Source: Beijerinckia sp. 28-YEA-48 (GTDB lineage: Bacteria > Pseudomonadota > Alphaproteobacteria > Rhizobiales > Beijerinckiaceae). Taken from it: DNA of 64,000 nt. The DNA is taken from assembly GCF_900104955.1 (NCBI RefSeq), contig NZ_FNSI01000001.1:4932001-4996000 (forward strand), in the 5' to 3' direction. A program made the position numbers and the translations under genes. This document shows positions 1 to 64,000 of this stretch, in pieces; within the stretch, counting starts at the first letter, position 1, and every line of letters starts with the position of its first letter. The notes beneath the pieces were generated by a model that was given only the letters and a program-made list of their open reading frames with translations, did no database searches and was not told the origin of the DNA.

Positions 1-79
1 TGACGGAGCCACCGGGAAAGACGTCGCGACCGGCGTTGATCGTCACCACATAGCCGCCTTTGATCAGGATGCGGGCCAT
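1..79 (-). CDS. Amidohydrolase-family protein, N-terminal fragment (cut by window start)
   Basis: Only the first 26 codons are present. The translation begins MARILIKGGYVVTIN and continues with a Gly-rich turn, the usual first beta-strand of amidohydrolase-superfamily deaminases and chlorohydrolases (TRZ/ATZ and cytosine-deaminase type). The ATG lies 12 bp after the stop of the upstream permease gene and is preceded by AGGAAC, so it should be the third gene of the importer operon. The metal-binding HxH motif would lie outside the window, so the substrate class is unknown. Context suggests the enzyme acts on the compound imported by the neighbouring transporter (inference). Confidence 0.6.
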   Translation of the reverse strand, partial: MARILIKGGYVVTINAGRDVFPGGSV

Positions 80-91
80 AGTTGTTCCTGG

Positions 92-888
92 CTATTCTTT
101 GCCGATCGCCCAAGGGGCGATCCAGCGATCGATGCGTTCCTGGGCTTTGATGATGAGGCCACCGAAGACGGCGAGAACGACCAAGGCGGCGAAGACCTTC
201 TCGGTTTCCAGCACCTGGCCGAAGCGGATCAGCAGATAACCCATACCGCTCTGGCTTGACGCGCCGATCATTTCGGCGGCGACGACGAGGATGATGGTGA
301 CGCCCATGCCCAGATGCAGGCCGGAGAAAATGCTGGGTATGGCGGCGGGGATGACCACTTTCAGCTGTACCTGCCGCGCATTGGCGCCGAGATCGCGCGC
401 CGCGCGCAACAGGCCCTGGTCAGCCTGGCGAATGCCGGAATAGGTGCTGATGACGACGGGAAAGAAAGCGGAAATAGCGCTTATGGTGAGAATATAGGCC
501 TCGCCCGTGCCGAGCCAGATGATGAGGAGCGGGATCAGCGAAATCTTCGGCAGCGGATAGAGCGCGGCGATCCAAGGATCGGCCAGGCGGGCGACGATGC
601 GCGACATGCCCATCAATACGCCGAGCACAATGCCGAAGAAGCCGGCGATGAGAAAACCAGCCATGATGCGCAGGAAGGTGACGGCAAGGTGATAGGGCAG
701 CGATCCGTCGAGGGTCATGATGGCGAGATAGTCGGCGATGACGCTGGGCGCCGGCAGGATGATGGGGGTGATGCCGCGTAGGCGCACCACGGCTTCCCAG
801 ATCGCCAGAAACAGCACGATCGAACCGAAGGGTAGAAGCCGGAGCCAAAGTGGATCTTTGGATTTCTTCTTGGATTTCGGCTGGCCGC

Positions 889-892
<4 letters not shown>
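92..892 (-). CDS. ABC importer permease, SsuC/TauC type
   Basis: A 266-aa inner-membrane permease of the nitrate/sulfonate/taurine family (BPD_transp_1). After a Lys-rich cytoplasmic N-terminus there are about six hydrophobic segments. The EAA-type loop that docks the ATPase is visible at about residues 160-190 (AARDLGANARQVQLKVVIP). Its start overlaps the stop of the ATPase gene by 4 bp (ATGA), and an amidohydrolase gene follows after 12 bp, so the three form one operon. No periplasmic binding protein is seen in the window; it may lie beyond the left edge. Substrates of this family include sulfonates, nitrate, pyrimidine precursors and aromatic acids, and the sequence does not decide between them. 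Confidence 0.9.
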
Positions 893-1695
<803 letters not shown>

Positions 1696-1767
1696 GCCGT
1701 CTCCATGTGCCGCGGCCTGTGGGCCGTCTCTTTCTCGGCATTGACTGTCTGGCCGGGGTTGGCCAGA

Positions 1768-1808
1768 TTGAATGTTCAATACTAAGTATCTTAATGTTGA
1801 GGTATCTT
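1768..1808. promoter_or_regulatory. Candidate MarR operator region with two palindromes and a direct repeat
   Basis: Between the divergent ATPase and MarR genes are two adjoining inverted repeats: TTGAA-TG-TTCAA (1768-1779) and ATACT-A-AGTAT (1779-1789). A GTATCTT direct repeat lies at 1786-1792 and 1802-1808. Short A/T-rich dyads in a divergent spacer are typical of MarR-family control, so autoregulation plus control of the importer is a reasonable inference. No binding data exist here. Confidence 0.45.
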
Positions 1809-1879
1809 GCCGCGGCATGTCAAGCGCATCGAAGCGGCAAAGCCGATTAATTTTCCAGCATGCGGATCAGTTTTACGCC

Positions 1880-2428
1880 ATGACAAACCCACTCACCGAT
1901 TCAGTCGAACATCTGTTGCAGGAATGGCAGCGCGAGCGGCCGGAGCTCGATCCATCGCCGATCGGTGTGCAGGGACGCATCGTGCGCTTGTCCGCGCATT
2001 TCCTGCGCGCGGCGGAAGACTATCTTGGTCCGCTTGATTTGGGCTGGGAGGCGTTTAGCTTGATCGTTACTTTGCGCCGCTCAGGAAAGCCTTATGAAAT
2101 GCGGCCAACCGACATCCTGCGCGAATCCCTGCTCACCTCCGGCGCCGTCACCAATCGGATCGATCGGGTCGAGCGGTTGGGTCTCGTAGAGCGCCGGCCG
2201 GACACGGAGGATCGCCGCAGTTACGTGATCCGGCTGACACCGGCGGGCAAGAAACTGGCGGATAAGGCCATCGCCAATCACATCGACGCGGTCGGTGGGC
2301 TGCTCGATGTTCTCTCGGCCAAGGAGCAGGCGCAGCTGGCCGGCTTGTTGTCGAAATTGCTCGGTGCTTTCGAGAAGAAGGCCAAGCCGAAAGCGCGCGG
2401 GCGGGGACGGTCGGCAGCCGAGGTCTAG
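1880..2428 (+). CDS. MarR-family transcriptional regulator
   Basis: A 182-aa protein with a winged-helix DNA-binding domain. The recognition region reads LLTSGAVTNRIDRVERLGLVERRPD, followed by the typical MarR wing DRRSYVIRLTPAGKKL and C-terminal dimerisation helices, ending in a basic tail (KPKARGRGR). It is divergent from the ABC importer/amidohydrolase operon and is its probable local regulator, responding to the transported compound or a metabolite. The frame stays open to 1772 with further ATGs at 1817 and 1772; the start at 1880 is preferred because it gives the usual MarR length and leaves the palindromes outside the coding region. None of the starts has a strong ribosome-binding site. 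Confidence 0.85.
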   Translation: MTNPLTDSVEHLLQEWQRERPELDPSPIGVQGRIVRLSAHFLRAAEDYLGPLDLGWEAFSLIVTLRRSGKPYEMRPTDILRESLLTSGAVTNRIDRVERLGLVERRPDTEDRRSYVIRLTPAGKKLADKAIANHIDAVGGLLDVLSAKEQAQLAGLLSKLLGAFEKKAKPKARGRGRSAAEV

Positions 2429-2599
2429 CAATCCCGGCCGATCGGCGGCGCGCCTCGCTTGCCCGTGGAATCGGGCCGAACGGCCGAGATACCGTCGAAA
2501 TTCATCGGTCGCGGTAACCAATAAATAGGAAAAGACTCATTTGCTGGTGCTGCGATCAATGACTTGCAGATAACTCGCCCTCGGGTTGCCCTTTTTAAT

Positions 2600-2628
2600 T
2601 TGACGACAAATCAGGACTCGGCTCTATT
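2600..2628 (+). promoter_or_regulatory. Sigma70-type promoter for candidate sRNA
   Basis: A -35 box TTGACG (2600-2605) and a -10 box TCTATT (2623-2628) are separated by exactly 17 bp. The predicted start of transcription is near 2634-2636. No gene begins soon downstream, and a strong terminator ends about 100 nt later, so the promoter appears to serve a short non-coding transcript. Confidence 0.45.
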
Positions 2629-2633
2629 GAAGG

Positions 2634-2738
2634 TGTCGTCGCTGGTCCGCTGCCGTGCGAATGACCGTCCCGTCGCCGAAAAGGGCTTCCTGGCGCACTA
2701 CTGAACCCCGCTGCTCGCCGCCGCGGGGTTTGTTTTTT
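2634..2738 (+). ncRNA. Candidate orphan small RNA of about 105 nt
   Basis: The intergenic stretch 2429-2865 has no convincing gene. Within it a sigma70-like promoter (2600-2628) is followed by about 70 nt and then an intrinsic terminator. The body can fold locally: GTGCG at 2655-2659 can pair with CGCAC at 2694-2698, leaving a loop that contains the segment GGGCTTCC. The sequence does not match the SRP RNA, 6S RNA, tmRNA or RNase P consensus elements that I know. It could be a trans-acting sRNA, or a leader of the following membrane gene (start 2866) that is attenuated. Existence is inferred from signals only. Confidence 0.4.
2704..2738 (+). terminator. Rho-independent terminator
   Basis: Stem AACCCCGC (2704-2711) pairs perfectly with GCGGGGTT (2723-2730), and a T tract (TGTTTTTT) follows directly. 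It is the strongest intrinsic terminator of this part of the window. It lies 275 bp after the MarR stop and 128 bp before the next gene. Confidence 0.75.
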
Positions 2739-2865
2739 GGTCAAACCGTCTGAACAAGGCTGGCCGTTCGTCGAAAAACTGCTAGCCCTGCGGCATGATC
2801 CGAAGCGCTTTTTTCCGACGGTTTCTTGAATCTTTCTTTGCTGCGATGCAGCATCGGCTTGCCGC

Positions 2866-3495
2866 ATGCTGATCGGGATATTGGCGGCGGAAGCTTTACT
2901 GGCCTTTTGCACATTGGCCTTTGAACTGGCGATGGCGCGGCTGGTCGCCCCCCATGCCGGCATGTCCACCGATACTTGGACGGCGATCATTGCCGCCTTC
3001 CTCATCGCCTGGGCGTTGGGCACGTTTGTGGGTGGGCGGCTGGCCGAGCGCGCTTCCATCGCGCAGGTGTTGCTACGCGCCGCGATCGCGGCAGCCGCGG
3101 GCGCCGTTTTGGCGGTCATCGTTCCCGCCACTTTGAATGTCTGGGACAGTCTGGTTCTAGATCCCGCGCCATTGCAGGTGTGGCGCGTCGTTGTTTTCGC
3201 CGGCCTGCCGCCGCTGCCGGTTGGATTTTGTTTCGGCCTTGCCGCGCCGCTGTTGCTGACGGCGATCGTGCGCCTGACGAACGGCAGCGGACAAAATAGC
3301 GGCTTGGCCATTGGCCTCGTCAATGCCATGGGCGCGGCGGGCAGCGTGCTGGGCGCGCTCGCCATGCTGTGGTTTCTGCTCGACACATGGGGCGCGCGCG
3401 GCGCGGTGCTGTGCATCGCCGCCTTGGCTTTCGTCACTGCCCTTTTGCTGCTGGCGCTGGCTTGGCGTCTGCGCGATCGCGAGGTGCCGGCATGA
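2866..3495 (+). CDS. Membrane protein homologous to the membrane half of fused MFS/spermidine-synthase-like proteins
   Basis: A 209-aa integral membrane protein with about six hydrophobic segments. The start carries the family-typical pattern FELAMARLVAPHAGMSTDTW followed by a Gly-rich GTFVGGRLAER turn, as in the N-terminal membrane module of bacterial 'fused MFS/spermidine synthase' proteins. It has no catalytic domain of its own. Its stop overlaps the start of the next gene by 4 bp (ATGA), which implies translational coupling. The next protein begins with a second copy of the same kind of module, so the pair may be a heteromeric membrane complex. The substrate is unknown. The long antisense frame across this region is a shadow. 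Confidence 0.8.
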   Translation: MLIGILAAEALLAFCTLAFELAMARLVAPHAGMSTDTWTAIIAAFLIAWALGTFVGGRLAERASIAQVLLRAAIAAAAGAVLAVIVPATLNVWDSLVLDPAPLQVWRVVVFAGLPPLPVGFCFGLAAPLLLTAIVRLTNGSGQNSGLAIGLVNAMGAAGSVLGALAMLWFLLDTWGARGAVLCIAALAFVTALLLLALAWRLRDREVPA

Positions 3496-5084
3496 GCGCG
3501 CGCCTGCATCCTTCCCTCTATATCCTGCCGGGGGTGACGTTTCTGTCCGCCGCAGCGGCACTGGCGCTTGAAATCGCCATTGTCCGGCTCGGCGCACCCT
3601 ATGTTGGGCAAGCGCTGGCGCCCTGGTCGGCAGCTATCGTCAGCGTGCTGCTGGGTCTGGCCTGCGGGCATATGCTCGGTGGCCTGGTCGGCGGGGCGCG
3701 GGCCAGCGTGCATCGTCTGCGCGTCAGCCTTGCGCTGGCCTGGTTCTTCGCCGGCCTCACCGCCATGGCGGTGCCGCTGCTGGTGGCGCCTGTCATCGAT
3801 GCCTTGTCGGGCGATCAGGAGCCCGGCCGTCTCGCTGTTCTCGGCCTTTCGGCCTTGGTCTTTCCCGCCAGCGTTGCCGCTGGCCTGTCGTTGCCGGTCG
3901 CCCTGCGTTTGTGCGTCAAGATCGCCGATGGCGTGCGGCCGGGTCGTCTCGCTGTTCTGCTGGCGGCGTCCGCCACAGGTAGCGTGGCGGGAACGGCGAT
4001 GGCGGGCTTTGTCCTGTTGGAGACGGTCGGCGCGATCGGTTTGGCCAAGGGGATCGGAGGGCTCTGGATCGCTTTGGCGCTGGTCATCCTGCCATGGCAG
4101 GAATTGCGTCAGCCGCTGCGCCTTCTGGCGCTGCTGCCGGTCGCCGTCGCCACTCTGCTGATGCTCCGGCCGGTGGTCGGCAAGGCGTGCTGGACCGAGA
4201 CGCGCTACACTTGCATCCAGATCATCGACAAGACGCTTGGGAATGACGGGCTGCTGCGTGTGATGGCGCTTGATGAAGGCCTGCACAGCCTGTCCGATCG
4301 CGATAATCCCACCCGCCTGCATCTGGGCTATGCGGCGCTGGTGGATGTGCTGGCGCGCCCGGCTTTCATCGGACAACCCGCGCCACGTGCCCTGGTGATC
4401 GGCGGCGGTGGCGCCACCTTGCCGCGCGCCTGGGCGCAATTGCAGCCACCGGTTCGCTCCACAGTCGCCGAGCTTGATCGCCGGGTCGCGGCGGAAGCCG
4501 CCGATATGATGTGGGCCGATAGCCCCAACATTCGCACCATCGTGGGCGATGGCCGGGCGGTGCTGCGCAGTCTCAAGCACGAACCTTTGTTCAACGTGGT
4601 GCTGATGGACGCCTATCGCAGCCACAGCGTGCCGGCGCATCTGGTCAGTCGCGAGTTCAATGCGGAGGTGGCGCGGCATCTGGCGACATCTGGCGTCTTT
4701 CTCTCCAATGTCATCGATCGCTACGAGAGCTTGCATCTGGTGGCGAGCGTCGCCGCGACTTTGCGGCAAACCTTTCCCGTGGTCGATGTCTGGATTACCG
4801 ATGCCGATGGCGCTGGCATGACCAATGCGGTTGTCGCCGCCTGGCCCAATGCGGCGCAGGCCTCGCGGCCACCGCAAGTGACGGTCGATGTCACCCGCTG
4901 GAACGCCAGCGAGGCCGTGCATACGGAGCAGGTGGTTTGGCGTCGCTTCGATGCGGCGGAGTTGGCGCGGCAACGTGGGCTCTGTACCATCGTGTTGACG
5001 GATGATTGGGCACCGGTCGATCGCTTGCTGGCGGGACGGCCGGTTTGCAATACCGTTCAAGGTGATAGGCCGGCTTCGCCGTAG
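3492..5084 (+). CDS. Membrane-anchored spermidine-synthase-like protein
   Basis: A 530-aa protein. Residues 1-220 form about six to seven membrane segments starting with LALEIAIVRLGAPYVG, a pattern shared with the preceding protein. Residues 250-480 form a soluble Rossmann domain like spermidine synthase: glycine loop VIGGGGATLP (302-311), acidic AELD (325-328), VGDGR (351-355) and LMDAYRSH (371-378). The catalytic pattern differs from true spermidine synthases, which carry DSTD-like residues at the last site, so polyamine synthesis should not be assumed. The start at 3492 is fixed by the ATGA overlap with the upstream gene. Confidence 0.8.
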   Translation: MSARLHPSLYILPGVTFLSAAAALALEIAIVRLGAPYVGQALAPWSAAIVSVLLGLACGHMLGGLVGGARASVHRLRVSLALAWFFAGLTAMAVPLLVAPVIDALSGDQEPGRLAVLGLSALVFPASVAAGLSLPVALRLCVKIADGVRPGRLAVLLAASATGSVAGTAMAGFVLLETVGAIGLAKGIGGLWIALALVILPWQELRQPLRLLALLPVAVATLLMLRPVVGKACWTETRYTCIQIIDKTLGNDGLLRVMALDEGLHSLSDRDNPTRLHLGYAALVDVLARPAFIGQPAPRALVIGGGGATLPRAWAQLQPPVRSTVAELDRRVAAEAADMMWADSPNIRTIVGDGRAVLRSLKHEPLFNVVLMDAYRSHSVPAHLVSREFNAEVARHLATSGVFLSNVIDRYESLHLVASVAATLRQTFPVVDVWITDADGAGMTNAVVAAWPNAAQASRPPQVTVDVTRWNASEAVHTEQVVWRRFDAAELARQRGLCTIVLTDDWAPVDRLLAGRPVCNTVQGDRPASP

Positions 5085-5279
5085 CTTGTCCGATATCTGG
5101 TCAACATCGCGGCGCGAGGCTTCAAAAAAAAGCCTGCGGTGCAGGCGTATCTCCGCATTGCAATCGCATCGGCAATCTGCCAACACAGCGGCCGATAACA
5201 CGAACGGGCGAGGAGCGATCAGACACACCTTGTCCGCCATTGTGGCAGTTCGTTGCAGCAAGCGTGGTGAGGATCTCCG

Positions 5280-5789
5280 ATGACCCGTTCGATCCAGCAG
5301 TATTATCATTTCGCCTATCCCTGCCGCGATGCGGAGGAAACGCGCCACTTCTACGAAGACGTTTTGGAACTGCCGCTGGTGCATTGCATGCAGGTCGATG
5401 CGGTGCCGAGCTCCGGTGATAAGGGGCCTTACGCCCATATCTTCTTCGAGCTCGCCGATGGCTCCTACATCGCTTTCTTCGATCTGGGCAAAAACGAAAT
5501 GCCAGCGCCCTCGCCCAACACGCCGAAATGGGTGCAGCATCTCGCCATGCAGGTGGCGAATGCCGACGATGTGTTGAAATACAAGAAGCGGCTGGAAGCG
5601 GCTGGCATCGAAGTGTTGGGCCTCGTCGATCACGAGTTCATTCAGTCGATCTATTTCTTCGACCCAAATGGCCTGCGCCTGGAAATCACCACCCGCACCG
5701 AAGCGCCGGGCTTTCTGGAGAAGGCCGCCGCCGAGGCGCATGAAGAACTGGCGAAATGGTCGGCGTTCAAGAAAGCGAACGCGCACTAG
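5280..5789 (+). CDS. VOC-superfamily (glyoxalase/extradiol-dioxygenase-like) protein
   Basis: A 169-aa single-domain vicinal-oxygen-chelate protein. The first half has the beta-alpha-beta unit HFAYPCRDAEETRHFYEDVLELPL. The second half has QHLAMQVANADDVLKYKKRLEAAGI and ends with the strand YFFDPNGLRLEITTR. Likely metal ligands are His10, His92 and Glu139 (HFAY, QHLA, RLEI). GAGG precedes the ATG. It begins a same-strand run with an alpha/beta hydrolase and an FAD monooxygenase, which fits a ring-cleavage or glutathione-type step in catabolism of an aromatic compound (inference). Confidence 0.85.
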   Translation: MTRSIQQYYHFAYPCRDAEETRHFYEDVLELPLVHCMQVDAVPSSGDKGPYAHIFFELADGSYIAFFDLGKNEMPAPSPNTPKWVQHLAMQVANADDVLKYKKRLEAAGIEVLGLVDHEFIQSIYFFDPNGLRLEITTRTEAPGFLEKAAAEAHEELAKWSAFKKANAH

Positions 5790-5926
5790 CCCTTCAGCCC
5801 AGTGGCAGTTGATCCGGCGCGCTGTAGCGCGCCTTTTTGATACGGAGAAGTCCTTTGTCCGAAGCCCCGTTGCGTTGCGTGTGGGATCGCGTGCCGATCG
5901 TTCTGTCTTTCGCCGAACAGGTGAAA

Positions 5927-7057
5927 ATGACCGAGACCTATGGCTTTGTCGGCAGCCAAGGCCGCACCGTGCTGGAGGGACAGAGGCTGCTGCCGCGTGA
6001 TCGTCCGTCGGACACGGTCTATCTGTTCATGCACCCGACCTCGACCCTGCAACTGCTGCCGATGCCGACATCATTGGCCGATGCTGGCCTGCATGTGATG
6101 TGCTGCGGCAGCCGTTATGCCAAGAACGACAGCGCGCTGATCATGGAGAAGGTCGCTTTCGATCTTGGACAATATATCCGCCACGCGCGCGAGGTGCTGG
6201 GATATCGCAAGGTGATCCTTGTCGGCTGGTCGGGCGGCGGCTCGCTGTCGCTGTTCTATCAGGCGCAGGCCGAGAAGCCGTCGATCACGCATACGCCGGC
6301 TGGCGATCCTTATGACCTGACGGTGACGAACCTGCCGCAGGCCGACGGCATTATTTTCATCGCCGCGCATCTGAGCCGCGCCGAAACGCTGACCGAATGG
6401 CTCGATCCGTCGCTGACGGATGAATTGCGGCCCGACATGCGCGATCCGGAATTCGACATCTATGCACCCAATGCCGTGCATAAGCCGCCGTTCAGTGCTG
6501 ACTACATCGCTCGCTTTCGCGCCGCGCAGCTGGCGCGCAATCGCAAGATCACCGACTGGGCGCGCGATACGCTGGATTTTCTGAAGCGCAAGGATGATGG
6601 CGAGATGGAGCGCGGCTTCGTCGTCCATCGTACCATGTGCGACGTGCGCTGGATCGACCCCGCCATCGATCCCAACGACCGCAAGCCGAACTGGACCTAT
6701 CTGGGCGATCCGCGCATCGTCAATGCCGGGCCAGCCGGGCTGGCGCGCTTCTCGACCCTGCGTTCCTGGCTGTCGCAATGGTCCTATGATCTGTCAAATG
6801 CCAAAGGCCCAATGAACGCGGCCAAAATCACCGGCGTGCCGGTGCTGCAGATCGAAAACAACGCCGACGACGCGGTGCCGGCCACCCACAATCCGGCGAT
6901 CCGTGAGGCGCTGGCGACGAAGGACAAGGAATTCATCCAGATCCGACATGCGACGCATTATTACCTCGGCCAACCGGAACTGCTCGCGCGCTGTCTCGAA
7001 ACGGTGATCGACTGGAGTCTGCGCAAGCAATTGCTCGAACGTCGGCCCACGGTCTGA
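5927..7057 (+). CDS. Alpha/beta hydrolase
   Basis: A hydrolase of about 376 aa. The nucleophile elbow is VGWSGGG with Ser102. An early HP motif (LFMHPTS) may supply the oxyanion loop, and a late His (RHATHYYLGQP) near the C-terminus could complete the triad after an acidic residue in IENNADD. It sits between a VOC protein and an FAD monooxygenase. Start choice is uncertain: the ATG at 5927 has AGGTG just upstream, while a TTG at 5855 preceded by GGAGAAG would add 24 plausible residues. Within a ring-degradation pathway it would cleave a C-C or ester bond of the product (inference). Confidence 0.8.
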   Translation: MTETYGFVGSQGRTVLEGQRLLPRDRPSDTVYLFMHPTSTLQLLPMPTSLADAGLHVMCCGSRYAKNDSALIMEKVAFDLGQYIRHAREVLGYRKVILVGWSGGGSLSLFYQAQAEKPSITHTPAGDPYDLTVTNLPQADGIIFIAAHLSRAETLTEWLDPSLTDELRPDMRDPEFDIYAPNAVHKPPFSADYIARFRAAQLARNRKITDWARDTLDFLKRKDDGEMERGFVVHRTMCDVRWIDPAIDPNDRKPNWTYLGDPRIVNAGPAGLARFSTLRSWLSQWSYDLSNAKGPMNAAKITGVPVLQIENNADDAVPATHNPAIREALATKDKEFIQIRHATHYYLGQPELLARCLETVIDWSLRKQLLERRPTV

Positions 7058-7084
7058 CTGCCTGAATTGATGAATGGATTGAAT

Positions 7085-8281
7085 ATGTCGAAGCAACTCA
7101 ACATCGCCGTGGCCGGCGCCGGCATCGGCGGCCTCATCGCGGCGCTCGCCCTCATCCGCAAGGGCTATGACGTCACGGTCTATGAGCAGGCGCCGGAATT
7201 GCGCGAGCTTGGCGCGGGCTTGCAGATCAGCGCCAATGGCACGCGCATTCTGATCGCGCTCGGCCTGCGCCAGGCAGCGGAAAAGATCGCCTGCGTGCCC
7301 GAAGGCAAGGAGGTGCGTCTCTACAGCACCGGCCAGACCTGGAAGCTGCTCGATCTCGGTGATGCTGCGGTGAAGGAATTCGGCGCGCCCTATTGGATGG
7401 TGCACCGGGGCGATCTGCACACGCTGCTGATCAATGCGGTGGAGGCGGCGCGTCCTGGCGCGATCAAGCTCGGTCACAAGCTCACCGACCTTGAGCAGGA
7501 TGGATCGGGCGTGCGTATCGGCTTTGAGAATGGCGCGCGCGCAACGGCCGATGTGCTGGTTGGCGCCGATGGCGTGCATTCGCGCGTGCGCCAGCTGTTG
7601 TTTGGCGATCTGCCGGCGCAGTTCATGGGCGTTGCCGCCTGGCGCGGTCTGGTGCCGATGGAACGGTTGCCCGTGCATCTGCGTCGGCTCGTTGGCAGCA
7701 ATTGGGTTGGTCCCGGCGGCCATGTCATCACCTATCCGGTGCGCGGCGGCTCGATCCTCAATTTCGTCGCTGCCATCGAGCGCGACAACTGGGCGGTGGA
7801 CTCGTGGACGGAGCGCGGCACGATCGAAGAGTGCGCCGCCGATTTCGTCGGCTGGCATGACGACATTCAGGCGATGGTGCGCAATCTGGAAGTGCCCTAC
7901 AAATGGGCGTTACTTGGCCGCGAGCCGTTGCAGCAATGGGCCGTCGGCCGCGTTACCCTGCTCGGCGATGCCAGCCATCCGACTCTGCCGATGCTGGCGC
8001 AGGGCGCCAATATGGCGATCGAAGACGGCATGGTGCTGGCGCGCTGCATCGAGGCTGATGCGGATCCGGTCGCGGCGCTGAAGCGGTTCGAGGTGGCGCG
8101 GGTAGCGCGCACATCGACGATCGTGCATCGCTCGACGGAAGCGGCCAAGCGCTTCCACAATCCGGAACTGGGCAATGCGGAAGGTGCGGCCGCTTATGTC
8201 GATCGCGAATGGACCAGCGAGAAAATCGATCAGCGCTATCGCTGGCTGTTCGAATATGACGCGCTGACCGTGCCGGTCTAA
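7085..8281 (+). CDS. FAD-dependent aromatic monooxygenase (salicylate/3-hydroxybenzoate hydroxylase type)
   Basis: A 398-aa class A flavoprotein hydroxylase. Visible motifs: dinucleotide-binding GAGIGG near residue 10 with an acidic residue at the strand end (VTVYEQ), the DG motif VGADGVHSRVR, and the GD motif GDASHPTLPMLAQGANMAIED. These are the three hallmarks of the family that hydroxylates phenolic acids with NAD(P)H and O2. It lies 27 bp behind the alpha/beta hydrolase and completes a three-gene catabolic unit. The exact substrate cannot be read from the sequence. The ATG at 7085 is preferred over 7067 because the FAD-binding strand follows directly. Confidence 0.88.
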   Translation: MSKQLNIAVAGAGIGGLIAALALIRKGYDVTVYEQAPELRELGAGLQISANGTRILIALGLRQAAEKIACVPEGKEVRLYSTGQTWKLLDLGDAAVKEFGAPYWMVHRGDLHTLLINAVEAARPGAIKLGHKLTDLEQDGSGVRIGFENGARATADVLVGADGVHSRVRQLLFGDLPAQFMGVAAWRGLVPMERLPVHLRRLVGSNWVGPGGHVITYPVRGGSILNFVAAIERDNWAVDSWTERGTIEECAADFVGWHDDIQAMVRNLEVPYKWALLGREPLQQWAVGRVTLLGDASHPTLPMLAQGANMAIEDGMVLARCIEADADPVAALKRFEVARVARTSTIVHRSTEAAKRFHNPELGNAEGAAAYVDREWTSEKIDQRYRWLFEYDALTVPV

Positions 8282-8286
8282 CGGAA

Positions 8287-8310
8287 ACAGGCGGCGGAAA
8301 CGCCGCCTGT
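8287..8310. terminator. Hairpin between convergent genes
   Basis: ACAGGCGGCG (8287-8296) and CGCCGCCTGT (8301-8310) form a perfect 10-bp stem with a GAAA tetraloop, 5 bp after the monooxygenase stop. No T tract follows on the plus strand, so termination may be imperfect or bidirectional. Confidence 0.6.
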
Positions 8311-8315
8311 AATCC

Positions 8316-8378
8316 AGAGCATTTTCAAGCGAAGTGGATGCCGGTTCGCGTGAAGAAAATGCGTTAAACGAAAGCTCT
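8316..8378. repeat. Hyphomicrobiales-type palindromic intergenic repeat, copy 1
   Basis: Nested inverted repeats: GCATTTTC (8319-8326) with GAAAATGC (8355-8362), and GCGAA (8329-8333) with TTCGC (8345-8349), framed by AGAGC and GCTCT. A second, diverged copy with the same nested arms is at 22556-22616. Dispersed elements of this form are common between genes in this bacterial order (recalled, not searched). This copy touches the stop codon of the antiporter gene. Confidence 0.6.
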
Positions 8379-10119
8379 ATGCGGCCGTCGGGGGCGCCGC
8401 TGGCGCCGGCAGCAGCACGTCGGCGATCATGCCGTTGGCGATCTCATCCTCGCCGACGATGATCTTGTGAGCGCCCAATCCGCGCAGGTGATCGACCGCT
8501 TCCTGGGAATGAGCGCGGGCGATGACGCGGATCGCTGGATTAACGGTGCGGGCGTGCTCGATCAGGTGACCAGCCTCGAACGGATCGGGAATGGCCGAGA
8601 GCAGCCAGCGGGCGCCGGGCAGGTTGATACGCTCAAGCAACGGTTTTTCGCCAGCCGGCCCGACGAAGGTTTCGATGCCGGCTTTCGTCAGCTCCGCCAC
8701 CTGTGACGGCTCTTCTTCGATCACCAGGAAGGGCACGCCTTTTTCGCGCAGGGCGCTGGAGATGCGGCGGCCGACACGGCCATGGCCCACGAGAATGGCG
8801 TGGCCTGTCAACTCCGTCGGCTTTTCCTCGGGCACTTTCGGCGCTGGTGGTTGCGCGACGGGCGCCGGCTGCGCTTCCGGCTTTGCCAGCTTGTCCTCGT
8901 TCTGGGTGTAGCGATCGAGCCACATGAACAAGAGCGGATTGACGAAGATCGACATCAGCGCGCCGGCAACGACGAGATCCCGAGCGATGCCGGGCACGAT
9001 GGCGAGCTGTGCCCCGAGCACAATAAGGATGAAGGAGAATTCGCCGATCTGCGCCAGGCTGGCGGAAATCGTCAAGGCGACGTTCTTCGAATAGCCGAAG
9101 GCGCGCACGATCAGATAGGCGGCGACCGACTTGCCGACGACGATGGTCAGGAATGTGCCGATCACCGCTAAGGGCTGGTCGAGCAGCACCTGCGGGTTGA
9201 ACAGCATGCCGACCGAGACGAAGAACAGAACGGCGAAGGCATCACGCAGCGGCAGAGTTTCACGGGCCGCCTGGGTGCTCAACTGCGATTCCGCCAGCAC
9301 CATGCCGGCGAAGAAGGCGCCGAGCGCGAAAGACACGCCAAACAGTTCGGCCGAGCCGAAGGCGACGCCAAGCGCGATGGCGAGCACCGACAGGCGGAAC
9401 AGTTCACGCGAGCCGGTATGCGCGACGTAATGCAGAATCCAGGGAATGACCTTGCGCCCGACGATCAGCATCAGGGCGACGAAAGCCGCGACCTTGACGC
9501 CGGTTAAGGCGAGCTTGCCACCCAAAGTGGTGACGCCGAGCCAGGCGGCGAGGCCCGCTTCATTCGCACTGGCGGCCGGATGGCCGCCGAGAAGACCGGC
9601 GAGGGGCGGCAGCAGCACCAAGGTGAGGACCATCACCAGGTCTTCGACGATGAGCCAGCCAACGGCGATGCGGCCGCGCTCGGTCTCGATCAGTCGGCGA
9701 TCTTGCAGCGCTTTAAGTAGAACTACGGTGCTAGCAACCGAGAGGGCGAGGCCGAACACGAGACCGGCGCCGACAGACCAGCCGAGCGTATAAGCGAGGC
9801 CCATGCCGATCAGCGTGGCCGCGAGAATCTGGCCGATGGCGCCGGGCAAAGCGATGGCGCGTACCGACAGCAAATCTTTCAAGGAAAAATGCAGGCCGAC
9901 GCCGAACATCAGCAAGATGACGCCGAGTTCGGCAAGCTCGGTCGCTAATTGTTGATTGGCGACATAACCAGGCGTGAAGGGACCAATAACGACGCCGGCT
10001 AAAAGATAGCCGGCAATGGGGGGTAATTTGAAGCGCTGGGCGAGCAGGCCGAAGATGAAGGCAAGCCCTAAGCCGGCAACGATCGTGGCAATAAGCGGCG
10101 TATCGTGCGTCAGGGGCAA
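8377..10119 (-). CDS. CPA2-family cation:proton antiporter with RCK domain, YbaL-like
   Basis: A 580-aa protein: about 12 membrane segments (residues 1-390) followed by a linker rich in Pro, Glu and Ala and a cytoplasmic TrkA-N/RCK domain (HAILVGHGRVGRRIS, a GxGxxG nucleotide site). The membrane part contains the KefB/YbaL signature ELAELGVILLMFGVGLHFSL. The C-terminal IPDPFEAGHLIEHAR is typical of YbaL rather than KefB/C. Predicted role: K+/H+ exchange gated by nucleotide. The first in-frame start is TTG at 10119, directly abutting GGAGG. A CTG at 10113 would have ideal spacing and would match the length of the E. coli YbaL N-terminus, so a CTG start is possible. Confidence 0.88.
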   Translation of the reverse strand: MPLTHDTPLIATIVAGLGLAFIFGLLAQRFKLPPIAGYLLAGVVIGPFTPGYVANQQLATELAELGVILLMFGVGLHFSLKDLLSVRAIALPGAIGQILAATLIGMGLAYTLGWSVGAGLVFGLALSVASTVVLLKALQDRRLIETERGRIAVGWLIVEDLVMVLTLVLLPPLAGLLGGHPAASANEAGLAAWLGVTTLGGKLALTGVKVAAFVALMLIVGRKVIPWILHYVAHTGSRELFRLSVLAIALGVAFGSAELFGVSFALGAFFAGMVLAESQLSTQAARETLPLRDAFAVLFFVSVGMLFNPQVLLDQPLAVIGTFLTIVVGKSVAAYLIVRAFGYSKNVALTISASLAQIGEFSFILIVLGAQLAIVPGIARDLVVAGALMSIFVNPLLFMWLDRYTQNEDKLAKPEAQPAPVAQPPAPKVPEEKPTELTGHAILVGHGRVGRRISSALREKGVPFLVIEEEPSQVAELTKAGIETFVGPAGEKPLLERINLPGARWLLSAIPDPFEAGHLIEHARTVNPAIRVIARAHSQEAVDHLRGLGAHKIIVGEDEIANGMIADVLLPAPAAPPTAA

Positions 10120-10284
10120 CCTCCGATGGGATCGATATGGGTATGGGGAGGCGGCCCGCGCCAGCGCCGACCACCGTATTTAATATGGTGGCGGATCAAG
10201 ACGATGCAATGGCATTTTTGCGCGCAAATGCGCGCAGCGGCGATTTCGCGCCAGCTTTTCGCACTATGGTTACAGACGGTCCTC

Positions 10285-10767
10285 TTATCGGAGCGGGCGA
10301 AAGTGCCGGATCGCCTGAACCAGCAGGATCAGGAAGATGATCAGCAGAACGCCCTGGGCAATGGCGAAGGGCGGTTCCGATTGGGTCGGCGCCAGCGCCT
10401 GCAGCGCATGCACCTTCAGGAAAGCCTGAGCGACGAGCACGAACAGCAGAAAATACTGACCGAGCGTCACGCCTGCCGCATAGATCCAGCGCCAGGCGCC
10501 GGCATAGTGGAATGTGTAACGCGCCAGAACGGCCAATATCAGCAGGATGGTCGACAGGATGCCGACCGCGTGCGACGGCAGGAATTGCGTTGCCGGCAGA
10601 AAGAAGCCGGTGATGTTAGTGGCCAGCGCGGTGACGAGGAAGGTCGTGGTCCAGGGATCGTCGGCGCGCGACTGCAACAGGTCACGAATGACGGGAAAGC
10701 CGGCGATGATCGCCACCAGGCTGATGATCGTGTGCACCCATACGAATGGCGTCAGATTGAGGTCCAT
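10285..10767 (-). CDS. Small four-helix membrane protein of unknown function
   Basis: A 160-aa protein with four strongly hydrophobic segments, starting MDLNLTPFVWVHTIISLVA. Short charged loops contain conserved-looking PSH and Arg/Tyr pairs (FLPSHAVGILSTI). The overall look resembles small quinone- or heme-associated membrane proteins of the DUF2231/YtpI kind, but I do not recognise a defined family. A G-rich stretch (AGGGGGG) precedes the ATG. It lies 63 bp after an ABC exporter gene on the same strand and may be the last gene of that operon. Confidence 0.7.
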   Translation of the reverse strand: MDLNLTPFVWVHTIISLVAIIAGFPVIRDLLQSRADDPWTTTFLVTALATNITGFFLPATQFLPSHAVGILSTILLILAVLARYTFHYAGAWRWIYAAGVTLGQYFLLFVLVAQAFLKVHALQALAPTQSEPPFAIAQGVLLIIFLILLVQAIRHFRPLR

Positions 10768-10830
10768 GGCGCGCCCCCCTGGGCGTTCGAGACGGTCTTA
10801 TATTGTCACGTTCCTGACGGGCTGGCGACT

Positions 10831-12672
10831 TTAACCGTCCGAAAGCGAGGCCTCAGGGCTGTCGCTGCCCTGCTGCTGGGTGCGCCACAGATGGGCATAA
10901 CGGCCGTTGCGGGCGATCAGTTCGGAGTGGGAGCCGGCTTCGGCGATCCGGCCGTTCTCCAGGACGATGATCTTGTCGGCGCCGGTCACATTGCTCAGGC
11001 GGTGGGTGACATTGATGACGGTGCGTTCGCGGGCAATCCGCTGCAAGGTGACATTGACCGCCGCCTCGGCGATGGCGTCGAGCGCGCTGGTCGCCTCGTC
11101 GAGCACGAGGATGGCGGGATTGCGCACCAGGGCGCGGGCGATGGCGATGCGCTGACGCTGGCCGCCGGACAAGCGGCCGCCGCGTTCGCCCACCACCGTC
11201 TCGACTCCCTCCGGCAAGCCCGTCACCGCCTCCCAAACCTCGGCGGCGCGCAGAGCATTTTCGACTTCCTGGTCGGTCGCATCGGCCTTGCCCATGCGGA
11301 TATTGTCGCTGATCGAGGCGTTGAACAAAAAACTGTCCTGGAAGACGATGCCGATCTGGGCGCGCAGAGAATCCTGCGTGACGGCGCGGATGTCCTGGCC
11401 GTCGATAGCGACGCGGCCTTCCGTCGGATCGTAGAAGCGCATCAACAGATTGAGGATCGTACTCTTGCCCGAGCCGGAGCGGCCGATGATCGCCACATAG
11501 CTATTGCGCAGCACATCGAAGCTGGCGTTTGCCAGCACGGTTGCGCCGCCGGGATAGGCGAAGGTGACATGTTCGAAGGCGACGCGATCGCGCATCGGCG
11601 TCAGGATCGTCGCGGTTTCGGCATCGGTGAGGCTCGGCTTTTCTTCGAAGATCTCGCTGAGATGCTGCATCGAGCCAGTGGCCTGCGCCAAGGTCGGCAC
11701 GAATTGGGTCAGGTTGGTCAGCGCATAGCCCATAGAGACGAACATGGATTCGAAGGCGACCAGGGTGCCGATCGTAATCTCCTCCGTGTAGGCCCAATAG
11801 GCGCCGAGCACGATGATGATGATGTGGATGACATAGACGCCCATATAGGCGGTGCTCTCAGCGAGCGCGGAGAAAAAATACACCCGGAAAGCATTGGCCA
11901 TCCAGTTGAGATTGAGGCCGCGAAAATGCGCGCTCGAGCGGCCGTGCAACGCGAAGGCCTTGATCACGGGCTGCGCCTGCACGTTTTCCTGCGCGGCGGA
12001 CAGAATATCGGCTTCCTGCGTCCGCTTGTCGTAAGACAGGGCGAAGGCTTTGCGCGAGAATAGACTGGGGCCAGCGAGGATGACTGGAAAAATCAGCAGG
12101 CCGATCAGCCCGAGCCAGACATTGAAGTAGAACATCAGGATGGTCGAGTAGATCACCTCCAACAGCGGCAGCGCCAGCCAGGGGATCATCTGCACCAGCA
12201 TGGTTTCGCTGGCGACGATATCGCCGGAAAAGCGCGACAAGATGTTCCCCGAAGGCGTGCGCTGAAAGAATGGCATGGGCAGGCGCTGGATCTGCTCGAA
12301 CAGGGCGATGCGCAGATCCTTCACCACATTCGAGAAGATGCGCGAATAGAGATAGTCATTGCCGATGGAGATGACCGAGACGACGATCGCCGCGATGCTG
12401 AGAAAGATCAGGACGAAGACCAGGGCGTTCCAGTCGCGTTCGATCAGGCCCCGGTCGATGAGATATTGGGTGGCCAACGGGAAGGACGCGTTGAAGACCG
12501 TCTGCAATGCCAAAAGCGCCAGCACGATGCCGAGCTGGCGCCGATAGGGCACGAGATAGGGACGCAGGAAGCGGAACATGAAGCTGAAATCGCGGGCGTT
12601 GATCTCCGCGTCAGGCTCCTCGTCCTCAAGATAGTGGGAGATATCTTCGGACGAAGGTTTCATGTCAGTCAT
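10831..12672 (-). CDS. ABC exporter, fused membrane and ATPase domains (MsbA/MDR type)
   Basis: A 613-aa half-transporter expected to work as a homodimer. Residues 30-320 hold a six-helix exporter domain (start FRFLRPYLVPYRRQLG). Residues 370-590 hold the ATPase with Walker A GRSGSGKST, Q-loop VFQDSFLF, signature GGRLSGGQRQRIAIARAL, Walker B ILVLDEATSALD and H-loop NVTHRLS. The ATG at 12670-12672 (MTDMKPSSED) is chosen over upstream in-frame starts because the extra N-terminus would be a Cys/Arg-rich stretch overlapping the preceding gene. It follows the FAD-methyltransferase fusion by 37 bp, so the exported compound may be that enzyme's product, perhaps a lipid or small metabolite (inference). 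Confidence 0.9.
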   Translation of the reverse strand: MTDMKPSSEDISHYLEDEEPDAEINARDFSFMFRFLRPYLVPYRRQLGIVLALLALQTVFNASFPLATQYLIDRGLIERDWNALVFVLIFLSIAAIVVSVISIGNDYLYSRIFSNVVKDLRIALFEQIQRLPMPFFQRTPSGNILSRFSGDIVASETMLVQMIPWLALPLLEVIYSTILMFYFNVWLGLIGLLIFPVILAGPSLFSRKAFALSYDKRTQEADILSAAQENVQAQPVIKAFALHGRSSAHFRGLNLNWMANAFRVYFFSALAESTAYMGVYVIHIIIIVLGAYWAYTEEITIGTLVAFESMFVSMGYALTNLTQFVPTLAQATGSMQHLSEIFEEKPSLTDAETATILTPMRDRVAFEHVTFAYPGGATVLANASFDVLRNSYVAIIGRSGSGKSTILNLLMRFYDPTEGRVAIDGQDIRAVTQDSLRAQIGIVFQDSFLFNASISDNIRMGKADATDQEVENALRAAEVWEAVTGLPEGVETVVGERGGRLSGGQRQRIAIARALVRNPAILVLDEATSALDAIAEAAVNVTLQRIARERTVINVTHRLSNVTGADKIIVLENGRIAEAGSHSELIARNGRYAHLWRTQQQGSDSPEASLSDG

Positions 12673-12709
12673 GGACCTGGCTCCCGCGCAGGCGCAGCCG
12701 GCGCGGGCC

Positions 12710-14770
12710 TCACTTGCCAGTTGGCTTGCTGTAGAAGCACATGCGCATGGTCTTGGCGTCCGGGTACCACGGGTAGTCACCTTCGTTCGACTGGCATTCG
12801 ATGCGCCAGACCTTTTTTAGCACCTTTGGGTCGTTGATGGCCATGCGGAAACCGTTCTTCATGAACCGTTCCGACCATTGCCAGGCGGTCATCAGCGACT
12901 GCACGCCGTCGAAAAGCTCGTGGTATTCGATCACTTCCTTGGTCATGTCGGAGGTAATGCCGCCGAAAAACACGCCCTTGCGCACCACCCGGAACAGTTC
13001 GCTGATGGCTTGGTCGAGGTCTTCGTCGGGCAGGTAGCACAGGCACGTGTCATAAACATAGTCGAAGGCATTGTTTTCGAAGGGCAGGTTGCGGACATCG
13101 CCGAGGAAGTTGCGGTGCTTCCATTTTTCCAAGGTCCGCGCATGAATATGGGCGGAATTCTCGATGCCCCAGCATTCGATGCCGATGCGGTCGAACAGTT
13201 CGATGGTGATGCCGGTGGCGCTGCCGACGTCGAGCAGCTTGTAGGGTGCTTTGTCGCCCCAGATCACCTTGATCAGATCGGCATTGTAGTTCTCGTCGAA
13301 ATATTCAGCGTAGGATTCTTCGTAGGTTTTGTCGTGGGCATAGGCGTCGTGATAGTCGGCGCCAAGCGCGTGCGCATTGGCCGCCGACGGCGCCAGCTCG
13401 TTGCCGTCGGGCCTGTATTTTTGATCGCGCAATTCCGTCATGATGAGGTCGGTGGCGAAATCGGCGGAGTCATAGGTGGCGTTGACGGTGGAGTCGAAAA
13501 TATAGTCGCCGACCGTCAGGAGGCCGGGATGTTCCGACGGCTCGGGGCGGTGGCGCTGCAGGAGATCATGGGCCGGATTGCCGCCGGGCAGGGCGTTGAC
13601 CGTGCCGACCCAGCGCTGCACATAGCCTTCGAGCAACAGGTCGCGACCCTCGGCGAGCGGTTTCGGCAGCGAGTCGATCACCCGGTCGATGATCTGCTGA
13701 TCGCTGAGGTTGGTCATGGCCAGGGCGGCGGTGCCGGCGATCAGCCAGCCGAGCGAGCCATATTTCTTGCCGGGATGGCGCGAAGCTTCGTCATAGAGGC
13801 AGGCGCCGCCGAAGACGTCCTGCATGAAATAGGAGCCTTTGACCTTGGAACGCCAGAACGGTTCCTTGAACAGGCAGCTGACGCGCAGATAGTGCGCTGG
13901 ATGATCATAGTGGGCGAGATGGGCGTCGAGCGCCGTGCGCAGCTTGCGGCCATCGAAGTCGATATTCTGCAGCCAGTAATTGGGCAAAGCAAAGACCACA
14001 TAGTCGAAATCGCGATGCGTGGTCTTGCCGCTGTGCCGATACCATAGGCGGTAGCGTTCGCCCTCCTTGGCGACCCTCGACACCGGCGCGTTCTTGACGA
14101 CTTCCGCCGCCGTGGTTTCGGCCAGCCGTTGCACCAGCCTCTCGTTGCCGCCGACGATCGAATAGAGCCGCAGATATTCATCGTGGTCCATCAGCACGTT
14201 CTTGGCGCCGTTCATCGCATTGGTGAGATGCGGCGATACGGCGACATCGGTGTGAACGGCCGTGGCGATATAGCGGCGGGCGGTCTCGTCGGGGATCGTA
14301 TCGAGGATGTCGCCGAAGGTCTTTGTCGACCAGGGATGCTTGTTGTCGTCGCGCCAATAGCTTTCGTAATAATTTTCGGCACTGATCTCGCGCTCACACA
14401 TATCGTGGAAGTCGTCGATCGCGGTGAGTGTCTCAGGGCCGAGCTTGCGACGGATGTCGCCATCGGTGTTGAGGATCTTGTCGCCGAGGATGACGGTGTC
14501 GCCGCTCATCGGCACGGTGAGCAGGCCGAGACGTTCGGCCAGTTCGCGCACCGGATCGGAACCGAATTGCGAATAGTCATAAAGCTCGGCGACGCCCGCT
14601 TCATAAAGCACCATGGGCGCGCTCTTGAACGTGCGGGTCACCAGCTTGCCGCCCAACCGGTCGGATGCCTCGAAAATGGTCGCCTGGCAAAGGTCGCCAC
14701 ATTTATCTGCAAGAATCTGGGCGGTGAACAAGCCCCCTGGTCCACCGCCGACAATCGCCACCCGTTTCAT
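12710..14770 (-). CDS. FAD-dependent oxidoreductase fused to a SAM-dependent methyltransferase
   Basis: A 686-aa two-domain protein. Residues 1-450 are a flavin amine-oxidase/desaturase-like domain: AIVGGGPGGLF (5-15), acidic strand end at Glu34, a GG-rich RLGGK (38-42), and a C-terminal FAD-contact motif LLTVGDYIFDSTVNATYDSA (417-436). Residues 485-686 are a class I methyltransferase: motif I LLDVGSATG (512-520), post-I WGIEN (534-538), then FDYVYDTCLCYLPDEDLDQAI and VVRKGVFFGG. The two domains share one uninterrupted frame, so they probably act in sequence on one substrate. AGGTG precedes the ATG. The downstream gene is an ABC exporter. A natural-product or lipid modification role is inference. 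Confidence 0.85.
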   Translation of the reverse strand: MKRVAIVGGGPGGLFTAQILADKCGDLCQATIFEASDRLGGKLVTRTFKSAPMVLYEAGVAELYDYSQFGSDPVRELAERLGLLTVPMSGDTVILGDKILNTDGDIRRKLGPETLTAIDDFHDMCEREISAENYYESYWRDDNKHPWSTKTFGDILDTIPDETARRYIATAVHTDVAVSPHLTNAMNGAKNVLMDHDEYLRLYSIVGGNERLVQRLAETTAAEVVKNAPVSRVAKEGERYRLWYRHSGKTTHRDFDYVVFALPNYWLQNIDFDGRKLRTALDAHLAHYDHPAHYLRVSCLFKEPFWRSKVKGSYFMQDVFGGACLYDEASRHPGKKYGSLGWLIAGTAALAMTNLSDQQIIDRVIDSLPKPLAEGRDLLLEGYVQRWVGTVNALPGGNPAHDLLQRHRPEPSEHPGLLTVGDYIFDSTVNATYDSADFATDLIMTELRDQKYRPDGNELAPSAANAHALGADYHDAYAHDKTYEESYAEYFDENYNADLIKVIWGDKAPYKLLDVGSATGITIELFDRIGIECWGIENSAHIHARTLEKWKHRNFLGDVRNLPFENNAFDYVYDTCLCYLPDEDLDQAISELFRVVRKGVFFGGITSDMTKEVIEYHELFDGVQSLMTAWQWSERFMKNGFRMAINDPKVLKKVWRIECQSNEGDYPWYPDAKTMRMCFYSKPTGK

Positions 14771-15071
14771 CGAACACCTGACTGGTTGGAATCCTGTTCA
14801 ATCGTCTTAGGTGCGAGATCCCCCAACCCCGCTTGGTACCTATGACATGCTATTGGCGTGCCGCGTTCTCACGAGCTTGTTCTCAGGCACGCTATTCTTG
14901 ACGTCAATTTGTAGCAAAGAGCTGCGGTGTCCTGTCAATGCAGCCAATCATGGCCGCCAGGACACGCCATCCGATGATACGCTTGCCAAGATAATCGCTT
15001 GCTGAGGATGGGCAGCAATTGGGCAAGTGGGCCGGCGGGATGGCCGCCGGCCGCTTAAAAGATCGGCAAGC
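14771..15071. other. 301-bp intergenic region: promoter side of the fusion gene, terminator side of the importer operon
   Basis: No gene is supported here. The left part must hold the promoter of the minus-strand FAD-methyltransferase gene, but no clear -35/-10 pair stands out. The right part contains a hairpin near the end of the ABC importer operon (15030-15052). Confidence 0.5.
15030..15052 (-). terminator. GC-rich hairpin after the ABC importer operon
   Basis: GGCCGGCGG (15030-15038) and CCGCCGGCC (15044-15052) form a perfect 9-bp stem with a 5-nt loop, 20 bp beyond the stop of the binding-protein gene. There is no T tract, so it is a likely but not certain terminator. Confidence 0.5.
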
Positions 15072-16130
15072 TCAGCGCGCGCCGCGCGTGCTCATGATCT
15101 TGTTATAATCGGCGAGTAGACGCAGGAAAGTGGGATAGTCCGTCAGTGGATATTCGGAGAGCTTGCGCCCTGCCACCAGCTTGGCCGCGTTGGAGCCTTC
15201 GACCCTGGGATTGCCACGGCCGGTGGCGGCTTCATAGGCATCGGCGCCATCGCGGCCGGCGAGCCAAGTAGCCAGCACTTGCGCACCTTCCGGATTGGCG
15301 CTTTTTGACACGCAGCACGTGTAGAGCGTGCTGATGGCGACCGGATCGGTGAAGGCGAACTCGACCGGCGCGCCGGCCGCCATCACCGGCAAGGTTGAGT
15401 GGGTGAGCCCATAGCCGACTTCGATCTCACCAGTGCCGATTTCCTGCGCTAGCCGATAGGTGGAATCGTAGAGTTTCGGCTGCATGGAGACGAATTTCTG
15501 CAGGTGGGCGCGCACGTCTGCTTCGCCCATCAGATGGGCCATGCTGACGTAGACCGGGGTGCGCAGCCAAGCTCCCGCCTTGCCGGTCCAGCGTGGGTTG
15601 GTGAGATCGCTGAGGCTTTTGGGCCGGTCGGCCTCGGAAACCTTTTGCTTGTTCCAGACGATGACGCCGATGGCCGAGGTGGTTGGCACCATGAAGGGCG
15701 AGACCACGGAGGCCTGCGCCACGCCAAGGGCCGCCCAGTCCGGGCGCACGAGCAGGCCGCGCTGGTCGAGCACGGCGAATTGCGATTGATCGCCGGTGAG
15801 AACGCCGGCTGGTGTGCCGCCGGCCTGGGATTCTTGCACCACTTTGGCGGCCAAAGTGCCGCCGCCGGTGTCGCGGATGAACTCGACCTTGATGTCGGGC
15901 CAGGTCTTGTTGAAGGCGGCGATCACCTTGGCGATGGCGGCTGTGTCGGAGCTTTCCGACCAGACGACCGGCGGCTTTTTGGCGGCGATGGTGGCGAGAT
16001 CAGCCAGCGCCTTGGGCGCGGCGCCCTGGGCGCGGGCGCTGTTGAGCGGCGTTGTCGCCAATGTTGCGCTTGCCAATGTTGTTCCTGCCGCCGCGACGAA
16101 GCCGCGCCGTGACATCGACGGATATGACAT
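15072..16130 (-). CDS. ABC importer periplasmic binding protein (FbpA/PotD-like), Tat-exported
   Basis: A 352-aa extracellular solute-binding protein. The N-terminus SMSRRGFVAAAG carries a twin-arginine export motif followed by a hydrophobic stretch and a cleavage region near SARAQG. The mature part begins PVVWSESSDTAAIAKVIAAF and contains the DTGGGTLAAKV and VIVWNKQKVSE segments expected of the iron(III)/polyamine-type binding fold. A strong GGGAGGGGG site precedes the ATG. It is the last gene of a minus-strand operon (permease, NicX-like enzyme, binding protein). An organic substrate is likely given the enzyme between them (inference). Confidence 0.85.
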   Translation of the reverse strand: MSYPSMSRRGFVAAAGTTLASATLATTPLNSARAQGAAPKALADLATIAAKKPPVVWSESSDTAAIAKVIAAFNKTWPDIKVEFIRDTGGGTLAAKVVQESQAGGTPAGVLTGDQSQFAVLDQRGLLVRPDWAALGVAQASVVSPFMVPTTSAIGVIVWNKQKVSEADRPKSLSDLTNPRWTGKAGAWLRTPVYVSMAHLMGEADVRAHLQKFVSMQPKLYDSTYRLAQEIGTGEIEVGYGLTHSTLPVMAAGAPVEFAFTDPVAISTLYTCCVSKSANPEGAQVLATWLAGRDGADAYEAATGRGNPRVEGSNAAKLVAGRKLSEYPLTDYPTFLRLLADYNKIMSTRGAR

Positions 16131-16214
16131 GTTCCCCCTCCCTTTATTGTTGATCTGTCCCTCTGGAGAGAGCGGCCCGAGATCCCTCCGATCCGGAGCC
16201 GCCCGCTAATTTGG

Positions 16215-17402
16215 TTAGACCGGGAACTGTTCGAGCAGTTCGAGCGGGTCGCCGTAACGCTGCGCGCATGCGATGACTTTCGGGTCGCGCAGCGATTGCA
16301 GGAAGCCATCTTCGATCAGGGTGCGATTGCCGGCGGTGACTGTCGCGTCGAAGGTGACGAGATCCATATGCACGTGCGGCTCTTCCCAATTGGGCATCAT
16401 GCGGCGCAGATATTCGCTTTCCTTCAGGCCGTTGATGCCGAAGTGCAGCGCGCCGGGCGAATTCGGTCCGGCCGGATAGATGTCGAAACGCGGCGCCTTG
16501 GGATTGTGGCCGCAGCCCAGTTCCTCAAGCGTGCCGCCGATGAGGAATTCGCGCAGCACGGCGGCTTCCTCGCTGTCGCCATGGACGGCGACGACGCGAT
16601 CGTCCTTGAATTCGACGCCGGGCGGGTCGTCGAACGGCTTGTCGAAGCCGACGCCCCATTGCGCATAGATGACGCCATTGATGCCGACCTTGTGCTCGGG
16701 ATCGTTGCCGAACATGAAGGGGTCATAAAGATTGGGGCCATGGGTGGGCATGTAGTGGACATAGCAGCCGTCCTCATTGGCGTAGTTGTGCCCACGCCAA
16801 CGATTGTCCTTCTTCATGCGCTCGCGCATGTCGGCGCTGAACGGCACGCGGAAATCGGTGCCGCGCTGATCGGTGATGCGCATGTCGAAGGGGCCGTGTT
16901 CGGGATAGAGCCGGGACGTGCCGCGCACCAGTTCGCCGACGATCTCGATGGGGAAGCGCGCCTGTGGCGTGTGCCACAGATCGATATTGCGGAAGAAGGT
17001 GATCTTGACCCAGCGCTGGCCCTTCTTGCGGCGCAGGTTCTGGCAGAACGGATCGAACACCGAGGCAAACCAGGTCGAGACGACGAAGGTGGCCCGTTCC
17101 AAAAGCGCTTTCGCCTCGTCGGGCACGACGACATAGCGGGTCGATTCACCCATATAGGAAATGAAGCTGGCGCCGCGCGCCTTGCACAGGCCCTGCACGG
17201 TCTGGAGGACGCGCGGGTCGAGCAGCGGATCGGTGAGCATCACCACATGGTCGCCGGCGCGAATGCCGAACACCTGGTGAAAATTGTCGAGCGCCTGGAT
17301 GTATTCGGCGGTCGTGGCGGTGCCATAGTCGACCGGATAGGGCAGGCCACGCCGGGTCTTCGACTTCATGATGTCGGCATTGGTGTTTGGAATACGCACC
17401 AT
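16215..17402 (-). CDS. NicX/aminopeptidase-T-like metalloenzyme
   Basis: A 395-aa protein that resembles the COG2309 group, which includes M29-type aminopeptidases and the non-heme iron 2,5-dihydroxypyridine dioxygenase NicX. The C-terminal half shows possible metal-site segments in the same order as that group: a Glu/His pair in EELGCGHNPKAP, HFGIN, and HVHMDLVTFDATV. The ATG at 17402 has an excellent AGGGAGG site; the frame is open 22 codons further upstream but without support. Its position between the permease and binding-protein genes of an importer suggests that it processes the imported compound, possibly a pyridine-type ring or a peptide-like molecule. Family assignment is moderate, substrate unknown. 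Confidence 0.55.
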   Translation of the reverse strand: MVRIPNTNADIMKSKTRRGLPYPVDYGTATTAEYIQALDNFHQVFGIRAGDHVVMLTDPLLDPRVLQTVQGLCKARGASFISYMGESTRYVVVPDEAKALLERATFVVSTWFASVFDPFCQNLRRKKGQRWVKITFFRNIDLWHTPQARFPIEIVGELVRGTSRLYPEHGPFDMRITDQRGTDFRVPFSADMRERMKKDNRWRGHNYANEDGCYVHYMPTHGPNLYDPFMFGNDPEHKVGINGVIYAQWGVGFDKPFDDPPGVEFKDDRVVAVHGDSEEAAVLREFLIGGTLEELGCGHNPKAPRFDIYPAGPNSPGALHFGINGLKESEYLRRMMPNWEEPHVHMDLVTFDATVTAGNRTLIEDGFLQSLRDPKVIACAQRYGDPLELLEQFPV

Positions 17403-17489
17403 CGTGTTCCTCCCTAGATATCTTGCCTCGACGCTTGCCTTGATATTCTGCCTCAAGGACGTTGGCATGAAGTCTATATTGGTGTGCGC

Positions 17490-19232
17490 TCAGGTGGAAG
17501 TGCGGCGAGCGGCGATGGCTTGCAGGAGATGGGCGACCGCCAGCAGTACGACGAGCCCAAAAACGAACCAGACCGCGACGGCCGCCGTTTTCGCCGGCTG
17601 GCCTTGCGTCCAATAGGCAAACAGCAAGGTTGGCAAAGTGGCGTTGTCGCGGCCCTGAAGCAGCAGGGCGGAGCCTAACTCACGCAAGGAATGGGCAAAA
17701 ACCCAGATCCACACCGCCGCGAGCGCCGGCAGAAGCAAAGGCGCAACGACACGCCGCAGGGTTGTGAACCAGGCCGCGCCCGCCATTCGTGCAGCTTCTT
17801 CAAGGTCGGTATGCAATTGATACATGGCGGCATTGAGGGCACGCGAGCCGTAGCTGAGAAAGACGGTGGTGTGGGCGATGGCGATGATCCAGATCGTGCC
17901 ATAGATGCGCAGCAGCGGCACCGACAGATAGACATAGATCAGCGCCGTGGCGATCAAGACGCCGGGAAAGGCCAGCGGCATGAAGGCGAGGATGTCGATG
18001 ATCTGGCGTCCGGGCGCCTTGGTGCGCACCACGACCCAGCCGACAAGCAGACACAGAAGTGTCACGGCGCAACTGGCGACGAGCGCGATCACCAGCGAGT
18101 TCCCCAGCGTCCGGCCGATCACCGGATCGCTCAGGAAGGCGATGTGATTGGCCAGCGTGATCTGCTTCAGCGCGTCGAGCGAAAAGGCCATCTGATAGGG
18201 CAGCAGGCTGGCCCAGATGATCGCCAGGATCGGCGCGACGATGGCGATTGCAACGAATAGGGCGATGCCGATTTCAGCGACGATGCGGCCGCGGCCAAGT
18301 GGGATGACGCGGTGGCGCGAGGTCTTGCCGGTGACGGTGACGAAGCGGCCGGCGGCGCGCATCAAGCGTTGGTAGAGCAGGCACAAAGCTACGAGCGCGG
18401 CAGCAATGATGATGGCGATGGCGCTGACCTGGCCATACTCGGGCAGGCCGGTCGGCGCGTGATGCAGCAGATCGTAGACATGGGTCGAGACTAGAACGAT
18501 GCCGACCGGATGGCCGATGGCGCCGGGAATGTCGAACACGACCAGGCTGACGATGAGGAGATAGATGGCGGCGCCAGCCAGCGCTGGCAGCAGGAGCGGC
18601 AGCACGACGCGGCGCAGCATCTGCAGGGACCCGGCGCCCGACATCAACGCCGCCTCTTCCAGCGCCGCATCGATCTTGCGGAAGGCCGGCACCATGATCA
18701 GGAAGGCCGAGGGCGCGAGCGACAGACCCTCGACGAAGATTAGCCCGCTCATGGTGTAAATGTCGAAGGGCGGAGCCGTGAAGCCGAAGATCTGCACCAG
18801 CGCCAGATTGACGATGCCGGTGCGTGGGCTGAGCAGGATCGTCCAGGAAATGGCCATGATGAAGGGCGGCATCGCCATGGGCAGGATCATCAGGGCGCGA
18901 ACGAAGCCGGCGCCACGGATGTCGGTGCGTTCGACCAGCCAGGCGAGGCCGGTGCCGATGACCAAAGCGAAAACGCTGGAGCCTATGGCGAAGTGCAGGG
19001 TGCGGGCGAACAGGCGCCAGAGGTCCGGATCGCTCCAGGCGGTGACGATATGGTCGGTGGTGAAGCCAGGGTCGAGCAGGAAGCCCGTGGGCCTGAAGGC
19101 GCAGACGAGCAGGATGACGAGCGGCACAACCACCAGCCAGAACAGCGGTAGCGCCAGCAGCACTGTCGGCAAGGCGTCTGTGCCGAAGCCGCGCCATCGT
19201 CCCGCGGCGCTCGCGCCTGCCTCAGCAGCCAT
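17490..19232 (-). CDS. ABC importer permease with two fused transmembrane domains (FbpB/ThiP type)
   Basis: A 580-aa permease with about 12 membrane segments, made of two tandem BPD_transp_1 domains. Two EAA-type loops are visible: EEAALMSGAGSLQMLRRVVLPLLLPAL in the first half and EEAARMAGAAWFTTLRRVVAPLLLPAL in the second (each quoted here only as a landmark; key residues EEA-x2-G). The ATG at 19232 is preferred over the longer frame because the preceding 105 codons lack protein-like composition and overlap the divergent promoter. No ATPase gene accompanies this operon in the window, which is unusual for the family; the ATPase must be shared or encoded elsewhere. Confidence 0.88.
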   Translation of the reverse strand: MAAEAGASAAGRWRGFGTDALPTVLLALPLFWLVVVPLVILLVCAFRPTGFLLDPGFTTDHIVTAWSDPDLWRLFARTLHFAIGSSVFALVIGTGLAWLVERTDIRGAGFVRALMILPMAMPPFIMAISWTILLSPRTGIVNLALVQIFGFTAPPFDIYTMSGLIFVEGLSLAPSAFLIMVPAFRKIDAALEEAALMSGAGSLQMLRRVVLPLLLPALAGAAIYLLIVSLVVFDIPGAIGHPVGIVLVSTHVYDLLHHAPTGLPEYGQVSAIAIIIAAALVALCLLYQRLMRAAGRFVTVTGKTSRHRVIPLGRGRIVAEIGIALFVAIAIVAPILAIIWASLLPYQMAFSLDALKQITLANHIAFLSDPVIGRTLGNSLVIALVASCAVTLLCLLVGWVVVRTKAPGRQIIDILAFMPLAFPGVLIATALIYVYLSVPLLRIYGTIWIIAIAHTTVFLSYGSRALNAAMYQLHTDLEEAARMAGAAWFTTLRRVVAPLLLPALAAVWIWVFAHSLRELGSALLLQGRDNATLPTLLFAYWTQGQPAKTAAVAVWFVFGLVVLLAVAHLLQAIAARRTST

Positions 19233-19336
19233 GCTTGTCGACCGTGTCCTGTCCGTTTCCGCAGCCTGCGTGGTTTCCCGCAGGCGTCCCAGTGCTTTGT
19301 CGCCTCTGGCGTCGGGAGAATCAAGTTGGGTGTGGC

Positions 19337-19372
19337 TGCTGTGACTGATTGAATGGCGATGCGTGCTGTGAC
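19337..19372. promoter_or_regulatory. Direct repeat TGCTGTGAC in the divergent importer/oxygenase spacer
   Basis: TGCTGTGAC occurs at 19337-19345 and again at 19364-19372, 27 bp apart, in the spacer between the divergent permease and Rieske oxygenase genes. It may be a regulator site controlling both units. No regulator gene lies next to it, and no clear promoter boxes were found. Confidence 0.3.
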
Positions 19373-19419
19373 AGATTTCCCGCAACAGCGCGCAGACGCT
19401 CATTGGGAAAGAGGCGGCG

Positions 19420-20457
19420 ATGTATCTGCGCAATGCCTGGTATGTGGCGGCTTGGAGCCGCGAGGTGACGCGTGGCCTGTTGGCGCGCACGTTTCTCGAC
19501 GAGCCGGTGGTGCTGTGGCGGCGACAGGATGGCTTGCCCTGTGCCATTGAGGATCGTTGCTGTCACCGCTCCCTGCCGTTGTCGCTTGGCGCCGTCATCG
19601 GCGACGATCTGCGCTGCGGTTATCACGGCCTCAAATATGACGGGTCGGGCGCCTGTATCGAAATCCCCGGCCAGCCGAATATTCCCGAACGGGCGCGGGT
19701 GAAATCCTATCCGCTGGCCGAGCGCTATGGCTGCGTGTGGATCTGGATGGGCGATCCGGCTTTGGCCGATCCGGCGAAACTGCCGGATCTGTGGTGGTGC
19801 GAACATGCCGATTGGGTCACCACGCGGCCGGACATGGTGCATCTGAACGCCGATTATCGGCTGATCGCCGACAATGTGCTCGATGCCACGCATCTGACCT
19901 ATGTGCATGCTTCGTCGATCGGCACGGAATCCCTGACCGAGATCGAGCCGCTGACGACACAGAAGGACGACGAAGTGGTGCGGGTGGAACGCTGGATTTA
20001 TAATCGGCCGCCACCGCCCGCCTATCAGAAAGCCGGCCATTTCACCGGTCCTTGCGATCGCTGGGCCGCCGTCGAGTTTCATCCGCCGAATTTCTGCGTC
20101 AATTTCGCCGGCTGTGTCGATGCAGGGCTGGGTGGCCCGGGCAAGGATCTGTCGCTGAGCCAGCACAAAGTGGAGCTCGTCGCCCTCAGCCTGCCGACGC
20201 CGGAGACGAGTACGTCGCAGCATTACTTTTTCGCCTTCGCCCGCGCCTTTGGCCTGAACGATCCGGAGGTGGAGGCATTCTTCAGCGCGGGGATGCTGGA
20301 TGTGTTCCGCGAAGATTTCGTCATCCTCGAAGCGCAGCAGCACCGCATGAACCAGATGCCGAATGCGGTGCGCATCGACATTAAAACCGACAATGGCCCG
20401 ATCCTGGCGCGGCGCATGCTGGACCGGCTGATCATGCTCGAGCACACGCCGGCCTGA
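19420..20457 (+). CDS. Rieske-type aromatic ring-hydroxylating/O-demethylating oxygenase, VanA-like
   Basis: A 345-aa terminal oxygenase. The Rieske [2Fe-2S] ligands are CCH (Cys47, His49) and CGYH (Cys66, His69). The mononuclear iron site is NVLDATHLTYVH with Asp155, His158 and His163. Length and layout match the single-component-type alpha subunits of vanillate O-demethylase and related phthalate-type oxygenases. GAGG sits 9 nt upstream of the ATG. A reductase partner is not encoded nearby, so electrons must come from a reductase elsewhere. It is divergent from the importer with the NicX-like enzyme, so uptake and oxidation of one aromatic compound is plausible (inference). Confidence 0.9.
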   Translation: MYLRNAWYVAAWSREVTRGLLARTFLDEPVVLWRRQDGLPCAIEDRCCHRSLPLSLGAVIGDDLRCGYHGLKYDGSGACIEIPGQPNIPERARVKSYPLAERYGCVWIWMGDPALADPAKLPDLWWCEHADWVTTRPDMVHLNADYRLIADNVLDATHLTYVHASSIGTESLTEIEPLTTQKDDEVVRVERWIYNRPPPPAYQKAGHFTGPCDRWAAVEFHPPNFCVNFAGCVDAGLGGPGKDLSLSQHKVELVALSLPTPETSTSQHYFFAFARAFGLNDPEVEAFFSAGMLDVFREDFVILEAQQHRMNQMPNAVRIDIKTDNGPILARRMLDRLIMLEHTPA

Positions 20458-20603
20458 CGCCTATGGCTTGAATCGATGGGGGATTCGCCCCGCGTAAACC
20501 TTTTCTTAATTATGACGGACGGTTCACGATCGGCGCAAAGCTTCGTTCAAATTTTGCCTCTATCCTGCGGGACAAAGCGCCCGTGAGCGAAACGAGGACT
20601 TCG

Positions 20604-20984
20604 ATGACAGAACAACGGCAGGTTGCGCGCGTCCGCTCCATGCTCGGCGCGCAGATCGTATTCAACAATCGCTCGACCACCATCGACTGCAGCATCCGGA
20701 ACGTGTCGCCTCGGGGCGCCAAGCTCCTGGTCGGTGAAACCATGTCGATACCTCAGGAGTTTGAGTTGAGCGTGCCGGCGAAGGGCCGCTCCTATCGCGC
20801 CACCATCATCTGGCGGCGTGCCGGGGAAGTTGGTGTCGAATTCGCCCAGGAGCCGTCGCGCGCGACGTTGATGATGGATGACAGCGAGCGCGTGCGCGAG
20901 CTCGAAAGCGAAAATGCTTTGTTGCGCAAGCGCATCGTTGATCTCAAGTCGCAACTTGAGCGTTTCATGCAAACCGACGCGTAG
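20604..20984 (+). CDS. PilZ-domain protein with C-terminal coiled coil
   Basis: A 126-aa protein. Residues 3-80 form a PilZ domain with RQVAR near the N-terminus (RxxxR) and NVSPRGAKL (the D/N-x-S-x-x-G element), the two motifs that bind cyclic di-GMP. Residues 92-120 are heptad-rich and charged (RVRELESENALLRKRIVDL), a probable coiled coil. The ATG at 20604 has GAGG upstream; the GTG at 20583 is less likely. It stands alone between the oxygenase and a sugar-isomerase-like gene. The output target is unknown. Confidence 0.8.
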   Translation: MTEQRQVARVRSMLGAQIVFNNRSTTIDCSIRNVSPRGAKLLVGETMSIPQEFELSVPAKGRSYRATIIWRRAGEVGVEFAQEPSRATLMMDDSERVRELESENALLRKRIVDLKSQLERFMQTDA

Positions 20985-21086
20985 CCATCGCAGGTATTTG
21001 CATGGCTGACGGACTGGCTCTGGTGTAAAGGCTAATCTCCGCGCCGCTGGTGTCTGTGGGTCGCCACGTGCCTTTTGGAGATGATC

Positions 21087-21869
21087 ATGCCTGCCGCCCT
21101 TCGCCTATCCGCCAACATTTCGATGATGTTCACGGAACTGCCGTTCCTCGACCGGATCGATGCAGCGGCGCGGGCTGGCTTTGTCGCGGTGGAATGCCAT
21201 TATCCCTATGAGTTCGATCCGCGCGAAGTGAAGATACGGCTCGATGCGGCCGGCGTTGTCATGAACGGCATCAATACGATTTTCGGCCAACCGGGCGAAG
21301 TCGGTCTCGCGGCGCAGGCGGGCCGCCAGGACGAGTTTGCCGCCGCCATCGATCAGGCGCTGAGTTTCGGCTCCAAGGTGGGTGTCCGCACCATCCATTG
21401 CATGTCCGGTGTCGTATTGCCGCCGGCGCGTGAAGCGGCACGCCAGGCTTTTCTCGAAAACATGGCGAAGGCCAGCGATGCGGCGCGCAGCGCCGGCATC
21501 ACGCTGCTGATCGAGCCGATCAATCGTTACGACCGGCCGGACTATTTCGTCTCGCGTTCCGACGATGTGGCGGTGCTGCTGGCGGAGCTGCGCCGCGATA
21601 ATGTGAAGTTGATGTTCGACTTCTATCACATCCAGATTTCCGAAGGCGACCTGCTGCGGCGCATGGAAGCCTATTGGCCGATCATCGGTCATTTTCAATT
21701 TGCCTCGGTGCCGAAGCGGCAGGAACCCGATACGGGCGAGATCGCCTATGGCGCGATCTTCGCTGACATCGCGGAGCGTGGCTGGCCAGGTTTCGTTGCA
21801 GCGGAGTATCTGCCGCGCGCCACCACCACCGAGGGGTTGGGCTGGATGCGCACGCTTGTGGTCGCATGA
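21087..21869 (+). CDS. Hydroxypyruvate isomerase-like TIM-barrel protein
   Basis: A 260-aa AP-endonuclease-family-2 (xylose-isomerase-like) barrel. Landmarks of the Hyi/OtnI group are LSANISMMFTELPFLDRI at the start, GFVAVECHYPYE, the metal-site Glu in LLIEPINRYDRPDYF, LMFDFYHIQISEGDL and GHFQFASVPKRQEPDTGEI. It would interconvert hydroxypyruvate and tartronate semialdehyde or a related 2-keto/aldehyde pair. The ATG at 21087 is 6 nt after GGAG. A methyltransferase gene follows after 10 bp and is probably co-transcribed. Confidence 0.85.
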   Translation: MPAALRLSANISMMFTELPFLDRIDAAARAGFVAVECHYPYEFDPREVKIRLDAAGVVMNGINTIFGQPGEVGLAAQAGRQDEFAAAIDQALSFGSKVGVRTIHCMSGVVLPPAREAARQAFLENMAKASDAARSAGITLLIEPINRYDRPDYFVSRSDDVAVLLAELRRDNVKLMFDFYHIQISEGDLLRRMEAYWPIIGHFQFASVPKRQEPDTGEIAYGAIFADIAERGWPGFVAAEYLPRATTTEGLGWMRTLVVA

Positions 21870-21879
21870 CCCAAGAATC

Positions 21880-22557
21880 ATGAATCATGATCCGGTTGCT
21901 CGAACAGCTTTCATCCGCGCCAACACGGCCTTGATGCCGGTGCCCTATGCGCCTGAGATCAAATTGCATCTGGCGCATGAGGCATTGGAACTTTGGGAAA
22001 AGACCGAGGAAGATCTTGAGGCGATCGGCCTGCCACCGCCGTTCTGGGCTTTCGCCTGGGCCGGCGGCCAGGCGCTGGCGCGCTATATTCTCGACCATCG
22101 CGAGATTGTCGCCGGCCAGCGTGTGTTCGATCTGGCGTCTGGCTCCGGCCTTGTCGCCATCGCCGCGGCGATGGCTGGCGCGCGACACGTGACCGCCAAC
22201 GAGATCGACGATTTCGCCTTGGCCGCGATCGCGCTCAATGCGCAGGCCAATGATGTGGAGATTGCCGTCGCTGCCGGAGATATGATCGGTCGTGATGAAG
22301 GCTGGGACGTGGTGCTGGCGGGCGATGTTTCCTACGAGCGCGATATGGCTGAAAGGATCACCGATTGGCTGGCGGGCTTGCATCGGCGCGGTTGCACCGT
22401 GTTGATCGGCGATCCCGGCCGTAGCTATCTGGCGCGGGAGCGGCTGGTCGCCGTGGCGGAATATCAGGTTCCGGTGACACGGGCGTTGGAGGATGCGGAG
22501 GTCAAACGCAGTAGCGTTTGGCGTTTCAAAAGCGAAGGTAATGCCGACCCGGCCTAG
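21880..22557 (+). CDS. Class I methyltransferase, ETF-beta lysine methyltransferase (METTL20)-like
   Basis: A 225-aa family-16-type SAM-dependent protein methyltransferase. Motif I is VFDLASGSGLVAIAAA, post-I is ANEID, and the family motif after motif II is GDVSY (D-x-x-Y). The upstream PPFWAFAWAGGQALARYIL is typical of METTL20-like proteins. In animals and in Agrobacterium such enzymes methylate lysines of electron-transfer flavoprotein beta. The role here is inferred by family. The ATG at 21880 begins the conserved region, and no strong ribosome site is visible, so coupling to the upstream gene is likely. A palindromic repeat begins at its stop codon. Confidence 0.8.
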   Translation: MNHDPVARTAFIRANTALMPVPYAPEIKLHLAHEALELWEKTEEDLEAIGLPPPFWAFAWAGGQALARYILDHREIVAGQRVFDLASGSGLVAIAAAMAGARHVTANEIDDFALAAIALNAQANDVEIAVAAGDMIGRDEGWDVVLAGDVSYERDMAERITDWLAGLHRRGCTVLIGDPGRSYLARERLVAVAEYQVPVTRALEDAEVKRSSVWRFKSEGNADPA

Positions 22558-22616
22558 AGCATTTTCGCGCGAAGTGCGATTGCCGTGAAGCATTTCGGTT
22601 CGCGCCAAGAAAATGC
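22556..22616. repeat. Hyphomicrobiales-type palindromic intergenic repeat, copy 2
   Basis: Same nested design as the element at 8316-8378: AGAGCATTTTC start, arms GCATTTTC (22559-22566) / GAAAATGC (22609-22616), inner arms GCGAA (22569-22573) / TTCGC (22599-22603). The middle is longer and diverged. It begins inside the stop codon of the methyltransferase gene. Confidence 0.6.
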
Positions 22617-22629
22617 GTCAAAATAGAAA

Positions 22630-22782
22630 CTAGGCCCGATGAGAATCGGGCCGAGTTGCGATTGAGGCATGGGCGTGCCGCGTGGCGATCAAGGCCGCCA
22701 TGCCACCACCGATGGCGCCGAGGAAAGCGCCGGCGAAGGCGCCACACAGGACGAACAATAAGCATTTCAGCAAGTGCAACAT
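22630..22782 (-). CDS. Small membrane protein (50 aa), paralogue of the next small protein
   Basis: A 50-aa peptide beginning MLHLLKCLLFVLCGAFAGAF with a Gly-zipper-like hydrophobic helix and a His/Arg-rich tail. GGGAGG lies 6 nt before the ATG, a strong initiation signal. The upstream neighbour (22896-23123) shares the pattern LLK-x-L-x-F-x3-GAF-x-G-x2-LG. The last codons overlap a perfect hairpin (22633-22652), so the C-terminus may double as a terminator. Function unknown. Confidence 0.6.
   Translation of the reverse strand: MLHLLKCLLFVLCGAFAGAFLGAIGGGMAALIATRHAHASIATRPDSHRA
22633..22652. terminator. Hairpin at the 3' end of the small membrane gene
   Basis: GGCCCGAT (22633-22640) and ATCGGGCC (22645-22652) form a perfect 8-bp stem with a GAGA loop, between convergent genes. 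On the plus strand it follows the repeat at the end of the methyltransferase gene; no T tract. Confidence 0.45.
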
Positions 22783-22895
22783 GACGTCCTCCCGTATCGA
22801 GAGATCCAAGATATTCCAGGGATCATGGTGCATCACATCATGAACACGGCCGGAGCGATGTATGCTGACGCACGTGGCGTTCGTGGCGGGATGGA

Positions 22896-23123
22896 TCAGA
22901 AGCGCGTGAGACGTTCGTTTGGCCGCGCCACGATCAGGCCGATCATGCCGCCAGCCATGGCGCCACCGGGGATAAAGGCGCGGGCGATGAGGTCGGCGCA
23001 AGCGGCGCCTGTGCAGCCGTGCTGGGCGAATTCCATATAGGCGATGCCGACCATGGTGCCGAGACAGGTGCCGATAAAGGCCCCGCCAATGGCGAAGACG
23101 AGGTATTTCAACAGGCGCACCAT
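22896..23123 (-). CDS. Small membrane protein (75 aa), Gly-rich
   Basis: A 75-aa protein with two hydrophobic Gly-rich segments (LVFAIGGAFIGTCLGTMVGIAY and GGAMAGGMIGLIVA as landmarks) separated by a loop with two Cys (HGCTGAAC). GGAG precedes the ATG with good spacing. It resembles the 50-aa neighbour in its first helix, which indicates a local duplication. Glycine-zipper membrane peptides of this size are often of unknown role. Confidence 0.65.
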   Translation of the reverse strand: MVRLLKYLVFAIGGAFIGTCLGTMVGIAYMEFAQHGCTGAACADLIARAFIPGGAMAGGMIGLIVARPNERLTRF

Positions 23124-23227
23124 GACGCTCTCCGGCACCAAATAGGATGGTGATGGGATCATGGCGCGGCCATGTGCGCCGTATGCCGGCGCACATGATG
23201 TCAACGGGCGTTTGGGTGATGCGGGCG

Positions 23228-24340
23228 TTATTGATAAGCCAAGCGCAGGTCGAGCGTGCCTTGCTGGCCAATCTTGTCGTAGTTCTCTTCAAGCCACGTG
23301 CGCGCCACTTTGCGACCGATGTCGCGCAACTGGACGAGGAAGCTCCAGCGCGCATCCATCTTCGAGGCGGCCGAGAAGATCGCTGTTTCGTCGGCGCCGT
23401 CGATGCGGTGGATGAAGGGGCGCTTGTAGCGTGGCGGCCCGAGCACGCCCTCGTCAAACAGGCGGTTGACGAAAGAGACGGCGCGCAATTCGCCCATCAA
23501 CGCGCTGTTGAAGGTGATTTCGTTGAGCCGGTTCTGGATATCGCGCGATGTTTTTGGCGTCACCATGCGCTCGATCGGATTGATCTGGACGATGATGATG
23601 TCGGCGGACTGGGTGTTGTAGAACAGCGGGAACAGGGCGGGATTGCCCATATAGCCGCCGTCCCAATAGGGCACGCCATCGATTTCGACCGCCTGGAAGA
23701 CGGTCGGCAGGCAGGCTGAGGCGAGCAGATGCTCCGGCGTCAGGATCTTCTTGTCGAAAATGGCGATGCGGCCGGTATGTACATTGGTCGCGCCGATAAA
23801 GAGCTTGATGCTGTTGGAGGCGCGCAACTTCTCGAAATCGACGATCGAGGTGAGGTGATCGCGCAGTGGATTGATGTTCAGCGGATTGAGCTGATACGGG
23901 CTTGAAAAGCTCGTCAGAAAGTTCATCCACGCTTGCACGGGCGAGGAATCGAACGACCAGGAGGCGAAAAGCTGGTCGAAGATTTGGCGTTGGGCGAGAT
24001 TGAGGCCGCTCTCGTCGCAGACGGCATTCCAGAATTTCTCCAAGGTGGCGCGCGCCCCGTCGCGGCCGCCTTCGAGATAGCCGTGAGCCAGTGCCACGGC
24101 GTTCATCGCGCCGGCGCTGGTGCCAGTGATCGCCTCGATTTCGAGGCGTCCGTCTTCGAGGATGGCGTCGAGAACCCCCCAGGTGAAGGCGCCGTGGGAG
24201 CCGCCGCCCTGCAAGGCAAGGCTGACGGTCTTGGGCGTGTTCGTCTTGGAAGCGTCTTTCGGCGCGTCTTGGGACGAACTCTCGGGTGAGCTCTCGGGCG
24301 GGGTTTTGGGCGCGTTGGCGCCGTGGCTTTTGCTGGCCAT
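23228..24340 (-). CDS. Patatin-like phospholipase/acyl hydrolase
   Basis: A 370-aa protein. After a low-complexity Ser/Pro/Lys N-terminus (about 35 residues), the patatin domain shows the oxyanion loop LALQGGGSHGAF (41-52), nucleophile GTSAG (Ser75), and catalytic Asp in DGGYMGNP (Asp227). It acts on lipid or polyhydroxyalkanoate-type esters in this class. The gene starts 13 bp after the stop of bdhA on the same strand. This pairing suggests a role in 3-hydroxybutyrate/PHB turnover (inference; the pairing is known to me from related genomes). Confidence 0.88.
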   Translation of the reverse strand: MASKSHGANAPKTPPESSPESSSQDAPKDASKTNTPKTVSLALQGGGSHGAFTWGVLDAILEDGRLEIEAITGTSAGAMNAVALAHGYLEGGRDGARATLEKFWNAVCDESGLNLAQRQIFDQLFASWSFDSSPVQAWMNFLTSFSSPYQLNPLNINPLRDHLTSIVDFEKLRASNSIKLFIGATNVHTGRIAIFDKKILTPEHLLASACLPTVFQAVEIDGVPYWDGGYMGNPALFPLFYNTQSADIIIVQINPIERMVTPKTSRDIQNRLNEITFNSALMGELRAVSFVNRLFDEGVLGPPRYKRPFIHRIDGADETAIFSAASKMDARWSFLVQLRDIGRKVARTWLEENYDKIGQQGTLDLRLAYQ

Positions 24341-24353
24341 GGGGCTTTGCCCG

Positions 24354-25139
24354 TCAGGCCGCTGTCCAGCCCCCGTCCATGGAAATGTTGGCGCCCGTGA
24401 TCTGCGAGGCTGCGTCGGAACAGAGATAAACGGCGCAGGCCGCCACTTGCTCGACGGTGACGAATTGCTTTGTCGGCTGCGCGTCGAGCAACACCTCGTT
24501 GATGACTTGCTCGCGCGTCATGTTGCGGGCCTTCATCGTCTCGGGAATTTGCTTCTCGACCAGCGGCGTCCAGACATAGCCGGGCGAAATCGCATTGGCG
24601 GTGATGCCGAAGGCCGCGACTTCAAGGGCGACGGTCTTGGTGATCCCGGCGATACCGTGTTTGGCCGCGACATAAGCGACTTTGAACGGCGAGGCGACGA
24701 GCGAGTGGGCCGAGGCGGTGTTGATGATGCGGCCCCATTTGCGCGCCTTCATGCCAGGCACGGCGGCGCGAATGGCGTGAAACGCCGAGGACAGATTGAT
24801 GGCGATGATCTGATCCCATTTCTCGACCGGGAAGTCCTCGATCGGCGAAACGAATTGAACGCCCGCATTGCTGATGAGAATGTCGACGGAGCCGAGCTTG
24901 CTTTCGGCGTCCTTGACCATGGCGGCGATCTCGGCCGGCTTGGTCATGTCAGCGCCGTTGTAGATGCACTTGACGCCGAAATCCTTCTCGATGCCCGCGC
25001 GTTCTTTTTCGATCGCATCGGCATCGCCAAAGCCGTTGATGCAGACGCTGGCCCCTTCCGCGGCGAGTGCGCGGGCATAGGCGAGGCCGATGCCGCTGGT
25101 TGATCCGGTGACGAGAGCATTGCGCGACTTCAACGACAT
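24354..25139 (-). CDS. bdhA: D-3-hydroxybutyrate dehydrogenase
   Basis: A 261-aa short-chain dehydrogenase that oxidises 3-hydroxybutyrate to acetoacetate with NAD+. Motifs: nucleotide site TGSTSGIG (8-15), NAG in SNAGVQF, catalytic Ser in NTASAHSLVAS, and YVAAK (Tyr/Lys). The C-terminal QPTKQFVTVEQVAACAVYL and SMDGGWTAA are typical of bacterial 3-HBDH rather than other SDRs. The ATG at 25139 has AGGAGA upstream, so the open frame to 25184 is not used. It heads an operon with the patatin gene. Confidence 0.9.
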   Translation of the reverse strand: MSLKSRNALVTGSTSGIGLAYARALAAEGASVCINGFGDADAIEKERAGIEKDFGVKCIYNGADMTKPAEIAAMVKDAESKLGSVDILISNAGVQFVSPIEDFPVEKWDQIIAINLSSAFHAIRAAVPGMKARKWGRIINTASAHSLVASPFKVAYVAAKHGIAGITKTVALEVAAFGITANAISPGYVWTPLVEKQIPETMKARNMTREQVINEVLLDAQPTKQFVTVEQVAACAVYLCSDAASQITGANISMDGGWTAA

Positions 25140-25245
25140 CTGATTGTCTCCTTTGACCCCAGTTTGATATATTGCATCGCACAAATATTGTCACCGCATT
25201 AGGGCGGGTCTCGCAGAAGTGATCGAATCTCCCTATGTTAAGAAC

Positions 25246-25716
25246 ATGACAGCTCAACACACCGCCGATGTCCATCACGACCATGACCACTGCGAGGGGC
25301 ATGGGGTGAGCCTGCATGAGCATCCAGTCAAGCTTACGCCAGGCCGGAAAATCATTTTGGATCTGCTGTGTAGCGCCGCCAAGCCGCTGGGCGCCTATGA
25401 CATGATCGATCGGGTGGCGGACGCCACCGGCAAGCGGCCGGCGCCGATTTCGGTCTATCGTGCCCTGGATTTCCTGCTCGAGAACGGCCTGGTGCACCGG
25501 CTGTCGTCGCGCAACACCTTCGTCGCCTGTGGCCACCGCCATGCAGCCACCGATCCCCTGGTCTTCCTGATTTGCGATGTCTGCGGCAAGGTGTCCGAGG
25601 AGACCTCGGCGGAGCTGGGCAGCTGTCTTGAAGCCGTCGCCAAAGGGGCGCATTTCACCCGCAAGTCGCAGGTTATCGAGGTCAGCGGCGTCTGCGCGAG
25701 CTGCGCCAAGGCCTAA
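25246..25716 (+). CDS. zur: Fur-family zinc uptake regulator, Zur-like
   Basis: A 156-aa metalloregulator. The His-rich N-terminus (HTADVHHDHDHCEGHG), the winged helix (PISVYRALDFLLENGLVHRL) and two CxxC pairs (ICDVC and CASC) match Zur more than Fur or PerR. It would repress zinc-uptake genes when zinc is bound. No zinc transporter genes lie beside it, so its targets are elsewhere. The frame is open to a GTG at 25219; the ATG at 25246 fits the family. I could not find a convincing Zur box in the spacer towards bdhA. Confidence 0.8.
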   Translation: MTAQHTADVHHDHDHCEGHGVSLHEHPVKLTPGRKIILDLLCSAAKPLGAYDMIDRVADATGKRPAPISVYRALDFLLENGLVHRLSSRNTFVACGHRHAATDPLVFLICDVCGKVSEETSAELGSCLEAVAKGAHFTRKSQVIEVSGVCASCAKA

Positions 25717-25802
25717 GTCGCTGTCGCGTGACTTGACCAAAGCCTGAACTGGCGGCAAGCCCTAGACAGATTACGCAAGGGTCGCGTTGCGAAGGACTGG
25801 CC

Positions 25803-27092
25803 ATGCCTGCTGACGATATTCTTTCCAGCCTCGAGGGTTCGGAGCCCGCCGGCCCGGCGCCGCGCCACCGCACCGTGGGCGTGCGCGTTGGCACCGGCCG
25901 TGGATCGGTGGTAGTTGGCGGCAATGCGCCGATCGTCGTCCAGTCGATGACCAATACGGACACCGCCGATGTGGACGCCACCGTGCAGCAGGTCGCTGCC
26001 CTGGCGCGCGCCGGCTCCGAATTGGTGCGCATCACGGTCGATCGCGACGAGGCCGCCGCCGCCGTGCCCCATATCAAGGAGCGGCTTTTGAAGATGGGGA
26101 TCTATGCCCCCATCGTCGGCGACTTTCACTATATCGGCCATAAGCTGCTCGCCGATCATCCGGCGTGCGCCGAAGCGCTCGACAAATATCGCATCAACCC
26201 GGGCAATGTCGGCTTCCGCGAGAAGAAGGATCGGCAATTCTCCGCCATCGTCGAGAAGGCGATCGAACACGGCAAGTCGGTGCGCATCGGCGCCAACTGG
26301 GGCTCGCTCGATCAGGAATTGCTCACCGGGCTGATGGACGCCAATGCGCGCTCAACGCGGCCGGTGGATGCGCGCGCGGTGACGCGCGAAGCGCTGGTGC
26401 GCTCGGCCATCTGGTCGGCGGAGCGGGCGGAAGAGATTGGCCTGGCCAAGGATCGCATCATCCTGTCGGCGAAGGTCTCGGCGGTGCAGGATCTGATCAC
26501 CGTCTATCGCATGCTGGCCAAGCGCTGCGATTACGCGCTGCATCTGGGCCTCACCGAGGCCGGCATGGGCTCGAAGGGCATCGTCGCCTCGTCGGCTGCC
26601 ATGGGCATTCTGCTGCAGGAAGGCATTGGCGACACGATCCGCGTGTCGTTGACGCCGGAGCCGGGCGGCGACCGCACGGTGGAAGTGCAGGTGGCGCAGG
26701 AACTGCTGCAAACCATGGGCTTTCGTACCTTCGTGCCGCTGGTCGCTGCTTGCCCCGGCTGCGGCCGCACCACGTCGACAGTGTTTCAGGAACTGGCGCA
26801 GAGCATCCAGTCTTACATCCGGGACGAGATGCCGGGATGGCGCGAGAAATATCCCGGCGTCGAAGGGCTAAACGTCGCGGTGATGGGCTGTATCGTCAAC
26901 GGCCCCGGCGAATCCAAACATGCCGATATCGGCATCTCGCTGCCGGGCACGGGCGAAGCGCCGACAGCGCCAGTCTTCATCGATGGCAAGAAGGCGATGA
27001 CCTTGCGCGGCGCCGGCATCGCCACTGAGTTCAAGCAGATCGTCGACGACTATATCGAGAAGCGGTTCGGCGCGAAGAACGCGGCTGAGTAA
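25803..27092 (+). CDS. ispG: 4-hydroxy-3-methylbut-2-enyl-diphosphate synthase
   Basis: A 429-aa GcpE/IspG enzyme of the non-mevalonate isoprenoid pathway, which reductively opens MEcPP to HMBPP. The N-terminal TIM barrel includes [21 protein letters not shown]. The [4Fe-4S] ligands are in [16 protein letters not shown] and in [20 protein letters not shown]. Length matches proteobacterial enzymes that use flavodoxin or ferredoxin. AAGGA precedes the ATG. It is convergent with the peptidase gene at 27119, with only 26 bp between stops. A second isoprenoid gene, ispA, is at 33-34 kb. Confidence 0.96.
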
Positions 27093-27118
27093 GCACGCGG
27101 CGGAATAAGAGCTTCTGG

Positions 27119-28312
27119 TTAAAGCCCCGCCGCAATCGTCCGGAGCAGCCGGAAGCGCAGCCCGCCGTCATTGTTCGTGAGCGCGATGACGAAACGCACC
27201 CGTCCGTTGTTTTTGGTGTCGGCATAGCCCGCGAGCGTGCGAACCCCGTCCATGGTGCCGGTCTTGTTCATGCCGCCGTCATGGCCGCGGAACAGGTCGG
27301 CGTGGGGCGCGAAAAGCGCCAGTACTTTGGCCAGGCCACGGGCGGTGAAGCGGTTGTCGCGGCTGATGCCCGAGCCTTCTTCGAGGCGGATGGTCTTGTC
27401 GAGGCCATTGGCGGCGAGCTTTTCATTCAGGACCTGTCGCGATTTCGCCAGGCTGACCGGGCCGCCCAGGCGCTTCCCGCCCGTCTCCAGGAAAACTTGA
27501 TTGGCGATGTAATTGTTCGAGCCGGCCATCAGTTGGACGATGATCTGCGAGAGGGCGCGTGATTGCCGGTGGACGTAAATCGGCGCCAGCCCCTGGGGGA
27601 CAGAGCCGGTTGAGACATTGCCCTTCACGCTGCCGCCGGCGCGCGTGATGAATGCGGCGATCAGCTCGCCGGCATATTGCAGGCTCATCGCCGGGTCTTG
27701 GCTCAGATTGATGCGGCCGCTGCCTTTCGGGCCGCGCTGCAGGAATTGGCTGATCGCGAGGGGCGTAATCGGGGTCTGCGGCTCGCCTGAGAGTACCGTG
27801 TTGCCTTTGCGCACGGCGGCGACCGTGTTGAAATTCACCGCCAGGGCGGAATTCAGCGCATTGTAAGCCTCGCCGGTGCTCTCGATGCCGGGGATGCGGA
27901 TGTTTGGGGGATAGTAGCTGCCGTCCAGCACGATGCCGGTGATCGGCTTCTTGCCGGTGGCCGCGACCAGCGCTGTCGCCAGCGGCGCCAGTTCCTCTGA
28001 AATCAGGAAAGGATCGCCGCCGCCACGCACATAGAGCACCCGGTTGGCGTCGAGGTAGAAACGGGTCTCGAAGCGGTAGTCGCCGCCCAGGACGTCCATC
28101 GCCAGCCAGGCCGTCACGATCTTGGCGATGGAAGCCGGGACGAAGGGCGCATCAGCGTTTTGCGCCACCAGCTCGTTGCCGTTGGCATCCAACACCAGCA
28201 CCACGCCCGTTGGCGCCATGGCCGCGACATCTTCCTTGACGCCGGCCAGGGCCGGGGCCGGGAGCAGGAGCAAAGCAAGGGCAAGCGAACGAAACCGCAA
28301 GTTAAACCACAT
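27119..28312 (-). CDS. dacB: D-alanyl-D-alanine carboxypeptidase/endopeptidase, PBP4 (S13) type
   Basis: A 397-aa periplasmic penicillin-binding protein that trims or cleaves peptidoglycan cross-links. Signal peptide LALALLLLPAPALA (cleavage about residue 23). Active-site motifs: SIAK (Ser61, Lys64), SNN (GSNNYIANQ, about residue 265) and KTG (NKTGTMDG, about residue 350). It is shorter than E. coli PBP4, with a reduced insertion between the first two motifs. The ATG at 28312 is preceded by GGAG; the open frame further upstream lacks a signal-peptide-like start. Confidence 0.88.
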   Translation of the reverse strand: MWFNLRFRSLALALLLLPAPALAGVKEDVAAMAPTGVVLVLDANGNELVAQNADAPFVPASIAKIVTAWLAMDVLGGDYRFETRFYLDANRVLYVRGGGDPFLISEELAPLATALVAATGKKPITGIVLDGSYYPPNIRIPGIESTGEAYNALNSALAVNFNTVAAVRKGNTVLSGEPQTPITPLAISQFLQRGPKGSGRINLSQDPAMSLQYAGELIAAFITRAGGSVKGNVSTGSVPQGLAPIYVHRQSRALSQIIVQLMAGSNNYIANQVFLETGGKRLGGPVSLAKSRQVLNEKLAANGLDKTIRLEEGSGISRDNRFTARGLAKVLALFAPHADLFRGHDGGMNKTGTMDGVRTLAGYADTKNNGRVRFVIALTNNDGGLRFRLLRTIAAGL

Positions 28313-28431
28313 GGCGACTCCAGCGCAGGGGCAGCGCCTGCAAACTATCACCGCCTTGCGGACAGACGCCACTCTTTCGCCATGGCTGCGACTCTAGCGC
28401 CGGTTGCGTTGGCCGGCGATTGCCATCGCGG

Positions 28432-29193
28432 TCACTTCTTCTCGATCACAACTTCGCAGACCGGCGGCACCTTCCTGCCCTCGGCCCGGTCGCAGCAGCG
28501 GCAGACATAGTTGAACAGGTTCTGATAGAGATCCTGGCGGCGGTTGCGCTGGCCTTTCGCCTTGGTGTCGGCGCTGTTGCCGATGAGCTTCGGTCCGCCC
28601 GCCCATTCGGCGTAGAGCTGCACTCTGCAGGCCTTATCGAGTTTGATGGCGTAGTAGACCGCTTCCTCGATCGTGGCGCCGCAGGTGACGATGCCGTGGT
28701 TGCGGAGGATGAGCGCATTGGCCTTGCCAAGCCGGCGTGCCACCGCCGCGCCGCGTGCGGCATCGATGATGAGATCGGTGGTTTCGTCGAAGATCGGCAG
28801 GTCTTCGAAAAGGGTGGCGTCGGAGACCACGGGCAACAACGGCTTGCCGAGGCTGGAGAAGGCGACCACATGGGAGGGATGGGTGTGGATGACCGCGTTC
28901 GCATCGGGCCGCGCGCGCAGCACTTCCGAATGAATGAACACTTCGTTGTGGCGCGGCATGTCACCGCCGATCTTGGCGCCATCGGCATCGATGACGATAA
29001 TATTGTCCTCGTTCATTTCCTCGATGCCGATGCCGGCGGGCTTCATCAAAAAATGGCCTGACGCGTCGGGCACCCGCACCGTGATATGGCCAGCGACATA
29101 ATCGCCCTGACCCTCATGGGCCAGACCGCGGCCCGCTTCGATGAGCTTCTTCTTGAGATGCCGCAGGGCTTTGCGGGATTTTGCTTTTGACAT
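28432..29193 (-). CDS. Class II aldolase/adducin-family protein
   Basis: A 253-aa protein of the FucA/AraD fold. The zinc site is visible as HTHPSHV with the third His in RNHG, and the N-terminus contains GHITVRVPDASGHFLMKPAG. The C-terminus is extended by a Cys-containing tail (YVCRCCDRAEGRK) not typical of FucA. It starts 2 bp after the stop of a Bug-type binding-protein gene, so the two are co-transcribed. The substrate is unknown; uptake of a carboxylate followed by aldol or decarboxylation chemistry would fit (inference). Confidence 0.85.
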   Translation of the reverse strand: MSKAKSRKALRHLKKKLIEAGRGLAHEGQGDYVAGHITVRVPDASGHFLMKPAGIGIEEMNEDNIIVIDADGAKIGGDMPRHNEVFIHSEVLRARPDANAVIHTHPSHVVAFSSLGKPLLPVVSDATLFEDLPIFDETTDLIIDAARGAAVARRLGKANALILRNHGIVTCGATIEEAVYYAIKLDKACRVQLYAEWAGGPKLIGNSADTKAKGQRNRRQDLYQNLFNYVCRCCDRAEGRKVPPVCEVVIEKK

Positions 29194-29195
29194 GA

Positions 29196-30221
29196 CTATT
29201 TCATCATCTCGGTCGAGGCTTGAACGATATCAGGTGGCGTCGCGTAAATCTGCCGCAGCACGTCCTCGACGGCGGAGCCATCGATGGGGCTGACGTCGAG
29301 GCCGACCTTCTTCGCCTCGGCGACGAAATCGGGATCCGCCGTCGTGCGCATGAATGCTTCGCGTAAAGCTTTCAGGCGATCAGGGGGAATGGCGGGCGGG
29401 CCGACGAAAGGGCGCCCCGCCGTGAGTGAGATGAAGAGGAAACGCACGATCGCCTTTTTGCGTTCGGTGTCGGCGAGTTCCATCACGGTCGGCACATTGG
29501 CGATATCGGGATTGCGTTTCAGGCCATATTGCACGATCACGTTGATCGTCTTATCGGCGATCCAATTCGGCCTTGTGCTCATGATGCTGCTCAGGCTCCA
29601 GGCGCAGCGCCCCTCGACCTCGCCGCGCTCCATCGCCAGCGAGATGTCGTTGCCACCGGGGTAGCCGGAGACGAATTTGATTTTGGCGCCGAACATGTTC
29701 TGCAGCAGGGCCGCGGCGGTATAGCTGATGTCGGCGCGGCTGATGCCGCCGGCGACGAACTCCAGCCTTTGCAAGTCCTCAAACGTTTTCACTTTTGAGC
29801 TATTCAGGGCGACGCAGACCATGCTGTCTTCGGTGACGCTGCCAATCCAGCTCATTGTGCTGAAGTCGATCTTGGGGCTGTTGGGATCGACGAGCGGAAT
29901 AATGAACAAGCCACGGTCGACGATGCCGAAAGCGGTGCCGTCCTTGGGCGCGACGTCCCTGAGATAAAGCGCCAGTTTCATGCTGCCGGCGCCGGGCATG
30001 TTCATAGGGACGAGATCGGGGCGGCCGGGAATATGACGCCCCATAAAGCGCGCGATGATGCGGCCGTAATTGTCGTAACCGCCGGCGCCAAAGCCGATGT
30101 AGAGATTGATCGTCTTGCCTTTGAAAAAGCTTTCGACGTTCTGCGCGAAGGCGACAGGTGCGCTGAGTGTTGCGCTTGCCAGCGTTGCGAGCGCCAGCAG
30201 GGCGACGGCTTTGACGCGCAT
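29196..30221 (-). CDS. Bug/TctC-family periplasmic solute-binding protein
   Basis: A 341-aa tripartite-tricarboxylate-type receptor. Signal peptide MRVKAVALLALATLASATLS to about residue 27 (AFAQ). Mature domain has NLYIGFGAGGYDNYGRIIARF and PMNMPGAGSMKLALYL, the two ligand-loop regions of the family. GGGAGGG precedes the ATG at 30221. No TctA/TctB membrane genes are present, as is common for orphan Bug receptors. Its tight coupling to a class II aldolase gene hints at a shared carboxylate substrate. Confidence 0.85.
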   Translation of the reverse strand: MRVKAVALLALATLASATLSAPVAFAQNVESFFKGKTINLYIGFGAGGYDNYGRIIARFMGRHIPGRPDLVPMNMPGAGSMKLALYLRDVAPKDGTAFGIVDRGLFIIPLVDPNSPKIDFSTMSWIGSVTEDSMVCVALNSSKVKTFEDLQRLEFVAGGISRADISYTAAALLQNMFGAKIKFVSGYPGGNDISLAMERGEVEGRCAWSLSSIMSTRPNWIADKTINVIVQYGLKRNPDIANVPTVMELADTERKKAIVRFLFISLTAGRPFVGPPAIPPDRLKALREAFMRTTADPDFVAEAKKVGLDVSPIDGSAVEDVLRQIYATPPDIVQASTEMMK

Positions 30222-30396
30222 GATCCCTCCCACAATTTTCGTGATGATAGAGCGGAATGCGAAAAAGGGGGTACCTGTTTTTCGCTAAATCCGGCTCTAT
30301 TCTTTGAAGCGATCACGTTTTGGATCGATTGATCCAAACCCATGCTGATCTTCTGCACGAAATCGATCGGGGAAACGCCGATGTCGAAACGCCTGT

Positions 30397-30672
30397 TCAG
30401 GCGGGAAAGACGGCGGTCATGTTGCCCATCGGGACTGTTGGATGCATTGTCAGGAAACGATAGCCCGCCTCCGTCACGGTGATCATCGCGGTGCCATCGA
30501 TCCACGTGCGCGCGAGCAATCCGCGCTCGATCGCGTCTTCCCACACGGTCAGGCGTGGGCAGGAGGTGCGCCAGGCATCGATGACATCCGCATAGGTGCG
30601 CGGTTCTCGCGCCACCCATTCCACCAGATCGCGGATGAGTGGGTCGAGGTTTGGGCTGAGTTGCTTGGACAT
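30397..30672 (-). CDS. Small winged-helix-like protein of unknown function
   Basis: A 91-aa protein: MSKQLSPNLDPLIRDLVEWV, then TYADVIDAWRTSCPRLTVWEDAIERGLLAR, and a beta-hairpin-like TVTEAGYRFL. This helix-turn-helix plus wing pattern resembles MarR/PadR minimal domains, but the family is not certain. GGAG lies 6 nt before the ATG. It starts 12 bp after the stop of the TauE/SafE gene and is probably translated from the same mRNA. It may sense or regulate that transporter. Confidence 0.65.
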   Translation of the reverse strand: MSKQLSPNLDPLIRDLVEWVAREPRTYADVIDAWRTSCPRLTVWEDAIERGLLARTWIDGTAMITVTEAGYRFLTMHPTVPMGNMTAVFPA

Positions 30673-30683
30673 GGAACGCTCCA

Positions 30684-31421
30684 TCACAGAAGCAGGTAGC
30701 AGCCGGTCGCCACATAGAAGGAGGCGATCGCGGCGATGATGCGGCTGGCCCACTGGCGATATTGCAGGTCGCTCAGCCGCTCCAGAATCGGCCGCGCCGC
30801 CGTGGTGCCGGTGATTGAGGCCGTCACGGCGATCACCGCCATGGTCGGATCGACGCTGCCGCCATCGGTGACGAGGCCGCCAAAGTAAGCCAGTTTGGCG
30901 AGATGGCCGAACACTTGGCAGACCGCCTTGGTGGCGACGATCTCGCGCCGCTGTAAGGTACCGCCAAGAAAATAGGTATCGACCAGCGGCCCGGCGACGC
31001 CGGTGAGCAGCAAGAGTGCCATACAGCCCGCGCCATAGGCCATGCCGTTGAGAATGCGCGTTGGGTTCGGCCGCAGGCTCTCAGGGATGATCCGCGCGAC
31101 GAAGGGCGACAAGCCGAGCAGCAGAAAAGCGAGGGGTGTCGGCGGCACATATTGCCACCAGGCCCAGGCCGTGAAGGCCAAGGCGCTGCCGGCGAGGAAA
31201 GCGGTGGCGGCGTGCCAACGGATGTGCCGATACCAGAGCGCGCCCCGCCAACCGTTCGACGCCATCTGTGTGATCGCATGCAAGGTCATGGTTTCGGGCA
31301 CGGGCAGCAGCGCCAGCAGCACGCCCATCAAGATCAGCCCGCCGGCCATGCCGAAAATGCCGGACAGGAAGGCGGTGAAAACCATTGCGGCGGCCAGGGT
31401 CGCCGTCAGCAGAATCGACAT
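30684..31421 (-). CDS. TauE/SafE-family anion permease
   Basis: A 245-aa membrane protein with about eight hydrophobic segments. The N-terminal FLSGIFGMAGGLILMGVL and the second-half TKAVCQVFGHLAKLAYFGGL are the two inverted-repeat signatures of sulfite/organosulfonate exporters. GGAG sits 9 nt before the ATG at 31421. It is divergent from a LysR regulator (91 bp apart) and is followed by a small winged-helix protein. The substrate could be a sulfur oxyanion or small organic acid. Confidence 0.85.
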   Translation of the reverse strand: MSILLTATLAAAMVFTAFLSGIFGMAGGLILMGVLLALLPVPETMTLHAITQMASNGWRGALWYRHIRWHAATAFLAGSALAFTAWAWWQYVPPTPLAFLLLGLSPFVARIIPESLRPNPTRILNGMAYGAGCMALLLLTGVAGPLVDTYFLGGTLQRREIVATKAVCQVFGHLAKLAYFGGLVTDGGSVDPTMAVIAVTASITGTTAARPILERLSDLQYRQWASRIIAAIASFYVATGCYLLL

Positions 31422-31512
31422 TTTGCGTATCTCCGGCCCTTTCGTGCGCCGGTTGCGTGGACGGCGCAAACGCAGTTAAATCGCCCTTAGCCCAAGATTT
31501 TTAGGGGGTAAG

Positions 31513-32394
31513 GTGAGCCGCTATCTCTATCTGAACGGCATCAAAGCCTTCGAAGCGGCGGCGCGCTTGGGCAGTTTCGCGGCCGCAGCTACCGAGTTGA
31601 ACGTCACGTCCTCGGCGGTTAGCCGGATGGTGCGTCTGCTGGAAGATCGGCTCAGCACCGCTTTATTTAAGCGTGAGGCGAACAGGCTGATGCTGACGCC
31701 GGCCGGCCAAGCCTATCTTGCCGGGCTGACGCCACTGCTCGAATCCCTGGTGCGCTTGAGCGAGCATGTGGCGAGTTTCGGCCATCGGCGGGTGTTGACC
31801 GTCGGCGTCGGGCCGACTTTCGCGATCCGCTGGCTCATCCCGCGCCTGGCGGACTTCCGCGCCGTTGCGCCCGATGTGGAGGTGCGCTTCGCCACCGGCG
31901 GCGTCGCCGGTCCGTTCGCCGAGGATTGGACTTGCGGCATCAAGCTGGCGCCGGGCGGCGAGCCGGGCTTCGTCAGCGAACGGTTGTTCGAGGCGGATCT
32001 GACGCCGGTCTGCACACCGGCGCTGGCGCGGCGGATCGCTGCAGTGGCTGACCTCAACGAAGCGACATTGCTGCGGGTGGCGCATGCGCCGCAGGACTGG
32101 CCGACCTGGCTCAAGGCCGCCGGGCGTCCCGATCTTTCGGCGCGCGGGCCGGTGTTTGAAGTCTACGGCCAGGCGCTGCAAGCGGCGGCCGATGGGGTTG
32201 GCGTGGCGCTGGGCCTGCGGCCCTATATCGACGACGACATTCAGGTCGGGCGTCTGGTGGCGCCGCTGGCGCTGACCGTGTCGAAGGGCATGAGCTGGTA
32301 TCTGATGTTTCGCGAGCACCGCCGCGACGAGCCGGCCTTCAGGCTGTTTCGCGATTGGCTGCAGGCCAAGACGATGCAGAACGTCGTCGATTAG
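31513..32394 (+). CDS. LysR-family transcriptional regulator, GcvA-like
   Basis: A 293-aa regulator starting at GTG with a G-rich ribosome site just before it. The HTH is in FAAAATELNVTSSAVSRMVRLLEDRL, followed by the LysR linker and an effector domain (TVGVGPTFAIRWLIPRL, as in GcvA/AmpR-type proteins). It is divergent from the TauE/SafE gene and is the likely regulator of that unit. Its stop overlaps the stop of the convergent DUF1345 gene by 4 bp. Confidence 0.9.
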   Translation: MSRYLYLNGIKAFEAAARLGSFAAAATELNVTSSAVSRMVRLLEDRLSTALFKREANRLMLTPAGQAYLAGLTPLLESLVRLSEHVASFGHRRVLTVGVGPTFAIRWLIPRLADFRAVAPDVEVRFATGGVAGPFAEDWTCGIKLAPGGEPGFVSERLFEADLTPVCTPALARRIAAVADLNEATLLRVAHAPQDWPTWLKAAGRPDLSARGPVFEVYGQALQAAADGVGVALGLRPYIDDDIQVGRLVAPLALTVSKGMSWYLMFREHRRDEPAFRLFRDWLQAKTMQNVVD

Positions 32395-33101
32395 CTCGTC
32401 GCCAGTAGACCTGCAGCAATGTTGATCGTCAGCGCCAGGATCGTGGTGTTGAAGACGAAGGCCAGGATGCAGTGCAGGGTGGCGAGCCGGCGCATCGGGC
32501 GCGACGGGATAGACACGTCGGCGGTCTGGCAGGCGACGCCGATGACGAAGGAGAAATAAATAAAGTCGCTGAACACCGGCGGTTGGCCGCCTGGGAAACG
32601 CAGGCCGCCGCGATCTTCCGGCTTGAGCTGTTTCTCGCTCTCACGTTCGATGAAAAATTCATGGGTGTAGTGGTGGGCGAAGACCAGATGGATGAAGGTC
32701 CATGACGTGGCGATCGTCAGAATCGCAAGTCCCAGATGCAGCGCCTTGCTGCCGTCCTTAAGGGCGTTGGCGGTGCTCAGTTGCGCGATGACCGCAATGA
32801 AAGCGGCGATGGCGGCGATGATGGTCAGCGCCAGGACGATAAAGCGTCCTTCGTCCACGGCTTCGGCGCGATGGCGGATCGAGGCGGCCGTAGCGCCGCT
32901 CATCTTGATGACGATCTCCGCCATGTAGATTGAGATCGCCAGGTTCCAGCCGATGAGGGCACGGGTGTTGACGTCCCAGGCGGACGGCAGGGCGAAGTAG
33001 CAGATGAAGCCGACGGCGATGCAGACGAGAAGCCGCCAGCGCGCCTGGATGTTGCGGGCGAGGGCGCCGCGCTGGAGAGCCGCTTCTGTCTGATCCGCCA
33101 C
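32391..33101 (-). CDS. DUF1345 membrane protein
   Basis: A 236-aa integral membrane protein with five hydrophobic segments. The C-terminal FIYFSFVIGVACQTADVSI is the DUF1345 (PF07077) signature; the family has no established function. The start is GTG at 33101 with AAGGA upstream. It lies 21 bp behind ispA on the same strand and may be co-transcribed with it. Confidence 0.85.
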   Translation of the reverse strand: MADQTEAALQRGALARNIQARWRLLVCIAVGFICYFALPSAWDVNTRALIGWNLAISIYMAEIVIKMSGATAASIRHRAEAVDEGRFIVLALTIIAAIAAFIAVIAQLSTANALKDGSKALHLGLAILTIATSWTFIHLVFAHHYTHEFFIERESEKQLKPEDRGGLRFPGGQPPVFSDFIYFSFVIGVACQTADVSIPSRPMRRLATLHCILAFVFNTTILALTINIAAGLLATS

Positions 33102-33122
33102 GGCCCGTTCCTTCGTCTTGTA

Positions 33123-34034
33123 TTATCGGTCGCGTGCCACCGTGAAGCGCGCCGCCTCGATGAGGATCGCCGCGCGGTCGCCGAAGGGCCGCAGCGCCGC
33201 GATCGCCTGATCGGCGAGCTGGTCACGCAATTGCGCAGCTTCATCGTTCCCAAGCAAGGAGACAAGGGTCGCCTTGTTGCGACCGGCATCCTTGGCGACA
33301 CGCTTGCCCATGGTGGCTTCGTCGCCCTCGGCATCGAGAATGTCATCGGCGATCTGGAAGGCGGCGCCGAGCGCGGTGCTATAGGCGTTGATGGCGGTAA
33401 GGTCGGTCGCCGAGGCGCGGCCGAGGATGGCGCCGGCTTCCGCCGCATAGCGCAGGAGCGCGCCGGTCTTCATCTGTTGCAGCCGTTCGATCTCGGCGCG
33501 CGGCAGGGGCGTCAGAGTGCGTTCGGCCATCAGATCGAACATCTGGCCACCGGCCATGCCGCCGAGGCCGGCCATCTGCGCCAGCCGCCCCACCAGCTTG
33601 ATGCGGATCTGGGGATCGGTATCGGTCGCCTCATCGGCCATGACGTCGAAGGCATAGGTCAGCAGGGCGTCGCCGGCGAGGACAGCCGTGGCCTCGTCGA
33701 AGGCTTTATGCACGGTGGGGCGGCCGCGGCGCAGATCGTCGTCGTCCATGGCAGGCAGGTCGTCATGGACGAGGGAATAGCAATGCACCATTTCCAGGGC
33801 GCAGGCGGCGCGCAGAGGTCCCTCGCCGTCGCTGCCGAACAGGCGGGCGCTTTCGATAAGCAGGAACGGCCGCAGGCGCTTGCCGCCGCCCAGCGCCCCA
33901 TGGCGCATGGCGTCCACCAGCCGCGCCGGGCGCGCCGCTTCGCCGTTTTGGGGCGGGTGCGACAACAGCTGATCGAGCTTGGCCTCGACACGCGCCGCCG
34001 CCTGAATCAAACGCTCCGAAAACTCTGGATTCAC
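33123..34034 (-). CDS. ispA: Farnesyl diphosphate synthase (polyprenyl synthetase family)
   Basis: A 303-aa short-chain trans-prenyltransferase that condenses DMAPP/GPP with IPP. The first Asp-rich motif is DDLPAMDDDDLRRG (starting about residue 91) and the second is DDILDAEGD. Between them are GDALLTYAF and the K-T pair in MKTGALLRYA. The GTG at 34034, with GGAG six nt upstream, is chosen because it gives the usual 300-aa length; the frame stays open to a TTG at 34085 with no ribosome site. Together with ispG at 25.8 kb it serves isoprenoid supply (hopanoids, quinones, carotenoids). Confidence 0.9.
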   Translation of the reverse strand: MNPEFSERLIQAAARVEAKLDQLLSHPPQNGEAARPARLVDAMRHGALGGGKRLRPFLLIESARLFGSDGEGPLRAACALEMVHCYSLVHDDLPAMDDDDLRRGRPTVHKAFDEATAVLAGDALLTYAFDVMADEATDTDPQIRIKLVGRLAQMAGLGGMAGGQMFDLMAERTLTPLPRAEIERLQQMKTGALLRYAAEAGAILGRASATDLTAINAYSTALGAAFQIADDILDAEGDEATMGKRVAKDAGRNKATLVSLLGNDEAAQLRDQLADQAIAALRPFGDRAAILIEAARFTVARDR

Positions 34035-34319
34035 CTGCTTCTCCACCGCTTGTTTGGGCTTGCCCGATCGGTCTGAGGGGGTCAAGGTGGCGATATCGGG
34101 CGAAACTGGGTGTTCGGATAATATTCCTAGACTCTTTCACCCCGTTCAGCGCGGGTAGGGCCTAGCCAGAGCGGGCTAATCCGTGTATGAGCCGCGCGGA
34201 ATTCGAAATTTGTGCCAGCCAGCGGGGCGGTAGCTTCGCGCGGTGGCATATCTTGTTTTGATGCGTCTTTGCGACGTTTGGCCGTTCCGTCAAACCGCAG
34301 AACGCTAGTGGAGTTTAAA

Positions 34320-34508
34320 ATGGCTGTTCCCAGGCGAAAGACCTCCCCCTCCCGTCGCGGCATGCGCCGTTCGGCTGACGCGCTCAAGGCGCCGACCTAT
34401 GTCGAAGACAAGGATTCGGGTGAACTGCGCCGTCCGCACCATGTCGATCTGAAGACCGGCATGTACAAGGGCCGTCAGGTCCTCAAGGTTCGTTCCAACG
34501 ACGCTTAA
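34320..34508 (+). CDS. rpmF: 50S ribosomal protein L32
   Basis: A 62-aa basic ribosomal protein: [20 protein letters not shown] followed by [20 protein letters not shown]. There are no Cys residues, so this is the zinc-free alphaproteobacterial form. The GGAG sequence lies 6 nt before the ATG, and a strong terminator follows 26 bp after the stop. It is divergent from ispA. Confidence 0.97.
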
Positions 34509-34533
34509 GTCTGCCTGCGGGCGGATGTGAAAG

Positions 34534-34558
34534 GGCCGGCTTCGCGCCGGCCGTTTTT
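34534..34558 (+). terminator. Rho-independent terminator of rpmF
   Basis: GGCCGGC (34534-34540) pairs with GCCGGCC (34546-34552) around a TTCGC loop, followed by GTTTTT. Confidence 0.85.
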
Positions 34559-34673
34559 GCTTGCGCGCATGCTTGCTTCCATACCTGCGTTTTCGCTGCG
34601 ATTTCCCCTGTTTCGCTGATGCTCGAGATCGGGCATAAGGGCGGCGCGGTCAGCTGTGGCTGTTGTGGGGTTG

Positions 34674-35930
34674 ATGATGCGTTTGGCGTTGCGGATGTTG
34701 CCGGCTTTGGCCGGTTTCGCGTTGCTTCTGGCGGGATGCAGCGGTCGACCTGACGACACGCTGATCCCGGTCGCGGCTGCAGCCGCCAACGGGTCGACTG
34801 TCGATATGCTCGTCGCCACCACGCGCGCGCCCGATAACGATCCGGCGCGGATGTATTCGGGCGAGCGCGACCAGGCCTTCAATTTCGCCGATGTCAAAAT
34901 CGCGATCCCTCCCGATAGCATGCGCCCGGTGGGCGAGGTGCAATGGCCCTCGCAGCCGCCCAATCCGTCGCGTGAGTTCGTGGCCCTGAAGGCAGAACGG
35001 CTCGACGAGAAGCAGGCGTTGCGCACGTTCCATGACCGGCTGCAACGCACTGCGCATCGGCGCGTGCTGGTTTTCGTGCATGGCTACAACACGCGCTTCG
35101 GTGAAGCGGTGTTCCGGCTGGCGCAGATCGTCCATGATTCCAAGATCGACGCACTGCCGGTGTTGTTCACCTGGCCGTCGCGTGGCCGTTTGCTCGCCTA
35201 TACCTACGATCGCGAGAGCGCCAATTATTCGCGCGATGCGCTGGAGAAAGTGTTGCAGGGGCTCGCCAAGGACCCTGCGGTCCGCGAGATCGCGATCCTG
35301 GCCCATTCGATGGGCAATGTGGTGACGCTGGAAGCCCTGCGGCAGATGGCGATCCGTAACGGCGCTATCGCGCCCAAGATCAAGAGCGTCATGCTGGCAT
35401 CGCCCGATGTCGACGTCGATGTGTTCCGCCGGCAGGTCATTGAAATGGGGCCGAAGCGGCCGCCGTTCACCTTGTTCGTCGCGCAGAACGACGAGGCGCT
35501 GGCGCTGTCGAGCCGCATCTGGGGCGGGGAACCGCGTATCGGTATGATCGATCCGAAGAAAGAGCCTTACCGGACGATGCTGGAGCAGCAACGCATCAAC
35601 GTTCTCGATCTGACCGATATCAAGAGCAGCGATTCGCTCGGCCATACCAAGTTCGCTGAGAGCCCGGAGATCGTGCAGCTCATCGGTGGTCGATTGGCTG
35701 CGGGCCAGACCCTGAGCGATGGACAGGCGGGGCTCGGCGACCGGCTGGCGCGCATCACAACAGGCGCTGCCGCGACCGTTGGCACGGCGGCTGGCGTGGC
35801 GCTCTCGGCGCCGATCGCCATCGTTGATGGTCGCACGCGTGACAATCTCAACGAGCAATTGCAGGATCTCGGCTCCCATGTGCAGGACACGGCGGGTTCC
35901 ACCGGTCGCGTCATGGGCACGCGCTACTGA
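34674..35930 (+). CDS. DUF900-family alpha/beta-hydrolase lipoprotein
   Basis: A 418-aa protein. The N-terminus is a lipoprotein signal with lipobox LLLAGC. The hydrolase core has VLVFVHGYNTRFGEAVFRLA, the nucleophile in LAHSMGNVV, and a conserved acidic/serine loop ASPDVDVDVFRRQV, all typical of DUF900 (PF05990). The C-terminal 60 residues are Ala/Gly-rich (GAAATVGTAAGVALSAPIA). It is probably an envelope-attached esterase. The start is taken at the first ATG of MMRLALRM with GTGGGG upstream. Substrate unknown. Confidence 0.85.
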   Translation: MMRLALRMLPALAGFALLLAGCSGRPDDTLIPVAAAAANGSTVDMLVATTRAPDNDPARMYSGERDQAFNFADVKIAIPPDSMRPVGEVQWPSQPPNPSREFVALKAERLDEKQALRTFHDRLQRTAHRRVLVFVHGYNTRFGEAVFRLAQIVHDSKIDALPVLFTWPSRGRLLAYTYDRESANYSRDALEKVLQGLAKDPAVREIAILAHSMGNVVTLEALRQMAIRNGAIAPKIKSVMLASPDVDVDVFRRQVIEMGPKRPPFTLFVAQNDEALALSSRIWGGEPRIGMIDPKKEPYRTMLEQQRINVLDLTDIKSSDSLGHTKFAESPEIVQLIGGRLAAGQTLSDGQAGLGDRLARITTGAAATVGTAAGVALSAPIAIVDGRTRDNLNEQLQDLGSHVQDTAGSTGRVMGTRY

Positions 35931-35957
35931 GGCGCTCGAACAACGGCCTTCAGGCAA

Positions 35958-35983
35958 AGTCGCGTTTCTCCTGAAACGCGACT
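35958..35983. terminator. Perfect 11-bp hairpin after the DUF900 gene
   Basis: AGTCGCGTTTC (35958-35968) pairs completely with GAAACGCGACT (35973-35983) around a TCCT loop, 27 bp after the stop. No T tract follows, so it may be a dispersed palindrome rather than a terminator. Confidence 0.45.
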
Positions 35984-36235
35984 GGCTCTGCATCGGCGGT
36001 TTGAAATCGCCGTATTCGAGAGTCTGGGTCACCGCATCGGTGCTTCAGGCCATCCGGCACGCCGATCCACAGTTTGGTCGCGGTCGCCGGCTTCAGGTTC
36101 CGCTGCTTGTCTTCATAGACATTCATCGTCACGCCGTTCAGCGTCTGGCTTTGCGGGCCCGTGCCTTCGCTTAATGGCATTTGCAGCGGGGCAGCTTCGG
36201 TCCTGCTCTTGCACTGGACCGCACATACTGATCCC

Positions 36236-36268
36236 CAAAAGAAATCGGGGCGCCGATGGGGCGCCCCG
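36236..36268 (-). terminator. Rho-independent terminator of the RND efflux operon
   Basis: On the minus strand CGGGGCGCC (36268-36260) pairs with GGCGCCCCG (36254-36246) around a 5-nt loop and is followed by a T-rich run (ATTTCTTTT). It lies 67 bp after the stop of the adaptor gene. Confidence 0.75.
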
Positions 36269-36334
36269 AGGATCAGATTGAGGGGATGGGAACCTTGCCT
36301 CGCGTTCTCTGTGTCGCGAGGTGAGGCTATCGCC

Positions 36335-37483
36335 TTAAGACTTTTTCTCAGTCTGCGGCGGCAGCGGCTGGACCGGAGCGCCCGGGCCGATTTTCTGCAG
36401 ATTGCCTGAGATCACCTGATCGGTGTCCTTGAGGCCACTCTGGATAACGACCAGCGGCCCTTCGGTGCGACCGAGGGTGACCGGACGCATTTCCACTTTG
36501 TTTCCTTCGCCGACGACATAGAGGAATTTGCCGAGCTGGCTCGAGCCCAGCGCCACCTGCGGCACGAGCAAGGCGTTGGGCTGTTCGCGCAGCAACAAGC
36601 GAACGCGGACATATTGGCCGGGCAGCAGGCTCTTGTCGGTATTCTTGATCGTGGCGCGAGCGCCGATCGTGCCGGTCAGGCGATCGACGCTGTTGTCGAT
36701 GAACGTCAGCTCGCCCTTGTGGCGGGCTTCCGTCTCGCCGGGAAACGACACTTCGGCAATCACCGGCCCGGCGGCGCGGGCCTTTTGGATTTCCGGAATT
36801 TCCGTTTCGGCCGGATTGAACGTGACATAGACGTTGTCGAGATAGACCAGCGTGTTCAGCACCGTGCCTATGGAGCTGATCAACGTGCCGATGGGGGCCT
36901 GGTTGCGGCCCAACCGGCCGTCGAACGGTGCGCGAATTTCGGTGTAGCTCAGATTCAACTGGGCCGTCCGAACCGCTGCCTCGTCGGCGATCAGCGTGGC
37001 TTCCGCCTGCCGCTCGGCGCTGAGGCGTTGCTCATAGAGATCCTTGGACAGATAGCCGCTCTTGATCAAATCCTGGCCACGCAACGTGTTGGCGCGCGCA
37101 TAGTCGAGCGCAGCCTTGTCGCGTTTCTGATTGCCCAGCGCCTGATCGAGCGCACTCTGATAATCGCGCTGGTCGATCTGATAGAGCAGATCGCCCTTCT
37201 TCACATCGGATCCATCGGTGGCCGGCTGGGCTTGAATGTAGCCGGCGACCTTGGCTTGCAAGGTGACGCTGCTGATCGCCTCCGTGCGCGCCGCATATTC
37301 GTAATAGATCGGGATGGACTTCTTGATGACGGGTGTCACCGGCACCGGCATGGCGAAGGGCGCCGCCGCCGCGTTGGCGGTTTGCTCGGCGGCGCCGGGA
37401 GCCCATTTGGTTTTGGTGACATAGGCCGCGGCGGCAATGACGACGATAAGCGCGCCGACCGCAACTGACTTCGAGATTCTCAT
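36335..37483 (-). CDS. RND efflux periplasmic adaptor subunit (AcrA/MexE family)
   Basis: A 382-aa membrane-fusion protein. An N-terminal signal/anchor (SVAVGALIVVIAAAAYV) is followed by the barrel-sandwich half AKVAGYIQAQPATDGSDVKKGDLLYQID, a coiled-coil hairpin (DQALGNQKRDKAAL to AERQAEATL), the second lipoyl half LSYTEIRAPFDGRLGRNQAPIGTL, and the beta-barrel and membrane-proximal domains. It links the RND pump to an outer-membrane channel; no TolC-like gene follows in the window. The pump gene ends 15 bp before it. Confidence 0.93.
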   Translation of the reverse strand: MRISKSVAVGALIVVIAAAAYVTKTKWAPGAAEQTANAAAAPFAMPVPVTPVIKKSIPIYYEYAARTEAISSVTLQAKVAGYIQAQPATDGSDVKKGDLLYQIDQRDYQSALDQALGNQKRDKAALDYARANTLRGQDLIKSGYLSKDLYEQRLSAERQAEATLIADEAAVRTAQLNLSYTEIRAPFDGRLGRNQAPIGTLISSIGTVLNTLVYLDNVYVTFNPAETEIPEIQKARAAGPVIAEVSFPGETEARHKGELTFIDNSVDRLTGTIGARATIKNTDKSLLPGQYVRVRLLLREQPNALLVPQVALGSSQLGKFLYVVGEGNKVEMRPVTLGRTEGPLVVIQSGLKDTDQVISGNLQKIGPGAPVQPLPPQTEKKS

Positions 37484-37498
37484 ATCAAAGACTCCAAA

Positions 37499-40400
37499 TT
37501 ATTCGGCTGGTCCGGCTGTCGGCGCCGTCACATGATGTGAAACATTCTCGTCGGCGTGGCGGCCTTCGCGCATGCGTTCGATGACGGCATAGAACACTGG
37601 CACGAACACCAGGGTCAGGACCGTGGCCACGAGCATGCCGCCGAACACCGCCGTGCCAATGGATTGACGGCTGGCCGCGCCGGCGCCTTGCGCGATCATC
37701 AACGGCACGACGCCGAGGATGAAGGCGAAGGCCGTCATCAGGATCGGGCGCAGACGCAGGCGTCCGGCCTCGGCCGCCGCGTCGACGATGGACATACCGC
37801 CTTCACGCAGAAGCCGGGCGAATTCGACGATCAGAATGGCGTTCTTCGCAGCCAGGCCAATCAGCATGACGAAGCCGATCTGCGAATAGACGTCGATCTG
37901 CATGCCGCGCACCCAGATGGCGAGCAGCGCGCCGAACAGAGCGAACGGCACCGCCAGCAGAACCATGAACGGCATGGTCCAGCTTTCATACTGCGCCGCC
38001 AGGATTAGGAACACGAAGACCAGCGCCAGGATGAAGATGATCGTGGCAACCGAGCCTGCCCGCAGTTCCTGCAAGGTGATGCCGGTCCATTCATAGCCAA
38101 AGTCCTTCGGCAGGGCGGCTTGGGCGGCGCGTTCCATCGCCTCCACCGCCTGGCCGGAGCTGTAGCCTGGCGCCGGCGCACCGTTGATCTTGGCCGACGT
38201 GTAGTTGTTGTAATGCGGCACGCTTTCCGGGCCGATGATCGGCTTCAGCGTACCGAGCGTGCTCAAAGGCACCATGCCGCCACTGTTGTTGCGGACATAG
38301 AGCTTGGAGATATCGGTGGCATCGGCGCGCGCTTCGTTCTCAGCCTGCAAGGTGACGCGGAACGTCCGACCGAAGAAGTTGAAGTCGTTGACGTAGAGCG
38401 AGCCGAGATAGATCTGCAGGGTGCTGAAAATGTCCGGCAGGTTGAGGCCGAGCAGTTTCGCCTTGTTGCGATCGAGGTCGTAGTTGTATTGCGGCGTCGA
38501 GGTTGAGAAGGCCGAGAACAGCTGGTGGCCATCGAGTTCCGGCTGTTTGCGGGCTTCGGCGATCACCGCCTGCGTCGCTTCGTTGAGTGCGATGGAGCCG
38601 CGTCCCGCAAGATCCTCGACCTGGAATTCGAAGCCACCCAAGGTGCCAAGACCCTGGATCGACGGCGGGTCGAAGCTGAGCGCGATACCTTCGGGGATCT
38701 GCAGCAGTTTCGGGCGGACATTGGCGACAATCTTCGAAGCACTCTGTTCCGGCGGCCGCTCATCCCAAGGCTTGAGGATGGCGAACACGACCGCGGAATT
38801 GGACTGCGCCGCATTGGTCAGGAAGTTCAAGCCGCTGACGAAGCCCACGATATCGACGCCCGGTTCCGCCGCGATGATGTCTCGGACCCGTTTCGTCGCT
38901 TCGTCGGTACGCTCCAGGGAGGCGCCGTCGGGAAGCTGAACGATGGCGAAGAAATAGCCCTGGTCCTCGACCGGCAGGAAGGTCGAAGAGATGCGTGTCG
39001 AGATCAGATAGGTCGCGCCCAAAATCGCCAGGAACAGCACCAGCAAGGTGATGCGCCAGCGAATGAAGACGTGAACCATGTCGGAATAGGTGTGCGACAG
39101 CCAGTTAAAGCCGGCATTGAACCAACGGAAGAAGAAGAAATTCGGCGGCCCACCGTGGCGCAGGAAGACCGCGCTCAGCGCCGGGCTGAGGGTGAGCGAG
39201 TTAAACGCCGAAATACCGACGGAAATCGCCACCGTCAGGGCGAATTGCTTGTAGAGGGCGCCGGACACGCCGGGAATGAAGGCGACCGGAATGAACACGG
39301 CCATCAATACGCCGGTGGTGGCGATGATCGGGCCGGTCACTTCGGACATCGCCTTGCGCGCCGCCTGTAAGGGCGGCAAGCCGGCTTCAAGCTGGCGTTC
39401 GACGTTCTCGACGACGACGATGGCGTCGTCGACCACAAGGCCGATGGCTAGCACCATGCCGAGAAGGCTCAACATGTTGAGCGAGAAACCCAGCGCATGC
39501 ATGACCGCCAGAGTGGCGATCAGCGATACGGGAATGGCGATCGTCGGAATGATCGTCGTGCGCCAGCTTTGCAGGAAGATGAAGACGACGAGCACGACGA
39601 GCAGGAGCGCTTCGCCCAAAGTGATGAGCACGTCATGGATGGCGGCCGAGACGAAGCGCGTCGTGTCGTAATGCATGTTGTACTCGATCCCCTTGGGGAA
39701 CCGAGCACTCAACTCCTGCATTTTCTTCTCGACGGCTTGCTTCAACGCCAGCGAGTTGGAACCCGGCGCCTGGAACACGGCGAGCACCACGGTCGGCTTG
39801 TTGCCGAACATCGTCGTCGATGAATAGAGCAAGGAGCCGAGTTCAATGCGGGCGACGTCGCGCAGGCGCACGACCGAGCCATTGCCGGCATTGGCGCGCA
39901 CGACGATATCGCCGAACTGCGCCGGATCGCTCAAGCGGCCTAAGGCATTGACCTGCATTTCAAACGCCGTGCCCACGGGGGCTGGCGTCTGGCCGATCTT
40001 GCCGGCCGCGACCTGAACGTTTTGTTCCGCGACAGCGGCTTGGACGTCGGTGGCGGTGATGCCGAGATTGGCGAGCTTGTCGGGATCGAGCCAGATGCGC
40101 ATCGAATAGCGCCGCTCGCCGAAAATCTGCGTGTCGCCGACGCCAGGCAGGCGCTTGATCGGGTCAACGAGCTGGAAAAAGGCATAGTTGCTCAGTTGCA
40201 CCGGATCGACGGAGCCGTCCGGCGAGGTCAGGTCGACGATGAGGACGAAGTTCGGATTCTGCTTCTTAATCGTCACGCCGGCCTGGTTGACGATCGCCGG
40301 CAGCACGGCGGAGGCCTGCGAAACACGGTTCTGCACGTCGACGGCGGCAGTGTTGATGGGGTAGCCGACCTTGAAGGTGATGGTGATCGAGGACGAGCCG

Positions 40401-40654
40401 TCGTTGGAGCTCGCCGACGACATATATTCCATGCCTTCGACGCCGTTGATCTGCTGTTCGAGCGGCGTCGTCACCGTATCGGCGACCACCTGGGCGCTGG
40501 CGCCCGGATAGATGGCGCTCACCACCACCTGGGGTGGCGAAATGTCGGGGAACTGCGCGACAGGCAGCGAAAAATAAGCAATCGCGCCGGCCAGCATCAT
40601 AATGATGGCGATGGCCGACGCGAAAATCGGGCGCTGAATGAAATATCCGACCAT
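37499..40654 (-). CDS. RND multidrug efflux permease, HAE1 family
   Basis: A 1051-aa proton-driven inner-membrane pump of AcrB type. It begins with MVGYFIQRPIFASAIAIIMM, has two large periplasmic loops (residues about 40-340 and 565-870) and 12 membrane helices. The proton-relay Asp pair is in LVVDDAIVVVENVER, and the matching second-half helix has GLAAKNAILIVEFARLL. The full length is intact. Its AGGA ribosome site lies within the end of the small upstream gene. Substrates probably include lipophilic drugs or plant and aromatic compounds (family knowledge). Confidence 0.95.
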   Translation of the reverse strand: MVGYFIQRPIFASAIAIIMMLAGAIAYFSLPVAQFPDISPPQVVVSAIYPGASAQVVADTVTTPLEQQINGVEGMEYMSSASSNDGSSSITITFKVGYPINTAAVDVQNRVSQASAVLPAIVNQAGVTIKKQNPNFVLIVDLTSPDGSVDPVQLSNYAFFQLVDPIKRLPGVGDTQIFGERRYSMRIWLDPDKLANLGITATDVQAAVAEQNVQVAAGKIGQTPAPVGTAFEMQVNALGRLSDPAQFGDIVVRANAGNGSVVRLRDVARIELGSLLYSSTTMFGNKPTVVLAVFQAPGSNSLALKQAVEKKMQELSARFPKGIEYNMHYDTTRFVSAAIHDVLITLGEALLLVVLVVFIFLQSWRTTIIPTIAIPVSLIATLAVMHALGFSLNMLSLLGMVLAIGLVVDDAIVVVENVERQLEAGLPPLQAARKAMSEVTGPIIATTGVLMAVFIPVAFIPGVSGALYKQFALTVAISVGISAFNSLTLSPALSAVFLRHGGPPNFFFFRWFNAGFNWLSHTYSDMVHVFIRWRITLLVLFLAILGATYLISTRISSTFLPVEDQGYFFAIVQLPDGASLERTDEATKRVRDIIAAEPGVDIVGFVSGLNFLTNAAQSNSAVVFAILKPWDERPPEQSASKIVANVRPKLLQIPEGIALSFDPPSIQGLGTLGGFEFQVEDLAGRGSIALNEATQAVIAEARKQPELDGHQLFSAFSTSTPQYNYDLDRNKAKLLGLNLPDIFSTLQIYLGSLYVNDFNFFGRTFRVTLQAENEARADATDISKLYVRNNSGGMVPLSTLGTLKPIIGPESVPHYNNYTSAKINGAPAPGYSSGQAVEAMERAAQAALPKDFGYEWTGITLQELRAGSVATIIFILALVFVFLILAAQYESWTMPFMVLLAVPFALFGALLAIWVRGMQIDVYSQIGFVMLIGLAAKNAILIVEFARLLREGGMSIVDAAAEAGRLRLRPILMTAFAFILGVVPLMIAQGAGAASRQSIGTAVFGGMLVATVLTLVFVPVFYAVIERMREGRHADENVSHHVTAPTAGPAE

Positions 40655-40657
40655 TGA

Positions 40658-40975
40658 TTATTCCTGTCCGCAGAACTGCGACCGCGTGGTCGGTCCGTAA
40701 GAAGTGAGTTTTTTGCGCCAGGCGGCACCCCAGGGCTTGGTCCTCTGGGATGGGGTCGGAGCATTGTTTGGGGTGTTGGGTCGCCGCCCGCCAGCTGGTG
40801 GGGGCCCATCACTCGATATCTCGCTGGGTTTTAGCTTATCCGCGGCTTCTCGCCAAATGGCGCGCACATCCGCGGGATTGACATGATCCGCCCGCATGAT
40901 CGCCTGAATGAGTGTATCATCCAGGAGATCATCGATACGTTCATTGATCCGTCGGTCCGCACGCGAGCGTTCCAT
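40658..40975 (-). CDS. Small hypothetical protein leading the RND operon
   Basis: A 105-aa frame whose stop is 3 bp before the start of the pump gene and whose start has AAGGA upstream. The N-terminal half (MERSRADRRINERIDDLLDD, then a helix DVRAIWREAADKL) is helical and charged, and the C-terminal half is Pro/Gly/Arg-rich and probably disordered. I recognise no family. The coding case rests on spacing, the ribosome site and coupling to the pump. It is transcribed from the promoter region shared with the divergent tetR gene. Confidence 0.5.
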   Translation of the reverse strand: MERSRADRRINERIDDLLDDTLIQAIMRADHVNPADVRAIWREAADKLKPSEISSDGPPPAGGRRPNTPNNAPTPSQRTKPWGAAWRKKLTSYGPTTRSQFCGQE

Positions 40976-41034
40976 CTGACTGTCCTTGTGGGTGTTTGAA
41001 ATTTTTCCAGGCCTTGACGGCCTGTGGGCCGGGT

Positions 41035-41078
41035 GTTACCGGTAAGTAACTATGGTACAGATCGGTAACATTAGTCAA
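41035..41078. promoter_or_regulatory. Divergent promoter/operator between RND operon and TetR regulator
   Basis: GTTAC (41035-41039) and GTAAC (41046-41050) enclose the self-complementary TTACCGGTAA (41036-41045), and a further half-site CGGTAAC lies at 41063-41069. On the minus strand TTGACT (41078-41073) and CATAGT (41054-41049) form a -35/-10 pair with an 18-bp spacer that overlaps these sites. This is the geometry expected for repression of the efflux operon by the adjacent TetR protein. Confidence 0.55.
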
Positions 41079-41110
41079 GGGACTGCTAGGCAAATTTTTT
41101 AAAGGAGCGA

Positions 41111-41767
41111 GTGACCATCATGGAACCAGCGATTGCAGCCACGCGAAAACCCCGGGAGCGGATTATCGAGGCGGCTTGCGACCTATTCCGAAAGCATGGC
41201 ATTCGCGGCGTCGGTGTCGACGCTATCGCCGAGGCAGCAGACACCAATAAAATGACGCTTTATCGGCATTTCGGCTCGAAGGACGATCTCGTTGTCGCCT
41301 GGTTGCGCGAGGTCGAGCAGGCCGGTGAAGCGGCGTGGAACAATCTGCAGGCCGCGCATCCGCAAGACCCGATGGCACGCATCCATGATTGGGTTGGCAT
41401 GGCGGCGGAATGCGCCGTGGGCGACGGCCGCGGCTGCGACATGGCCAATACGGCCATTGAGCTGACGGAAGAAGGCCATCCGGCGCGCCAGGTCATTCTG
41501 GAATTCAAGACCCGTCATCGCGAGCGGCTGCTGCAGCTTTGTCGCGATGCCGGCATCATCGAAGCGGATCTGCTGGCGGATGCGCTTTATCTTCTGGTCG
41601 AGGGCGCGCGGGTCAGCCGCCAGAGCGTCGGCGCCCAGGGGCCATGCTCGCATTTCATCAAGGTCGCCGAAGCGGTGATCAAGGCGTTCGCCAACAGTAA
41701 GCCGGGCACTGCTGCTTCCAAGAAGTCGGTCGAGAAATCGCTCGAGAAACAGGCTCAGCGCGCTTAA
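41111..41767 (+). CDS. TetR/AcrR-family transcriptional regulator
   Basis: A 218-aa repressor. The HTH reads IIEAACDLFRKHGIRGVGVDAIAEAADTNKMTLYRHFGSKDDL in outline (key pattern T-x-Y-x-HF), followed by an all-helical ligand domain and a Lys-rich tail. It is divergent from the RND operon and the likely local repressor, released by pump substrates. AGGAG precedes both the GTG at 41111 and the ATG at 41120; either may be the start. Confidence 0.9.
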   Translation: MTIMEPAIAATRKPRERIIEAACDLFRKHGIRGVGVDAIAEAADTNKMTLYRHFGSKDDLVVAWLREVEQAGEAAWNNLQAAHPQDPMARIHDWVGMAAECAVGDGRGCDMANTAIELTEEGHPARQVILEFKTRHRERLLQLCRDAGIIEADLLADALYLLVEGARVSRQSVGAQGPCSHFIKVAEAVIKAFANSKPGTAASKKSVEKSLEKQAQRA

Positions 41768-41837
41768 ATCGCGGCGAAATCTCGCTTTCACTCTCGAGAC
41801 TTTGACGTATCCTGCCATGAAGAGCGGGAGGAACGTC

Positions 41838-42140
41838 ATGAGCCGGTTCGCCAGTTTTCGCGAATTCTATCCGTTCTATCTGTCCGAACATGCCAATCGC
41901 GTGTCGCGCCGCCTGCATTTCATCGGCAGTTGCGGCGTGCTGGTGTTGATCGCCGTCGCGATCCTGCGGGGCAATGCCTGGTGGCTTCTAGCCGCGCTTG
42001 TCTGCGGCTACGGCTTCGCCTGGATCGGTCACTTCTTTTTTGAAAAGAACCGCCCGGCGACCTTCCAACATCCACTCTATTCGCTGATGGGCGATTGGGT
42101 GATGTTTTGGCAGATTCTCACAGGCAAGATTAAATTGTAG
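41838..42140 (+). CDS. DUF962/Mpo1-like membrane protein
   Basis: A 100-aa protein with two membrane segments. FREFYPFYLSEHANRVSRRLHFIG carries the conserved His pattern of DUF962, and WIGHFFFEKNRPATF the second His element. In yeast the relative Mpo1 is an iron-dependent dioxygenase of fatty-acid alpha-oxidation; activity in bacteria is not established. A strong GGGAGGA site precedes the ATG at 41838. Confidence 0.88.
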   Translation: MSRFASFREFYPFYLSEHANRVSRRLHFIGSCGVLVLIAVAILRGNAWWLLAALVCGYGFAWIGHFFFEKNRPATFQHPLYSLMGDWVMFWQILTGKIKL

Positions 42141-42181
42141 AGCAGCACGAGCGCGGTGCGCCGGCTGATGGGGAGACGTCA

Positions 42182-42736
42182 ATGAAATGGGTTACACGAG
42201 ATTTCGTGCATCTGGATCGTGTGGCCGCGCCGTGGCTGATCAAGCGCTTTGTCGACCATGAAGCTGAATTCGTCTTCGTGCCTTGGGGCGAGGAAGAGCG
42301 GCGGCCTGCCGATGCCATTGCGCTGGCGCTTCCCGGCGCCGAGCTTGGTCCTCACGACGAGAAAGGGACAACTTTTCGTAAAGTGATAACCAAATATGAT
42401 CTGCGCGATCCGGCGCTGGACGACATCGCGAAAGTCATCCAATGCGGCGTCGATTATGTTCTGCACGATTTCCGGCCGTCATCCGACGACGTGCATGGCC
42501 AGGTGGCGGTGGGCTTGTTGAATATTGCCGAAGGCTTTCTGATGATCCACCGCACGGATAGCGCCATTCTCGAAGCCAGTTTTCCCATCTACGATGCGCT
42601 CCATGCCAATTTCACCGTCCATCACCTGGTTGAAGCCAAGGGCGTGACGCTTCCGCCTCACGCTGGCAACGGGCCGACCGCGCCGACGATTTTTCTGAGG
42701 AAAATATTTGACGCGAAGAGGGAGGCGAAAGGTTAA
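42182..42736 (+). CDS. ChrB C-terminal-domain protein (chromate resistance family)
   Basis: A 184-aa protein matching the C-terminal domain of ChrB: MKWVTRDFVHLDRVAAPWLI with the family Asp/His residues, FVDHEAEFVFVP, and a late HDFRPSSDDVHGQ. Stand-alone proteins of this length occur with and without the chromate transporter ChrA. No chrA is present here, so a chromate role is uncertain. It follows the DUF962 gene by 41 bp and may be in the same transcript. Confidence 0.75.
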   Translation: MKWVTRDFVHLDRVAAPWLIKRFVDHEAEFVFVPWGEEERRPADAIALALPGAELGPHDEKGTTFRKVITKYDLRDPALDDIAKVIQCGVDYVLHDFRPSSDDVHGQVAVGLLNIAEGFLMIHRTDSAILEASFPIYDALHANFTVHHLVEAKGVTLPPHAGNGPTAPTIFLRKIFDAKREAKG

Positions 42737-42794
42737 GCCTATCGGTGTCGTCGTCGGCTCGCTAGCTTAACGCTCCTCACAGGTTGATCCGTTT

Positions 42795-43382
42795 ATGGAC
42801 CCGCAGCCTTCTCCCGAACTGTTCCCCCATGTCCGCATCGTGCTGGGCATGGTCATCGGTCTTGGCATCACGCGCTTGCTGACGGGGGTGGCCGGGTTCA
42901 TTCAGCATCCCGGCCGTTATAGGTTTTCGCTGCTCCACATGCTGTGGGCGGTGTCGATCTTGATCGAACTGGTGCTGTTTTGGTGGTGGGAGTTCGGACT
43001 CAAGCATATCGACCACTGGACTTTTAGCATCTTCGTCTTCGTGATCGGTTATGCGGTGGTGCTGTATCTTCTCGCGGCTCTGCTTTTCCCCGACAACATC
43101 GCGGAATATGGCGGCTATGAGGATTTCTTCCTCAAGCGGCGGCGCTGGTTCTTCGCCTTTCTGGGCACGACCTTCGTGTTCGATATCATCGATACGTTGA
43201 TCAAGGGACTGGATTATTTCAATCGTCTCAGCATCGACTATCTGGTGCAGGTGCCGATCGGCCTGGCGCTTTGCATCATTGGCTGCATCTCCGCCAATCG
43301 CAATGTTCAGATTACGCTCGCGTTCGTCCATCTCGCCTATCAAGCCTATTGGATCGTGCGCGTGTTCAACACATTGCACTGA
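42795..43382 (+). CDS. Multipass membrane protein of unknown function
   Basis: A 195-aa protein with about six hydrophobic segments. Near the start is HVRIVLGMVIGLGITRLLTG, and the middle holds WWWEFGL and a charged EYGGYEDFFLKRRRWFF loop. The pattern is like uncharacterised alphaproteobacterial membrane proteins; I recognise no domain. It is convergent with the TPP enzyme gene. Confidence 0.7.
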   Translation: MDPQPSPELFPHVRIVLGMVIGLGITRLLTGVAGFIQHPGRYRFSLLHMLWAVSILIELVLFWWWEFGLKHIDHWTFSIFVFVIGYAVVLYLLAALLFPDNIAEYGGYEDFFLKRRRWFFAFLGTTFVFDIIDTLIKGLDYFNRLSIDYLVQVPIGLALCIIGCISANRNVQITLAFVHLAYQAYWIVRVFNTLH

Positions 43383-43394
43383 CGAGGGCTGCAT

Positions 43395-43415
43395 GCCGGG
43401 CCGTTAAGACCCGGC
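43395..43415. terminator. Hairpin between convergent genes
   Basis: GCCGGG (43395-43400) pairs with CCCGGC (43410-43415) across a 9-nt loop, in the 37-bp gap between the membrane protein and TPP-enzyme stops. A short bidirectional terminator is possible. Confidence 0.35.
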
Positions 43416-43419
43416 GCGC

Positions 43420-45168
43420 TTACACGGCGACGGGGCCTGGCACGCGCACGGCGATGACTGCCGGAGCGCCCTTGCGCACCTGCCGCAAGCCTTCCGCAAG
43501 GGCCGGGGCGACATCGGCGGTTTCGGTGACGAGGCGACCATATCCACCATTAGCCTCAGCCAGTTTGGCGAAGTCCGGTGGCGGTTCGAAAATGCCGCCG
43601 TTGTAATTGTCCGCGCCGACGGCGACGCCCTGCGGGTAGAGGCGCTTCAGGCCCGTCGTACCCGTGCTGTAGCTGCCGTTGACAAAGACGACGGAGAGAT
43701 AGGGCGACTTGTGATAGTTCGCCGCCCACAGCGCCGCCATGGGCGTGCCGAACATGAAATAGCCATCGCCGCTCGCCAGCACGACATCGCGATCGGGCGC
43801 GGCAAGCTTTGCGCCGAAAGCGGCGCCCGAACCCCAGCCACCGGCGCTGCCGCCGCTGCGAAAATAGCTGCCGCTCGATTGACGACGGGCGTAGGCGCGC
43901 ACGAAGTCGCTGTTGCTGATGGCGTCGTTCAGGAGCACCGCATCGGGGCGCAGGAGGCGGCCGAGTTCGTAAGCGACATGGCAGCCGTTGGGACGGTTGC
44001 CCTTGGCAGCCTGTGCCGCCTGGTCCTGGAATTCCGCATCGATCTGGCGCTTGCGCGCCGCAAGTCGTTCGCGGCGGCTGGCGATACGATCGAGAGCGCC
44101 CTTATCGAGAATTTTTTCGGCCTCGGCATGGACCGCGCGCAGCGTCAGCGCGACATTCGCGGGTGACCAGATATCGGCGCGATATTCCATGGTTTTGTAA
44201 CGTGACAGAACGGGGTCGGTGCCGATCCAGGCAATTTTCGCGCTGGCCGGCGGCGACTCGCGCCCCGGAATGAAGGGCGCGGAGATATCCAGCATCAGCA
44301 GGGCGTCCGCGTCGCGTGAGTGCGGACCGGTGCCGAAATGCGCGTGGGTATGGGGGAAATTCATGCGGTCGGCGCCGGCATTCTCGGCGATGGGAAGCGC
44401 GAGAAGGTCCGAAAGTCGCACCAGCTCGTCAACGGCGGCTGGATCGCGGCCGGAGCGTTCGACAAACACCAGCGGATTATGGGCGTTGACCAGCCAGCGG
44501 GCGATATCGCGCGCATCCTCCGGCGCGGGGGCGACCGGGCGGGCGATGCCCAATTGCGCGGCGGTGGGAAAGCTCGACTCGCCGCCCGTGCGCAACATGG
44601 CGGTTTCACGCGGGATCGACAGATAAACCGGACCGCGCGCCTCGCTCATGGCGATCTGCAACATGCGGCTGACGATGAGGCCGGGATTGTCCTGATGTTC
44701 GAGGCGATGATCGACCTTAGTGTAATCGCGCACGATGCCGTTCTGGTCGCGCGGTTCCTGATGCCATTGCACAAGCGAATCCCGGGCGCCGGGCATAGAC
44801 CCTGGAAAGGCGCGCGGGCCGGTGCCCCCCATGATCAGCACTGGATAGCCGCCGCGCCAGGCGGTGTGCAGCGCCGCGCCGTAGTGAAACGTGCCGACGT
44901 CGACATGGACGATCGAAGCCGTGGGCCGCCCGCTGATCATGGTCGATCCCAAAGCCGCGTTCAGGGCGACGGATTCATGGACCATGGTGACAAGCTTGGG
45001 AGCCGGCGTGCCGCGTTGCTCGGCTTTGGCGATCGCTTCCTGAAAGAAATTGATCTCCGTGCCCGAGACGAAGAAGAGATGGTCGATGCCGCTCATTTTC
45101 ATCGCCGCGACGACGGCATCGGACCATTCGTCGGTCTTGCAGGTTTGCCAAAAATTATCCGTGCTCAT
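43420..45168 (-). CDS. Thiamine-diphosphate-dependent enzyme, acetolactate-synthase-like
   Basis: A 582-aa protein with the three-domain layout of the acetolactate synthase/benzoylformate decarboxylase group. The N-terminal Pyr domain has the catalytic Glu in MVHESVALNAALG. The C-terminal PP domain has SGDGYFMFG and later VVFVNGSYSTG as the metal-diphosphate motif. The middle domain shows no intact FAD-binding sequence that I can recognise, so a decarboxylase or carboligase role is as likely as acetolactate synthesis. It lies 83 bp behind a Bug-type binding protein and probably acts on the imported 2-keto acid (inference). Confidence 0.85.
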   Translation of the reverse strand: MSTDNFWQTCKTDEWSDAVVAAMKMSGIDHLFFVSGTEINFFQEAIAKAEQRGTPAPKLVTMVHESVALNAALGSTMISGRPTASIVHVDVGTFHYGAALHTAWRGGYPVLIMGGTGPRAFPGSMPGARDSLVQWHQEPRDQNGIVRDYTKVDHRLEHQDNPGLIVSRMLQIAMSEARGPVYLSIPRETAMLRTGGESSFPTAAQLGIARPVAPAPEDARDIARWLVNAHNPLVFVERSGRDPAAVDELVRLSDLLALPIAENAGADRMNFPHTHAHFGTGPHSRDADALLMLDISAPFIPGRESPPASAKIAWIGTDPVLSRYKTMEYRADIWSPANVALTLRAVHAEAEKILDKGALDRIASRRERLAARKRQIDAEFQDQAAQAAKGNRPNGCHVAYELGRLLRPDAVLLNDAISNSDFVRAYARRQSSGSYFRSGGSAGGWGSGAAFGAKLAAPDRDVVLASGDGYFMFGTPMAALWAANYHKSPYLSVVFVNGSYSTGTTGLKRLYPQGVAVGADNYNGGIFEPPPDFAKLAEANGGYGRLVTETADVAPALAEGLRQVRKGAPAVIAVRVPGPVAV

Positions 45169-45251
45169 TTCCGCCCGCTCGCATTCTTGTTGTTTCTATT
45201 CTTGTTGCTGCGCGCGAAACACGCGCGCAGCCCAGATTCTTCCGCGTCGTG

Positions 45252-46223
45252 TCATTCGGCCTTGATATCGTTGGTCCGGATTAGCGGCTCCCAGCGCGTG
45301 AACTCGGTCTTCAACAGTTTATCGAATTCGGCCGGCGTCGAGCCGACGATATCGATCCCCAAGCTGTTCATGCGCTCGACCAGTGCCGGATCCTTCAGCG
45401 CGATGACGGTGTCGTTATAGATCTTGTCGACGATGGCCTGGGGCGTGCCTTTCGGTGCCATCAAACCGCTGAGGGCATAGACCTGTACGTTGGGATAGCC
45501 GAGTTCGGCGAAGGTCGGCGTGTCGGGGAATTTGTCGGAGCGTTTATCGGCCGCGATGGCGATGGGCTTGGCGCCGGGCGAGTTCTTCAGGGTATTCGCC
45601 GCTTCCGGCACCAGCGCCAGGGTCAATTCCACCTCACCGCGCGCGAAGGCCTCGCCCGAAGGCGCGCTGCCGCGATAGGGAACGTGAATCAGGTCGATCT
45701 TGGCTTCCTGGGCGAAAAGCGCCACGCCGAGATGGCCCGAGAGGCCGATCCCCGACGATCCGTAGCGCATTTTGCCCGGATGGGCCTTGGCGTAATCGAT
45801 GAGTTCCTTGAGGGTCTTCGCCGGCACCGCACTGCTGGCCATCAATAGATTCGGGGTGGTGCCGAGAATCGTGATCGGAACGAAAGCGTCGCGACCGTAG
45901 GGAACCTTGTCCCGCAACAGATGCGTCATCACGTTCGCCGCGAGCGTGCCGAGCAACAAGGTGTAGCCATCGGCGGGGGCACGCGCCACCGCTTCGCTGC
46001 CGATCACGCCGCTTGCGCCCGTGCGGTTCTCGACGATGATCGTCTGGCCCCATTGCTTCGAAAGCTGGTTGGCGATCAGGCGCGCGGTGATGTCGGTGGC
46101 GCCGGCGGCAGGAAACGGCACGATCAGGCGAACATTGGTGTTGGGATAATTCTGCCCCATCGCGGCACCGGCCAGCGGCACGCTCACCGCCATGCCAACC
46201 AGCATTCGTCTGACCCAGTTCAT
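45252..46223 (-). CDS. Bug/TctC-family periplasmic solute-binding protein
   Basis: A 323-aa receptor. Signal peptide MNWVRRMLVGMAVSVPLAGA to about residue 23. The mature protein starts YPNTNVRLIVPFPAAGATDI and includes the family loops VENRTGASGVIGSEAVARAP and YGSSGIGLSGHLGVALF. GGGAAG precedes the ATG at 46223. No TctA/TctB genes accompany it. With the following TPP enzyme it forms a second receptor-plus-enzyme unit in this window. Confidence 0.9.
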   Translation of the reverse strand: MNWVRRMLVGMAVSVPLAGAAMGQNYPNTNVRLIVPFPAAGATDITARLIANQLSKQWGQTIIVENRTGASGVIGSEAVARAPADGYTLLLGTLAANVMTHLLRDKVPYGRDAFVPITILGTTPNLLMASSAVPAKTLKELIDYAKAHPGKMRYGSSGIGLSGHLGVALFAQEAKIDLIHVPYRGSAPSGEAFARGEVELTLALVPEAANTLKNSPGAKPIAIAADKRSDKFPDTPTFAELGYPNVQVYALSGLMAPKGTPQAIVDKIYNDTVIALKDPALVERMNSLGIDIVGSTPAEFDKLLKTEFTRWEPLIRTNDIKAE

Positions 46224-46719
46224 TTGTTTCTTCCCTTGTTGTGCGGCTGTGCCGAGTTGGGCCGCAAAGTGGCCGATCATCCCACCTATCGCAAGCCCAA
46301 AGGGTCACCGCAATGCTGCCTCGTTAAGCAGCCAAGCTTTTGAAGGGGCTATTCGCGATGAGGTCGATCCGCGGAAATCCAATTTCCATCTGCAGAGATG
46401 GCGCTGCCGACGCCTTTGGCCGTTACCTCAATATATCTCGCGCCACACGCCATGTGGGCCGGGCTCATTTGGGGCGGTATTTGATCGCAGACAAATTTCA
46501 GCCGGCCCTGCGCGGCAACCAGTTGTTTCAGTGCGGGCTTCCCGATATGCAAACGATCATCGCGCCCGGTTTATAAGCAAGCGCGAAGCGATCGGTTTCG
46601 ACGGGGAGGATGCGCTGAAGATGATTGCGCTCATCAAACGCAACACGAGCGATGTCGCGCGTCCCGTCGCGATGGGGTTGCAGGCCCTTTTGTTGGGGCT
46701 CTTTTTCTAAGAGGTCGCT
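46224..46719. other. 496-bp spacer without a supported gene
   Basis: Between divergent units (the binding-protein gene to the left, the E1 gene to the right). It has short frames on both strands but none with a ribosome site or protein-like composition. Part of it must hold two promoters. A weak GCCC/GGGC hairpin with a following T run lies just before the E1 gene. Confidence 0.4.
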
Positions 46720-48909
46720 GTGCCACGTTCGATCATCGTCCACGAAAATTTCGCCCGCCGCATCGCCGCGCTCGATTTTCCGCCGGGGCCGCCGCCGGCT
46801 GCTGGCCTGTCCCCAGCGGAGGCCGTGGGCCTCTACCGGGCGCAATGCCTGTCGCGGGCGCTGGATCTGACCAGCCGCGCCATGCAGAAGGCCGGCCAAG
46901 GGTTTTACACCATCGGCTCCTCGGGCCACGAAGGCATGGCGGCGGTGGCGCATGCCTTGCGGCCAACCGACATGGCTTTCCTGCATTATCGTGACGCCGC
47001 CTTCCAGATCGCGCGTGCCGCGCAACTGCCCGGCCAGACCATCGCCTGGGACATGCTGCTGTCGTTTGCTGCTTCAAGCGATGATCCGATTTCGGGTGGC
47101 CGGCACAAGGTGCTGGGCTCGAAGGCGTTGAATATTCCGCCGCAGACTTCGACCATCGCCAGTCATCTGCCGAAGGCGGTGGGCACTGCCTATTCGATTG
47201 GTCTGGCGCGCCGGCGGCCGCCGGAGCATCAACAATTGCCCGATGATGCGATTGTCATGTGTTCGTTCGGCGATGCCTCGTCCAATCACTCGACGGCGCA
47301 GGGCGCCTTCAACACCGCGTCGTGGACGTCCTATCAGAGCATCCCGCTGCCGCTGCTGTTTGTCTGCGAGGACAATGGCATCGGCATTTCGGTGAAGACG
47401 CCACACGGCTGGGTGGGCGAAAATTTCAAGAACCGGCCGGGCCTTAAATATTTCTCGGCCAATGGTCTCGATCTCTATGAAACCTTTGCCGTGGCGCAGG
47501 AGGCGGAGCGCTATGTGCGCGAGCGGCGCAAGCCGGCTTTTCTGCATCTGCACACAGTGCGGCTCTATGGTCACGCCGGGGCCGATGTGCCGACCACCTA
47601 TCTGAGCAAGGAGGAGGTGGAGGCCGAAGAGGCGAACGATCCGCTGTTGCATACGGTGCGGCTGCTGCACGAAGCTGGCGCGCTCACGCCGCAAGAAGCG
47701 CTCGCCATCTATCACGAGACGTGCGCGCGCACCGACCGGATCGCTGCTGAAGCGATCAAGCGGCCGAAGCTGAAGGATGCGGCTGGTGTCATGGCGAGCC
47801 TCATTCCCGGGCCGCGGCCGTGCCGGCCGAGCAATGGGCCGACCGAGGATGAGCGCGCCGCTGTGTTTGGATCGGACCTCGCCGCGATGACCGCGCCGCA
47901 GCCGATGAGCCGCCTGATCAATTGGGCGCTGGCCGACCTGATGCTGGAACATCAGGAGATCGTGCTGGCGGGCGAGGATGTCGGCCGCAAGGGCGGCGTC
48001 TATGGCGTCACGCAGAAGCTGCAGGCGCGCTTTGGCGCGGATCGGGCGGTGGACACCTTGCTCGATGAACAATCGATCCTGGGGCTCGCCATCGGGCTTG
48101 GTCAGAATGGCTTTCTGCCGATCCCGGAGATTCAATTTCTGGCCTATCTGCACAATGCCGAAGATCAGTTGCGCGGCGAGGCCGCGACATTACCGTTCTT
48201 CTCCGACGGGCAATACACCAATCCGATGGTCGTGCGCGTCGCCGGGCTCGGCTATCAGAAGGGCTTTGGCGGTCATTTCCATAATGACAATTCCATCGCT
48301 GTGTTGCGCGACATTCCGGGGCTTGTCATCGCCTGTCCCTCGAATGGTGCCGATGCGGCCCGTATGCTGCGCGAATGTGTGCGGCTGGCGCGCGAAGAGC
48401 AGCGGGTGGTGGTGTTCCTGGAGCCGATCGCGCTTTACCCGATGCGCGATCTCCATGCCGACAAGGATGCGCTGTGGATGAACCTCTATCCGCCGCGTCA
48501 GGAGGTGATCGCTCTGGGCGAGGTTGGCGTTCACGGCAGCGGCAAGGATCTGGTCATCGTCACCTTCGCCAACGGCACTTATCTCGCCCGCCAGGCGGAA
48601 AAGACTTTGCGCGCGCGCGGCATCGACCTGCGCATCATTGATCTGAGATGGTTGGCACCACTGCCCGAGAAGGCGCTGCTGTCGGCTGTGGCTGGTTGCC
48701 GCAACATACTGGTTGTCGATGAATGCCGGCGCACCGGCGGGCAGTCGGAGGCGCTGATCACCTTGTTCAACGAACACAAGAAGACCTCCATCGCGCGCAT
48801 CGCCGCCCATGATTCCTTCATCGCCACCGGCCCTGCCTATGCGGCGACCCTGCCGTCGGCCGATGACATTGTCGAAGCGGCGTTGCGGTTGATGGAGGTT
48901 CCGGCGTGA
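46720..48909 (+). CDS. 2-oxo acid dehydrogenase E1 component, fused alpha and beta subunits
   Basis: A 729-aa TPP enzyme with the alpha part (residues 1-385) and beta part (about 395-729) in one chain. The alpha part has a TPP motif GDASSNHSTAQGAFN ending in EDNGIGIS. The beta part has VLAGEDVGRKGGVYGVT, LLDEQSILGLAIGLG, EIQFLAYL and GFGGHFHNDNSI. This matches branched-chain 2-oxo acid (or acetoin) E1 proteins. It starts at GTG 46720 with GAGG six nt upstream. No E2 (lipoyl acyltransferase) or E3 gene lies nearby. The next gene, a FabD-like acyltransferase, overlaps by 4 bp. Confidence 0.9.
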   Translation: MPRSIIVHENFARRIAALDFPPGPPPAAGLSPAEAVGLYRAQCLSRALDLTSRAMQKAGQGFYTIGSSGHEGMAAVAHALRPTDMAFLHYRDAAFQIARAAQLPGQTIAWDMLLSFAASSDDPISGGRHKVLGSKALNIPPQTSTIASHLPKAVGTAYSIGLARRRPPEHQQLPDDAIVMCSFGDASSNHSTAQGAFNTASWTSYQSIPLPLLFVCEDNGIGISVKTPHGWVGENFKNRPGLKYFSANGLDLYETFAVAQEAERYVRERRKPAFLHLHTVRLYGHAGADVPTTYLSKEEVEAEEANDPLLHTVRLLHEAGALTPQEALAIYHETCARTDRIAAEAIKRPKLKDAAGVMASLIPGPRPCRPSNGPTEDERAAVFGSDLAAMTAPQPMSRLINWALADLMLEHQEIVLAGEDVGRKGGVYGVTQKLQARFGADRAVDTLLDEQSILGLAIGLGQNGFLPIPEIQFLAYLHNAEDQLRGEAATLPFFSDGQYTNPMVVRVAGLGYQKGFGGHFHNDNSIAVLRDIPGLVIACPSNGADAARMLRECVRLAREEQRVVVFLEPIALYPMRDLHADKDALWMNLYPPRQEVIALGEVGVHGSGKDLVIVTFANGTYLARQAEKTLRARGIDLRIIDLRWLAPLPEKALLSAVAGCRNILVVDECRRTGGQSEALITLFNEHKKTSIARIAAHDSFIATGPAYAATLPSADDIVEAALRLMEVPA

Positions 48910-49940
48910 AAACGGCTGTCGTCATCTGTCCCGGGCGCGGCACCTATAACAAGACCGAGCTCGGCTATCTCACGCACCATCACGCCGACAAGCGCGAGCT
49001 GTTGGCCGGTTTCGACGCGGTACGCACAGCCAATGGTCAGGAGACCGTGACGGACCTCGATGGCGCGGCGAGCTATTCGGCGACGCGCCACACGCGCGGC
49101 GATAATGCCTCGGCGTTGATCTATGCCTGCACTTACGCGGATTTCCTCGCCATTGATCGCAGCGCCATCAAGGTCGTGGCTGTCACGGGCAATTCCATGG
49201 GCTGGTATTCGGCCCTGGCTTGTGCCGGCGCGCTGTCGCCGCGCGATGGTTTTACGCTCGCCAATACGATGGGCACCTTGATGCAGCAGCGCCTCATCGG
49301 CGGACAGCTGATCTATCCCTTCGCTGACGAGACCTGGCGGATGGATCTCAACCGTCGCGCCGAATTGCTGGCGCTGATCCAGTCCATCGACGCGGAACCG
49401 GGGCATGATGTGGCTCTGTCCATCGATCTCGGCGGCATGCTGGTGATCGCCGGCAATGACGCGGGGCTGAAAGCGTTCGAACGCGCCGTGCCGCGCGTGC
49501 AGGAGCGCTTCCCTCTGCGGTTGGCCAATCACGCGGCGTTCCACACAGCTTTGCAGGCGCCGGTTGCGGCGGCGGGACGCGAGAAGCTGCCGCGCACGCC
49601 CTTCGTGCAACCGTCTCTGCCGTTGATCGATGGCCGTGGCGCGATCTGGTGGCCAGGCGCTGTGGATGCGGCCGCGCTCTATGACTACACGCTCGGCCAT
49701 CAAGTGACCGCGACCTATGATTTTACCCAAGCGATCACGACGGCGGCGCGGGAGTTCGCGCCCGATCTCTTCATCATCACGGGGCCTGGCACGACGCTGG
49801 GTGGGGCCGTGGCGCAATCCCTGATCCGTGCGCAGTGGAAGAACATGGCGTCGAGAGCGGATTTCGAGACGACCCAGAAAGCATCGCCCGTGATTGCCGC
49901 CATGGGCATGGCGGATCAACGCGCAACCATCTCGGCGTAG
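48906..49940 (+). CDS. FabD-like acyl(malonyl)transferase
   Basis: A 344-aa protein of the acyl-carrier-protein S-malonyltransferase fold. The N-terminal VVICPGRGTYNKTELG corresponds to the first strand (FPGQG in FabD). The nucleophile motif is TGNSMGWYSALA with Ser97, and the His of the dyad is likely in NHAAFHTAL. It departs from standard FabD at the N-terminal glycine loop and lacks the GxGR typical of malonyl specificity in readable form. It overlaps the E1 gene by 4 bp (GTGA), so the two are co-translated. A role in passing an unusual acyl group is inference. Confidence 0.75.
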   Translation: MKTAVVICPGRGTYNKTELGYLTHHHADKRELLAGFDAVRTANGQETVTDLDGAASYSATRHTRGDNASALIYACTYADFLAIDRSAIKVVAVTGNSMGWYSALACAGALSPRDGFTLANTMGTLMQQRLIGGQLIYPFADETWRMDLNRRAELLALIQSIDAEPGHDVALSIDLGGMLVIAGNDAGLKAFERAVPRVQERFPLRLANHAAFHTALQAPVAAAGREKLPRTPFVQPSLPLIDGRGAIWWPGAVDAAALYDYTLGHQVTATYDFTQAITTAAREFAPDLFIITGPGTTLGGAVAQSLIRAQWKNMASRADFETTQKASPVIAAMGMADQRATISA

Positions 49941-49967
49941 CGTAGCGATCAGCAGAGACGGGATTGA

Positions 49968-50243
49968 CTACCTGATCCGGCGCAGGTGGCAGACCTTCAC
50001 CTTGCCGCCGCGTCCATCGGCGCGCCAGACACAGCCAGGATGGCGCGGCGTGCGATCATAGAGCGTGATGACAGCGCGGCGCTTGCGATTGAAGGTCTGG
50101 TTGGAAAAATCGTGTCCGCCGACCCGCACATTCTTGCCGAAGCGCACTTCGGCTGAGGCGGGGGAGACGAGCGGCGCTGAAGCCAACAGTGTTATCGCAA
50201 AGACGAGAAAGGTGGCGACGCAGAGCCGGCGTAAAGAGTTCAT
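49968..50243 (-). CDS. Small secreted basic protein
   Basis: A 91-aa protein with a clear signal peptide (LCVATFLVFAITLLASAPLV, cleavage near SASAE at about residue 31). The mature 60 residues are rich in Arg, Val and Gly (VRFGKNVRVGGHDFSNQTFN) and contain two Cys (GCVW, VCHL) that could form a disulfide. I recognise no family. Three tandem 16-bp repeats lie directly before the start codon. Confidence 0.65.
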   Translation of the reverse strand: MNSLRRLCVATFLVFAITLLASAPLVSPASAEVRFGKNVRVGGHDFSNQTFNRKRRAVITLYDRTPRHPGCVWRADGRGGKVKVCHLRRIR

Positions 50244-50244
50244 G

Positions 50245-50292
50245 GTTTGAAATCTCTTCGGCTTGAAATCTCGTCAATTTGAAACGTCTTCG
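50245..50292. repeat. Three tandem 16-bp repeats in the leader of the small secreted protein gene
   Basis: Units at 50245-50260, 50261-50276 and 50277-50292 share the core TTGAAA followed by TC and a final TC/TTCG (first unit GTTTGAAATCTCTTCG). They are head-to-tail with no spacer and end next to the start codon at 50243 (minus strand). They could be regulator sites or a leader repeat. Confidence 0.6.
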
Positions 50293-50459
50293 AGCCGTTC
50301 ACTCAGCTCGATCACTCAATGGATTCTTGCCAGGGTGCTGGGATCGTCGCGTGAAGCCACTGCGCATACCATCATGACGGGCCTCTGGGAGAACCCGTCA
50401 TGGAAGAATTTTCGAACCTCACAGGCCACCTGGCCAGCCCTTTGGCGCTCTGCGTTGCG

Positions 50460-50666
50460 TTAAACGGGATTGGCGCCCGGCGTTCCGCACTTGGCGAATT
50501 TGCCCTTGGCGTCCTTGCAGCGTGTGGCTGAAGCGGGTGCCGGCGCCGGACATTTGATGAACTTGCCCTTCGGATCCCGGCATTGCTCTGCCGCATAGGA
50601 CATCGAGGGAATGGTGAACGTCGCCGCAGTGGCAATGGCAAATGTAAGCGCGAGGATATTCTTCAT
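50460..50666 (-). CDS. Small secreted protein with two Cys-flanked KGKF repeats
   Basis: A 68-aa protein. Signal peptide MKNILALTFAIATAATFTIP with cleavage after SYAA (about residue 26). The mature part has a duplicated unit: QCRDPKGKFIKC and RCKDAKGKFAKC, separated by a Pro/Ala linker. Each unit could close one disulfide loop. AGAGGAGG precedes the ATG at 50666. No family is recognised; similar tiny periplasmic proteins are common in the order. Confidence 0.7.
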   Translation of the reverse strand: MKNILALTFAIATAATFTIPSMSYAAEQCRDPKGKFIKCPAPAPASATRCKDAKGKFAKCGTPGANPV

Positions 50667-51243
50667 CGGCACCTCCTCTTCATGCGACCCAGTCCGAGTC
50701 GTCGGCGTGATGATATACCTGGGGGGCGCTGTTGCCACTGTGTGTTCAACGATCGGTTCCAAGCATCCTTGCGATCCGCCCCGGTGTGAGGGGGGGGGAC
50801 GCCAGAAGAAGGCTTTGGGTGCCCGGTTGGACGTCCAGCGGCCGGAGTGGTGGTTAGAGGGAGGCACGTTTCTATAATAATCGATAATATAGTAATTTAC
50901 TCTGAAATTCGAAATCTGAAGAAAGATTAACAATGCGGGTGCGATATTGGTGCGCGGTTGACAGTGTGCTGGAATTTGCCAATTCGCGTTAGAATCCGTC
51001 GTCGGTCCACTGTCTCACAGATTGGTTCTCTGTGGTGTGGCGGGTGTTTAGGTTGTGGGCCCTTTTGCATTCTCTTACGATCAGAATGGGACGTCTGCGA
51101 ATCTTGGGTTGCTGATTTTATGGGCGTTAATTCAATAACTTACGATTGTGCGGCTCCCTTTTGGGACACGCTTGACCCCGCATACCGTCTTTGCAATGCA
51201 TTCAAGTAGAGAATCAGTTATTCCTCTGCGCGCAGGGGGGGCG
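50667..51243. other. 577-bp spacer at the left edge of the R-M cassette
   Basis: No gene is supported. It contains a run of nine or more G (near 50789-50798) and a marked A/T-rich stretch (about 50868-50935) that contrasts with the GC-rich surroundings. The base composition shift begins here and continues through the R-M genes. The cassette promoter is probably in the right part. Confidence 0.4.
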
Positions 51244-52338
51244 ATGAGCTGGTTTCTACAAACGCCGGATAGTGCAAGTCCGAAACTTCTCAAAAATATA
51301 ATGGACCAATGCGGACCTGCCGAAAGAGGCGGCGCTGCTTTCGCGTTCGCGTCTGCTCAAGGCGTGAAGCTCCTCGGTGCTGAACCGATGTTCAGCAAAT
51401 TCCTCAAGGCCTCCGAATTCACCATCATCGTAGGCCTCGATGCGATCACAGATACGCGCGCGGTCGATGAGTTGCGGAAACTGAGCAAAAGCCATCCAAA
51501 TTTTAAGCCTAAGCTCTTTCTTCATTCCATGGGCGGCTCACTCTTCCATCCAAAGACGATGTGGCTGAAGACCTCGAAGGGTGGCGTCATCATCACAGGC
51601 TCCGGCAACCTCACATCTGGCGGCCTCAAGTCAAACTGGGAGGCGACTGCTGTGCAGACGCTTACACCTGCGGAGATTGCCGAGGCGGTGAAGAGCTGGG
51701 ACGCCTGGCTTAAGACGCACAAGAACCAAATCGTCGATCTCGACGACGGGAAAGCAATCGAAAAAGCCAAGGCGAATGAAGTCGTGCGATCGAGGATTAA
51801 GAAGGTGCTTAAGAAGCCTGGTGCCGAAGAGGAACCGGCTGACCAAGAAGTCGATGCGATCGCAGAGATCGTTGAAGACATCGAGGATGATTTCTCACTC
51901 AATCCGGTCTTAATTGCTGAAGCACCTGGCGGTGGGCGGTGGAAGCAAGTTGGATTCAGTTTAGAGGCGTACGAGCAGTTCTTCGGAGTGACTCTTGGAA
52001 AGAAAAAGCACGTCCGATTTTACCAGGTCAATTCAGACGGCAGCCTAGAGCCCGTCGAGAACAGCGAGTCTGTCGCTGTGAAAAGCAAGAATTACCGTTT
52101 TGAAATTAGGGCAGCGCAAGGGCTGCCGTATCCCAAAAAGGGTCATCCGATCGTCGTGTTTGAAAAGATCAGTGACTCCGATTTCAAATATATTCTCAGG
52201 ATGCCTGGAAATCCGGAGCACACGTTGATCCAGGATTTCTTGGATAAGAACTACAGCAAGTCGCGGGCGAAGCGAAGAATCCAGATCACTGCCGGCGATC
52301 TTGAGAAGGTCTGGCCTACTGCACCCTTCTTCCACTAA
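51244..52338 (+). CDS. Phospholipase-D-fold type II restriction endonuclease, BfiI/NgoFVII-like
   Basis: A 364-aa nuclease. The active-site cluster is FHPKTMWL with His102 and Lys104, GSGNLTSGG with Asn122, and NWEATAV with Glu133. The spacing K-18-N-11-E equals that of BfiI (His105, Lys107, Asn125, Glu136, as I recall), a metal-independent type IIS enzyme of the PLD superfamily. The remaining 220 residues are probably the DNA-recognition part. The ATG at 51244 follows a G-rich site; the longer frame to 51148 lacks support. It is tail-to-tail (4-bp overlap) with a DNA methylase. Codon use is less GC-rich than in flanking genes, indicating transfer. Confidence 0.75.
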   Translation: MSWFLQTPDSASPKLLKNIMDQCGPAERGGAAFAFASAQGVKLLGAEPMFSKFLKASEFTIIVGLDAITDTRAVDELRKLSKSHPNFKPKLFLHSMGGSLFHPKTMWLKTSKGGVIITGSGNLTSGGLKSNWEATAVQTLTPAEIAEAVKSWDAWLKTHKNQIVDLDDGKAIEKAKANEVVRSRIKKVLKKPGAEEEPADQEVDAIAEIVEDIEDDFSLNPVLIAEAPGGGRWKQVGFSLEAYEQFFGVTLGKKKHVRFYQVNSDGSLEPVENSESVAVKSKNYRFEIRAAQGLPYPKKGHPIVVFEKISDSDFKYILRMPGNPEHTLIQDFLDKNYSKSRAKRRIQITAGDLEKVWPTAPFFH

Positions 52339-53693
52339 CGACAGAGAAAGAGCATTTCAGCTTCGGTGGATGCGTCAATGTGAAGACGGGTAGCATTCAG
52401 CTTCATGTGGCTGAACTTTCCCGTTGAAATCGTTTCAACACTTTCAAAGTATCGGCTGGCGAGCGTCATAATTTGATCCACGGTCATTACGCGCGGATGT
52501 GCGTCGCTGTCGGATGCATACGGCGAATAGGAAAGCACGAGCGGTGCTTTCAATGCTTGCACGCCAGCACAGAGCTTTTCAAATGCAACAGGTGCCTTGG
52601 ACTTAATGCAGAACGGTGATTGATGTCGATCAGCCCTATACATCCCTCGGCTGAATGTTTCCGTGAGCGCACGGATGCGCGTCGTCGAGACGCCGGGGTT
52701 GTCCCATAGGCACATTGTTTCCAGCACATGATAGAAGCGGCTGTAATGGTCGCGCGTGTAAGGGGGGTCCGCATATACCACGCCTACCTCGCCTGTGATC
52801 TGCGCAAGTGCATCAGCGTAGTCCCTGCGAATGACCTGATGTTTTCGCGTGGCTTTTGGCAGCGAGCGATACCGGTTGAGCCATAGCCCGAAGAGCTCGA
52901 ACACATCAATGGAACGGTCGCGGACGATCTTTGCGATCAAATTCCGCTTTGGCTTCCCTTCCGAATTTCGCGGCTTGATTGGTTGGGCAAAGTGCTTGCC
53001 CACCGTGTTCACAATTTCGCTCGCGGTACTGATGATGGCTGCCAGCAAAAGATCCCGCTCCGCTCCTTTCGCTACGTGAGCAATGGTCAAGAGTGCGTCG
53101 AGGTGGGTCGCTTGCCGGTATGAAAAGAACAAGCCGCCATAGAAGCGGAGGACTAGTGTCGTCCGGCTTTCCACGTCAATGAGTTTGCGGGTCCACTTTT
53201 GGGCATGCTCGAAATCAGGCCGGACGGCTGGTCGGCCTGATGCTACAAATGCCACCATCGAAGCGTGCTCAATTAGCTCGCATATCGGTTCATGGTCGCC
53301 GCGTTGCGCCTGGGCAAGACAAGCTTCCTCGTACTCAATGAGGGGAGCCGCAGCCGCTTGGGTTCCGATGGCTTGTTCGTCTACTCTGGCGATGAATTCT
53401 CGAGCGGTTTTCTCTGCGATCGTGGCGGGTAGCAGGATCGCCGAACAGAGGACGCGGGAATATTCTTGAATATCGATCGAGATCACGTCGCGGGTCGCCG
53501 CCGCAGCGGCTGACACCGTGCCGGAACCGGAGAAGAGGTCTACCAGGCGGCCTCGGTTTGGGTCCACTTGATCAAAAGCTAGACGCAAAGGCTCGACCAG
53601 CCGGAGCTTGCTGCCCAAATAGTGGATTGGGCGCCAAACTTCTGCAATAGGTTCGTTATCGTCGATCGGGAGCCGAAGCTGAGGCTTGTTCAT
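52335..53693 (-). CDS. DNA adenine methyltransferase, alpha class (D12-like)
   Basis: A 452-aa methyltransferase. Near the N-terminus IHYLGSKLRLVEPL matches the D12-class opening motif. The SAM site is VDLFSGSGTVSAAA (residues 51-64), and the catalytic motif is YADPPYTRDHYSRF with DPPY at 309-312. The order FxGxG then DPPY, with a long middle insertion for recognition, is alpha-class. It should protect one strand or site of the host against the adjacent nuclease. The ATG at 53693 is preferred over a TTG at 53732. Its stop overlaps the nuclease stop by 4 bp. Confidence 0.88.
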   Translation of the reverse strand: MNKPQLRLPIDDNEPIAEVWRPIHYLGSKLRLVEPLRLAFDQVDPNRGRLVDLFSGSGTVSAAAAATRDVISIDIQEYSRVLCSAILLPATIAEKTAREFIARVDEQAIGTQAAAAPLIEYEEACLAQAQRGDHEPICELIEHASMVAFVASGRPAVRPDFEHAQKWTRKLIDVESRTTLVLRFYGGLFFSYRQATHLDALLTIAHVAKGAERDLLLAAIISTASEIVNTVGKHFAQPIKPRNSEGKPKRNLIAKIVRDRSIDVFELFGLWLNRYRSLPKATRKHQVIRRDYADALAQITGEVGVVYADPPYTRDHYSRFYHVLETMCLWDNPGVSTTRIRALTETFSRGMYRADRHQSPFCIKSKAPVAFEKLCAGVQALKAPLVLSYSPYASDSDAHPRVMTVDQIMTLASRYFESVETISTGKFSHMKLNATRLHIDASTEAEMLFLCR

Positions 53694-53700
53694 TCGTCCA

Positions 53701-53715
53701 GAATCAATATGATTC
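53701..53715. promoter_or_regulatory. Inverted repeat between the two divergent methyltransferase genes
   Basis: GAATC (53701-53705) and GATTC (53711-53715) flank AATAT in the 80-bp spacer between the divergent methylase starts. It may be an operator or a methylation site that tunes expression. No controller (C) protein gene is present. Confidence 0.35.
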
Positions 53716-53773
53716 GCTACAGAGTGCGTCAACGCTGGCGACTCCGACGCAGCTTTTCGGGCAGGTTATCCCC

Positions 53774-55030
53774 ATGTTGACAGACTTGCAGGCCACTCTG
53801 GAAGCCAGAGCTGAAGGCGGAGCGCCTCTTTCGATCTCTTTCCAGTCGGTGAAAGGCCTTTCGTCGGGTGGCGACACCGATAATGCGATCATCCAGGGCG
53901 ACAATAGCGACGCTTTGGAACTCTTAAAGCTTCGATACGCGGGGAAAATTCGCTGTGCGTACATTGACCCCCCCTACAACAACCAGGAACGGTACAACCA
54001 CTACGCCGATAATCAAAGCCATGAGACTTGGCTTGCGGAGATCGTGGCGAGCGTAAAGAAAATCAAACCGCTACTCCGGCCGGATGGAAGCATCTGGATT
54101 TCAATCGACGACCGGCAAGTTCACTATCTCAAAGTCGCGCTCGATGAGGTATTCGGAAGAGAAAATTTCGTCACTACAATTGTGTGGGAACAGCGCACCA
54201 CGCGTGAAAATCGAAAAGTCTTCTCGAACAACCACGAATATTTGCTCGTCTACTCGACCGACATTCGCAAGTTCAAAGACAAGCGCGGGCTGCTCGATTG
54301 GGACGATGAGGTCCTCTCTCGTTTCCGGAACCCAGACAACGATCCTCGCGGACCATGGCAGTCGGTCTCCGCAAACGTCCAGGACGGGCATGCGACGAAA
54401 AGCCAGTTCTATGATGTGATCGCTCCAAATGGCCAGCGACATAAGCCGCCGAAAGGCCGATGCTGGGTCTATAACGAAGTACGTATGAAGCGGGAGATCG
54501 CTGACAATAACGTATGGTTTGGCAAGCATGGCGATTGCGTGCCACGTCTTAAACGTTTTCTCTGCGACGCGCGTCGTGGCTTTACTCCGCAGACTCTCTG
54601 GCCCGCGAACGAGGTCGGCACGAACGATCAAGCAAAAAAGCATTTGCTCGAACTCTTTCCGCGTCAGGCTGTCTTCGACACACCGAAACCTGAGGCGCTT
54701 ATTCGACGCATCCTTTGTATCGCGAGCGAGCCAGGGGATTTGATTCTCGATGCATATCTTGGCTCGGGCACTACCGCCGCCGTCGCGCACAAAATGAGCC
54801 GTCAGTACATCGGGATTGAAAAGGGCGATCACGCGGCGACACATTGCGTTGAGCGGATACGTAAAGTCATTGCGGGTGAAAAGGGGGGGATTTCTGCTGA
54901 GCTGGGATGGACGGGCGGAGGAGCCTTCCACTTTTATAAGCTAGATCAGCAGGAAGACCGCAGCAAGATTGCTGGCGCAGCTCGTGCTCGCAAAACTTTA
55001 GCGAAGCCTAGGGGCCGCAAAGCCAATTAA
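53774..55030 (+). CDS. DNA methyltransferase, beta class (N6-adenine/N4-cytosine, Mod-like)
   Basis: A 418-aa methyltransferase with the catalytic motif first: YIDPPYNN (DPPY at 65-68). The SAM-binding motif is near the C-terminus: LILDAYLGSGTTAAVA (323-338), followed by YIGIEKGD. This order defines the beta class. It begins like type III Mod proteins (NAIIQGDNSDALELL), but is shorter and has no Res partner. The cassette therefore has two methylases of different class plus a PLD nuclease, which fits a type IIS enzyme with an asymmetric site where each strand needs its own methylase. Confidence 0.88.
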   Translation: MLTDLQATLEARAEGGAPLSISFQSVKGLSSGGDTDNAIIQGDNSDALELLKLRYAGKIRCAYIDPPYNNQERYNHYADNQSHETWLAEIVASVKKIKPLLRPDGSIWISIDDRQVHYLKVALDEVFGRENFVTTIVWEQRTTRENRKVFSNNHEYLLVYSTDIRKFKDKRGLLDWDDEVLSRFRNPDNDPRGPWQSVSANVQDGHATKSQFYDVIAPNGQRHKPPKGRCWVYNEVRMKREIADNNVWFGKHGDCVPRLKRFLCDARRGFTPQTLWPANEVGTNDQAKKHLLELFPRQAVFDTPKPEALIRRILCIASEPGDLILDAYLGSGTTAAVAHKMSRQYIGIEKGDHAATHCVERIRKVIAGEKGGISAELGWTGGGAFHFYKLDQQEDRSKIAGAARARKTLAKPRGRKAN

Positions 55031-55112
55031 TTTCACCAGATCACGCTCGAAGGTCGACCACTGCCCGTCTTTTTCCGGCCGACTTAGCAATTTTCGAACC
55101 GAAATTTTCTGT

Positions 55113-55244
55113 CTAACAGGCTACATCCGACCCGGCGACCAAGCGTTGCATCAAGGCGCCATCCATTTGCTGGTGAAGCTCGTCTATCTGATTTACCAGC
55201 CCATTATAGGTTTTCCAGCGCATCCATTTCGGCTTAATCGGCAT
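55113..55244 (-). pseudogene. Possible remnant of a small gene
   Basis: A 43-codon stretch beginning MPIKPKWMRWKTYNGLVNQI and ending near LMQRLVAG reads like a real protein C-terminus, with Lys/Trp/Arg-rich start and amphipathic helix. I associate this KPKxMRWxT(Y/F) pattern with short conserved proteins near mobile elements in this order, but cannot name it. There is no ribosome site, and the frame extends upstream (to 55382) through unlikely sequence. It is probably a truncated gene. Confidence 0.3.
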
Positions 55245-55371
55245 GTCGGGATCGTCGCTTTGCAGTTTTGGAACAGGATGCGATTTCGCTGCGAGCAAAT
55301 TTGATCGATGCCGGCCGCTGTCCGCTGGGAGCGGGGCCAAACGCCAACTGATCCGCACCAGGAAAGTCTGA

Positions 55372-55392
55372 TGGTGCCGCAAGAGGGTTTCG
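55372..55392 (+). repeat. Copy of tRNA-Thr 3' end (candidate att site)
   Basis: This 21-bp sequence matches the last 21 nt of the tRNA-Thr gene (59904-59924) with one mismatch, in the same orientation. A further AGGAAAG match lies just upstream of both copies. Such duplications arise when an element integrates into the 3' end of a tRNA gene. Confidence 0.65.
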
Positions 55393-55737
55393 GCTGGGCG
55401 GTTCTTTGGTATTGATTTTATTAGGTTTTATCGTCGCGGCCAAAGCCGTAGTGTACCCCAGTGTCGTGTATCAACTACAAGCTTACGCACGACTTCCGGT
55501 CTGCCTATCGAAATAGCCTCGAACTCCTGATCGGACTCCTGCGCCCCGATGGCGAAAGCCGTCGGAAAATAGGGGGCGCTTCGTGTCAGAGGCGTGTCCT
55601 GCGCTGTAGAAGCGCGCCTCGTGGCTGTAGCTTCCAGGCTTCCATCCGACTAGTAAGGCATTCTAGGAACCTTCCCAGAAACCTTCCGATGGCTGCCCTT
55701 CGACGCCGGACGATAATGCGAACAGGCGGAACCAGCC

Positions 55738-57621
55738 GTGCCTTTCATGACGACAAATCCGGCGCTTGCCCGTTCCCTGGCAGAGCGCGACTACAATAAT
55801 CCGACGCCGGTGCAGCTTGCCGTGCTGGCGCCGGAGGCAGCAGCGCGCGACCTTTTGGTGTCCGCGCAGACCGGTTCCGGCAAGACCGTCGCCTATGGCC
55901 TGGCCATGGCCGAGACGCTGCTGGGCACCGAAGAGCGATTTGCCCCCGCAGCCGCGCCGCAAGCGCTGGTGGTGGCCCCCACCCGAGAATTGGCGCTGCA
56001 GGTGCAGCGGGAATTCGCCTGGCTTTATGCGGCGACGGGTGCCCGCATCGTGTCCTGCGTCGGCGGCATGGATCCGCGTCAGGAGCAACGGCTGTTGAAC
56101 CAGGGCGCGCATATTGTCGTCGGCACGCCCGGGCGCTTGCGTGATCATCTGGAGCGTGGCCGCCTCGACATCTCGGCATTGCGTGTCGTCGTCCTCGACG
56201 AGGCCGACGAGATGCTGAACCTTGGTTTCCGCGAGGATCTCGAATTCATTCTCGACGCCACGCCCCCCGAGCGGCGCAGCCTGCTGTTCTCGGCCACCAT
56301 GCCGCGCGGCATCGTCACGTTGGCCCGGCGCTATCAGCGCGATGCGTTGCGCATCGAAGTGGCGGGTGGTGGAGGCGGTCACGCCGACATCGAGTACCGC
56401 GCGATCCGCGTCGTTCCGACCGAGATCGACCACGTGGTTGTCAACGTGCTGCGCCACTATGATACGCCCGGCGCGCTCGTGTTCTGCAACACGCGCGAAG
56501 CGGTGGGGCGCCTCCATGCCATGCTTCAGGAGCGGCAATTTTCCGTCGTAGCCCTATCAGGCGAATTGAGCCAGAAGGACCGCAACCACGCCCTGCAAGC
56601 CCTGCGCGACGGGCGCGCCAAGGTCTGTGTCGCCACCGACGTCGCGGCGCGCGGCATCGATCTGCCGAACCTCGGCCTTGTCATCCACGCCGACCTGCCA
56701 AACGATGTCGAAAGCCTGCAGCACCGCAGCGGTCGCACCGGGCGGGCGGGCCGCAAGGGCGTGAGCGTGCTTCTGGTGCCGCCGTTCCGTCGTCGGCGGA
56801 CTGACGACATGCTGCGGGGACTGGGCATCAAGCCCATCTGGTCCGGCCCGCCGACCCCCGAAGACATTCGCAAGCTCGATCACGAACGTATGTTGCGCGA
56901 CGCTTTGATTACCGATGAGCCGAACGAAGAAGACGCGAGCGCCGCCTTGGCGTTGCTCGCCGTGCACGCGCCCGAGCATCTGGCAGCCGCGCTAGTGCGC
57001 CTCTATCGGACCGGCTTGCCGGCCCCCGAGGAGGTCTCCGATCCGGGTGAGGAGCGCGCGCCGCGCGCCGGGCGCGATCTTGCGGCGGCCGGCAGAGACG
57101 GCGGGTTTGACGTCGGGGGCACTTGGTTCCGCCTCAACGTCGGCCGCCGCAACAATGCCGATCCGAAATGGCTGCTGCCGATGATCTGCCGACGCGGAAA
57201 CCTGACGCGAAAGGATATCGGCGTTATCCGCATCCTCGACGAGGAGACGCACTTTGAGGTCTCGCCGGTCGCGGTCGCTCGTTTCAGCAAGGCGGTGCGC
57301 AAGATAGATACCGGCGACCTGATCATCGAGCCGTTGCCCGGCGGCCGGCCGGCCGGCGATGCGGAACGTCCCCGCGGTAAGCCGCATGGGGGAAAGCCAC
57401 CCTACGAGAAACCCTTCCCAGGCAAGAAATTCCACAAAGAGAAATTCCACAAAGAGCCCGGGCAGGGAAAGCCGGCCTACGGCAAGGTGAAGGACGGCAA
57501 GCCCGCATTCGAGAAGCCGCGCGAGGGCAAGCCGTTCGGTCAGGGCAAAGGCGAACATCGGCCGAAGGGCGCGCGTCCGGACGCGCCTGGGAGCAAAAAA
57601 GGAAAGCCGCGACACCCTTGA
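55738..57621 (+). CDS. DEAD-box RNA helicase, DeaD/CsdA type with DbpA-like RNA-binding domain
   Basis: A 627-aa helicase. Motifs in order: Q-like PTPVQLAVL, I AQTGSGKT, Ia PTRELA, Ib GTPGRL, II DEAD (VLDEADEML), III SAT, IV LVFCNTREA, V ATDVAARGID, VI HRSGRTGRAGR. Residues about 450-525 form a DbpA-type RNA-binding domain (FRLNVGRRNNADPKWLLPMI). The C-terminal 90 residues are a disordered Lys/Gly/Pro tail with KP repeats. It remodels ribosomal or mRNA structure, often in the cold. GTG at 55738 or ATG at 55747 may be the start. It lies inside the tRNA-bounded segment. Confidence 0.9.
   Translation: MPFMTTNPALARSLAERDYNNPTPVQLAVLAPEAAARDLLVSAQTGSGKTVAYGLAMAETLLGTEERFAPAAAPQALVVAPTRELALQVQREFAWLYAATGARIVSCVGGMDPRQEQRLLNQGAHIVVGTPGRLRDHLERGRLDISALRVVVLDEADEMLNLGFREDLEFILDATPPERRSLLFSATMPRGIVTLARRYQRDALRIEVAGGGGGHADIEYRAIRVVPTEIDHVVVNVLRHYDTPGALVFCNTREAVGRLHAMLQERQFSVVALSGELSQKDRNHALQALRDGRAKVCVATDVAARGIDLPNLGLVIHADLPNDVESLQHRSGRTGRAGRKGVSVLLVPPFRRRRTDDMLRGLGIKPIWSGPPTPEDIRKLDHERMLRDALITDEPNEEDASAALALLAVHAPEHLAAALVRLYRTGLPAPEEVSDPGEERAPRAGRDLAAAGRDGGFDVGGTWFRLNVGRRNNADPKWLLPMICRRGNLTRKDIGVIRILDEETHFEVSPVAVARFSKAVRKIDTGDLIIEPLPGGRPAGDAERPRGKPHGGKPPYEKPFPGKKFHKEKFHKEPGQGKPAYGKVKDGKPAFEKPREGKPFGQGKGEHRPKGARPDAPGSKKGKPRHP
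57427..57456 (+). repeat. Two tandem 15-bp repeats inside the helicase tail
   Basis: AAATTCCACAAAGAG occurs at 57427-57441 and exactly again at 57442-57456, encoding KFHKE twice. The identity at DNA level indicates a recent slippage duplication in the low-complexity tail. Confidence 0.8.
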
Positions 57622-57630
57622 GGGTGTCGC
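57609..57630 (+). terminator. Hairpin overlapping the helicase stop codon
   Basis: GCGACACCC (57609-57617) pairs perfectly with GGGTGTCGC (57622-57630) around TTGA, which contains part of the stop codon. No T tract follows. Confidence 0.5.
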
Positions 57631-57746
57631 GATGACGTCACCGCGCATGCACGGATGTTCAAGGCAGGCCCAGGGCCGGTGGCAGGGGCATGTCCCAATG
57701 GCCTAGCGGCCGACTTTCCGCCTCCGGTACTCCAGCGGACAGCTGG

Positions 57747-58577
57747 TTAGCCGGCGCTCTGCGACATCCGCCATATCAGGCGGTCGATCAGTCGATCAGG
57801 AAGCAACCAGGTAAGAAATACAATCAACTTAGCGCCGCCGCCGGTTGCGTAGCGCGGGCGCGGATTGCGCGCCGCCACGGCCTTGCCGATCGTCCGCGCG
57901 ACGACATCGGGCGGAGAGGCCAGGCGCGAAGCATCGGCGCCTCCCAGCATCGCGGCATGGCGTCGCGCATAGGGGCCGTAGGCAGTGGCTCCCGATCGCG
58001 CAATCAAGCTGTCGCGCGCGATTGCGTTCCATTCGGTGCGGATGGCGCCGGGTTCGATCACGATCACGCGAATGCCAAATGGTTTGAGCTCAAGCCGCAT
58101 GCAATCGGAAAGCCCCTCCACCGCGAACTTGGTGGCGTGATACCAACTCCCGAACGGCTCGCCGAGTTTGCCCCCAACCGAAGTGACATTGACGATCGTT
58201 CCAGACTTTTGCGCCCGCATGAGCGGAATGGCGAGTTGGCTGAGCCGCGCCAAGCCCATCAAGTTTACTTCGACCTGGCGGCGGCCCTCGTCTATCGGCA
58301 CATCCTCAAGCGCGCCATAGCTGCCATAGCCGGCATTGTTGACGAGCACGTCGAGCCGCCCGCCGGCAGCGCGTTCGACTTCCGCGACCGCCGCAACGAT
58401 CGAGGCGTCGTCAGTGAGATCGAGCGGAACAAGCGTGACCCCCAAGGCTTCAAGCGGCTTCATTCGGTCGAGTCGCCGGGCGGCGGCGAATACCTTGTAT
58501 CCGTCGCTGACGAGTTGACGGGTCGTCGCTTCGCCGATCCCCGACGATGCGCCGGTCACAAGAGCTGTTTTCACCAC
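57747..58577 (-). CDS. Short-chain dehydrogenase/reductase (SDR)
   Basis: A 276-aa NAD(P)-dependent oxidoreductase of the classical SDR type. Cofactor site TGASSGIGEAT, an Arg-rich strand end (AARRLDRM) that favours NADP, NNAG in LVNNAGYGSYG, catalytic Ser in TSVGGKLG, and YHATK (Tyr/Lys). The C-terminal part (GGGAKLIVFLTWLLP) resembles YqjQ/retinol-dehydrogenase-like SDRs. The GTG at 58577 lies 26 nt downstream of the predicted transcription start; GGAG precedes it. It is divergent from a MerR regulator, with a MerR-type promoter between them. Confidence 0.88.
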   Translation of the reverse strand: MVKTALVTGASSGIGEATTRQLVSDGYKVFAAARRLDRMKPLEALGVTLVPLDLTDDASIVAAVAEVERAAGGRLDVLVNNAGYGSYGALEDVPIDEGRRQVEVNLMGLARLSQLAIPLMRAQKSGTIVNVTSVGGKLGEPFGSWYHATKFAVEGLSDCMRLELKPFGIRVIVIEPGAIRTEWNAIARDSLIARSGATAYGPYARRHAAMLGGADASRLASPPDVVARTIGKAVAARNPRPRYATGGGAKLIVFLTWLLPDRLIDRLIWRMSQSAG

Positions 58578-58609
58578 GATTTTTCGACTCCAATTCAATA
58601 GAGCCAAGC

Positions 58610-58640
58610 CCTATAAGGGTGGAGTATAGTCCATGGTCAA
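58610..58640 (-). promoter_or_regulatory. MerR-type promoter (19-bp spacer) for the SDR gene
   Basis: On the minus strand TTGACC (58640-58635) and TATAGG (58615-58610) are separated by exactly 19 bp. The over-long spacer contains the dyad CTATA-N9-TATAG (58611-58615 and 58625-58629 on the plus strand). This is the classical layout that a MerR-family activator underwinds. It lies in the spacer to the divergent merR-like gene. Confidence 0.7.
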
Positions 58641-58654
58641 GAGATAATCGCATT

Positions 58655-59101
58655 ATGCTGATTTCGGAATTTGCGCGCGCGGCGGGCATGAGTGTCGATA
58701 CCGTCCGCTTTTATGTGCGTCAGGGGCTGCTTCGCCCGCAGACGGGTATGAAGGGCGGCGCCAATCCCTATCAAATATTCGACGCTGAGCAGGTCAATGG
58801 CGCGCGCGTCATTCGCTTGATGCAGAGCCTCGGCTTCTCGTTGAAAGAAATCGGCTGCATTGTCGAGGAATATCATCGCGGCGACATAACGCCCGAGCGC
58901 GCGCGCGCGATCATGGCCAGCCAGCTCGGCAAACTGGAGGCCAAGCAAGACGGGCTCGACGCGATGATCACTTATATGCGCGCAAAGATTGCCTGGATGG
59001 ACGGGGGGAACCAGGGTCCGGAGCCTAAACTGGCCGGGTTCGGCGCATGTGGCGCCGATGGGATACAGCCCGCGACCAAGCGCCACCCGCGAACAGTCTA
59101 G
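58655..59101 (+). CDS. MerR-family transcriptional regulator
   Basis: A 148-aa regulator. The N-terminal winged helix is ISEFARAAGMSVDTVRFYVRQGLL, followed by IRLMQSLGFSLKEIGCIV and a long dimerisation helix (SQLGKLEAKQDGLDAMITYM). The C-terminus has one Cys (GACG) and no clear metal-binding pair, so it more likely senses an organic compound or redox signal. It is divergent from the SDR gene and probably activates it through the 19-bp-spacer promoter. Confidence 0.9.
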   Translation: MLISEFARAAGMSVDTVRFYVRQGLLRPQTGMKGGANPYQIFDAEQVNGARVIRLMQSLGFSLKEIGCIVEEYHRGDITPERARAIMASQLGKLEAKQDGLDAMITYMRAKIAWMDGGNQGPEPKLAGFGACGADGIQPATKRHPRTV

Positions 59102-59187
59102 CCAGCCACGCCACCTTGCCCCTTCGCTTTAATCCACGATGATACGAAGGCCGGTCATGATTGACGAACAAATTTATCGAGGCTGAC

Positions 59188-59799
59188 GTGACTGAAGCAG
59201 TCCTTGGTTCATTCATATTGACGTGTTTGCTTATAGAGCTAACCCCAGGGCCGAATATGACCTACTTGGCCCTGATTTCGGCCGCTTATGGGCGTCGAGC
59301 CGGGTTCGCAATGGTAGCGGGAATCGCCCTGGGCTTAAGTCTTATTGGGGCTGTCTCAGCTTTCGGTGTTGCCGAGATTATCCAATCCTCCGACTTCTTT
59401 TATAATCTTTTGCGCTGGGCTGGGGTGCTCTATCTGCTCTACCTTGCTTGGAATGGATGGGTCACCGCAAGCAATGGCGCAGAAGCCGATGATGATACCG
59501 AGGGGCGATATTTCCTCCGAGGCATCATCACAAACATTCTGAATCCAAAGGCCGGCATTTTCTTCATAGCGGTCCTGCCAACATTCATTGACCGCTCACA
59601 CCCACCCGTACCGCAAGCAATGATACTAACCGCTCTCTATGTTGCGGTTGCAACATTCGTTCATGCCGGAATTGTGGGCTTAGCAGGTAGCTTCCAAGTG
59701 CTCATCAACGTACCAAGTCGAGAGCGATTGATGCGGCGTACCTTGTCCGCCATTCTGGCCGCCATCGCACTATGGTTCGCATGGTCGAGCGCGAGGTAG
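59188..59799 (+). CDS. LysE/RhtB-family amino-acid exporter
   Basis: A 203-aa membrane protein with about six hydrophobic segments. The N-terminal LLIELTPGPNMTYLALISAAYG is the LysE/RhtB signature, and ITNILNPKAGIFFIAVLPTFI the second conserved element (NPK). It exports amino acids or related metabolites. The GTG at 59188 with GAGG five nt upstream gives the usual length; the TTG at 59161 is an alternative. Codon use is less GC-rich than that of the neighbouring helicase and hemY genes, in line with recent acquisition. Confidence 0.88.
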   Translation: MTEAVLGSFILTCLLIELTPGPNMTYLALISAAYGRRAGFAMVAGIALGLSLIGAVSAFGVAEIIQSSDFFYNLLRWAGVLYLLYLAWNGWVTASNGAEADDDTEGRYFLRGIITNILNPKAGIFFIAVLPTFIDRSHPPVPQAMILTALYVAVATFVHAGIVGLAGSFQVLINVPSRERLMRRTLSAILAAIALWFAWSSAR

Positions 59800-59903
59800 A
59801 ACAGCACACAATCATCGGCCACGAGAAAGTCCGCGCCGCGAGATGAGCGGCAGGAACTCAGAGAAGCCACGTCTGGCTGGTCGCTAACTGTCTAGGAAAG
59901 CCG

Positions 59904-59979
59904 TGGTGCCGCAAGAGGGATTCGAACCCCCGACCCCATCATTACGAATGATGTGCTCTACCAACTGAGCTATTGCGGC
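59904..59979 (-). tRNA. tRNA-Thr (anticodon CGT)
   Basis: A full cloverleaf reads on the minus strand. Acceptor GCCGCAA pairs with TTGCGGC, D-arm GCTC...GAGC, anticodon stem CATCA/TGATG with loop TTCGTAA (anticodon CGT, codon ACG), and T-arm with TTCGAAT. CCA is encoded. Length is 76 nt with CCA. Its 3' end is duplicated at 55372-55392, as expected of a tRNA used as an integration site. Confidence 0.97.
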
Positions 59980-60280
59980 GATGTGCTGCGCTGAGAGCGC
60001 GGCGAGAAGTGGGGCTTCCATAGCTAACCCCTCCTGTCATTGCAACCCGTCGGCGTCCCCATCCTGTCTCCTTTTAGGCGGGGAGGCTGTGGAGAGGTCG
60101 GGGCCAATGGCCCCTGGATCCCGGATCGCCTGCTGTGCAGGCGTCCGGGAAGACATTGAGATTGCGGGGTGTTCGGGAGGCGTTGGAGGGCCTGCTGTGC
60201 ACCTGGAAGACATGAGGTCGCGGGGAGTTCCGTTTGGGGCGCCGTGCGATCGGCGTCCGCTTCACACAAACGCGCCCGAA
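59980..60280. other. 301-bp spacer holding palindromic repeats
   Basis: Upstream of tRNA-Thr and downstream of the hemY-like gene (both minus strand). No gene is supported. It contains a long imperfect hairpin and a degenerate second copy of part of it (60119-60215), resembling the dispersed repeats of this order. The tRNA promoter must be here but is not obvious. Confidence 0.5.
60119..60215. repeat. Dispersed palindromic element with partial tandem copy
   Basis: Left arm 60119-60133 (TCCCGGA, a bulged T, CGCCTGC) pairs with right arm 60137-60150 (GCAGGCG, TCCGGGA) around TGT, giving 14 bp with one bulge. The segment GCCTGCTGTGCA (60128-60139) recurs at 60190-60201, and GGAAGACAT follows in both copies. 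It may also end transcription of the hemY-like gene. Confidence 0.6.
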
Positions 60281-61861
60281 TCAGGAAAACCAGCCCTTCT
60301 TTTTGGGTTTGTCGGCCTCGGGATCCAGGCCGGGGTCGTCCGGGGCGGCGATGAAAGGCAGCGGTTTGGCGGCTTCGGGGGGCGCGGCCTCGGCTTTCGC
60401 CGGCGTGGCGGCCGGTTCAACGACCGCTGTTTGGCTCACGATGACGGGCGCTTCCGCCTCGGCCATGGCGGCTTCGGCGTCGGACGCGGCGTGTTCGATC
60501 AGTTTGGCGTCGGGCGTGGGCAGGTCGAGGGGCGCGACGAGGGGTTCGAGCGGGGCTTCCTCGGGGGCGTGCAGGCGTTCGGCCGGGGTTTCCCAGCGGA
60601 AGGCGTCGATGCGGCCGGTGACGGGGGAGGCGGGCGACCAGGTGTCGCTGATCACGCCATCGGCGACCCAGGCCGGATCGCGCGGGGCACGCGCCGCACG
60701 GGCCAGCCATTCGCGCATGCGGCCGGATTGGCCATATTCGGTTTCTTCCAGGTCGGCCATCAATAGGCAGATGCGCGCCGTCGGCCGGCTGGCGTTGCCG
60801 TCGAGCAGCGGCGCCATGGTCTCGCGGGCAAGCGCGAAGTCGCGCGCGTCGATCGCGGCGCGGGCGACGGCGAGGCGGCTTTCGCGATGGTCGGGCGCGA
60901 AGCGGGCGAGGGCTTGCGCACGCACCAGGCGGTCGGTGGAGGAATCGCCGGGTCTGAGATCCAGATAGGCGGCGGAGATATCGGGATGGGGCAGGACGCG
61001 CCAGCCCGATTCGAGCACTTTGGCGGCGCGGCGAATGTCGCCTTTGCGCGCCAGCATGCGGCCGGCCAGCACGTAGGCGGGCAACAGGTCGGGGGCGAGC
61101 TTGATCGCCTCGCGCGCCATTTGCAGCGCTTCGTCGGGCGCGCGATCGGTCATCGACAGGCCGATGCCGGTCTTGAGCACGGCGCGTTGTCGGTCGGCGG
61201 TGCGCCGGTCGATGGTCTTGCGGGCGAAATTGCGTTCGACCACATCGAGCGCGCCGCGCCAGTCATCGCTCATGGCGTGATGTTCGATGATCGCCTGGCC
61301 GGCCCAGGGCAGAGCGGCGGCCGCATGGGCCTGTTCGGCGATGGCGAAGGCTGTGGCGTCGTCGCCGCGCCGGCAGGCTTCAGCATAGAGGCCGCGCAGG
61401 CCGAACAGGCGGGTCGCCGGCAGGTCGGCCATGCGCTTGAAGGTTTCCTCGGCGGTGGCGCTGTCGCCGCTGATTTGCGCCGTCTGCGCTTTCAACAGCA
61501 GCGCCAATGGTTCATGCCCGAGGGTCTTTTCGGCGATGCGTGCCGCCCGGTTGGCGCCGGCCACGTCGCCAGCACCAGCTGCGATCATGCCTTGCGACAA
61601 AGCCGTGTAGCCTTTGTCGCGCTTGCGCATGCGCATGGTGATCGAGGCCAGGGTCGGCACGCGCAGCGTGAAGCGCAGCAGGCTCCACAGCACCATCAGC
61701 ACGAAAGTGGCGATGAGCAAGATGCCGAGGCCAACCACCGGCGACATTTCATAGCGCAGGCCGCCCCAGACGACGGAGATCGCGCCGGGCTGGTCGGCGA
61801 ACCAGGCCATGGCGAAAGCGATGAGGGCGAGGAGCGCGATATAGATCAGAGTCCGGATCAT
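60281..61861 (-). CDS. hemY: HemY N-terminal-domain protein (TPR membrane protein)
   Basis: A 526-aa protein of the HemY_N (PF07219) family, not the protoporphyrinogen oxidase of the same name. Two N-terminal membrane helices (LIYIALLALIAFAMAWF and VVGLGILLIATFVLMVLW) are followed by a TPR-rich cytoplasmic or periplasmic region (ALSQGMIAAGAGDVAGANRAA, ALQMAREAIKLAPDLLPAYV) and an acidic Ala/Pro/Glu tail ending in KPKKKGW. It lies 16 bp after the Mic60-like gene and is co-transcribed with it. It is linked to heme biosynthesis and membrane organisation by conserved gene order; the biochemical role is unclear. Confidence 0.85.
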   Translation of the reverse strand: MIRTLIYIALLALIAFAMAWFADQPGAISVVWGGLRYEMSPVVGLGILLIATFVLMVLWSLLRFTLRVPTLASITMRMRKRDKGYTALSQGMIAAGAGDVAGANRAARIAEKTLGHEPLALLLKAQTAQISGDSATAEETFKRMADLPATRLFGLRGLYAEACRRGDDATAFAIAEQAHAAAALPWAGQAIIEHHAMSDDWRGALDVVERNFARKTIDRRTADRQRAVLKTGIGLSMTDRAPDEALQMAREAIKLAPDLLPAYVLAGRMLARKGDIRRAAKVLESGWRVLPHPDISAAYLDLRPGDSSTDRLVRAQALARFAPDHRESRLAVARAAIDARDFALARETMAPLLDGNASRPTARICLLMADLEETEYGQSGRMREWLARAARAPRDPAWVADGVISDTWSPASPVTGRIDAFRWETPAERLHAPEEAPLEPLVAPLDLPTPDAKLIEHAASDAEAAMAEAEAPVIVSQTAVVEPAATPAKAEAAPPEAAKPLPFIAAPDDPGLDPEADKPKKKGWFS

Positions 61862-61877
61862 GCGGGCACCGCGCCGT

Positions 61878-63206
61878 TCAGGATTTACGGCCGAGCGCGG
61901 CGAGCGCGTCGGCGACAAGGGCGCGGGCGGCCGTATCGGCGGCGAGACGGGCTTTCGCCTGCGCCGCCCAATCGGCTGAGGCGGTTTTGGCCGAGGCCGG
62001 GAAGAGTTCCCACGCACTCATCGCGCCGGCGATATTGCCGGCGGCGAGTGCCGTCTCGATGCGGGCGACCAGATCGTTGGGCGAGGTGCCGGTGGGTTCG
62101 CCGGCCGGGCGCACGCGCACCAGGCGTTGGGCTGCAAGCGACAGGCGGTCCATCACGCCGGCGTTGGCGGCGGGCTTTTCGGGCTCGGCGAGCTTGTCGG
62201 CCAAGGTGGCGAACGAACTGGCCAGGGTCTTGGCCGAGGGGGCGCCAGAGGCCGCGAAGGCGGCCAGCGGCGCCAGGCGATCGGGCGCCACGCCGAGGCG
62301 GGTCAGAGTGTCGATCTCGCCTTTCAGCGGTGCGCCACGTTCCAACGCCTGCTGCAAGGATTGCGCGGCGATAGCCTGTGCTGTGGCGCGGCTGCGGGCG
62401 GCTTCCTCGTCGAGTTTGGCGGTCGCGGCTTTCGCCGCTTCACTGCTGCCGGCGATCGAAGATTGCAGCGGTTGCAGGCGCTGCTCGACGGCGGCGATGC
62501 GCGCTTCAAGCGGTTTGATGTCGACGGATGGCGCGGGCGGCGGCGTTGGCGTCGCTTCGATGCGCGATTCCATGGCGCGGTCCGAAGCCTTGGGGGCGGC
62601 GGTGGCCGCTTCCAGCGTGGCGAGGCGCTTATCGAGATCGGGCGGCAGGCTGCTCATGACGCCGACTGCCGGCGCGGCCGGCCGGGGCTTTTCGAGCGCG
62701 GCGAGCCGTTGCTCGATCGGCGCGAGATTGACGGGCGTCGGCGTTGTCAGGACTTCGGCGGCGGCGATGCGCTTTTCGAGACTGGCGACTGCAGCGGCTG
62801 TGGCCGCGGCCGTCAGGCGCGTCTCCACGGTGGCGATGCGCTTGTCGAGTGCCGCGACAGCCGGATCGGCGGTTGGCGAACTGGCGTTGAACTGCTGCCA
62901 GCCGGCGGCGCCGACGAGGGCGATCACCGCGCCGACAAGCCCGGCGACGGCCTGGGGCACGAAAGAGCTGTTGGAGGAGACCGGCGCTGTGTGCGGCGTA
63001 GCGGGGGGCGGTTCGGGAGCTGGATCGGGAACCGAATCGACGGGAGCGCCGGCCATGGTTTCGGGCGTTTCCGCCACGGGCTCACTTACTGCCGGCGTCA
63101 CGTCCTCGGCGCGGACATCGATGGTGGCGGGTTCGCGGCGTGCGGTGCGGCCGGGTCTCATGTCGCTGGCCGGCGAAGCACCTGTGTCGCGTTTGTCGTC
63201 ACTCAT
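61878..63206 (-). CDS. Alphaproteobacterial mitofilin (Mic60)-like membrane protein
   Basis: A 442-aa protein. A Pro/Glu/Thr-rich cytoplasmic N-terminus (about 85 residues) is followed by one membrane helix (AVAGLVGAVIALVGAAGW), a long Ala-rich coiled-coil region with repeated KRIA-x-E/LEARIAAVE patterns, and a C-terminal domain (LAAFAASGAPSAKTLASSFATLADKL to LVARIETALAAGNIAGAMSAWE) that matches the mitofilin-like C-terminus. In alphaproteobacteria this protein shapes internal membranes and usually sits next to heme genes. Here it precedes hemY-N, but hemC/hemD are not adjacent. Confidence 0.75.
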   Translation of the reverse strand: MSDDKRDTGASPASDMRPGRTARREPATIDVRAEDVTPAVSEPVAETPETMAGAPVDSVPDPAPEPPPATPHTAPVSSNSSFVPQAVAGLVGAVIALVGAAGWQQFNASSPTADPAVAALDKRIATVETRLTAAATAAAVASLEKRIAAAEVLTTPTPVNLAPIEQRLAALEKPRPAAPAVGVMSSLPPDLDKRLATLEAATAAPKASDRAMESRIEATPTPPPAPSVDIKPLEARIAAVEQRLQPLQSSIAGSSEAAKAATAKLDEEAARSRATAQAIAAQSLQQALERGAPLKGEIDTLTRLGVAPDRLAPLAAFAASGAPSAKTLASSFATLADKLAEPEKPAANAGVMDRLSLAAQRLVRVRPAGEPTGTSPNDLVARIETALAAGNIAGAMSAWELFPASAKTASADWAAQAKARLAADTAARALVADALAALGRKS

Positions 63207-63309
63207 GGTCAGTTACCCACTCATACGCGAAATGATCAGCATTCAAGACATAGACCTTACAAAGGTATAGGCCATGGCGGCGGCCGGCGGAACCTCTTAG
63301 CGGGGATGT

Positions 63310-64000
63310 TTATGGCCGCAATTGTGCGATCGCCCCGGCCAAAGCGAGGGTGCGGGTGGCGATTTCGGCGTGCAGCCGCTCGACCATGCGCCCATTCACC
63401 GACACGGCGCCGAGATTCGCGGCTTCCGGTGCCGCGAAAGCCGCGACGATAGCGCTGGCCTCAGTGATCTCAGCGGCGCTCGGCGCGAAAATCTCATTGG
63501 CGATGGCGATCTGATTGGGATGGATCAAGGTTTTGCCGTCGAAACCGAGCGCGCGGGCCGCCGCGCATTCGCCGCGCAGTCCGTCCGCATCGGAAAAATC
63601 GTTCCTCACGCTGTCGAGAATGGCGAGGCCATAGGCGCGTGCGGCGAGCAGGCATTGCAGCAGCACTGGCTGCAGATGATCGCGGTTGGGCGTCAGTTGC
63701 GCGCCGGTTTCCTTGGCGAGATCGTTGAGGCCGAGGACGAAGGCCGCCAGCCGCACCGAAGGGTCGACGGCGGTGGCGGCGATATTGCGGATGTCGAGCA
63801 CAGCCAGCGGCGTCTCGATCATGATCCATAGCCGGGTCGCCTCCGGCGCACCGGCCTGGGTCAAAGCATGTCCGGCACGCACCACCTGGCCGGGCGCTAG
63901 GATTTTCGGCACCAGAATGGCGTCGGGGCCGGCACCGGGACTGATTTGCGCGATGGCGGCGAGGTCGTCCTGGGCAAAGGGGGTATCGAGCGCGTTGATG
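63310..64000 (-). CDS. HpcH/HpaI or CitE-like CoA-ester lyase, 5' end beyond the window
   Basis: 229 codons of the C-terminal part are present, and the frame stays open to the window edge, so the N-terminus is missing. Motifs of the CitE group are visible: INALDTPFAQDDL, DAILVPKI, WIMIETPLAVLDI (catalytic Glu), VLGLNDLAKETGA (metal Asp) and FDGKTLIHPNQI. It would cleave citramalyl-, malyl- or methylmalyl-CoA-type substrates. It ends 103 bp before the Mic60-like gene on the same strand. Confidence 0.88.
   Translation of the reverse strand, partial: INALDTPFAQDDLAAIAQISPGAGPDAILVPKILAPGQVVRAGHALTQAGAPEATRLWIMIETPLAVLDIRNIAATAVDPSVRLAAFVLGLNDLAKETGAQLTPNRDHLQPVLLQCLLAARAYGLAILDSVRNDFSDADGLRGECAAARALGFDGKTLIHPNQIAIANEIFAPSAAEITEASAIVAAFAAPEAANLGAVSVNGRMVERLHAEIATRTLALAGAIAQLRP

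Follow-up and report, generated by a model that had tools for sequence, protein, structure and literature searches.

A duplicated tRNA-Thr(CGT) 3′ end in Beijerinckia sp. 28-YEA-48 as a probable decayed attachment-site remnant in a family-wide integration hotspot

The window analyzed here, a stretch of 64,000 nucleotides from Beijerinckia sp. 28-YEA-48, contains a tRNA-Thr(CGT) gene next to hemY, together with a second, partial copy of the 3′ end of that tRNA. Between the two copies lie genes coding for a DEAD-box helicase, a short-chain dehydrogenase (SDR), a MerR-family regulator and a LysE-type exporter, but no integrase, as the original prediction had described. The helicase is flanked by two window-specific blocks: the left one features a three-gene restriction-modification (R-M) system and gene debris, and the right one holds the SDR, MerR and LysE genes (Table 1). 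An 89-aa open reading frame beside the second copy (55113-55382) was considered as a gene and rejected, its only similarity being a short C-terminal one to hypothetical proteins; longer members of the small protein family to which the fragment KPKWMRWKTYNGL belongs are found in L078 and L079.

Table 1. Features of the tRNA-Thr(CGT) locus, with coordinates in the window
Feature	Coordinates	Strand	Remarks
Window-specific block 1 (R-M cassette and debris)	50717..55599	.	GC about 0.51-0.55; backbone shared with the closest relative (G023) on both sides
PLD-type nuclease, probable restriction enzyme	51148..52338	+	Weak PLD matches (Pfam/PADLOC); plasmid gene order
D12-class adenine methyltransferase	52335..53732	-	
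N4/N6 DNA methyltransferase (type III-like)	53774..55030	+	
C-terminal fragment of a hypothetical-protein family (KPKWMRWKTYNGL), gene debris	55113..55250	-	
Second tRNA 3′-end copy TGGTGCCGCAAGAGGGTTTCG, probable decayed att core	55372..55392		20/21, direct orientation
13-mer TATTGATTTTATT resembling element ends	55410..55422	+	Single occurrence in the genome
DEAD-box helicase with DbpA-type domain	55738..57621	+	Common to G023; old neighbor of tRNA-Thr
Window-specific block 2 (SDR, MerR, LysE)	57614..59901	.	Between helicase and tRNA
Short-chain dehydrogenase (SDR)	57747..58607	-	
MerR-family regulator	58655..59101	+	Divergent from SDR; start 58655 chosen by inspection
LysE-type exporter	59161..59799	+	Low GC (0.523)
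tRNA-side repeat copy, 3′ end to T-loop	59904..59924		+ strand reads TGGTGCCGCAAGAGGGATTCG
tRNA-Thr(CGT) gene, integration target	59904..59979	-	ARAGORN; 3′ CCA end at 59904-59906

The second copy is a real, non-random duplication of the tRNA end. From the CCA to the T-loop, TGGTGCCGCAAGAGGGTTTCG agrees with the tRNA at all but one of 21 positions, the two copies being direct repeats, which confirms the 21-nt repeat with one mismatch that had been predicted; past base 21 the identity falls to the chance level of 8/25. Across the whole 6.43-Mb genome the two copies are the only sites found at up to 2 mismatches and the next-best sites for the 21-mer have 3, a level of mismatch (3 or fewer) at which a shuffled window yields 0.01 matches. 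Exact copies of the 21-mer were looked for in viral contigs and none were found. The AGGAAAG match just outside the repeat, which had been offered as further evidence, fared less well as a genuine extension of it: 2.8% of random 35-mers from the window align equally well to the tRNA flank (p about 0.03). Chance similarity, or a copying event other than integration, could be argued from the mere 21 bases of the repeat and from the lack of any other recognizable element part. However, such an origin is hardly credible in view of the uniqueness of the pair at up to 2 mismatches in the genome and of a control search with the reversed pattern, which gave 0 matches in 199 genomes.

The same 199 genomes, drawn from the family Beijerinckiaceae, were covered by the search for the tRNA end itself, and they show that the tRNA-Thr(CGT) gene beside hemY is a genuine, recurrent integration hotspot in this family. 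Eight genomes (G087, G101, G125, G129, G174, G220, G227 and G251) carry two direct copies of the tRNA end on one contig, and a ninth duplication brackets a 6.05-kb island in G003 at the same hemY-linked tRNA. Each of them pairs the intact tRNA with a copy of its 3′ part alone, with spacings of 2.3-153 kb between the copies, and in six of the nine (G003, G125, G174, G220, G227 and G251) a tyrosine integrase adjoins the distal copy. Moreover, the 3′ flank of the tRNA varies among relatives, with different cargo at the same tRNA in this genome (G000), its closest relative (G023) and G003, in addition to the nine duplications. Thus, the proposal that a duplicated tRNA 3′ end marks site-specific integration is borne out by at least nine relatives that use tRNA-Thr(CGT) in this manner. 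Two further observations concern genes found at these loci: a type II-A retron-like reverse transcriptase and a nucleoside deoxyribosyltransferase-like gene lie directly outside the 6-kb integrase island of G003 (L036:18346-20299), and in the 33-kb element of G220 an HsdM-like type I methyltransferase, called by eye from the sequence alone, lies close to the tRNA end (L126:2661-4193).

In eight of the nine relatives the repeat is 45-52 nt long and reaches the anticodon loop, the exception and the shortest of the nine being the decayed distal copy of G101 (33 nt, 3 mismatches). The 45-52-nt duplications agree with what PMC2647930 describes, for PFGI-1 of Pseudomonas fluorescens Pf-5, as class IA of Williams 2002, in which the att sites of tyrosine integrases comprise the T-loop plus the anticodon loop. 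The window copy, at 21 nt, falls short of the approximately 45-50-nt core reaching the anticodon loop that is characteristic of this class. It looks decayed because it is so much shorter than the repeats of the eight relatives, ends within the T-loop, carries a mismatch and lacks an integrase. One might instead regard it as the complete core of a different class of integrase that recombines in the T-loop, rather than as a truncated core of the anticodon-loop class: the match does end in the T-loop, and the sublocation of attB within tRNA genes varies with the integrase subfamily (Williams 2002, as cited in PMC2647930). We consider this improbable, given that no same-contig duplication among the nine from the sampled family ends there, not even the decayed one of 33 nt.

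The gene order to the left of the tRNA was compared with that of the closest relative, Rhizobiales bacterium 62-17 (G023, locus L032), which is only about 80-87% identical. Its contig C9 shares with the window the backbone of 43.4-50.7 kb, and its contig C5 the helicase, tRNA-Thr and hemY; the ends of both contigs bear an autotransporter-like repeat sequence, based on which we infer that they adjoin, the assembly being broken in the left pocket. The helicase region (55600-57613) is 87% identical in DNA to that of G023, like its flanks, and has the same position and orientation, whereas the DNA on either side of it differs. To the left, the R-M cassette is replaced in G023 by genes for an autotransporter, a cytochrome c and a dehydrogenase-like protein (named from their translations); to the right, a 1019-aa phosphorylase/STAND gene takes the place of SDR/MerR/LysE. 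The latter gene (L032:12576-15635), situated between the helicase and tRNA-Thr, codes for a phosphorylase-superfamily/STAND-like protein that is probably a defence protein. The sequence becomes homologous to G023 again at 59902, by the CCA end of the tRNA, and as far as that end the DNA on the left side of the tRNA is specific to the lineage. A copy of the tRNA end was sought to the left of the helicase in G023 and none was found. The claim that the repeat bounds a single 4.5-kb island is, by the criterion that the original prediction had itself set, partly refuted, because G023 keeps its helicase beside tRNA-Thr without the repeat; in this comparison, the segment between the copies does not behave as a unit gained or lost with an empty site left behind. 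The accompanying suggestion of nested or decayed insertions was a good guess.

The divergence of the helicase points in the same direction. The protein identities to G023 are 88% for both the helicase and HemY; to G030 they are 62% and 68%, and to four other relatives 54-57% and 52-62%, respectively, such that the helicase tracks hemY in six relatives, a pattern that fits vertical inheritance. Its GC is 0.665. In more distant relatives the helicase resides in other neighborhoods and is not beside tRNA-Thr; therefore, it would have moved to the tRNA before the split between this genome and G023, and it is possible that an earlier island captured it. This displacement, along with the direct orientation and correct geometry of the copies, is what speaks for one element at tRNA-Thr that brought in the helicase, SDR/MerR and LysE and had its distal att at 55372. 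In the strongest version of this reading, the integration would be older than the divergence from G023, in which the distal copy was subsequently lost. Nevertheless, we deem such an element rather unlikely: G023 has the helicase here without a repeat, the helicase displays the divergence of a core gene and a high GC, eight of the other nine att duplications at this tRNA are far longer than the copy, and an integrase is missing.

The absence of an integrase extends to the surroundings. None, nor any remnant of one, was detected among the genes or in the translated junction reading frames (50455-51260 and 55028-55745), whereas site-specific elements would be expected to bear one inside, near one end. 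An integrase just to the left of the R-M cassette, the side on which the original prediction had suggested looking, was likewise rejected, 43.4-50.7 kb being backbone common to G023. The R-M cassette had been placed just outside the event: its genes do lie to the left of the repeat, but the repeat is itself within the R-M block, about 200 nt from the boundary with the backbone at 55600, so that the cassette is not external to the event. This placement follows from the low GC that runs from 50718 through 55599, as against that of the helicase; intergenic GC alone is a weak argument here, the corresponding spacer of G023 having a GC of 0.54. Elsewhere in the order the R-M nuclease was not found, this genome being the only one of 397 searched to carry it.

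Taken together, the copy at 55372 is most likely a decayed att remnant in the family-wide hotspot, and our best reading is a hotspot of two pockets with the att scar inside the pocket on the R-M side. We regard it as probable that the scar belongs to that side and that the interval is mosaic, built around an old helicase. Worded as a sequence of events, tyrosine-integrase elements recurrently use the tRNA-Thr(CGT) 3′ end as an attachment site in this family, each integration duplicating the 3′ end and leaving the tRNA intact. The copy at 55372 would be what persisted of one such att after loss of the integrase and of the anticodon-loop half of the core. It would have arrived with the R-M-side block, the foreign, low-GC segment in which it now sits. 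The helicase would already have been beside tRNA-Thr in the common ancestor with G023, with the SDR/MerR/LysE block gained later between it and the tRNA. Counting against a scar on the R-M side, a third copy of the core was sought where the R-M block begins on its left and none was found, and the position of the distal copy to the left of the helicase would also fit the geometry of an older, helicase-bearing island.

In favor of the preferred reading, the copy has next to it the truncated gene fragment at 55113-55250 and the 13-mer TATTGATTTTATT, which begins 17 nt to the right of the repeat. In G220 and G227 the element ends carry TATTGATTTTAC flush against the tRNA core, and variants of it occur in G003, G174 and G101. 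The resemblance of the 13-mer to these ends is suggestive, although the motif was noticed after the flanks had been seen. It raises the speculative and quite unlikely prospect that a tandem att array has collapsed at 55372-55425: one integration after another at tRNA-Thr(CGT) would have picked up a core DEAD-box helicase and moved it to a hotspot rich in defence genes, with only the 21-nt core and the element-end motif left behind. The defence-rich cargo invoked for it comprises the R-M system here, the phosphorylase-STAND gene in G023 and the type II-A retron beside the G003 island.

The whole picture, including the preferred one of a scar in the R-M-side pocket, is known, ordinary biology. 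It illustrates how too much can be read into a tRNA repeat, as two copies here bracket a mosaic and not one island. It also identifies a recurrent integration site of this alphaproteobacterial family, the tRNA-Thr(CGT) adjoining hemY, with defence genes among its cargo and, thus, a concrete place to seek new defence systems in relatives.

Among known systems, the 6.05-kb island of G003 (L036) comes from the same genus and shares the same tRNA-Thr(CGT) beside hemY and a direct 3′-end repeat; it differs from the window in its approximately 50-nt repeat, its intact distal tyrosine integrase and the lack of a helicase. Class IA islands such as PFGI-1 (PMC2647930) differ from the window, where the copy is 21 nt long, ends in the T-loop with 1 mismatch and has no integrase, but have in common with it the tRNA 3′-end target, the direct duplication and a tRNA left intact. 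Finally, the R-M cassette has a counterpart in pR1041-ab1-11k (L134), an 11-kb mobilizable plasmid of Acinetobacter pittii: despite protein identities of 54% (methyltransferase) and 33% (PLD), and although the pittii copy is plasmid-borne, it displays the same three R-M genes in the same order and orientations.
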